IMG/VR virus record: IMGVR_UViG_3300038824_000011
Location: 1-28,416 of that record
Length of the DNA stretch: 28,416 bases
Origin: a virus
Reading direction: 5' to 3' (one strand)
In this document: positions 1-28,416 of the stretch, one piece after another
How positions within the stretch are numbered: position 1 is the first letter of the stretch
Layout of the letters: every line of letters begins with the position of its first letter
Made by a program: the position numbers and the translations under genes
Notes under the pieces: model-generated
Told to the model about the DNA's origin: nothing
Seen by the model: the letters and a program-made list of their open reading frames with translations, nothing else
Databases searched by the model: none

Positions 1-216
1 CTAAGCAAGCCAGCGTCCGTCGCCGCCCGCGAACGGCGCGACGCGGACGCCGAGCACCGCCATCGTGTTGGCTGCATTCACGGCGGAGATGTCGTCTTGC
101 GCCCGCTGGCGGGCTTGCTCCGGGGTCGCCGCTTCCCGGTAAATGTTCATCGACTTGACCGTGTAGCCCGCCGCGTCAGTGCGCTTGATGCAGACCTGAT
201 AGTTGCGAGAAGCCAT
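1..216 (-). CDS. hypothetical small phage protein (71 aa)
   Basis: Complete leftward frame of 71 codons. The stop (TAG on the minus strand) is the first three bases of the window. The ATG at 216 has a GGAGGG ribosome binding site five bases upstream, which supports this start. The protein opens with a probable beta strand (NYQVCIKR) and then a charged helix (TPEQARQRAQDDISAV). It has no signal peptide or membrane segment, and I do not recognise a family. It lies 112 bp downstream of the coiled-coil gene and is probably co-transcribed with it. Confidence 0.7.
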   Translation of the reverse strand: MASRNYQVCIKRTDAAGYTVKSMNIYREAATPEQARQRAQDDISAVNAANTMAVLGVRVAPFAGGDGRWLA

Positions 217-328
217 GGCTGCCCTCCATGCTTTGCCAGCGTGTCCGGGTTCCGCCCGGCGCGGGGAGCGGATGCTCTACCTCGCCCCGCCCGGCTACTG
301 CCGGACGAGGCCAGGTGCAGCGGTCGCG

Positions 329-790
329 CTACCGCCCGAGCCCGCTGAGGCGCTTGATCTCGTCGATCAGGTCCATGCGGCGGCGTCTGTCCCGCGCGAG
401 TTCGCGCACCTGTCCGGCGACCACAGCCACCAGCGCGCCGCTGCTGTAGTCCCGGCGCGTCAGTCCGAGCGCGGACCCGATCTGCGAGATGAGCCCGTTG
501 AGCTCGTCAGCGTGGCGCTGGGCGGTGTCCCGCTCCTTGAGGGCCTCGTCGGCCTCGGCGCGCGCGTCGTTGAGCTGCTGCTCGAGGTCACAGGCGCGCT
601 CGCCCCGCGCCGCAGCCGCGTGCACCGCGTCGCTGCCGAAGCTGTCGGCGGCCGCCTTCTGCGCCTCCATCTCGTCCAGCTGCTGGCGCAGGTCGGCGAT
701 CTCTTGGCGGGCGTCCGCGAGCTGCTGGGCGAGTTCGGCGGAGGTCTCCGCGTCGCCGATCGTGCCGAGGTTACCGTTCTGCGTGAGCAT
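329..790 (-). CDS. coiled-coil phage protein (153 aa)
   Basis: A leftward gene with GGGAGG five bases before the ATG at 790. Residues about 17-105 are a continuous heptad-like helix rich in Ala, Glu, Gln and Arg (for example LAQQLADARQEIADLRQQLDEM), so a long coiled coil is expected. The C-terminal 45 residues contain a short hydrophobic stretch (ALVAVVAGQVREL) followed by a basic helix. The function is unknown; similar small coiled-coil proteins are common in phage early operons. It is the first gene after the 23-bp promoter-like element at 862-884, so it probably heads its own transcription unit. Confidence 0.75.
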   Translation of the reverse strand: MLTQNGNLGTIGDAETSAELAQQLADARQEIADLRQQLDEMEAQKAAADSFGSDAVHAAAARGERACDLEQQLNDARAEADEALKERDTAQRHADELNGLISQIGSALGLTRRDYSSGALVAVVAGQVRELARDRRRRMDLIDEIKRLSGLGR

Positions 791-861
791 GGCGTCCTCC
801 CTTGCCTTGAGTGCGTGATGCCGGGTGTGTCACCTAGCTTGCCCAGCAGAGACGGTGGAAA

Positions 862-884
862 TGACAAGTCAGTTCAAGGGGTGA
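862..884 (-). promoter_or_regulatory. promoter/operator-like element, copy 1
   Basis: Read leftward, this 23-bp sequence is identical to 20487-20509 and similar to 5892-5915. It starts TCACCCCTTGAAC and ends TGACTTGTCA. The CCCTTGAA core resembles the -35 box of RpoH-type promoters, and the end is a TGAC-TT-GTCA dyad. It lies 71 bp upstream of the start at 790. The role as promoter or operator is inferred from recurrence and position. Confidence 0.6.
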
Positions 885-899
885 CATACGAAACAGAGA

Positions 900-927
900 A
901 CCCCGCCGCCCTAGGAGGCGACGGGGT
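900..927 (-). terminator. hairpin terminator after the HTH gene
   Basis: The arms 900-910 and 917-927 (ACCCCGCCGCC against GGCGACGGGGT) pair with one mismatch around a 6-nt loop. It sits just downstream of the leftward HTH gene ending at 959. The U tract is weak (GGTTCTCTGTTT on the minus strand), so termination may be partial. Confidence 0.55.
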
Positions 928-958
928 GGGCGCGGCGCGGCCTCGTCGGCGGCGGCGA

Positions 959-1279
959 TCAGTACCGGTACTTCCGGCCCTTCGTCTTGCGCCATTCAGC
1001 CAGGGCCGCCTTGTACGGCTTAATTGCGGATTCCATCAGGGCCTCTTCCGAGATCATGAGGCGCTTCGAGTTCGGGTCTTCGATGAAAGGCAGACCACGC
1101 TTGCCGGTGCGGCGGTCCCGGCTCGCCCGCCGCCGCATTTGCCGTTCCGTGATCGGCCGGCCGGTCCGGATCCGATAGACTTTGGCGGCCTCTTTGACGG
1201 TCAGCAGGCGGTACGGCGAGACAGGGTCGTCGGCCGTAACGGCGACGTTGTCCTGCTCGGCGGTGTGTGTTTCGCTCAT
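959..1279 (-). CDS. excisionase-like / MerR-type HTH protein (106 aa)
   Basis: The start at 1279 is chosen over an upstream in-frame start because GGAGG lies six bases before it. Residues about 25-90 form a helix-turn-helix of the excisionase/MerR-like type: LLTVKEAAKVYRI, then PITERQMRRRA, then a basic wing and PNSKRLMISEEAL. The tail is very basic (EWRKTKGRKYRY). Xis-type proteins bind attachment sites or early promoters. No integrase is visible, though one could lie left of the window. The gene is directly downstream, in the leftward direction, of the octamer array, so the array would be its 5' region and possibly its binding target. The family assignment is moderate and the Xis role is inferred. 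Confidence 0.65.
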   Translation of the reverse strand: MSETHTAEQDNVAVTADDPVSPYRLLTVKEAAKVYRIRTGRPITERQMRRRASRDRRTGKRGLPFIEDPNSKRLMISEEALMESAIKPYKAALAEWRKTKGRKYRY

Positions 1280-1437
1280 CCGTGGCCTCCGTTGCGTGCG
1301 TGAGAGGAGTGTCGGCAAACGCGCGGTCACGCGCGGTCAGCCACGGACAATGTGAGCCTTTGATTCCCCGTTCGTGCTTCTCGATCGTCTGCCAGCTGGA
1401 CACGCCCCTAAAAGGCGGAGTTGCGTGTCAAAAGAGC

Positions 1438-2036
1438 TGGTTTTTCGAAAAGATGGTTTTTCGAAAGCTCGTCGTTTCGTGCCGTCGACGTCTCGAGCCT
1501 TTGGCCCGTTGATCGGCCGACGTTCCGAGCCATCGTCGTCTCGGCCCTTCGGGCCGTCGGCTCTTCGACCGATCGACGCGTCGTTGTTTCGACCCTTCGA
1601 GCCTTCGAAGCGTCGGCCTGTCGACGACCCGAACGGTCGACGCGTCGACCGTTCGGGATGTCGACCCATCGGCCGTTCGAGCTGTCGACCTTTTGACCGT
1701 TCGACCTCTCGATCAGTCGACCCGTCGAACGATCGGCTGATCGGCGCATCGACCGATCGACACGTCGTCGTTTAGAGCTTTCGAACCTTCGAACGTTGGA
1801 GCCGTCGTCGTTCCGACCTTTCGGGCAATCGACCTCCCGATCCGTCGAGCCGTCGGCCTTTCGCCCCCTCGAACGCTTGAAGGGTCATCGCTTCGTGCTT
1901 TTGAGATGTCGTGGCTTCGAGAAGACGAAGTTTCGGGGGTTCGACGTTTCGTTTAATCGGGCGCTCGTGCGGCCTAAAGCTCGACGTTACGAGGCCACGA
2001 GGTTCCGAGCTTTCGAAGCGTCGAACAGGCGAAATG
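1438..2036. repeat. degenerate 8-bp TCG-anchored tandem array
   Basis: About 590 bp without a plausible gene. From 1461 to 2028 there are 71 consecutive 8-bp units in one unbroken phase. 53 begin with TCG and 17 of the other 18 differ from TCG by one base. The consensus is TCGACCNT, but nearly every unit differs at positions 4-8 and few are repeated. The left edge carries a 16-bp duplication (TGGTTTTTCGAAA at 1438 and 1454) in the same phase. Eight is not a multiple of three, so the anchor changes reading frame at every unit and cannot be a coding constraint. Frames in the array translate to spurious 8-residue repeats such as RPFDRSTS. SalI-type GTCGAC sites are concentrated between 1484 and 1721. 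Its function is unknown. Confidence 0.93.
1628..1657. repeat. 30-bp perfect palindrome inside the octamer array
   Basis: Four consecutive units form a perfect inverted repeat centred between 1642 and 1643. Each arm is 15 bases, beginning CCCGAACGGTCG. It could extrude as a cruciform, form an RNA hairpin, or bind a dimeric protein. TCGA is itself self-complementary, so shorter dyads are expected in this array, but this one is much longer than the rest. Confidence 0.85.
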
Positions 2037-2043
2037 CCTGGGT

Positions 2044-2226
2044 TTAGGCGTCCCCAGCTTCGCCATGCATCAGAACGAAGCAGCAGGCCTCGATCTCGGC
2101 GGCCGCCTCCTCCAACGTCGGCAGATCCTGGGCCCGGCGCATCATCGCGTCCGTCAGCTCAATGTCGCGGTCGAGGATCGCGCCGTGAGCTGCGGCGTAG
2201 GCCAGGATGTCGACGTCGGAGAGCAT
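2044..2226 (-). CDS. hypothetical acidic protein (60 aa)
   Basis: I chose the ATG at 2226 because a GGGAG site overlaps the stop codon of the preceding gene (2234-2236), which is typical translational coupling. The upstream part of the same open frame overlaps that gene and is not needed. The protein (MLSDVDILAYAAAHGAI...) is helical and acidic, with a short ATLEEAAAEIEACC-like segment near the end. No known family is recognised. Its stop lies at the right edge of the octamer array, so transcription from here would run into the array. Confidence 0.6.
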   Translation of the reverse strand: MLSDVDILAYAAAHGAILDRDIELTDAMMRRAQDLPTLEEAAAEIEACCFVLMHGEAGDA

Positions 2227-2233
2227 GGCGGCG

Positions 2234-2593
2234 TTACTCCCGCCCCACTGGGCCGTTGCGGGTGTCGTGTTGCGGGTGCCGCACAAAGTGCCCGTGAGCA
2301 GATTGCGGGTGCCGTGGAAACACCAATACGTCGGCGCCAGAGGTTTTCCATCGGTCACGTTCGGGAAGCCTGTCGATGTAGGGCGATGCCCAGTAAACGA
2401 AGTTTTGGGTCCAGGCATAGATGCCTGCTGGTAACTCGTACGTGGAGAGCGGCAGATACATTATTTTCTGCTGAAGATCCGACATCGTTCCCGTGATGAA
2501 CTCGATGTCTGCCCAGCATTCGCCATTGTGTTCCAGCGCTTCCTCAAGATGCCTGCCGACCGTGTGGGAAAGCATAAGCTCGCGCGAAGACAT
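2234..2593 (-). CDS. hypothetical phage protein (119 aa)
   Basis: The ATG at 2593 follows a GGAGGA site. The N-terminal half looks like an ordinary folded protein: SRELMLSHTVGRHLEEALEHN, then acidic and aromatic segments with YAWTQNFVYWASPYIDRLPERDRW. The last 25 residues are His/Arg-rich and low in hydrophobics, so they may be disordered or have drifted. I do not recognise a family. The gene lies between the 60-aa gene and a small acidic protein in the recombination operon. Confidence 0.65.
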   Translation of the reverse strand: MSSRELMLSHTVGRHLEEALEHNGECWADIEFITGTMSDLQQKIMYLPLSTYELPAGIYAWTQNFVYWASPYIDRLPERDRWKTSGADVLVFPRHPQSAHGHFVRHPQHDTRNGPVGRE

Positions 2594-2610
2594 GGTGTCC
2601 TCCGTGGTAC

Positions 2611-2820
2611 CTACGCGTCGGCCGGATCGATGATGGGCTCGTCGTCGTCCTTGAAGCCCGGCTTGTCGTCGTCGAGCACGTCGCCGTAGTCGGCGTCCTC
2701 GCCCTCGGCGATCTCGCGGGCCTCGTCGAGCTCGTAGCCCGCCTCCCGCAGCTCGGCGATCCGTTCGTTCATGGCGGCCTCGTGGCGGGCGCGGCGGTTG
2801 GGTTGGGCGTAGACGAACAT
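2611..2820 (-). CDS. small acidic hypothetical protein (69 aa)
   Basis: I chose the start at 2820 because TAAGGAGG lies five bases upstream; that site shares its TAA with the stop of recT, so the two are coupled. Residues 1-20 are basic (QPNRRARHEAAMNER). The remainder is strongly acidic (EGEDADYGDVLDDDKPGF...), probably disordered at the C-terminus. No family is recognised. Small acidic proteins next to phage recombinases can be DNA mimics or modulators, but nothing here proves that. Confidence 0.7.
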   Translation of the reverse strand: MFVYAQPNRRARHEAAMNERIAELREAGYELDEAREIAEGEDADYGDVLDDDKPGFKDDDEPIIDPADA

Positions 2821-2830
2821 GGTGGCCTCC

Positions 2831-3667
2831 TTACTCACCGGCGCCGGCGAGTGCGTCCAGGCGGCTCTGCCCGCCAGTCGCGGCCCGGGCGTTATCCTGA
2901 CTGCCGCTCTGGTCGCTAACTTGCGCCGCGGCCGCGGTCGTGTCGCCGGAGCGCGGGACGGCGTCGTACTCGGCGTCGACGACGGCCGGGCGCTCGTCGA
3001 CCTCGTGGCTGCCACCAGCGCTCGGGAGAGCAATCGGCCAGCGCTTTGCGGCGCGGCGCAGCACCGTCTTCTGCGCCATCTCGTCGAAGTTCTGGGCCCA
3101 GACGCTCTTCTGGCCGCGGTTCTTGTAATCGTCAGAGTAGGCGTCCCGGTGCTGCTCGACCGCGCGCCGGGTCATCACGGTCGGGATCGAGACGCCGTCC
3201 CGGTAGTGCGTGATGCAGTAGTACGCGACCGGCTCGCCGGGATCCTCCTCGAGCGACCGCTGAATGCGGAGCGTCGGCGCCGTCCCCTCCTCGTAGGTGT
3301 AGGAATCGGCCTCGTAGATGAGCCCCGTATCGATGGCGGCGATCCGGCCGCTGGCGTACGCGAGCTGGATCAGCCCCTTCGCCATAATCTGGAGGCTGAC
3401 CTTGCCCTTACGCGGCACGAACGCGACGAGCCCGTGCGCCGGGTGCGGGTCCAGGCCGGCCAGGGCCGCGGACTGCATGGAGATCAGCAGGCTGTTGCGG
3501 TCGCACTTCAGCAGGTACGGGTTGGTCTCGATCGCGGTCAGCGCGCTCCGGATGAACCGGCTGGTGCTCATGCTGCCGTCGGCCAGGGCGTCGTCGAGCT
3601 TGGGGCGCCACGCGTCGCTCTCGACGGTCTGCTTGAACTCGCGGAGGGCTGGCAGGTTGTCGGCCAT
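2831..3667 (-). CDS. recT: RecT-family single-strand annealing recombinase
   Basis: 278 aa, about the usual length for RecT (E. coli Rac RecT is 269). RecT proteins coat single-stranded DNA and anneal it to homologous sequence, working with a 5'-3' exonuclease. Family features are visible: SRFIRSALTAIETNPYLLKC near residue 36, the segment SMQSAALAGLDPHPAHGLVAFVPR near 63-87, the core LQIMAKGLIQLAYASG, and the conserved region with KSVWAQNFDEMAQKTVLRRAAKRWP near 187-211. The tail after about residue 225 is low-complexity (Ala, Gly, Ser, Gln). AAGGAG precedes the ATG. The partner exonuclease is immediately upstream (24-bp gap), forming a Red-like pair. Confidence 0.95.
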   Translation of the reverse strand: MADNLPALREFKQTVESDAWRPKLDDALADGSMSTSRFIRSALTAIETNPYLLKCDRNSLLISMQSAALAGLDPHPAHGLVAFVPRKGKVSLQIMAKGLIQLAYASGRIAAIDTGLIYEADSYTYEEGTAPTLRIQRSLEEDPGEPVAYYCITHYRDGVSIPTVMTRRAVEQHRDAYSDDYKNRGQKSVWAQNFDEMAQKTVLRRAAKRWPIALPSAGGSHEVDERPAVVDAEYDAVPRSGDTTAAAAQVSDQSGSQDNARAATGGQSRLDALAGAGE

Positions 3668-3691
3668 GATCGCGCTCCTTGGTCTGCCTGG

Positions 3692-4786
3692 TCAGGCGGC
3701 GGCCTGCTGGCCGTCGTCGCCCTGATCGTTCTGCTGCTTGGACTTGCGCGCGGTGATGCGGAGCGTCCGGGACGCCTTGCGCTTCACGGCACCGGCCGCG
3801 GCCTTTTCTCGAACCGCCTCAACGTCCGCCTGCGTGTAGTACTGCGCCGGCTGCGGCTTGTAGCTGACGGTGAAGTCGTCGAAGACGGCCTTCTGGGCGT
3901 CGCCCATCAGCTCCTTGATGCGGCCGTCCGCTTCCCGCTCGCGCTCTTCGGCGGCTTTCTTTTCGGCCGCAGCCTTGCGGACCACTTCGCGCTGGCGGGC
4001 GATCTCCTCGCGCGCCTCGTCGGACAGCTCGGCCTTGGGATCACCTTCGCCGTTCAGAAAATCGATGTTCCGGTAATCACTGTTGTAGTCGGGCTGCAGC
4101 GGGTGACCGTTGTCCACGCGCGCCAGGAACACGCCCCACTCGCTCTCCAGCCGGCTAATGAGCGCGCCATGACGCTCCCGGAGCGTCAGCTTGCCGGCGT
4201 TGCCGCCGATCAGGGCGCCGATGGCGAGCCAGCCGTGGCCGGACACGGCCATCTGGTGCTGGCACTGAACCTCGATGTGGTGGGCAGCCTCGATGCCGCC
4301 GTCGTCCTCGATCCAGCTGTTGCGGTACACGAGGTCATCGACCGTCTTGACTTCCAGCAGGCCCGGTCCGAGCCGGTCCAGCAGGTCCGCGATCTGGCGC
4401 GTAGTCTGGCGAAGCTCCGGGTCGTGCGCCGCGTTAGGATCGGCGGCCGTGACCTCGAAGTCGAAGTTCGCGGCAACCCGGTCGTCGTGATCCGGGCGCG
4501 CCAGCATGGTCTTGTACGGCCGGATGGTGAGGCCGTAGCGGTTGGCGATGCCGTAAGCGACCGCGCTCTCCAGCTGCTGACCCCAGAACGCCCGCTCGCT
4601 GTCGACGGCCTCGGGGTCCTTCTGGCCCGTGATCTCGAGGTAGACTTCCAGCGCGGTCTTCTGCGGATGCACGCCGAGGAGCGCCGCGCTGTCCGTGCTC
4701 GTGACGCGCGGCCGGCGCGCCTCGAACCATGCATCGTCGTCTGGCGTCGGGATCTCGGTCGGCGGGTACGCTGCGGCCTTCGACAT
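3692..4786 (-). CDS. YqaJ-type (lambda exonuclease family) recombination nuclease
   Basis: 364 aa. It is expected to degrade the 5' strand of double-stranded DNA and load the neighbouring RecT. The N-terminal two thirds carry the YqaJ core: RPRVTSTDSAALLGVHP (residues 26-41), WGQQLESAVA (68-77), the acidic residue in NFDFE (107-111), the catalytic E-x-K in LLEVKTV (143-149), and HIEVQCQHQMAVSG (170-183) with the conserved Gln. Residues about 235-290 form a charged coiled coil (EIARQREVVRKAAAEKKAAEE...). The tail is basic and Gln-rich. GGAGG lies six bases before the ATG at 4786. The gene follows a terminator, so it probably heads the exo-recT unit. Confidence 0.92.
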   Translation of the reverse strand: MSKAAAYPPTEIPTPDDDAWFEARRPRVTSTDSAALLGVHPQKTALEVYLEITGQKDPEAVDSERAFWGQQLESAVAYGIANRYGLTIRPYKTMLARPDHDDRVAANFDFEVTAADPNAAHDPELRQTTRQIADLLDRLGPGLLEVKTVDDLVYRNSWIEDDGGIEAAHHIEVQCQHQMAVSGHGWLAIGALIGGNAGKLTLRERHGALISRLESEWGVFLARVDNGHPLQPDYNSDYRNIDFLNGEGDPKAELSDEAREEIARQREVVRKAAAEKKAAEEREREADGRIKELMGDAQKAVFDDFTVSYKPQPAQYYTQADVEAVREKAAAGAVKRKASRTLRITARKSKQQNDQGDDGQQAAA

Positions 4787-4853
4787 CGCCTGCCTCCATC
4801 ACTCATGGTGCCTGAGAGAGATGGTGGAATCACGCGCGCGTCGCAAAAGCGAA

Positions 4854-4880
4854 GGCCCGCCGAGCGATGCCCGGCGGGCC
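4854..4880 (-). terminator. rho-independent terminator (leftward)
   Basis: A perfect 9-bp stem (GGCCCGCCG / CGGCGGGCC) with a 9-nt loop. Read leftward it is followed by TTCGCTTTTGC. It lies 25 bp past the stop of the 85-aa gene and would end the upstream leftward unit before the exonuclease gene. Confidence 0.75.
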
Positions 4881-4905
4881 GGTCCTGGTACGATGTGGGG
4901 CGGCG

Positions 4906-5163
4906 TCATGCCAGCGTGCCCATGGCCGCCCGGATGGTCTGGCGCCAGATGAGGTGGTCCCAGCGCTGGACCCGCTCGGCGGCCTCGGGCTCGGCGTGCC
5001 GCGGCAGGAAGTAGCCCGGCCAGCGGCGATCCCACCGGCCGCCGAGGCGGCGCACCTCGCGGTTCACGGCTGGCACATGCGGATAGGTGAGGATCAGGCC
5101 GCCGGCGATTCGCTGCACGCGGATCATCCTGCTGCCGAGGATCGGGTCGGGCGTGTAGGCCAT
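4906..5163 (-). CDS. hypothetical protein (85 aa), possible HARP-like fold
   Basis: GAGGTG lies six bases before the ATG at 5163, and the gene follows the 224-aa gene by 9 bp. After a short N-terminus, the segment LILTYPHVPAVNREVRRLGGRWDRRWPGYFLP resembles small phage proteins in which an Arg/Trp-rich strand-helix matches an expected Trp pattern (as in HARP-like DNA-annealing domains). That similarity is weak and by eye only. The C-terminus is helical (RVQRWDHLIWRQTIRAAMG). The gene ends just before a terminator. Confidence 0.7.
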   Translation of the reverse strand: MAYTPDPILGSRMIRVQRIAGGLILTYPHVPAVNREVRRLGGRWDRRWPGYFLPRHAEPEAAERVQRWDHLIWRQTIRAAMGTLA

Positions 5164-5172
5164 GACAACACC

Positions 5173-5847
5173 TCAGCCGCGGTGCCCGCCGTTGATCCGC
5201 CGCTGCCAGTGGTCCGGCAGCTGCGCGATCGCGTCTTCCAGCTCGCCGTCCCTGGACATCTCAGCAAGCGTGTGAAGGAGCGTGCGGTCGCCGCGGCCGC
5301 ACCGCACCGTGACCTCGACCGGCCCCCGGCCGGCCCGGGCGCGGGCGCGCTCACGGCGCTTGTACTCACGGTCTCGGGCGCGCTTGGTGTCGAGGTCTGC
5401 GGCCGCGGCGGCGGTCTGGCGCTCGCGCTCGTCCTCGGTCGGCGGGTCCGCGTCCTCGCCGGCGGCGAGGCGATCTGGCGCGTCGGTGTCGGCGGCCTGG
5501 GAGGAGCCAGATGCATCGGGCGGGACGGTCTGCGCCGCGCCCTCGTCGTAGACTGCACCGCCAGCAGCGACCGATGCGGCCTCCAATGCGTCCTGCATCG
5601 CATCGTACTCGCGACGCTCCTTGTTGCCGGCCAGTTCGTCGTTCAGCGCGCTCTCGGACCACTCGACGGCCTCGGACGCGATGTCGCGCTGCGTGCCGTG
5701 GCGCACCTTGTTCTCGAGGTTCTCGGCCTGATTGAGAACGCGGTCGCGCTGCGGGCGAGAGAGACCGTTAGCCTTGAGGCTGAGGTTTGCGGCCGTTGCG
5801 CGGAGGTACTCCGCGGGATCGGTGATGATGCTTGCAGTCCGGGTCAT
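5173..5847 (-). CDS. hypothetical phage protein with basic C-terminal helix (224 aa)
   Basis: AAGGGGGAA precedes the ATG at 5847, and the diverged promoter-like element (5892-5915) lies 45 bp upstream. Residues 1-90 are helical (ANLSLKANGLSRPQRDRVLNQAENLENKVRHG). Residues 95-140 are an Ala/Asp/Pro/Gly-rich linker. Residues 148-170 are very basic (DTKRARDREYKRRERARARAG), a likely nucleic-acid contact. The last 50 residues look folded (VTVRCGRGDRTLLHTLAEMSRDGELEDAIAQLP). The family is unknown. It probably heads a unit running to the terminator at 4854. Confidence 0.75.
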   Translation of the reverse strand: MTRTASIITDPAEYLRATAANLSLKANGLSRPQRDRVLNQAENLENKVRHGTQRDIASEAVEWSESALNDELAGNKERREYDAMQDALEAASVAAGGAVYDEGAAQTVPPDASGSSQAADTDAPDRLAAGEDADPPTEDERERQTAAAAADLDTKRARDREYKRRERARARAGRGPVEVTVRCGRGDRTLLHTLAEMSRDGELEDAIAQLPDHWQRRINGGHRG

Positions 5848-5891
5848 GGCGTTCCCCCTTTGTATGCCTTGCTCAGGCAGAGCAGGTAGCC

Positions 5892-5915
5892 TGACAAGTC
5901 AGCTGCAAGGGGCGG
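5892..5915 (-). promoter_or_regulatory. promoter/operator-like element, copy 2 (diverged)
   Basis: Read leftward it keeps CCCCTTG and the full dyad CTGAC-TT-GTCAG of the 23-bp element, with AACTG changed to CAGCTG (one extra base). Five bases after TTGTCA it continues ACCTGCTC and then GAGCA, parallel to ACCGTCTC and GGGCA in copy 1. It lies 45 bp upstream of the ATG at 5847. Confidence 0.55.
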
Positions 5916-5916
5916 A

Positions 5917-6228
5917 TCAGATATTGTCCCCGGCGGCGCGCGCTTCCCGAAGCAGCGCGTCACAAACCCGGCGCGCCTCAGCTTCGGCTTCCGCGTCGCC
6001 GTCGTCGCGCGCCGCGGCGATCTCGTCGCGCGCGTACATGATCGCCGTTCGGCGGACGTGCGCGGCGTCTGATTTGGCAAGAAGCAACAGCAGGTCGCCA
6101 AAGTGCCCAGAAAGGCGCTGCCCGTGATCTGCGTCGACCAGGCGCGCCGCGCGGCGGTACCGCTCGATCCTTTCCTTGATGAAGCTGCGCGCGGTCGTCC
6201 GGTCGTACTCGGGCAGGTGGTCCGGCAT
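5917..6228 (-). CDS. hypothetical helical protein (103 aa)
   Basis: GAGGAG lies just before the ATG at 6228. The whole protein is predicted helical and charged, with RSFIKERIERYRRAARLVDADHG, then GDLLLLLAKSDAAHVRRTAIMYARDEIAAARDDG, and ends in a Glu/Ala-rich helix. It has no membrane segment: the LLLLL run is short and flanked by charges. No family is recognised. It lies between a terminator (6290-6317) and the promoter-like element copy 2, so it may be a single-gene unit. Confidence 0.7.
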   Translation of the reverse strand: MPDHLPEYDRTTARSFIKERIERYRRAARLVDADHGQRLSGHFGDLLLLLAKSDAAHVRRTAIMYARDEIAAARDDGDAEAEAEARRVCDALLREARAAGDNI

Positions 6229-6289
6229 GGTCTCCTCGCTCGCGTGGGCGCGGCGAGGATAGGAACGCGCGTGCGCGATGCAAGAGAAA

Positions 6290-6317
6290 GCCCCGCCGTG
6301 GCAGGGCCGGGCGGGGC
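6290..6317 (-). terminator. rho-independent terminator (leftward)
   Basis: The 8-bp stem GCCCCGCC / GGCGGGGC is closed around a 12-nt loop. Read leftward it runs into CTTTCTCTTGC. It lies about 30 bp after the stop of the 77-aa gene at 6346. Confidence 0.7.
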
Positions 6318-6345
6318 GCGGTAAAGCAGAGCGACAAACTGGCCG

Positions 6346-6579
6346 TCAGCGGCCTCGCCGCTTAACCACAACGGCATCGAGTTCCGCCTTTACCATCCCT
6401 GGACCCAGAAACATGGTATTCACCCTAATCTCATCATGGCCAAGCGCGACGCCGTGCTCACTCCTCGCCTCGCTTAGAACATCGGCGAGCTCATCCAGCT
6501 TATCGCGTACAGCTTGCGCCGCGTCATCTGGGGTAGCGAACCTAGGCGAATCACCGGACGTTGCACCGTCGTTAGCCAT
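6346..6579 (-). CDS. hypothetical small protein (77 aa)
   Basis: GGGAGG lies six bases before the ATG at 6579. The protein has a helix (PDDAAQAVRDKLDELADVLSEARSEHG) followed by a short beta-rich end (VNTMFLGPGMVKAELDAVVVKRRGR). No family is recognised. Terminators on both sides (6662-6687 and 6290-6317) suggest it is transcribed alone. Confidence 0.7.
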   Translation of the reverse strand: MANDGATSGDSPRFATPDDAAQAVRDKLDELADVLSEARSEHGVALGHDEIRVNTMFLGPGMVKAELDAVVVKRRGR

Positions 6580-6661
6580 CGTGCACCTCCCTGAATACGG
6601 CTCTTTGAGTTAGGTGGCGGTGAGCGCGCGCAGCCGCAACGAACTAGCATATGACGCAAAA

Positions 6662-6687
6662 GCCCCGCCGGCAGGGCCGGGCGGGGC
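6662..6687 (-). terminator. rho-independent terminator after the repressor gene
   Basis: The 8-bp stem GCCCCGCC / GGCGGGGC has a 10-nt loop and is followed leftward by CTTTTGCG. It is almost the same hairpin as the one at 6290-6317. It lies 64 bp past the repressor stop at 6751. Confidence 0.75.
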
Positions 6688-6750
6688 GAGGTCGGACCGA
6701 GAGCGCGCCGTGCGCGCTTGGGCTTTGGGCGCCGCGGGGGCGGCGCGCGG

Positions 6751-7422
6751 TTACGGCATCGGCCGGATCACGCCGATGACGCGCCCGGCCGTGTCGGCCC
6801 CGGGGTCAGCGTTCTCGAAAGCGGGAACGCCGCCGGGCCCGATCCGAGCACTAAGGCCGCCGGCCTGGCGCCCGGCCTCCGAGGCATCCAGTAGGGCATA
6901 GTCGCCGCGCTGGATGCGCCCGTCCTCAGTGCCCGCGAAGGCGAGCAGAACCCTTAGCTGACTAGCCGCAGCGAGCATCGAGCGCGTAACGGCGTCCGAG
7001 CGCAGGTAACCGAACGTGTCCCCGTCGGCGCCGCCGACGATCTCGATGAGTTGTGCCATGCCGGCGGGCGCCGAGGACGGCACATGATCGCCGTCGCCGC
7101 GGGCGGCGGCCGGCTTGCTATCCGGCGGCGCGGGCGTGCGCGTCAGGTCCGGGTCCGGCAGGGCCGGATCGATAAGCTCGTCGCTGCTCTCGATGCGCAT
7201 GGCGCGAGCGATGGCGCGGAGGGTCTTCGCCCGCGGAAGGCTTTTCAGCCGCCCGCTCATGATGTCCTTGATCAGCCCGGCATTATCACCGGCGCGCAGC
7301 GACAGGTCGCGCATGCTGATCTCGTGCTGCTCGAGGTAGGCCTGTATCAGTCGCTGCAGCCTGTCGATCTGCTGCTTTGTTTCCGTGTCCATGGCGCGCC
7401 TTGTGGCGGTCTGCTCGGGCAT
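6751..7422 (-). CDS. CI-like phage repressor with degenerate S24-type C-terminus
   Basis: 223 aa from the ATG at 7422 (GGAG nine bases upstream). An alternative ATG at 7392 has AAGG and cannot be excluded. Residues about 20-80 form an XRE-type helix-turn-helix (LIQAYLEQHEISMRDLSLRAG, then NAGLIKDIMSGRLKSLP). A Pro/Ala/Asp linker follows. The last 85 residues resemble the dimerisation half of S24/LexA repressors: GRIQRGDYALLDAS matches the region after the catalytic serine, and RVIGVIRPMP matches the final strand. Where the active Ser-Met should be, the sequence reads AGTEDGRI, and I see no catalytic lysine strand. It may be a repressor that cannot self-cleave. Divergent orientation from 7550 fits a lysogeny switch. 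Confidence 0.82.
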   Translation of the reverse strand: MPEQTATRRAMDTETKQQIDRLQRLIQAYLEQHEISMRDLSLRAGDNAGLIKDIMSGRLKSLPRAKTLRAIARAMRIESSDELIDPALPDPDLTRTPAPPDSKPAAARGDGDHVPSSAPAGMAQLIEIVGGADGDTFGYLRSDAVTRSMLAAASQLRVLLAFAGTEDGRIQRGDYALLDASEAGRQAGGLSARIGPGGVPAFENADPGADTAGRVIGVIRPMP

Positions 7423-7454
7423 GGCGTCGCGCTCCGCTCGTTGAGGCTGCGTGA

Positions 7455-7483
7455 CCGATAGCAAACCACGCGGGTGATGTCAA
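7455..7483 (-). promoter_or_regulatory. promoter of the repressor gene
   Basis: Read leftward: a perfect TTGACA at 7483-7478, 17 bases, then TATCGG at 7460-7455. The start point would be near 7447, 25 bases before the ATG at 7422, leaving room for the ribosome binding site. The -10 box matches only the first three consensus bases, so an activator (possibly the repressor itself) may be needed. Confidence 0.6.
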
Positions 7484-7549
7484 GCGACTAGATTGCGTGT
7501 CGCGCGCGTGTCCACCATTTCTCCCATGCATGGATCACAGGAGGTCGCT

Positions 7550-7807
7550 ATGTCCGCACCCAGCACCGTCCGGCTGAGCGATCAGGCGCGCGAGCATCAG
7601 GGTCGCCGCGCGGGACACACCGTCCCGGTCTACCTGGCAATCGACCGCCAGACGGCGAAGTATCTCCAGCGGAAGGCGCAGTATCACCAGCGCCTGGCCG
7701 AGCGGCACGAGACGACGCCCGGCGTGATCGAGCACGCGCACCGCACGAACAAGACGATCGCGCAGGCGCGCGAGGACATTCACGGGAAGCGCGCCGAGGC
7801 GGCGTGA
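7550..7807 (+). CDS. small basic hypothetical protein (85 aa)
   Basis: The first rightward gene after the repressor. AGGAGG lies six bases before the ATG at 7550, so the start is clear. It is basic and His-rich: YLAIDRQTAKYLQRKAQYHQRLAERHE, then a helix TIAQAREDIHGKRAEA. It occupies the Cro/CII position by location, but I cannot see a convincing helix-turn-helix. The stop codon lies inside a GCGTGACAC nonamer that recurs elsewhere in the window. Confidence 0.75.
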   Translation: MSAPSTVRLSDQAREHQGRRAGHTVPVYLAIDRQTAKYLQRKAQYHQRLAERHETTPGVIEHAHRTNKTIAQAREDIHGKRAEAA

Positions 7808-7810
7808 CAC
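7802..7810 (+). promoter_or_regulatory. GCGTGACAC nonamer, copy 1
   Basis: An exact copy of a nonamer also found at 10428-10436 and, reversed, at 15603-15611 and 19069-19077. Here it overlaps the stop codon of the 85-aa gene and lies 62 bp upstream of the start at 7872. It is a candidate operator. Confidence 0.35.
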
Positions 7811-7818
7811 GATGATCG

Positions 7819-7853
7819 GGCCGCCGTACCGCCTGCATGGGCGGGCGGCGGCC
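7819..7853. other. strong intercistronic hairpin
   Basis: GGCCGCCG pairs with CGGCGGCC, and inside it CCGCC pairs with GGCGG around TGCATG, giving about 13 paired positions. There is no T run on the rightward side, so it is more likely an mRNA stability or pausing element than a terminator. It lies between the 85-aa gene and the tagged-cassette gene. Confidence 0.6.
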
Positions 7854-7871
7854 TGACCCTAGGAGGCAGCC

Positions 7872-8417
7872 ATGTCCATTCTGAAAGTCGGAGGCAAGGA
7901 CGGATCGATCGAGCCGTGCGCTGATTCCGCCCTGGAGGTTTGGGACGAGGACGGGCCGTCGGATGTGCCGACCCAGGAGCCGGGCCCGGCGCCGTCCCCG
8001 AAACCGACCCGTCGCCGGCGTAGCCGATACGACGTGTGGCTGTCGCGGCCGAGGAGGTGCGAGATGAGCGTGCCGCCGCTGTTTCAGGTCCTCGATGCCT
8101 ACCTCGACAGCGAACCCAGACCGGATCCCCAATACGAGGGGCTGACGCTGGCGGGTGCGCCGTGGCCGTGGAAACCGGAGCCGGGCCCGTTGTCTCTGCC
8201 CGGATCGGGAGTGCGGGGTAAGCTGGGCCAGGCCTCTATGCGCGTGGAGGATCTCAAATACGGCCACCAGTGGGTGGAGCTTCTCTCCGGCGCCTCATAC
8301 GACGACTACCTGGCGTTCAAGCGTAGGCGCAACTTGCAGGCAGCGGGGGAGGACACGTCCCCAGCTCCATCCCCGAAACCGACCCGCCGGCGGCGTCGGC
8401 ACGACGTGTGGCTGTAG
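7872..8417 (+). CDS. tagged early protein, apparent fusion of two cassettes (181 aa)
   Basis: AGGAGG lies before the ATG at 7872. The protein contains the same basic motif twice: PSPKPTRRRRSRYDVWL at residues 41-57 and PSPKPTRRRRRHDVWL as its last 16 residues. After the first copy the codon that would be a stop reads TCG. It is followed by GAGGAGG and an in-frame ATG at 8064 (MSVPPLFQVLDAYLD), which has a strong ribosome binding site of its own. So the gene looks like two small genes joined by loss of one stop codon, and internal initiation at 8064 could make a 117-aa product. The N-terminal parts (residues 1-35 and 65-160) are not similar to each other. No known family is recognised. Confidence 0.75.
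   Translation: MSILKVGGKDGSIEPCADSALEVWDEDGPSDVPTQEPGPAPSPKPTRRRRSRYDVWLSRPRRCEMSVPPLFQVLDAYLDSEPRPDPQYEGLTLAGAPWPWKPEPGPLSLPGSGVRGKLGQASMRVEDLKYGHQWVELLSGASYDDYLAFKRRRNLQAAGEDTSPAPSPKPTRRRRRHDVWL
7992..8042 (+). repeat. shared basic tail motif, copy 1
   Basis: Encodes PSPKPTRRRRSRYDVWL within the 181-aa frame. The DNA ends GACGTGTGGCTGTCG, where copies 2 and 3 have a stop codon in the last position. Confidence 0.85.
8367..8414 (+). repeat. shared basic tail motif, copy 2
   Basis: Encodes PSPKPTRRRRRHDVWL and is followed directly by TAG. AGGAG overlaps that stop and precedes a GTG at 8429, so the element couples one cassette to the next. Confidence 0.85.
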
Positions 8418-8428
8418 GAGTGGCTGAG

Positions 8429-8561
8429 GTGAAAAACGACGAACTGGCACAGCTCGAGCACTAACGCTTGCTGGCGGCACGTGCTCGCGCCCGCCATCGA
8501 GGCCTGGTCGCCGGCGCCCAGGCCGACCCGGCGCCGCCGGCGGCATGAAGTGTGGCTGTGA
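8429..8561 (+). pseudogene. decayed third tagged cassette
   Basis: A GTG at 8429 with AGGAG eight bases upstream opens a frame MKNDELAQLEH that stops after 11 codons. In the +1 frame the sequence continues through CWRHVLAPAIEAWSPAP and ends PRPTRRRRRHEVWL followed by TGA, a third copy of the basic tail. One base change in length near 8460 would restore a single frame of about 43 codons. This is either a frameshifted remnant or a gene using programmed frameshifting. I favour a remnant because no slippery heptamer is evident. Confidence 0.6.
8517..8558 (+). repeat. shared basic tail motif, copy 3
   Basis: Encodes PRPTRRRRRHEVWL and is followed by TGA. It lies at the end of the decayed third cassette. 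Codon choice differs from copies 1 and 2 while the residues are kept. Confidence 0.8.
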
Positions 8562-8592
8562 CATCAGCGCAGGCAGTGCCGGCGGCTAGGCC

Positions 8593-8889
8593 CTATTCAG
8601 CCAAGCCTGTTCGAACGGCCTCTGCGACACGCGCCTCCGATCCAGCGAGATCGTCCCACGCGACCAAAACGGCGAACGCACCGAACCGTCTGAACCGGAT
8701 CGCCTCGCCGTCTTCAACATGGCAGCCGGGAGCGTCGTCCGGCTCGAACAGCGTCAGCCAGCCGCCGCGAGCGTCGCGCACGATCAACGTGGTCGGGCTA
8801 TCGAGCGCGCCCAGGACGATACCCTGCTCGGATCGCCAGTAGCGAACCGCGTGCCGTACCCACGCCCAGATCTTCCTCATCAACGCCAT
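8593..8889 (-). CDS. possible hypothetical protein (98 aa), antisense between early genes
   Basis: A leftward frame whose ATG (8889) overlaps the helicase ATG (8888) on the other strand. The protein looks real in composition: RKIWAWVRHAVRYWRSEQG, then strands TTLIVRDARGGWLTLFEPDD and AFAVLVAWDDL. No ribosome binding site is visible for this ATG or for the one at 8880. The rightward frame over the same bases looks like a shadow. If it is not a gene, the 8562-8887 stretch is empty. Confidence 0.45.
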   Translation of the reverse strand: MALMRKIWAWVRHAVRYWRSEQGIVLGALDSPTTLIVRDARGGWLTLFEPDDAPGCHVEDGEAIRFRRFGAFAVLVAWDDLAGSEARVAEAVRTGLAE

Positions 8890-10423
8890 GCTAGAACTGC
8901 GACCATATCAGCAGCAAGTCATCGACGCCGCCCGCGAGCAGGTGCGCGCCGGCCTGGCGCGGGTGCTGTGCGTCGTCCCGACCGGCGGCGGCAAGACGCC
9001 CCTGGAGGTCGTCGCCCTCGACACGGCGACGCGCGCCGGCCGGCCGGGCGCGATCCTGACGCATCGCCGCGAGCTCGTCCGCCAGATCAGCGTCACGGCC
9101 GCCGAGCACGGCCTGCGGCACCGGATCGTGGCGCCGCGCGAGACGGTCCGGGAATGCATCGAGGCGCACGAGGAGCGTTTCGGCTACTCGCTCGTCGCCG
9201 ACACGGCGACGGCGGCGATCGGGAGCGTGCAGAGCGCTCTGGCGCAGGGACTGAGCGACCTCGCCCTGTTGATCGTAGACGAGAGCCACCATTGTACAGC
9301 CAACACGTACCGGCGCGTGGCCGAAGCGTCGCCGGGCGCGGTCCTGCTGGGCTTCACGGCGACGCCAACGCGGCTTAGCGGCGCCGGCCTGGACACGGCG
9401 TTCGACGCGCTGGTCGAGGGACCGTCGCTGTCCTGGCTGATCGAGCACGGCTTCCTGGTCGGCGTCGACGCGTACGCGCCCGTCGTGCCGGATCTCAGCG
9501 GCACGCGCACCAGCGGCGGCGACTACCAAGCCAGCGCGCTGTCCGAGCAACTGGAGCGCGGCGCCGTCGTCGAGAACGCTGTCGGGCACTGGCACCGGAT
9601 CGCTGGCGACCGGCAGACCTTCGCTTTCGGGTGCTCCGTCCGGCATGCGCAGATGCTGGCGGACGAGGCCGCCGCCGGCGGCGTGGAAGCCTACGTGCTG
9701 CATGGGCAGATGCGGTCCGGCGAGCGGCGCGAGCTGATCCGCGGGTTCGAAGCCGGCCAGGTGCAGATGCTGGCGAGCTGCGACCTGATCGGCGAGGGCC
9801 TGGACATCCGCGGCGGCAGTGCCGTGCTCGAATGCCGGCCGACGAAATCCTTGGCGCTCTACATGCAGCACGTGGGCCGCGCCATGCGCTCGGCGCCCGG
9901 CAAGGACCGCGCCGTGCTGGTCGACGCGGCGGGCAACACGGCACGGCACGGGCACCCGACCGAAGATCGCCGTTGGTCGCTAACAGAGGGCGCGAAGGCG
10001 GACCGAAGGCGTCGCGAGGAGGCGGCCGAGAGCCAGCCGTATCCGGTCCGCTACTGCCCCAGCTGCTACTACGTGCACCCGCCTGCGCCGGCGTGTCCGC
10101 TATGCGGCCACGAGTACGATGGGCAAGAGCGCGTGCCGGAGGCGTTCGAGGCCGAGCTGGAGAAGATTCGGCCAAAGCGCCGCCAGCCTGAGCTGACCGA
10201 CCCGCAGAAGTCGGCGAAGGAGACGCAGCGCAAGCGGGCGTGCCGGACCGGGGACATCGAGGCCGTGAAGGAATGGGCGCGCCACTGGCGGCACATGGAG
10301 GGCAAGGCGGTCGACGACGCGACGGTCCGGGGGCACGCATATAAAGTGCTGACGGAGTACAACCGCAAACGCTACGGCACAGCCACGGCCACGCCGGCGC
10401 CCAAACGTGTCCGCGTTGGTTGA
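8888..10423 (+). CDS. SF2 DEAH-box helicase with zinc finger
   Basis: 511 aa. An ATP-dependent nucleic-acid helicase/translocase, probably for phage replication or recombination. Motifs in order: RPYQQQ (Q-motif-like, 5-10), Walker A PTGGGKT (31-37), DESHH (131-135), TATP (157-160), IGEGLDIRG (301-309) and QHVGRAMR (327-334). A CxxC-x9-CxxC zinc ribbon follows (Cys390, 393, 403, 406). The basic C-terminal region (KRRQPELTDPQKSAKETQRKRA) probably contacts nucleic acid. No clear ribosome binding site precedes the ATG, but the start aligns with where such proteins begin. It is followed after 56 bp by the sigma factor gene. Confidence 0.92.
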   Translation: MLELRPYQQQVIDAAREQVRAGLARVLCVVPTGGGKTPLEVVALDTATRAGRPGAILTHRRELVRQISVTAAEHGLRHRIVAPRETVRECIEAHEERFGYSLVADTATAAIGSVQSALAQGLSDLALLIVDESHHCTANTYRRVAEASPGAVLLGFTATPTRLSGAGLDTAFDALVEGPSLSWLIEHGFLVGVDAYAPVVPDLSGTRTSGGDYQASALSEQLERGAVVENAVGHWHRIAGDRQTFAFGCSVRHAQMLADEAAAGGVEAYVLHGQMRSGERRELIRGFEAGQVQMLASCDLIGEGLDIRGGSAVLECRPTKSLALYMQHVGRAMRSAPGKDRAVLVDAAGNTARHGHPTEDRRWSLTEGAKADRRRREEAAESQPYPVRYCPSCYYVHPPAPACPLCGHEYDGQERVPEAFEAELEKIRPKRRQPELTDPQKSAKETQRKRACRTGDIEAVKEWARHWRHMEGKAVDDATVRGHAYKVLTEYNRKRYGTATATPAPKRVRVG

Positions 10424-10427
10424 GGGT

Positions 10428-10436
10428 GCGTGACAC
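10428..10436 (+). promoter_or_regulatory. GCGTGACAC nonamer, copy 2
   Basis: An exact copy lying between the helicase stop (10423) and the sigma factor start (10480). It is a candidate operator or part of a promoter for the sigma gene. Confidence 0.35.
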
Positions 10437-10479
10437 GTCTGCCATTTCGCCCACAACACGCATTTAGGTGGGGGCGATG

Positions 10480-11151
10480 ATGGCCCGGGACATGCTCACA
10501 ATCGCGGAAGAGAGAGACCTGGTGCGCCGGGCGAAGGCCGGTGACACCGCGGCGCGTAACCGGCTTGTCGAGGCTCACGACCCGCTGGCCGGCAACGTCG
10601 CCAAGGAGGTGACGGAGAACGGGGCGCCGACGTCGACTGACGACCTGATGCAAGAGGCTCGTATCGCTCTTCTGAAAGCGGTGAACGGCTTCGACCCCGG
10701 GCGCGGCGTGCGCTTCAACACTTACGCGTACAAGGTGATCCGTACCCGCCTGATTAACTACATCTACGCGAATATGACGCCGGTCAGCGTGCCACCGAAG
10801 GTGCACCGGAAGTCCGCCTCCGGCGAGCTCAACGATAGCGACCAGCGCGATCGCGACGCTGCCATGATCCGGGAAGATCCTGACGAGGTCGAGGTGCCGA
10901 CCGGCGGCGAGGCGGAGCTGGTCGAGGTCGTGCACGGCGAGCAGACCCGGCACCTCGTCCGCGCGCTCGTCGACGAGTTGCCAGAGCGCGATCGCGACAT
11001 CGTGCGGCGACGGTACATCGCCGACCCGCCTGACACGCTGCGGGAGGTCGCAGAGGATTATGGCCTGGTCCGGGAGCGCATCCGACAGCTCGAAGCGCGG
11101 GCCTTGACGCAGCTTCGTAAGCGCGTCCGGGAGGTCAGCGGTGGCTACTGA
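10480..11151 (+). CDS. phage-encoded sigma-70-family sigma factor
   Basis: 223 aa from the second of two tandem ATGs (10477 and 10480). AGGTGGGGG lies upstream and its spacing suits 10480 better. Region 2 is clear: DDLMQEARIALLKAVNGFD, then FNTYAYKVIRTRLINYIYAN, the core-binding and -10 recognition helices. Region 3 is short. Region 4 is complete: LPERDRDIVRRRYI, then TLREVAEDYGLVRERIRQLE and ALTQLRKRV, the -35 helix-turn-helix in the style of RpoH/RpoD. It would redirect host RNA polymerase to phage promoters. The repeated CCCCTTGAA-containing element in this window is a candidate target. The last 11 bases overlap the nuclease gene. Confidence 0.9.
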   Translation: MARDMLTIAEERDLVRRAKAGDTAARNRLVEAHDPLAGNVAKEVTENGAPTSTDDLMQEARIALLKAVNGFDPGRGVRFNTYAYKVIRTRLINYIYANMTPVSVPPKVHRKSASGELNDSDQRDRDAAMIREDPDEVEVPTGGEAELVEVVHGEQTRHLVRALVDELPERDRDIVRRRYIADPPDTLREVAEDYGLVRERIRQLEARALTQLRKRVREVSGGY

Positions 11152-11566
11152 AGACCCGCGATCAGAACGCGACCTCCAAAACCGCATTAAAGCCGCCGTC
11201 GCGCGCGAGGGCGTCCGGCCAGTCTGGAGCAACGACACGGGCGTAGCGATCGCGCCGAGCGTCCTGGACTACCGCATCCAAGCGGAAGACGTCGGCAAGA
11301 CGGTGAAGCAGGCTGTACCGGCCAAGCAGGCCCGGCGCATCTCATTCGGCCTGCCCGGGAGCCCGGACATCATCGGGATCCTACCGCCTCACGGCCGGTT
11401 TGTCGGGATCGAGGTCAAGGTTCCGGGCAACACCCAGAGCGATCAGCAGCGGAACTTCGGCGCCGTCGCGACCGAACAGGGCGCGCTGTACATCGTCGCG
11501 CACAGCGTTGACGAAGCCGTGGCAGCGATCCGGAGCGCCGAGCCGTTGTCGGGGATCAGGGGTTGA
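11141..11566 (+). CDS. VRR-NUC domain nuclease
   Basis: 141 aa from a GTG at 11141 with GGAGG six bases upstream, inside the end of the sigma gene. The VRR-NUC fold is a PD-(D/E)xK nuclease found in phages and in FAN1; it acts on branched or flapped DNA. The signature is present: GLPGSPDIIGILPPHGRFVGIEVKVPGN, with catalytic Asp in SPD, Glu and Lys in E-V-K, and then QSDQQRNFGAVATEQGALYIVAHS. The N-terminal helix SERDLQNRIKAAVAREG is also typical. The last 11 bases overlap the 3' end of the convergent gene 11556-12203. Confidence 0.92.
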   Translation: MATEDPRSERDLQNRIKAAVAREGVRPVWSNDTGVAIAPSVLDYRIQAEDVGKTVKQAVPAKQARRISFGLPGSPDIIGILPPHGRFVGIEVKVPGNTQSDQQRNFGAVATEQGALYIVAHSVDEAVAAIRSAEPLSGIRG

Positions 11567-12203
11567 TATCGCTGAGGGGAATGGACGTTACATCCATCAC
11601 CGGTGGGTTAGGCACATGGCGATCTATACGTTCGCTTTCTCTGGTCGCAGTGCGCGTTTTCGTGCTCGTGGTGAACATTTCATATTCGTGTTTGAAAAAG
11701 CACCGGGTTTGCAATTGGCCAACGAAGCAGCAAGTGTGTCGCCAGGTATTATTGTATAAACTGAGCGGTGAAACTTCGGCTTTCCGTGTTCTCTCCTGAA
11801 ACGCTTTCAAAGGGTCAGGATTAGCGCCAGCTTTGTGCAGATTTCTTAGGGCAAGGGAACCTCCATGAACCGGTTTTCCCGGAGTTCTGTGTGGCGTCAC
11901 GATGAGGTCATAACCACCTTCGATGAACCCAGGCATAGCAAGGATTATAGTCGGAAACACCGAAAACCATGCACCCGGCCGAAACCCCTTCGTTCTAAGG
12001 AATTTGTTCGCGCGGTCCTCGCTGATAAATATTCCTCTTGAATATGCAACTTCGTTCCCGAACACGACGCGGTGCTCGGTGCACTCGAACCCAGCTACAA
12101 GGTAAGCGCCTTCGAAGGCCTCGGGGGCTTTGACGTCATCCTCCGCAGGTAAAAGCTCAGCGGCATCGCGCGCGAAGATGGAGATATCATCTGGCTGGGT
12201 CAT
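11556..12203 (-). CDS. low-GC hypothetical protein (215 aa), probable cargo gene
   Basis: The start at 12203 is preceded by AAGAGG, part of a perfectly duplicated 19-bp segment. Base composition is much more AT-rich than the neighbours, which suggests recent acquisition. The N-terminal 20 residues are acidic. The middle is folded and aromatic: AYLVAGFECTEHRVVFGNEVAYSRGIFISEDRANKFLRTKGFRPGAWFSVFPTIILAMPGFIEGGYDLIVTP. The C-terminal third contains CCFVGQLQTRCFF and a Thr/Arg-rich end. I recognise no family. It is convergent with the nuclease gene and sits next to a restriction-modification pair, so a defence or exclusion role is possible but unproven. Confidence 0.7.
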   Translation of the reverse strand: MTQPDDISIFARDAAELLPAEDDVKAPEAFEGAYLVAGFECTEHRVVFGNEVAYSRGIFISEDRANKFLRTKGFRPGAWFSVFPTIILAMPGFIEGGYDLIVTPHRTPGKPVHGGSLALRNLHKAGANPDPLKAFQERTRKAEVSPLSLYNNTWRHTCCFVGQLQTRCFFKHEYEMFTTSTKTRTATRESERIDRHVPNPPVMDVTSIPLSDINP

Positions 12204-12241
12204 TTTGCCTCTTCGTTCCAGGTTTGCCTCTTCGTTCCAGG
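12204..12241. repeat. perfect 19-bp tandem duplication over a ribosome binding site
   Basis: 12204-12222 and 12223-12241 are identical (TTTGCCTCTTCGTTCCAGG on the plus strand). Read leftward each carries GAAGAGGCAAA, so the gene at 12203 has two copies of its initiation region. Only the proximal one sits next to the ATG. Confidence 0.9.
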
Positions 12242-12258
12242 AGTGTGCGTTTAGCCGA

Positions 12259-12456
12259 TCAAGCGGTCGGCGCATAAACTATCGTGGGCCCGAACTCGCG
12301 GCCGCCGTCGGGCCGTACCATGACAAGGGAACGCGCCCCAGGCTTCGTGCCCGGCCGGGTGCCGACGATCCGGCCGTCGATCGTGCGCACAACTTCGACG
12401 GGTTCACCCGTGACGGACGCGACGTGAACCGCCCGGGCCACTAGGCTCGCTGCCAC
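12259..12456 (-). CDS. hypothetical small protein (65 aa)
   Basis: A GTG start at 12456 is chosen because GGAGGT lies 11 bases upstream and a terminator lies further upstream. The protein is beta-rich: EVVRTIDGRIVGTRPGTKPGARSLVMVRPDGGREFGPTIVYAP. No family is recognised. It is co-oriented with the low-GC gene and with the restriction genes. The exact start is uncertain. Confidence 0.55.
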   Translation of the reverse strand: MAASLVARAVHVASVTGEPVEVVRTIDGRIVGTRPGTKPGARSLVMVRPDGGREFGPTIVYAPTA

Positions 12457-12489
12457 CCTTATCCAGCACCTCCGATCGCGCAGACAAAA

Positions 12490-12516
12490 CCCCGCCGCCC
12501 GGAACGGGCGACGGGG
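12490..12516 (-). terminator. hairpin terminator after the restriction gene
   Basis: Arms 12490-12501 and 12505-12516 form a 12-position stem with one mismatch and a GAA loop. Leftward it is followed by GTTTTGTC and rightward by CTTT. It lies 78 bp past the stop of the restriction endonuclease. Confidence 0.75.
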
Positions 12517-12594
12517 CTTTGGAGGGCAGACCATGCTCTAAGCATCGCTATTCACGATGTAGGAGCGGCGTGCTGCGGGCGCAACGCGCTGGCG

Positions 12595-13704
12595 TCAGAC
12601 CAGGTCCTCGAGCGCGAAGGTAGGATCACCGGATCCGTCCTCGGGCTGGGATTTGATAGCCATGAGCAGGTGCGGTTCGGTACGGAACCAGACGAACGAA
12701 TCGACCGCCAGCGCGCCGATGTTCTTCTTGAACGGGCCCGCGTCGCGGTCTTCGAAGGCCGTGACGTAGGCCAGGTGCTCCGGGCTGTAGCCGGCGTCGG
12801 TGCCCATCTTCCGGAGCGCCGCACGCCGGTTCTCGTTGATCGGCCCGTCGGACGCGACGACCTCGACGAACACGATCATGGTGTCCTTCGAGCCGATGTC
12901 CGACAAGATCATGTCCGGGAGCAGCTGCTTCTGGTCGATGTTGAGCCCGAGCTGCTTCGCCAGCTCGTCGTCCTGGTACGACACCTTCTGGCCACTCTCG
13001 CTGATCCAGACGACGACCGGCTCGCGCAGGTACCGGGGCGCGAAGTCCTCTACAACGCCCTTGGCGATCTCCGAGCTCGGGCCCGCGTCCAGCTGCCGGA
13101 CCTCGCCAGTTGGGAACGACACCGAAACCTTTGTGGACGCGGCCGCGGCGCTCTTCTTCTTCAGCAGCGTCCGCGACAGCGCGCCCGTCGACAGGTTCTT
13201 CTGCCGCCAGTCGTCGATTGCCGCATCGAGCGCGCTGCCCTGGAGGTTCGGGTCGAACAGGAGCGCAAAGGCGTGCTGGAGGGCGTAGCGGCCTTTGCTT
13301 GAGGTCGTGGGGACGCCCGGACGGGTCACGACGGCGCCGATCTGGACAAGGCCCTCTTTCAGCGTCTCGTCCCGGATCGGCTCCCTCGTATTATCAGCGT
13401 ACCAGCGCTCACCCGTCGGCTTGAAGCCGGGCTTGGCGCCCTCGACGGCGTAGTCGTGCCGGGACTTGTCGTCGGTCTTCCCCGACTGCTCCTCGGTCAT
13501 CAGGTAGACGTGCTTGGGCGCGAGCCAGATGCCCGTGCCCTCGACCGCGTCGATGTACAGGAACGTGTAGACCGTGCGCGCCGCGATCTCGCGCGTGAGG
13601 TAACCCTGCTGTGGTGTGGCCGGCGGGAAGATGTCCTGGAGGCGGTCGTGGATCTGCTGGATGGTCGGGAGTTGCGGTAGCGCCGGTGAGAACCCGTCAG
13701 GCAT
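12595..13704 (-). CDS. type II restriction endonuclease, BsuBI/PstI family
   Basis: 369 aa from the ATG at 13704; GAGGGA lies seven bases upstream and the start overlaps the end of the methyltransferase by 8 bp. The BsuBI/PstI catalytic region is visible in the C-terminal third: QLLPDMILSDIG, then MIVFVEVVASDGPINENRRAALRKM, with the acidic residues of PD and FVEVV and the family's DGP. The N-terminal 200 residues resemble the helical part of these enzymes (TVYTFLYIDAVEG...). PstI and BsuBI cut CTGCAG, but specificity here cannot be assumed. It is slightly longer than PstI (326 aa). It forms a restriction-modification pair with the upstream gene. Confidence 0.88.
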   Translation of the reverse strand: MPDGFSPALPQLPTIQQIHDRLQDIFPPATPQQGYLTREIAARTVYTFLYIDAVEGTGIWLAPKHVYLMTEEQSGKTDDKSRHDYAVEGAKPGFKPTGERWYADNTREPIRDETLKEGLVQIGAVVTRPGVPTTSSKGRYALQHAFALLFDPNLQGSALDAAIDDWRQKNLSTGALSRTLLKKKSAAAASTKVSVSFPTGEVRQLDAGPSSEIAKGVVEDFAPRYLREPVVVWISESGQKVSYQDDELAKQLGLNIDQKQLLPDMILSDIGSKDTMIVFVEVVASDGPINENRRAALRKMGTDAGYSPEHLAYVTAFEDRDAGPFKKNIGALAVDSFVWFRTEPHLLMAIKSQPEDGSGDPTFALEDLV

Positions 13705-15520
13705 GCATCGATTCCCTCTCTTTCCCCTCGAACGCTGCGGATACCGCAGCGTCGATCTCATGCCAAGCGGCATTCTGGCGCACGAGCTCGCGCACGGCGT
13801 GCACGGAGGGAGAGAGAGGGTCGGGGAGGGGCAGCGACTCGATCTCGTATGCTGAAACGGCGACAGATCCGCTGATGCAACGGAACGCGGCGTCGGCGTA
13901 GCTGGAGTTCAGGAACGCCGACACGACGCCGGCCTCCACCTCAAGGTCACCGTCATTTGTCGGGCGCACCATATTCAAATGGTTCTCGACCACGGCGCCG
14001 CCGTGCTCGTCCAGGAACGATTGCGGCAGCTCGGCGGCCACCAGCCGCCGCGGCTGTTCTTTCGCGGTCGTGCGCTGGACTAGCACGCAGGGTTTCGTCG
14101 TCAGCAGCCAGTCGTCTCCGTCGCGGAGCTCGCAAAACGGGGCGTGGCGCGGTTTCGACGCTCGAAACTTGAAGCCCCGGTCGGGCAGGACGGCTTCGGA
14201 CCAGATCAGCGGGTAGGTGTTCTGCTTGTCGTTCGTGTGCCGCAGTTGAGCTTTGTGCCGGTTCCAGACCAGCGGGCCCGTCGAGACGCGGTAGCCCCAG
14301 TCGTCCAGACGGTGTTTGCACTGAGCTAGGCGCTGGATGAGACGCTTCTGCCGCTTGTCCCGTGGCAGGATCCACGGGTCGATGCCCTGAGATGGTAGGG
14401 GGACGGAGGCGATGCGCACGCGCTCGGCGCTCGTGTCCTCGCGCGCCATCAGCATGTTCGTCTGGACCGCCTGACCGTCGGCGCCGCGGCGGTAGGTGGC
14501 CAGAAGCGTCTCCTGCAGTACCTCGTCGAACACGCCTTTGCGGTCGACCACAAAGTCGATCTCGGTGGGCGGCGCCTCGCGCGCCAGCAGGCCGCGCAGG
14601 TTGTTGTAGTACAGGCCGCCTAGGAAGCTCGTGGGCGTCACGTACGCCACGACCCCGTCCATGGGCTCGACGAGCCGGAGGGCGAGGTCCGTGAACAGGC
14701 CGTACAGGTTGGCGTGCCCATAGAGGCTGCGCGCGTAGACGCCGCGGGACAGAGGAGACAGCTTCGTCCGGCCGTAGGGCGGGTTGCCGATGACCAGGTC
14801 GTACCGCTCGGTATGGTCGTAACGATCCAAGGAATCGGTCGTTTCGACCAGGTCGTAGAGGCGCTTGCCGGTGGCCACGACGTGCTCCAGCACGGCGACC
14901 TCAAGGCACACGCCGGCCATCCATGCGCCGAACGGGTCGACGTCCCATCCGGCAACCTGAGCGCGGATCGAATCGATGACCTCGTGCGAGTGCTCCCATT
15001 CCAGCGCAATCCGGATCGCGACAGGCGCGAGAAACGCGCCGCCGCCGCAAGCCGGGTCCAACACCCTCGCTGACGCCCAGTCCACGCTGGCGTCTTCGGT
15101 CATCTCGATGAGTCGGCGAGAGACGACCGGCGGCGTGTAGTAGATGCCGCGGCCGGCACGGTATTCGCGGGGCAGGACAGCCGTATAGATCGAGCCCAGA
15201 AGATACCCCGCTTCCAGGCGCTCGACGCGGGCCGCTTCGGCCCCGATGCGATCGGCGAGCTGCTCGGCGTCGTCGTCGAGTTCGTCGTCTTCGATCGGGA
15301 AGCCTGGCGCCAGTGGCAGATCGTGCCGCACGCGGCGCCGCATCGCGTACCAATACGCGCTCATCATGCGCGCCCCGAACGCGTCGGCGAAGCTCATGCC
15401 GGCCTCCGCGGCGACGCCGCGGGCCAGCGTGCGCGCTTCGTCGCGAAGCGCACGCAGTTCTTGGACCGGCGTGCCGGCGCCGGCAACGCGGGACGCGTCT
15501 CGCGGTATCGGACGGCTCAC
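13697..15520 (-). CDS. type II N6-adenine DNA methyltransferase
   Basis: 607 aa from a GTG at 15520 with GGAGG six bases upstream. Motifs: GIYYTP (125-130), motif I DPACGGGAFL (155-164, AdoMet binding) and motif IV NPPYG (246-250, catalysis of N6-adenine methylation). The region VVAYVTPTSFLGGLYYNNLRGLL follows. The C-terminal half carries a TaqI/Eco57I-like specificity part (GYRVSTGPLVWNRHKAQLR). It would protect phage or host DNA from the partner endonuclease. Translation order is methylase first, then nuclease, with overlapping ends, as expected for a safe pair. Divergent from the replication gene across an operator-like region. Confidence 0.92.
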   Translation of the reverse strand: MSRPIPRDASRVAGAGTPVQELRALRDEARTLARGVAAEAGMSFADAFGARMMSAYWYAMRRRVRHDLPLAPGFPIEDDELDDDAEQLADRIGAEAARVERLEAGYLLGSIYTAVLPREYRAGRGIYYTPPVVSRRLIEMTEDASVDWASARVLDPACGGGAFLAPVAIRIALEWEHSHEVIDSIRAQVAGWDVDPFGAWMAGVCLEVAVLEHVVATGKRLYDLVETTDSLDRYDHTERYDLVIGNPPYGRTKLSPLSRGVYARSLYGHANLYGLFTDLALRLVEPMDGVVAYVTPTSFLGGLYYNNLRGLLAREAPPTEIDFVVDRKGVFDEVLQETLLATYRRGADGQAVQTNMLMAREDTSAERVRIASVPLPSQGIDPWILPRDKRQKRLIQRLAQCKHRLDDWGYRVSTGPLVWNRHKAQLRHTNDKQNTYPLIWSEAVLPDRGFKFRASKPRHAPFCELRDGDDWLLTTKPCVLVQRTTAKEQPRRLVAAELPQSFLDEHGGAVVENHLNMVRPTNDGDLEVEAGVVSAFLNSSYADAAFRCISGSVAVSAYEIESLPLPDPLSPSVHAVRELVRQNAAWHEIDAAVSAAFEGKERESMHA

Positions 15521-15588
15521 AACGATCCTCCACTAACTGCGCCACTTGTATGCGCGTACGCATCTAGCCCGCAAGGGTGCGGGACAAT

Positions 15589-15663
15589 GCGTGACGGGGG
15601 TTGTGTCACGCCCCAGCTCGTTCCCATCTTACAGATATCATCACGCACATCGCGCGTGATGAA
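15589..15663. promoter_or_regulatory. operator-like inverted repeats between divergent genes
   Basis: Two inverted repeats lie in the 274-bp gap between the methyltransferase and replication genes. GCGTGAC (15589-15595) faces GTCACGC (15605-15611); the second arm, with two more bases, is the reversed GCGTGACAC nonamer. TCATCACGC faces GCGTGATGA around 7 bases up to 15663. The shared GCGTGA core suggests a single regulator controls both directions. Confidence 0.5.
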
Positions 15664-15794
15664 GTATGCCACGAACGAGAACGGAACGCAAACACGTGCC
15701 CGCCGACGCTATTAGCTATCCGGGCGCGGAAAACGAGAGAGCCGGGGCAACCGGCCGGATCACGCTAGCAGCAACGCGAAAGCCGGAGGCGACA

Positions 15795-17828
15795 ATGTCT
15801 TCGCAGACCCGTATCCCCAAGCGTCCGCCGGGGTTCAAGCCCAAGGAACACGCCGCGGGCGTGCTTGCGGACATCCGCAAGAAAGTGCCCGACACGACGC
15901 CGGCCGAGATCATCGGCATCCACACCAACGGCGACAACGCGCCGGACGAGACCCGCGCCCAGCAGCTCAAGGAGGCGGCTGAGGCGTCCGATTTCTCCTG
16001 GCAGTGGATCGTCGCCGCGTTCAACCACGAGGCCGAGGCCGAGGAAGCCCGCAAGCAGGCCGAGGCGGCCCGGGCGTACGCCGGCGCTGACGATGAGGAC
16101 GACGGCGGCAGTGGCCCGGGCCGCGGCGTCCCAACCACGCTGCCACCGGAGCTGCGGGAGCACTTCCGGCCGCTCGGGCACGCGCGGCAAGTCTACTACT
16201 TCCTGAGCCACGGCTCGCGTGAGGTCGTCGAGATCGAGGCGCGGAGCCTGGCCCAGAAGACCGTTCTGTATCAGCTGGCGAGCCGGGAGACCTGGCTCGA
16301 CGCGCTGAACGTCGATCCTGACGACGGGTGGGGCGAGGTTGCCGCCGACCTGCTCATCGGCGAGTGCAAGAAGGTCGGGCCGTACCAGCCGCAGAAGGTC
16401 CGCGGGCGCGGCGGCTACATCGACGACGGCCGGATCGTCTTCCACGCTGGCAACCGGCTCATCACCGACGGCCAGGAGATGGAGATCCGGGACTTGGAGA
16501 CCGACCAGGTCTACGAGAGCGGCCCGGAGATCGACGTCGACCTGTCGGACCCGATCAGCGCCGAGGAGGGGTACGAGCTGGTGAAGCTGTTCGCTATGCC
16601 GCGCTGGGAGAAGCCCGAGAGCGGGACTATCTTGGCCGGCTGGGCGTTCCTGGCGCCGATCGCCGGCGCGCTGGACTGGCGGCCGCACATCTACGTCACC
16701 GGCAACAAGCAGAGCGGCAAGAGCACGGTGATCAAGATGGTTCATCAGCTGCTCAAAGAGACCATGCTAGTTGCATCGGGCAAGAGCACCGAGGCCGGCA
16801 TCCGGCAGACCCTCAAGAGCGACGCGCTGCCGATCTTCATTGACGAGTTCGAAGCAGACAATCCGGGGGATCATAAAAAGATCCAGAGCGTGATGGAGCT
16901 GGCCCGGCAGGCGTCCAGCGAGAGTGCGGCGAAGATCCTGCGCGGATCCGTCAGCGGGAAGGCGATGGACTTCCAGGCGCGGTCGATGTTCGCCTTCTCC
17001 AGCATCAACCCGAACGTCCAGTGCAGCGCGGACGAGAGCCGCGTCACGACCATGACCCTGCGGGTACCTCGCAACGAGGACGAGAAGCAACGCAGGGAAC
17101 GGCTGAAGCAGTTCGAGGAGCTGCAGCGCAAGCGGGACAACCTGCTGACCGACGCGTTCGGCGATCGGATGCTGGCGCGGGCCGTGCGCTGTGTGCCGCA
17201 GATCCGGGAGGCCGCGGTGACTTTCCGCCGCGTGGTGGTCTACAAGGGCGGCGACGACCGGACGGGCGACCAGCTGGGCACGCTCTTGGCCGGCGCATGG
17301 ATGCTGGCCCGCGATCACGCGCCCAGCGAGGATGATGCCGCGGTGATGGTCGACGAGCTGGGCTGGGACCAGTACCGGACCAGCAGCGAGGACGAGGACG
17401 ACGACAAGAAGCTCATCGAGGCGCTGACGCAAGCCCAGATACGTCACGACACCGCCGACAGCACCGAGACGCGGACGGTCGGTGAGCTGCTCGACAGCCG
17501 GATCTGGAGCGTCACCTCCCCCTACGTGCAGGAGGACACCGAGAACCTGGCCGCGCAGACGCTGGCCCGGCACGGGATCCGCGTGGAGGAAGACGGCGTC
17601 TGGATCGCGCAGAACCATGCCGCGATCAAGCGCCTGCTCCAGGGAACCCAGTGGGGCCATACCTACAAGGATATCCTCGAGCGCGTCCCGGGCGCCTACA
17701 AGCCGAAGAAGCCGGCGAGGTTCGCCGGATCGAAACCGTCCAAGGCTGTGGTTGTCCCACACGAGGCGTTCGTGGGAGACGAGGCGAGTGAGGCAGACGA
17801 GGAGGGTGTTCTCTCTGCTGCTGCCTGA
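15795..17828 (+). CDS. AAA+ phage replication protein (helicase/primase-like)
   Basis: 677 aa from the ATG at 15795 (GGAGG five bases upstream); an upstream start at 15666 would lie in the operator region. Residues 1-115 are a charged helical region with an acidic Gly-rich linker. Residues about 120-260 include VYYFLSHGSREVVEIEARSL and RGRGGYIDDGRIVFHAGNRLI, as in DUF927/phage primase-helicase-like proteins. The ATPase follows: Walker A GNKQSGKST (303-311), Walker B PIFIDEFEA (346-354), then AFSSINPNVQ, a likely sensor. The C-terminus has an EDEDDDKK stretch and a basic tail. It probably initiates replication at the iteron cluster just downstream. Exact family not certain. Confidence 0.85.
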   Translation: MSSQTRIPKRPPGFKPKEHAAGVLADIRKKVPDTTPAEIIGIHTNGDNAPDETRAQQLKEAAEASDFSWQWIVAAFNHEAEAEEARKQAEAARAYAGADDEDDGGSGPGRGVPTTLPPELREHFRPLGHARQVYYFLSHGSREVVEIEARSLAQKTVLYQLASRETWLDALNVDPDDGWGEVAADLLIGECKKVGPYQPQKVRGRGGYIDDGRIVFHAGNRLITDGQEMEIRDLETDQVYESGPEIDVDLSDPISAEEGYELVKLFAMPRWEKPESGTILAGWAFLAPIAGALDWRPHIYVTGNKQSGKSTVIKMVHQLLKETMLVASGKSTEAGIRQTLKSDALPIFIDEFEADNPGDHKKIQSVMELARQASSESAAKILRGSVSGKAMDFQARSMFAFSSINPNVQCSADESRVTTMTLRVPRNEDEKQRRERLKQFEELQRKRDNLLTDAFGDRMLARAVRCVPQIREAAVTFRRVVVYKGGDDRTGDQLGTLLAGAWMLARDHAPSEDDAAVMVDELGWDQYRTSSEDEDDDKKLIEALTQAQIRHDTADSTETRTVGELLDSRIWSVTSPYVQEDTENLAAQTLARHGIRVEEDGVWIAQNHAAIKRLLQGTQWGHTYKDILERVPGAYKPKKPARFAGSKPSKAVVVPHEAFVGDEASEADEEGVLSAAA

Positions 17829-17856
17829 CTCCGGCAGCGGAAGCTGCTAGCGCCTG

Positions 17857-17888
17857 GGCCGTCCCGGCTCGCCGGGATGGCCCCTTTT
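17857..17888 (+). terminator. rho-independent terminator after the replication gene
   Basis: GGCCGTCCCGGC pairs with GCCGGGATGGCC (17857-17882, one G-T wobble) and is followed by CCTTTTAT. It lies 28 bp past the stop at 17828. Confidence 0.85.
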
Positions 17889-17901
17889 ATGTCGGGCCCG
17901 A

Positions 17902-18329
17902 TGTAACCTGTAACCGACGGCGAGGGCCCGTCGCTGTCTTCCTTTCGATCATGGCCGAAGCGGTGATGGGCGCGGGCCGGTTACACCCGACGCACCTCGG
18001 CCGCGACCCGTCCAGCGGGGGCCGTGTAACCAGCCGAGCGGGGTGTAACCGAAGGCGGTTACAGGGTCGGTTACACGCCAGAACCCGCAGGAAACTGCGC
18101 TACAGCGCCGTTCTGTAACTGTGTAACCAGTGTAACCGGGTGAAAAACCCCACGGAGGGTAAATGTGTTTTGTGAAAAACCCCACCCCAGGGCGAGACAG
18201 AGAAGAAAACCTCCGGGGGTTGGTAATTGGTTACATAGTTACATAGTTACATACCTTTTCTGTGGCGCAGTTTGCCGGGGGTCTTGGATGTAACCAGAAG
18301 TGTAACCAAGTGTAACTAGGCTGGTTACA
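17902..18329. repeat. iteron cluster, probable replication origin
   Basis: TGTAACC or its complement GGTTACA occurs 13 times: 17902, 17909, 17979, 18025, 18044, 18057, 18069, 18122, 18131, 18229, 18289, 18301 and 18323. Four one-base variants lie at 18114, 18237, 18245 and 18311. Both orientations are used. GTTACATA is repeated three times head to tail (18230-18253) in an AT-rich stretch that could melt. A 13-bp direct repeat TGAAAAACCCCAC lies at 18141 and 18173. There is no gene. Position right after the replication protein gene supports an origin bound by that protein, but this is inference. Confidence 0.75.
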
Positions 18330-18615
18330 GCTGCCGCGGGATCGGCCGGGGTTGCGCAGGCGGCGGGCCCCAAAACCCGTCACCCCTGCTCAGGCCACTC
18401 GACAGGATATCCCGCGGCGGGTGATCCCCGAGTTTCCCGCAGATGCCAGCCAGATGCGCACCCCCCGAGGGCGGCCGGGCCAACATCCCGGGCCGGTCGC
18501 TACACGGTCGCTGTGAAGGCCACACGCCGTCATCGCCGCCCGGCCCGGGCGCGCGCCGAGTGCCGCGCCCATGCTGCCATCCAAACGACCGGCGTATGGC
18601 TTCTGTGCGCTTTAC
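18330..18615. other. non-coding stretch right of the iterons
   Basis: No convincing gene. An inverted repeat GCCGCGGGAT (18333-18342) / ATCCCGCGGC (18409-18418) encloses a 66-bp loop. Small frames here lack ribosome binding sites. The rest looks like structured origin-flanking or regulatory DNA. Confidence 0.5.
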
Positions 18616-18658
18616 GTTTAGACCGCGCCGCGGGCGAGGCCCGGCGGCGCGGTTAAAC
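18616..18658. terminator. large hairpin downstream of the 69-aa gene
   Basis: GTTTA-(G)-ACCGCGCCGC pairs with GCGGCGCGGTTAAAC with a single bulged base, and GGGC/GCCC extends the stem near the tip. It lies 30 bp past the stop of the leftward gene at 18688. No clear T run follows in either direction, so it may be a weak terminator or a stability hairpin. Confidence 0.45.
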
Positions 18659-18687
18659 GAAGCCGTTTTCAGGCACAGGAAAGATAA

Positions 18688-18897
18688 TCAGGGGGCTGGA
18701 TGGAAATACGTGACCTTAGCCATGTTGATCCAAAGATTGCGCTCCACGCCGTTGTCCGTAAAGTTGAACTCTAATACTTGTCCATTTTTAATGGCATACG
18801 CCAGCTCTTCATACGATGCATAGTGCCGGACCACCCGGTTATGGTCTTGATCAGCGCCGAAATGTAAAACTGTGCGCATCTTATTTTCTTCGCTCAT
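18688..18897 (-). CDS. low-GC small protein (69 aa)
   Basis: The ATG at 18897 has GGGGA a few bases upstream. The gene is notably AT-rich compared with its surroundings, as if acquired. The protein looks folded: TVLHFGADQDHNRVVRHYASYEELAYAIKNGQVLEFNFTDNGVERNLWINMAKVTYFHP, an alternation of strands and one helix. No family recognised. It resembles in overall pattern (strand, helix containing EL-A/G, strand with Trp) the orphan at 22285-22530, but I cannot show homology by eye. Confidence 0.65.
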   Translation of the reverse strand: MSEENKMRTVLHFGADQDHNRVVRHYASYEELAYAIKNGQVLEFNFTDNGVERNLWINMAKVTYFHPAP

Positions 18898-19068
18898 TCT
18901 GTCCCCGTTTCGCCAAGTTTAGGAATTAACCACTCGTGTCGCTGAGTGCACCTCAGGCGCGATCTCTAGTATCAAACACATTCATATTGTGTCTACGTCG
19001 GCACGAGCGCGTCGTTTGCGACACCTTACGCGTGCCGCCATATCGTGGGAGACGTGATTGATGCGCGC

Positions 19069-19077
19069 GTGTCACGC
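19069..19077 (-). promoter_or_regulatory. GCGTGACAC nonamer, copy 4 (reversed)
   Basis: GTGTCACGC on the plus strand, 15 bases before the ATG at 19092 and overlapping the region before its AGGAGG site. A protein bound here could block translation or transcription initiation. Confidence 0.35.
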
Positions 19078-19091
19078 AGGAGGCCCGCCCG

Positions 19092-19589
19092 ATGTCCGCC
19101 GACGTTACTGCCCGCCGGACCAACTCCGCCACCGGGACGGATCACATGACGCCGCTGGATTGGCAGCAGCGCAACGGGCACGTTGGCAGCGTCACGGAGG
19201 GCGGCCAGGGCCGCCGGCGCATGACGGGCGTCGAGAGCCTCGGCAAGCGCAACCTGCTGGACCAGCGGGATCGCTACGAGAACGCCCGCCGCCTGCTGGC
19301 GGCGCAACGCTTTCGCGACGAGTACGCTGCGGCGGTCCGTGAGCCGCAGGTCACGGCGCCTTACCAGGAACAGGTCGATGGCGGCACACCCGCAGCCGAA
19401 GACCCGGTCGTCGGCTCCGACGCCGCCTACCGCCGCCTCGGCCAAGCAGTCGATCGCCTGGTCCGCGAGGCCGGCCAGCGCGCTTACACGGTCACCGTCC
19501 GCACCGTCATCGACGACCGGCCGGCCGGGCAGGACGTCGACGAGCTGCGGGCCGGGCTGGCTGTCCTTGCCCAGTTCTACCGCGTGTGA
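19092..19589 (+). CDS. DUF6456-like phage regulator (165 aa)
   Basis: AGGAGG lies eight bases before the ATG at 19092. The first 40 residues are Gly/Thr/Arg-rich. The segment LLDQRDRYENARRLLAAQRFRDEYAAAVREPQVT resembles DUF6456-type proteins, in which a helix around a 'RFRADYE' motif is followed by a second helical half. Here that half is VDRLVREAGQRAYTVTVRTVIDDRPAGQDVDELRAGLAVLAQFYRV. Family call is by eye and moderate. It is convergent with the XRE gene 26 bp downstream. A GCGTGACAC nonamer lies just upstream. Confidence 0.7.
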   Translation: MSADVTARRTNSATGTDHMTPLDWQQRNGHVGSVTEGGQGRRRMTGVESLGKRNLLDQRDRYENARRLLAAQRFRDEYAAAVREPQVTAPYQEQVDGGTPAAEDPVVGSDAAYRRLGQAVDRLVREAGQRAYTVTVRTVIDDRPAGQDVDELRAGLAVLAQFYRV

Positions 19590-19615
19590 GGAACTCGACA
19601 TCGGTCATGAAGGCG

Positions 19616-19936
19616 TCAACGCTGTGACTTGGGTAGACGGATCCGCTTCGGAAGCTGGGACGAGGCCATCTCACGACCCACAGGGTCCTGGCTGACGTCC
19701 GCGACATGGGAAAGGTTGTCGAGCAATCCGAGCGCCTGCAAAACAGCGCTGTAGATGCCGATGCTGACGCGATGATCGCCGTTCTGGACGCGCTGAAGCG
19801 TCGAGCGCGAGGTGAAGGCGCGTTCGGCCAGAACATCCATTGGCAAACGCCGGCTGCGCCGAGCATCATGGATATCGGCGCCCAGTTTCCGCAGAGCCTT
19901 GCGCGTGGCGGCAGGTGGCATGTGTGGCGTGGGCAT
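19616..19936 (-). CDS. XRE/HipB-like HTH protein (106 aa)
   Basis: The start at 19936 has GAAGG seven bases upstream. Residues about 10-70 form an XRE helix-turn-helix: LRKLGADIHDARRSRRLPMDVLAERAFTSRSTLQRVQNGDHRVSIGIYSAVLQALGL. The arrangement matches HipB-like antitoxins and small phage repressors. No HipA-like kinase is present nearby. The short tail (QLPKRIRLPKSQR) is basic. It may be a second regulator of the 19937-20609 region. Confidence 0.8.
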   Translation of the reverse strand: MPTPHMPPAATRKALRKLGADIHDARRSRRLPMDVLAERAFTSRSTLQRVQNGDHRVSIGIYSAVLQALGLLDNLSHVADVSQDPVGREMASSQLPKRIRLPKSQR

Positions 19937-20486
19937 AGCGCAGCCTTCGTGCTACATTGAGGCGCCTAAGGTAGCGCGAAGACGACATTATTGCAATCCA
20001 GGGAACGGTCGAGGCGTTCGTAAACCGCGGCGCACGCGATTTACGATCGGCACTGAACCTCGCGCGAGCACCTTTTCGCGGAACCCCAGTTTGAAAACGG
20101 TCCTCAGCTAGAAACCGCGAAAGCGGGGCGCGCGAAAACCGATCTCTCTGTGAGCGCAAAAATCACGCGCGCGTGCGCGCTCGCATCGCGCGGGGCCTCG
20201 AAGAACAAAAAATGCAGTTTTGAATGTAAACTTAGATGAAATATTGCACCTATAACCCAGAAACCGGTTAATCCGGCGAATCCCCCGCCAGTGCGGCGGT
20301 TAAGGGTGCAGTGCAGCAGTTGGTAGCGCAGACCCCCCGGTTGCAAGGCCCCCGGGGGCCTAGTTGACAACGCTACCACCTCCGGGCGCGTGCGCGCCAT
20401 CCGTTGTGTGCGCGCGTGCGCCCACGCCGCCCGGGCCGGGCCCACATCGTAACCGGCGCCAGCGCGTCGGATCGATCGATTGCATT
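19937..20486. other. non-coding regulatory stretch with structured DNA
   Basis: No credible gene. Contents: TCGTAAA...TTTACGA inverted repeat near 20018-20046; a local AT-rich patch at 20200-20270; a CCGCC/GGCGG hairpin (20285-20299); and a nested structure in which TGGTAGCG (20321-20328) pairs with CGCTACCA (20371-20378) around a perfect 14-bp GGCCCCC/GGGGGCC palindrome (20347-20360). It could be a small RNA, an attachment site or an operator complex. Confidence 0.45.
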
Positions 20487-20509
20487 TCACCCCTTGAACT
20501 GACTTGTCA
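20487..20509 (+). promoter_or_regulatory. promoter/operator-like element, copy 3
   Basis: Identical over 23 bases to the complement of 862-884: TCACCCCTTGAAC through TGACTTGTCA. The dyad extends to CTGAC-TT-GTCAG. Five bases on it reads ACCGTATC and then GGGCA, paralleling the other copies. It faces the rightward unit that begins at 20610. Confidence 0.6.
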
Positions 20510-20563
20510 GCTCTACCGTATCGCTCGGGCACGGTGAGCGACCCGCTCACCATCACGCAAGAC

Positions 20564-20585
20564 CCGCGCCCGGCGGATCCGGGCA
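20564..20585 (+). repeat. duplicated leader element, copy A
   Basis: 22 bases identical to 21331-21352, containing a GCCCGG/CCGGGC hairpin. It lies 25 bases before the ATG at 20610. Both copies are followed by GGCAGACCATGGCT across the start codon. Confidence 0.8.
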
Positions 20586-20609
20586 AGCCATGTACCAAGG
20601 GGGCAGACC

Positions 20610-20840
20610 ATGGCTCAGCAAATCACTCTCGGCCAGCGTAACCGTCTCGCGTCGGCGACCAAGCGGCTCGCGCAGATGAACGAGACGAACGGCGAGCACG
20701 CGTTCAACTGCATCGGCATCCAAGTCGCGCGCAGCCTGAGCGATCGCGAGCTCACTATCGTCAAGCGCGCCGTTTACCTGCTTGACAGCAGCGACTGGAT
20801 GTTCGGCCGCGCCGTGATCCGCGCCGCGAACGGCGAGTGA
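20610..20840 (+). CDS. hypothetical protein (76 aa)
   Basis: AAGGGGGCAG precedes the ATG at 20610. The protein is helical and basic in its first half (TLGQRNRLASATKRLAQMNETNGEHAFNCIGIQVARSLSDRELTIVKRAVYLLDSSDWMFG). No family is recognised. It is the first gene after promoter-like element copy 3 and shares its leader with the gene at 21375, suggesting common post-transcriptional control of the three-gene unit that ends at the terminator near 21720. Confidence 0.75.
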   Translation: MAQQITLGQRNRLASATKRLAQMNETNGEHAFNCIGIQVARSLSDRELTIVKRAVYLLDSSDWMFGRAVIRAANGE

Positions 20841-20855
20841 CGGACCCTCCCGGTA

Positions 20856-20881
20856 GCCCCGCCGGGTGCGCCCGGCGGGGC
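20856..20881 (+). other. intercistronic hairpin
   Basis: Perfect 11-bp stem GCCCCGCCGGG / CCCGGCGGGGC with a TGCG loop and no T run. It separates the 76-aa and 96-aa genes and may stabilise or pause the transcript. Confidence 0.65.
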
Positions 20882-20953
20882 CGCCGCGAGGGCCCGCAGG
20901 GCTCCCGCCGCGCCCGACGGAACCGGGCACAAATGGCAACTAGGAGGGTAGCC

Positions 20954-21244
20954 ATGCAGACCAGCAATCTTCTCTCGACCGCGCATCAGCTCGCGCACCG
21001 CGCGGCGGATGCGTACGCCGCCGGCCAGACGGTTCAGGCCGGCGCGATCGCGACCATGGCGGTCCGGATGGCGGGCGCCATCGCGGCCGCGAACGGCACG
21101 GCGATCGGCTCGACGGCGACGGCCGCCGCGTTCGCCGACCAGGCGGCGGCGTACGGCGCGATCAACGAGCGCGCCGCCGCGGAGACCGCGATGGCGCGCG
21201 CGGCGGGCGCGATCATGGCCGTCGGCATGCGGACGGCGTCCTAG
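20954..21244 (+). CDS. Ala-rich hypothetical protein (96 aa)
   Basis: I chose the ATG at 20954 because TAGGAGGG lies five bases upstream; earlier in-frame starts fall in the hairpin region. The protein is very rich in alanine and uncharged over long stretches (TVQAGAIATMAVRMAGAIAAANGTAIGSTATAAAFADQAAAYGAI). It may be a long helical or membrane-associated protein, but charges interrupt any classical membrane helix. No family recognised. Confidence 0.7.
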   Translation: MQTSNLLSTAHQLAHRAADAYAAGQTVQAGAIATMAVRMAGAIAAANGTAIGSTATAAAFADQAAAYGAINERAAAETAMARAAGAIMAVGMRTAS

Positions 21245-21252
21245 CGCGCTGG

Positions 21253-21275
21253 GCGGCCGGCCACGTGCCGGCCGC
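21253..21275 (+). other. intercistronic hairpin
   Basis: Perfect 9-bp stem GCGGCCGGC / GCCGGCCGC around CACGT, directly after the Ala-rich gene. No T run. Confidence 0.6.
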
Positions 21276-21330
21276 GCCCCCGCGGCCGCCGGCGCCGCCG
21301 ACGGCCACGGGGGCGGATCCCCGCCCGACA

Positions 21331-21352
21331 CCGCGCCCGGCGGATCCGGGCA
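21331..21352 (+). repeat. duplicated leader element, copy B
   Basis: Identical 22 bases to 20564-20585, placed 23 bases before the ATG at 21375. Confidence 0.8.
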
Positions 21353-21374
21353 CGTCAGCAAGGGAGGGCAGACC

Positions 21375-21659
21375 ATGGCTGACAGGTACGCGCTGCGGAA
21401 GGCCGCGCGCCGGCTTGATGCCGGGGCCGGGCACGCGCGTGCTGGCGAGGCGCGCGCGCTCGATGAGATCAGATGCGCTGCCGGTGCGCTGCGCCGTGCA
21501 CATGAAGTGCCATACGCGCCGGGCCGTACCGACCTCGGCGCGGCGGTCTACATGTCGGACACGGCCGCCAGGCGCTACTTGCAGGGCCGGCCGGATCTCG
21601 CAGCGATGCTGGCCGGCGCGGCCGCCGAGACCGCGTCTCGGATAGCAGACTGGACATAA
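21375..21659 (+). CDS. hypothetical protein (94 aa)
   Basis: GGGAGGG precedes the ATG at 21375. A helical, Ala/Arg-rich protein: LRKAARRLDAGAGHARAGEARALDEIRCAAGALRRAHEV, then DTAARRYLQGRPDLAAMLAGAAAETASRIADW. It is not similar to the 76-aa protein although their leaders and first codons are duplicated. Followed by a terminator. Function unknown. Confidence 0.7.
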   Translation: MADRYALRKAARRLDAGAGHARAGEARALDEIRCAAGALRRAHEVPYAPGRTDLGAAVYMSDTAARRYLQGRPDLAAMLAGAAAETASRIADWT

Positions 21660-21696
21660 CGCGGCGACACGGACGCCGCGGACGGACTGATCCCTA

Positions 21697-21727
21697 CCCC
21701 GTCGCCCCAGGGCGGCGGGGTTCTTTT
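21697..21727 (+). terminator. rho-independent terminator
   Basis: CCCCGTCGCC (21697-21706) pairs with GGCGGCGGGG (21711-21720) with one wobble and a CCAG loop, followed by TTCTTTT. It ends the three-gene unit that starts at 20610. Confidence 0.88.
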
Positions 21728-21804
21728 ATGTCTGGCCTTTTTCGCGCGCCCAGGCCCGGACCCGTTGGTGGCTGGGCTTCATCTTGCGTTGATCGCATAG
21801 CATG

Positions 21805-21817
21805 GTTACCCGGTAAC
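21805..21817. promoter_or_regulatory. palindromic operator-like site
   Basis: GTTACC-C-GGTAAC, 21 bases before the ATG at 21839 and close to a TTGATC box (21789). Probably a binding site controlling the 143-aa gene. It shares GTTAC with the origin iterons but is not one of them. Confidence 0.45.
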
Positions 21818-21838
21818 GGGTGCTGCTGGGAGGTGTCT

Positions 21839-22270
21839 ATGGCAAGCGATCGTCTCGCTGACGGTTACCGTGGCCGCGGCACGTACGAAGGCTGGAGGCG
21901 CGTTGCCGTCCAGCGCGGCGTGCAGGATCTGTTCGAAGCGTACCTCGCGGCGCTCCATGCCAGCGGCGCGTCCTACATACTGTTCAACGAGAACCGAAGC
22001 GTTGTGGGGCATTACCGCCATGACGGTGCTGGGCAGGCTTTAGCTCTGATGTCGGTTCTTCCCGGCGACAGCGAGCGCGGGCGCGGTCTTTGGATCGGCT
22101 ACTCGGAGACGAACGCGCGGAAGCTCGGGTTGCCGGTCCCGCCGCCGTCATTGCCCGAAGGTTTCGCCGGCCGGCCGCAGGCGCGCGCGGATAACACGTG
22201 GCGTTTCGGGTACATCGCGGACGCCGATCAGCTCCGCGCGATGATTGCCGGGTTGACCGGAAGACGCTAG
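21839..22270 (+). CDS. hypothetical protein (143 aa)
   Basis: GGGAGG lies before the ATG at 21839. The protein begins with a Gly/Arg-rich segment, then a helix (RVAVQRGVQDLFEAYLAALHASG) and strands (ASYILFNENRSVVGHYRHDG, GLWIGYSETNARKLGLPVPPP). The C-terminus is also folded (DNTWRFGYIADADQLRAMIAGLTG). No family recognised. It stands alone behind a palindromic site. Confidence 0.75.
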   Translation: MASDRLADGYRGRGTYEGWRRVAVQRGVQDLFEAYLAALHASGASYILFNENRSVVGHYRHDGAGQALALMSVLPGDSERGRGLWIGYSETNARKLGLPVPPPSLPEGFAGRPQARADNTWRFGYIADADQLRAMIAGLTGRR

Positions 22271-22284
22271 TCTGTGCACGCGGC

Positions 22285-22530
22285 ATGGTCACGGCGGCGC
22301 ACGCCCCTGCTCGCGTCCGGTATCAACTTGAAATCAATTATCTAGGTGGAAACTTACATTCAAAATTGAATGTAACTCGCGACGTATCAACTTTTACCGA
22401 GTTAATGGGGACCCTGCGGCAAGTAAAAAGGATGTGGGTAATTCGCGGCGCGCAGCTCATAGCTTCTTTCCGAAAATGTGACGGACCAACCACCATCAGG
22501 GTTGGCGTATGTCGCCGCAAGTCCCGGTAA
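22285..22530 (+). CDS. low-GC orphan protein (81 aa)
   Basis: The frame from ATG 22285 has no clear ribosome binding site but follows the 143-aa gene by 14 bp. Most of it is much more AT-rich than its surroundings. The protein looks folded: RVRYQLEINYLGGNLHSKLNVTRDVSTFTELMGTLRQVKRMWVIRGAQLIASFRK, then a basic tail. It contains a 22-bp inverted repeat (TTACATTCAA-AA-TTGAATGTAA, 22354-22375). A terminator lies 113 bp downstream. No family recognised; could be an acquired gene. Confidence 0.55.
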   Translation: MVTAAHAPARVRYQLEINYLGGNLHSKLNVTRDVSTFTELMGTLRQVKRMWVIRGAQLIASFRKCDGPTTIRVGVCRRKSR

Positions 22531-22642
22531 AGCCCAGTTTCACGGTGTTTGCTGTCGTCCGAGTGATCCGGGTGATTCGAGCGAAACACTTGCGTCACGC
22601 GGAGATGAAGCCTACATGGTGAATAGAGCGAAACGTGTGCGC

Positions 22643-22673
22643 AGCCGCCGCCCAGCCGGGTTGGCGGCTTTTT
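22643..22673 (+). terminator. rho-independent terminator
   Basis: AGCCGCC pairs with GGCGGCT (22643-22669) and is followed by a run of T (22669-22673). It ends rightward transcripts from 21839/22285. It also lies just beyond the 3' end of the leftward pair, but has no T run in that direction. Confidence 0.8.
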
Positions 22674-22739
22674 AGCGTCAGGGGTAGCAATGAGCTTCAT
22701 CGGCGGCGAACACGGGTGGTAAGCGTCGACTCGCCATCT

Positions 22740-22895
22740 TCACTCACGTGCCCGGGCTCGGAGACGCCCGAAATAAGCGTCGTCCATCGGGCCGGCGTCC
22801 TCGGAAGCCACGCCCTCAAGGATCAGGTCGCGAACCTGATGGCGCGCCTGGTCGCGATCGAGCAACGGAGCACCGCGGTCGCTGTCCGATGGCAT
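22740..22895 (-). CDS. small acidic protein with ParD-like C-terminal pattern (51 aa)
   Basis: The ATG at 22895 overlaps the stop of the upstream gene in TAATG, so the two are translationally coupled. The protein runs ARHQVRDLILEGVASEDAGPMDDAYFGRLRARARE near its end. This resembles the C-terminal part of ParD-type antitoxins, in which 'EG-x-ASG' is followed by an Asp-Phe helix that binds the toxin. It lacks a visible ribbon-helix-helix N-terminus, so the match is partial and could be chance. It pairs with a membrane peptide gene. Confidence 0.65.
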   Translation of the reverse strand: MPSDSDRGAPLLDRDQARHQVRDLILEGVASEDAGPMDDAYFGRLRARARE

Positions 22896-23053
22896 TATGC
22901 TTTTCCTTTGCGGGCGCGCAGCCGCCGCTTCACGACGTCGCGCACGATGTAAAATGGCATCAATAGAGCATACCCAGTAGCAACAGCCAGGATGGCGAGG
23001 TTGCCCTCGGTTTCCTGGTCTATTAGCCGCCGGGGCCTACGTCTGGTTGCCAT
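22895..23053 (-). CDS. single-pass membrane peptide (52 aa)
   Basis: A gene hidden by its size. GGAGG lies six bases before the ATG at 23053. The peptide has a basic start (MATRRRPRRLIDQE), one hydrophobic helix (NLAILAVATGYALLMPFYIV, residues 18-37) and a basic end (RDVVKRRLRARKGKA). A one-span membrane protein with positive ends is predicted; orientation uncertain. Coupled by TAATG overlap to the 51-aa gene. It could be a holin-like, toxin-like or exclusion peptide; none is proven. Confidence 0.75.
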   Translation of the reverse strand: MATRRRPRRLIDQETEGNLAILAVATGYALLMPFYIVRDVVKRRLRARKGKA

Positions 23054-23156
23054 CGTTAGCCTCCGTGGGTTGCCTTCGCCGCCTTGTGGTATCGTGCCCG
23101 AAGCCGGCCTAGCCGGTCACGCTTCGATATCGTAGGCGGAAAAGGGAGCCATCAAG

Positions 23157-23417
23157 GTGAGCGAGCAACGGGTGGCTGAACGCACGCAAACGCACACAGT
23201 CCGCATCGGCTACGACGCGGACGACGGCTCCTGGATGATCACGGACAGCACCGTTCCGGGCGCGTACCTGAGCGACGCCGACCTCGGTCGCCTGGTGCAC
23301 AAGGTCCGTCAGGTGCTGCCGCGGCTCATCGCCGACAACCTCAACGCTGACCCTGCCAGCGTAGACCTCCACATCGAAATCAGTGACGCGCTCGCCGGAC
23401 GCGATCCGGGGCAGTAG
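23157..23417 (+). CDS. DUF1902/HicB-like protein (86 aa)
   Basis: A GTG at 23157 with AAGGGAG eight bases upstream. The core is HicB-like DUF1902: HTVRIGYDADDGSWMITDSTVPGAYLSDADLGRLVHKVRQVLPRLIADN, the usual strand-strand-helix with D-x-E/D and 'W' positions. Such proteins are partial HicB antitoxins or phage proteins of that fold. No HicA-type toxin is adjacent. It is divergent from the membrane peptide pair. Confidence 0.75.
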   Translation: MSEQRVAERTQTHTVRIGYDADDGSWMITDSTVPGAYLSDADLGRLVHKVRQVLPRLIADNLNADPASVDLHIEISDALAGRDPGQ

Positions 23418-23482
23418 CGCGTCTTGGGCGCCGCGCCAGCGCCGACCCCGCGGGACCGGCAACGCGCTGGCGACCAACATCC

Positions 23483-23779
23483 TTGAGCTGGCTTGGATCC
23501 GACGATGCGAACGGCACGCGCCATCGCTGCGGCCGCCGTCATCGTCGCAGCCAGTGTGTCAACCGCGGCGGCGTTCCCCCAGCCCTATACATCCAGCGCA
23601 AGACAGCCGCCCAGCGTTGCGGCGTCGAGTGGCCGTGGAACCCGTTCTATTACGCCGCCCTGGTCGACATGCATGAGACGCGGCTGACGCCCGGCGAGTT
23701 CCGGGCTCTGCTGATCGTGAACGGCATGGCCGTCGAGAGCGCGGAGTGCGTGACCGACAAGCTGGCGCCGAGGGTCTGA
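23483..23779 (+). CDS. hypothetical protein upstream of the packaging genes (start uncertain)
   Basis: The frame ends in TGATG, overlapping the next gene, which supports it as real. The convincing part is the C-terminal 55 residues: RCGVEWPWNPFYYAALVDMHETRLTPGEFRALLIVNGMAVESAECVTDKLAPRV. The N-terminal part is His/Arg-rich and lacks a ribosome binding site for the TTG at 23483, so the true start is unclear. In another frame an ATG at 23505 opens a signal-peptide-like sequence (MRTARAIAAAAVIVAASVSTAAA), ending at 23687. The two frames overlap, so a frameshift or sequence error is possible. Confidence 0.5.
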   Translation: MSWLGSDDANGTRHRCGRRHRRSQCVNRGGVPPALYIQRKTAAQRCGVEWPWNPFYYAALVDMHETRLTPGEFRALLIVNGMAVESAECVTDKLAPRV

Positions 23780-24474
23780 TGCGCGTCGAGTTCGACAGCA
23801 ACCACAAGCTGTTCGTGAAGGCGATCGACCAGATTGCCGACAAGCAGCTGCCGAAGGCCCAGGCCCTCGCGCTCACGGAGACCGCGAAGGACGCCACGAA
23901 ACAGCTGCGCGAGCACGCGCACAACAGGTTCGACAACCCGGTGCAGTTCACCGCGCGGCAGGACCGCCGCGGGAAGGCGCCGGACGCGTTCAGCCTGCTT
24001 CCGGCCGATAAGCGAGACCGTCCGATCACGGCGACGGTGTTCGTTAAAGACAAGCAGGCCGGCTACTTGCAGTTCCAGAATGACGGCGGCGTGCGCCGGC
24101 CGGGAGACGTGGGCACGTCGAAGAAGGCGGGCGCGCCGATCCCGGTGAAGATGAAGACGAACAAGCACGGGAACCTCCCAGGCCGCAAGCTGCAGCGCTT
24201 CCTGAGCAGCGCGAGCCAGGGCGAGGACAACCTGTTCGTCGGTCAGCCGAAGAACCATCCGCGCGCGCCCTGGGGCATCTACAAGCGCCCGAAGCGCAGC
24301 AACGGGCGGCTGAAGCTGCTCGTCTCGTACGAGCGCCGGACCCGGTACAACGAGATCTTCGAGTTCAGCGACCAGGTCACCAAGGCCGTCCGGGAGCACC
24401 TCAACAACCGGTTCTCGGAGGCGTTCAAGCGCGCGATCGAGAAGGACCTGAACCGGCGGCTCCAGCGCAACTGA
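23779..24474 (+). CDS. phage morphogenesis protein, possibly minor tail Z-like (231 aa)
   Basis: The ATG at 23779 overlaps the preceding stop. It opens FDSNHKLFVKAIDQIADKQLPKAQALALTETAKDATKQLREHAHNRFDNPVQFT, a pattern recalling phage minor tail protein Z and related structural proteins. It then has a strand-rich basic middle (TATVFVKDKQAGYLQFQNDGGVRRPGD, PIPVKMKTNKHGNLPGRKLQRFLSSA) and a helical end (VTKAVREHLNNRFSEAFKRAIEKDLNRR). If Z-like it would normally lie after the portal, so its place before the terminase is unusual. The family call is tentative. Confidence 0.75.
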   Translation: MRVEFDSNHKLFVKAIDQIADKQLPKAQALALTETAKDATKQLREHAHNRFDNPVQFTARQDRRGKAPDAFSLLPADKRDRPITATVFVKDKQAGYLQFQNDGGVRRPGDVGTSKKAGAPIPVKMKTNKHGNLPGRKLQRFLSSASQGEDNLFVGQPKNHPRAPWGIYKRPKRSNGRLKLLVSYERRTRYNEIFEFSDQVTKAVREHLNNRFSEAFKRAIEKDLNRRLQRN

Positions 24475-24486
24475 CCGGAGGCCGCT

Positions 24487-25050
24487 ATGGCGAAGAAAAA
24501 GACCGGTGGCAAGCAGGTCAGCGCGCGCGAGCTCGGAACCCTCCTCGGCGTCCAGCGGCATACGGTCGTCGACTGGGCCGAGCGGTGGGGCCTGCCGGCG
24601 GTGCAAGAGGCCGACCGCGACAGCGGCCAGAGCTGGATCTTCGACGTCGCCGACGTCTTCGAGTGGTACCGCCAGCGCGGCGTCGACGAAGCCATGCAGC
24701 AGGTCGCCGGCGTCGACGGCGGCCGGGAAGGCGACGAGGCGGTGGCCCTCACGAAAGAGGAGGCCAACCGCCGCAAAGATGTCGCCCAGATGGTCATGGC
24801 CGAGATCCAGGCTGACGAAGCCAGGGAGCGCGTCATCAGCGTCGAGGATGTCGCCGGCATCGTGAACCAGGAATACGCCGAGGTCCGCTCGCAGCTAATG
24901 GCCGTGCCGTCGAAGGTTGCACCCCACGCCGCCGCGACCAGCAAGCCCACTGAGGTCCAGGACATTGTCGAGAGCGCGATAAACGATGCCCTGGAAGGGC
25001 TGCGGCATGATCAGCACGCAAACGGCAGCAACGACGCGGAAGGCGGGTGA
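24487..25050 (+). CDS. terS: terminase small subunit, Nu1-like
   Basis: 187 aa; GGAGG five bases before the ATG. It binds the packaging start site and recruits the large subunit. The N-terminus is a winged-helix DNA-binding domain of the Nu1 type: SARELGTLLGVQRHTVVDWAERWGLPAVQEADRDSGQSWIFDVADVFEWYRQRG. A coiled region (TKEEANRRKDVAQMVMAEIQADEARERVISVEDVAGIVNQEYAEVRSQLMAVP) for self-assembly follows. It overlaps the start of the large subunit gene by 44 bp. Confidence 0.92.
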   Translation: MAKKKTGGKQVSARELGTLLGVQRHTVVDWAERWGLPAVQEADRDSGQSWIFDVADVFEWYRQRGVDEAMQQVAGVDGGREGDEAVALTKEEANRRKDVAQMVMAEIQADEARERVISVEDVAGIVNQEYAEVRSQLMAVPSKVAPHAAATSKPTEVQDIVESAINDALEGLRHDQHANGSNDAEGG

Positions 25051-27043
25051 TTATCAGGTCGGCAAGGAAACGCTGCGCGATCGTCTGCGCAACGTCCGTG
25101 CTGAAACGCTAAAGCCGGCGCCGCGGCTGACTTTATCGCAGTGGGCGCGTCGGTATGCGCGGCTCTCGAAGGAGAACAGCGCGGAGGCTGGGGCGGTCAG
25201 ACCGTTCGGCTATCAGGTCGGCATCATGGATGCGATGACTGATCCGAAGCTGGATCAGGTCACGGTCATGAAGTCGGCCCGGCTGGGCTACACGATGATC
25301 ATTGCGCTGGTGGCGGGCTACTACGTCCACAGCGATCCTTCGCATGTACTAATCGTCCAGCCGACAGACGCCGACGCGCAGGACCACGCGACGAGCGAGC
25401 TGGCACCGTTGTTTCGGGCAAGCCCCGCGCTTCAGGCGATTAGGAATCCCGTTGCGAAGGGGGCGCAACAGGATCGGTGGAACCACTGGAAATTCAAGAC
25501 CGGCGGAAGCCTGCGCATCCGAGGTGCTGTTGCCGATGATACCTTCCGCAGGATTAGCACCCGTATCAACATCGGTGACGAGATCGATGCCGAGGGCTGG
25601 AAGCCGGGCGCGAACACTCAGGGCGACAAGCTCAAGCTGCTCAACAAGCGCGGTGAGGGGTTCTGGAACAGCAAGCTGATCCTCGGCTCGACGCCGCTGA
25701 TCAAGGGCGAGAGCCAGGTTGAGGAGCAGTACCACAAGGGCGACCAACGCCGCTTTTTCGTCCCGTGCCCGCACTGCGGCACCGAGCAGTACCTGGAATG
25801 GGGCGGCCCCGAGACGGACCACGGCATTAAATTCGTTCGGGACGACAAAGGGCACGTCGAGGACGTCTGGTACGAGTGCGCCCACTGCCACGAGGCGATC
25901 CGGGAAGAGCACAAGCGGTGGATGAACGACAACGGTCGCTGGATTGCGACCGCCGAACCGGAAAAGCCGGGTCATGCCTCGTTCCACATCTCGACGCTGT
26001 ACTCGGAGTTCCCGAAAGCGTCCTGGTGGAATCTCGCTGAGGAATGGATCGAGGCGCAGAAGGACCCGCATAATCTTCTGCAGCCGTTCTTCAACCTGGT
26101 CCTCGGCGACACCTGGGAAGACCGCGGCGGAAAGAAGGTCGATCCGGAGAGCTACGCGGACACGCGCCCGGAGCCCTATAACGCTGAGATCCCGGACGGC
26201 GTGCTCGTCCTCACGGCCGGCGTCGACGTGCAGAGCGGCGAGAACGCCCGGCTCGAGTACGAAGTGCTCGGGGTCGGCGCCGGCGAGGAAAACTGGCAGA
26301 TCGAGTACGGCGTCATCCACGGCGATCCCAGCGACGAGGACACGTGGTACCGGCTCGACGAAGCCACCATCGACCGGACTTGGCGCGACGCGCGCGGGCG
26401 GCGGTTTGGCATCCAGGCGATGTCCGTCGACCACGGTGGTCACCACGGCCACGAGGTCATGGAGTACGCCCGCAAGCGCCGCGGTCGTCGCGTGTTCGCG
26501 GTGAAGGGCAGCAACCCGACCAAGGGCCGTCGCGAGAAGAAGATCTGGCCGCAGCGGCCTGGCAGGAAGCAGCGCGCCGAGAAGCCGTTCATGATCGGCA
26601 CGCAGCTGGCCAAGGACCGCATCGCGTCGATGCTCCGGCGCGAGGAGCCCGGCCCGGGCTACTGCCACTTCCCGCCTTCGGCGACGGCGGCGTACTTCCG
26701 TGGGCTATTCGCCGAGAAGAAGAAATATCGGCAGCTTGGCGGCAAGTACGTGACGTATTGGGACGATAGCAGCGTCACGGGCAACGAGCCCGGCGACTGC
26801 CGGGTTTACGCCTACGCCGCGATGCAGGCCCTGAAGAGCCTTAGTTCGAGCTGGGATCTCGATGTCCTGGCCCGCTCCGGGCCGATCGCGAGCGCGCCAG
26901 GCGCCGACAACGGCGGCGGCAACAAGGGTGGCGGCGACGCGCCCAAGGCCGACGAGACGCAACAGCAGAACCGGCAGTCGCGCCAGACGAAGCCGCTGCG
27001 CGGCCGGGGCCGCCGCGGCCCAGTGCGGTCGTCGTTCGTCTGA
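25007..27043 (+). CDS. terL: terminase large subunit, GpA-like
   Basis: 678 aa from the ATG at 25007 (GGAAGGG upstream), inside the end of terS. It packages DNA by ATP hydrolysis and cuts the concatemer. Motifs: adenine-binding region RPFGYQ (65-70), Walker A KSARLGYT (89-96), Walker B INIGDEID (187-194), a zinc ribbon with Cys254/257 and Cys291/294, and the nuclease start LTAGVDVQSG. The length and order match lambda gpA (641 aa). The tail is Gln/Gly/Arg-rich. Next are gpW and portal, as in lambda. Confidence 0.97.
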   Translation: MISTQTAATTRKAGDYQVGKETLRDRLRNVRAETLKPAPRLTLSQWARRYARLSKENSAEAGAVRPFGYQVGIMDAMTDPKLDQVTVMKSARLGYTMIIALVAGYYVHSDPSHVLIVQPTDADAQDHATSELAPLFRASPALQAIRNPVAKGAQQDRWNHWKFKTGGSLRIRGAVADDTFRRISTRINIGDEIDAEGWKPGANTQGDKLKLLNKRGEGFWNSKLILGSTPLIKGESQVEEQYHKGDQRRFFVPCPHCGTEQYLEWGGPETDHGIKFVRDDKGHVEDVWYECAHCHEAIREEHKRWMNDNGRWIATAEPEKPGHASFHISTLYSEFPKASWWNLAEEWIEAQKDPHNLLQPFFNLVLGDTWEDRGGKKVDPESYADTRPEPYNAEIPDGVLVLTAGVDVQSGENARLEYEVLGVGAGEENWQIEYGVIHGDPSDEDTWYRLDEATIDRTWRDARGRRFGIQAMSVDHGGHHGHEVMEYARKRRGRRVFAVKGSNPTKGRREKKIWPQRPGRKQRAEKPFMIGTQLAKDRIASMLRREEPGPGYCHFPPSATAAYFRGLFAEKKKYRQLGGKYVTYWDDSSVTGNEPGDCRVYAYAAMQALKSLSSSWDLDVLARSGPIASAPGADNGGGNKGGGDAPKADETQQQNRQSRQTKPLRGRGRRGPVRSSFV

Positions 27044-27061
27044 CGCTCACTGGAGGCCTCG

Positions 27062-27301
27062 ATGTTCGAGGATTGGACCGAAGCTGAGCTGCGCGAGCAC
27101 ATCAAGGCCCTCGAGAAGGCCATCGCGCAGGGCGCGAAAAGCGTCAGCTTCAACGACCAGGAGATCGAGTACTCCAACCCGAGGGTCATGCGGCAGGCGC
27201 TTGCCGACATGAAGTCGGCCCTGGCCGATAAGACCGGCACAACGCGCCGCAGCCAGACCCGCCGCATCATCGTACGCCAGCGCACTAAGGGGTGGATTTG
27301 A
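27062..27301 (+). CDS. head-tail joining protein gpW
   Basis: 79 aa, GGAGG five bases before the ATG at 27062. gpW seals the head after packaging and receives the tail connector. The expected pattern is present: TEAELREHIKALEKAIAQGAKSVSFNDQEIEYSNPRVMRQALADMKSALADK, close to lambda gpW (68 aa). The C-terminus is a little longer and basic. Stop and next start overlap in TGATG. Confidence 0.9.
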   Translation: MFEDWTEAELREHIKALEKAIAQGAKSVSFNDQEIEYSNPRVMRQALADMKSALADKTGTTRRSQTRRIIVRQRTKGWI

Positions 27302-28416
27302 TGGCCACGACGGCGCAGACAGCCAAACCGCGTGTCCGCGTCCAGGCCGGGCGTGCCGTGTCCGCCCCCTCTTCTTGGGTGCACAGCCCGATCACTGGTG
27401 CCACGGCCGCGGCGCCTGGCCAGCACTTTGAAGCCGCAGGCAATGGTCACCGATGGGAGGGCCTCCAGCCCACATCGGCTGGTCCGGCAACGGCGACAGT
27501 CGGGGCGGCCCCGGCGATCATCGCGCGGAGCCGGCGGCTTGCTGCGAACAACGAGCACGCCGACCGCATCCTCAGCCAGTGGGTTACCCATGCCATCGGC
27601 ACGGGCATCCGGCCGCAGATCCAGAACGCCGAGCTGTCCCGGTTGTGGAACCGGTGGGTGCGACAGGTAGCGTTCTATCGCCAGCAGAGCCTCGCGTTTC
27701 GGGAGATGTTGGAGGGCGGGGATGGCCTCGCGCGACTGCGCACGCGGCGACCAGAAGACGGTCTCGCGGTGCCACTGGATCTCCAGCTGATCGAGAGCGA
27801 GCAGCTGCCGCACGCCAAAAGCGAGCCGGTGAACAACCGCCGTAACGTGGTCGGCGGTATCGAAGTTGACCCGATTGGGCGCGTCGCCGCCTACCACTTT
27901 CTGCGCGCGCACCCGGACGAGAGCTACAGCGCTTTGACGGGTGCGGGCGTGGACATCACGGATACGAGCCGCGTCCCGGCGAGTGACGTCTGCCACATGA
28001 TGATCCCGCGCCGGGCGGGGCAGATGCGCGGTGAGCCGCTGCTCACCCGCGCAATGCAGAAAATCTTCGAACTGGACCGGTACCTCGACGCAGAGGCCGT
28101 GCGAAAGCGCGCCGCGGCGCTCATCGCGGCGTGGATCAAGAAACCGCGTCCGGACGAGGACGCCGCGCACGCCGGCGGCGGCCCGACCGACGAGGGAGAT
28201 GACCCGAACAGCCTCTTGTCGGACTGGATGCCTGGCACGATGAACGTGCTCCCTGACGGTTGGGAGGTCCAGTTCAGCGAGCCTGCCGACGTTGGCCAGA
28301 ACTTCGAGGCCTACGTTCGGATCCAGCAGCGGGCAATCGCCGTCGCTGGCGGCATTCTTTACGAGCACCTGACCGGCGATGACAGCCAGACGAACGACCG
28401 CAAGCTAAGGGCATCG
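27301..28416 (+). CDS. portal protein, lambda family (3' end beyond the window)
   Basis: An open frame of 372 codons with no stop before the edge, so the protein is partial. AAGGGG lies before the ATG, within the end of the gpW gene. It forms the twelve-part ring through which DNA enters the head. After a variable Ala-rich start it carries the family block IIARSRRLAANNEHADRILSQWVTHAIGTGIRPQIQNAELSRLWNRWVRQ, then FREMLEGGDGLARLRTR, LQLIESEQLP and HMMIPRRAGQMRGEPLLTRAMQKIFELDRYLDAEAVRKRAAALIAAWIKKP. The conserved end PADVGQNFEAYVRIQQRAIAVAGGILYEHLTGD agrees with lambda gpB. Confidence 0.95.
   Translation, partial: MATTAQTAKPRVRVQAGRAVSAPSSWVHSPITGATAAAPGQHFEAAGNGHRWEGLQPTSAGPATATVGAAPAIIARSRRLAANNEHADRILSQWVTHAIGTGIRPQIQNAELSRLWNRWVRQVAFYRQQSLAFREMLEGGDGLARLRTRRPEDGLAVPLDLQLIESEQLPHAKSEPVNNRRNVVGGIEVDPIGRVAAYHFLRAHPDESYSALTGAGVDITDTSRVPASDVCHMMIPRRAGQMRGEPLLTRAMQKIFELDRYLDAEAVRKRAAALIAAWIKKPRPDEDAAHAGGGPTDEGDDPNSLLSDWMPGTMNVLPDGWEVQFSEPADVGQNFEAYVRIQQRAIAVAGGILYEHLTGDDSQTNDRKLRAS

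Follow-up and report, generated by a model that had tools for sequence, protein, structure and literature searches.

The question raised by this locus is what a 568-bp run of octamers, which share a short fixed core and little else, does in a temperate phage. The analysed window (28,416 nucleotides) makes up the initial 28.4 kb of an IMG/VR virus record of 52,839 bases, from a temperate, tailed phage of ~66% GC. The phage encodes RecT, a YqaJ/RecE-type exonuclease, a repressor-like gene and a gpA-type terminase, with a tyrosine integrase at the far end of the 52.8-kb record. Two minus-strand genes, 959-1279 and 2044-2226, leave a non-coding gap of 764 bp between them, and the array fills it. 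By analogy with known centromeres, we give about even chances to the reading that it is a contiguous platform of exceptional length for a ribbon-helix-helix (RHH) type DNA-binding protein, and perhaps an orphan centromere.

From 1461 to 2028, the array extends through 71 contiguous octamers with the consensus TCGA followed by four unconstrained bases, and the phase is kept with zero indels over 568 bp, as the earlier note had described. Exact TCG opens 53 of the 71 units and 70 lie within one base of it, the only unit two bases off being CCTAAAGC at 1973. Identity at lag 8, the autocorrelation check proposed earlier, is 0.538 within 1461-2028 compared with 0.27 for the whole window, and reaches 0.533 and 0.557 at lags 16 and 24. 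The anchor is far above chance, since such windows elsewhere in the phage hold at most 9 in-phase TCG per 568 bp and shuffles (n=2000) at most 7 in one phase. Of the anatomy first proposed, a TCG anchor with five variable positions, the anchor stands, but the unit is more aptly described as TCGA with four free positions. The anchor columns show T at 86%, C at 90%, G at 97% and A at 65%, with a divergence from background of 1.76/1.10/1.41/1.02 bits; the four spacer columns, near background composition, diverge by 0.09/0.23/0.14/0.25 bits.

Conservation is uneven along the array. Exact TCG is found in 100% of units in 1533-1628, in 89% in 1629-1772 and in 56-64% at both ends, the best conserved core being the 30 units of 1533-1772 (28/30 exact). 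On the left, two 16-bp near-repeats, AAGAGCTGGTTTTTCG and AAAAGATGGTTTTTCG (1432-1463, 88% identical), lead into the array and hold one more in-phase unit, TCGAAAAG at 1445. At the right edge, an inverted repeat, CAGGC-GAAAT-GCCTG (2025-2039), read directly and paired in the minus-strand fold, adjoins the stop of the 2044-2226 gene, and no terminator is called there. A possible operator, two perfect copies of ACGCGCGGTC (1319-1339), lies in the stretch that separates the array from the 959-1279 gene. The phage has no second array, and a regulon of smaller operators was rejected on that ground.

The units behave as independent draws from a single profile, which speaks against the information-bearing variable array once suggested. 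In total, 63 of 71 are distinct, where column shuffles predict 64.5, and the similarity of neighbours (lag 1) is 4.30 of 8 compared with 4.29 in permuted order. A simple tandem repeat or microsatellite has alike units, with neighbours the most alike, and the array has neither property; neighbours as alike as random pairs bear out the remark that it is unlike a simple slipped microsatellite. A protein is equally unable to explain the anchor, as had been argued, since stops interrupt all six frames across the array, 1-4 in each, and identity does not differ among lags 8, 16 and 24. Because the spacers are free while the anchor is kept and no indel has entered, the sequence suggests selection on both anchor and spacing. 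In IMG/VR, neither TerL, capsid and YqaJ nor the 959-1279 protein retrieves a kin phage, RecT finds two distant matches only (31% and 30%), and blastn of the array gives zero matches in plasmids and one chance 28-bp match in phages.

Several features of the record bear on the kind of element that carries the array. Both ends of the record are stop codons and end repeats of at least 14 bp are absent, so the record was possibly trimmed at gene boundaries. The element may be mobilizable or a hybrid, as suggested by a MobA/MobL-type relaxase near the integrase end (L124:1814-2938, record 49814-50938). The lysin and the relaxase region flank an IS110-family transposase gene (L123:15701-16813); the matches of this transposase and those of TerL are too distant to indicate the phage host. 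The window also contains a perfect 19-bp tandem duplication, TTTGCCTCTTCGTTCCAGG, at 12204-12241, and a phage-borne BsuBI/PstI-family restriction endonuclease with an Eco57I/N6-type methylase (12595-13773 and 13697-15520). A link between this restriction-modification pair and the array was rejected: the phage shows no avoidance of TCGA outside the array (435 observed, 335 expected), and nothing stands out for CTGCAG.

In layout, the best match is the centromere of partition systems that combine ParA with an RHH ParB, without assignment of the array to parS. RHH-type parS sites comprise at least four contiguous direct repeats of 7-8 bp with a conserved core, and the array presents 71 of 8 bp with the core TCGA. 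When IMG/VR was scanned for TCG repeated every 8 bp, many simple repeats came up, together with contigs that proved to be cluster A mycobacteriophages, in which the octamer arrays are located around parA and an Arc-like ParB. In RedRock, a member of this group, ParB is reported to recognise two parS loci, both built from eight 8-bp motifs in direct repeat (PMC7157519). The ParB of LadyBird scores as RHH_1, and weakly as Arc. Pooled over six records, the mycobacteriophage parS octamers carry 1.62/1.38/1.26/1.20 bits in TCGA and 0.26/0.55/0.60/0.24 bits in the spacer, a profile that agrees with that of the phage array in its conserved TCGA and loose spacer.

A similar arrangement recurs at modules of ParA and a PF20605 (RHH) protein. 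In contig L005, from a second viral family, 11 variable TCG octamers lie at the junction of ParA and a 102-aa PF20605 RHH protein, four more stand directly before parA, and plasmid homologues of this RHH ParB are absent at 1e-5. In a plasmid-sized Sphingomonas contig of 73.5 kb, a TCGA array of period 8 precedes parA, and a second TCG array of the same period, 1.5 kb past the RHH parB, has matching units (TCGACCTG TCGGTCAT TCGACAAT TCGACCTG TCGACATG TCGGACAG). Anchored arrays of period 8 precede parA in L286, L292, L293, L294, L288, L296 and L297, and in L163, with a particular anchor in each; one Sphingomonas genome (G002) holds four such modules. The anchor is TCG(A) in L286/L163 and L005 and, read by eye, TGCYG in L294, TGTGCG in L292 and CCACA in L296. 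Over the 320 bp that precede parA, period 8 ranks first among the periodicities in 7/8 modules (in one of the seven it is level with period 7 at two decimals), compared with 25/112 control windows drawn from the same loci (Fisher P 0.0004), and a shuffle test is passed by 6/8 modules and 21/112 controls, in a small sample with six of the eight modules from two genomes. As a side result, period-8 anchored arrays are a mark of ParA/RHH modules, with anchors particular to the module, and so provide a simple sequence test to find centromeres and predict incompatibility. Near its ParA/RHH module, L294 also carries ~16 perfect copies of TGCTGGCG (1082-1210); they stand next to the degenerate array that precedes parA and may be a second centromere array of recent origin.

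Of the functions floated in the earlier note, architecture supports two, a platform read by a protein in 8-bp steps and an incompatibility or partition site: the cluster A parS has the same period and anchor, and period-8 anchored arrays occur at ParA/RHH modules in other bacteria and in another viral contig. The structured RNA and the information-bearing array are unsupported.

If the array is an RHH platform, one RHH dimer would sit on each TCGA palindrome, and the dimers would be packed side by side every 8 bp. Such packing would preserve anchor and spacing but let the 4-bp spacers drift freely, and the whole would function like the parS centromere of ParA/RHH-ParB partition systems. RHH-ParB complexes require contiguous repeats and do not spread, and in pSM19035 at least four contiguous, gap-free repeats are needed for ParA activation (PMC9499535); such a requirement would account for the kept phase and contiguity of the array. 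Since RHH ParBs do not spread along DNA, the length of the array would set the dimer load, up to ~70 compared with roughly 5-11 repeats in the compared arrays. Such a platform would be several times longer than those arrays, and its 71 natural units would be a dense record of the bases that the protein reads (TCGA) and ignores. That an RHH protein binds here, and to what effect, we infer from these analogies. The ligand may come from the host or a plasmid, belong to the phage as a divergent protein, or be encoded beyond the ends of the record. The phage would most likely use the array as an orphan centromere or incompatibility site, served in trans by the ParA/RHH-ParB of the host or of a plasmid resident in the same cell, or else by genes that lie immediately beyond the record.

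Several observations weigh against an RHH platform. A parS module contains a parA gene with an RHH gene alongside, and neither is detected within the record. Profile and sequence searches of the 52.8 kb find nothing for parA, either with AAA_31 (E<=1) or with LadyBird ParA, and nothing for the centromere-binding protein with RHH_1, PF20605 or LadyBird ParB, although a divergent RHH could escape them. For this reason the array is not filed as the parS of a ParABS system. The protein at the Cro position (7550-7807) was considered as an RHH and rejected, with a poor model (pTM 0.30) and no fold match. The tyrosine integrase means that the phage need not be partitioned. The anchor shared with the mycobacteriophages may be coincidence, given that other modules use other anchors; many TCG octamer arrays in Prevotella-type genomes lie away from known ParA/RHH modules; and the searched collections contain no kin phage in which anchor and spacing are kept while spacers change.

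We regard as doubtful, though worth stating, a broader pair of ideas taken jointly. The first pictures the array as a giant RHH centromere of an integrating phage, an orphan that lacks both parA and parB and in which array length replaces spreading; with it the phage would capture or disrupt the partition machinery of a co-resident plasmid. The second is that anchored-variable 8-bp arrays form a readable signature of ParA/RHH centromeres, the anchor reporting the specificity of ParB.

The array could instead be a non-functional or selfish octamer satellite of the Prevotella-type kind, aged to its commonest bases, which we consider unlikely. The Prevotella-type arrays are the best argument for caution about the function of the phage array. 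TCG(A) octamer arrays are common between genes in three such genomes (G010, G011 and G012), with 162-503 overlapping matches per genome and 0 for the reversed-pattern control; there and in L127-L245, the arrays are mostly of 6-30 units and often intergenic. A 400-kb sample of G010, scanned with the anchor left free, yields period-8 variable arrays that correspond to the TTCGA phase. No role for these arrays was found in the literature searched. Besides this abundance, the ends of the phage array are more decayed than its middle, as in satellites homogenised by unequal exchange. However, neutral decay is expected to be equal in the eight columns, and the information of anchor and spacer differs several-fold; the complete lack of indels across 568 bp likewise argues against a satellite. 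Of the other TCG octamer arrays taken from genomes, 57 reach 14 units or more; the neighbour-similarity z exceeds 2 in 54% of these, and their median spacer information is 4.6 bits (somewhat inflated by small arrays) compared with 1.1 in the phage array, which, unlike most genome arrays, shows neither neighbour similarity nor a deficit of distinct units. In Pseudomonadota, 1/398 genomes has a TCG octamer array, a simple repeat, and the other 397 have none, which would tell against a satellite if the phage host belongs to this phylum.

The flanking genes supply a second alternative, a platform for a winged-helix protein, which we hold to be distinctly unlikely. The minus-strand gene at 959-1279 encodes a 106-aa predicted winged-helix DNA-binding protein (core pLDDT 80-94 in the structure model), the main candidate for an alternative ligand; the minus-strand gene at 2044-2226 encodes an acidic 60-aa protein to which the profile search assigns no family. 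Such a protein would assemble head to tail into a filament along direct repeats close to attP, in the manner of excisionases, BldC and Cox, with a role in excision or in repression. The sites read by BldC are direct repeats of 9 bp that contain a 4-base core (PMC5859096), filaments are also formed by excisionases of the RdfS/Cox type (PMC11963761), and all share with the array a multimer, here hypothetical, on direct repeats of variable number. A Bacteroidales integrative element (L268:8538-8640, L106) also places ~12 TCGA+NNNN octamers between an HTH_17 gene and two integrases; the C-terminus of a DUF3408 gene near that array is RHH-like by eye. The known filaments nevertheless step at 9-10 bp, with a consensus that is weak, AT-rich or lacking, whereas the array steps at 8 bp. 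The TCGA palindrome fits a symmetric dimer better than a head-to-tail monomer, and 568 bp far exceeds excisionase sites. The excisionase label of the 959-1279 protein goes back to a weak HTH_17 hint (E 0.26), and the protein has no significant Pfam or fold match.

A transcribed array, acting by its structure as a non-coding RNA or an mRNA spacer, is very improbable. Both strands fold very stably (z -7.7 and -8.4), but randomly ordered units fold equally well: the energies are -276.5 compared with -268.4 +/- 8.5 and -268.4 compared with -265.5 +/- 5.9 for the same units permuted. The specific RNA structure proposed earlier was accordingly rejected, the z of about -8 being gone against unit-permuted controls. 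A large palindrome at 1620-1665 likewise proved no more than is seen in permuted arrays. The array has no Rfam match, and a scan restricted to sigma-70 sites shows no promoter-like site. The array is not a gene, and it is no recent microsatellite or specific RNA either. A writing mechanism that adds random-spacer units, for example a diversity-generating reverse transcriptase, would suit the independent, random spacers, fixed anchor and exact spacing but is hardly credible, as the record has no reverse transcriptase domain, the spacer composition is genome-like without a mutagenic signature, and ordinary substitutions fall in the anchor too, more commonly at the array ends.

The putative RHH platform can be compared with several known systems. 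The parS-L and parS-R of RedRock, LadyBird, 20ES and Mulciber are, like the array, phage-borne, non-coding 8-bp direct repeats with a TCGA core and a variable 4-bp spacer; they differ in having 6-12 units per site, adjoining parA/parB, in phages without integrase, whereas the array has 71 units, undetected parA/parB and an integrase. The centromere regions of the Sphingomonas and L005 ParA/PF20605 (Antitox_RHH) modules are likewise anchored-variable with period 8, with TCG(A) in L286/L163 and L005, but contain 5-11 units sited at parA or parB, and other modules use other anchors. The parS of pSM19035, bound by the RHH ParB-omega, resembles the array in its contiguity, which in pSM19035 is required, its protein being non-spreading (PMC9499535); it consists of 7-bp heptads, with few repeats per site and dedicated parA/parB. 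SGI1, an integrating element without its own parAB, carries parS sites that use the parABS of IncC, for self-stabilisation and plasmid expulsion (PMC10954446); in contrast to the array, these are inverted-repeat sites in two copies for an HTH ParB, with no octamer array. In conclusion, a site without its genes would indicate the use of another replicon's segregation machinery, for which SGI1 and IncC set a precedent with a different type of parS.
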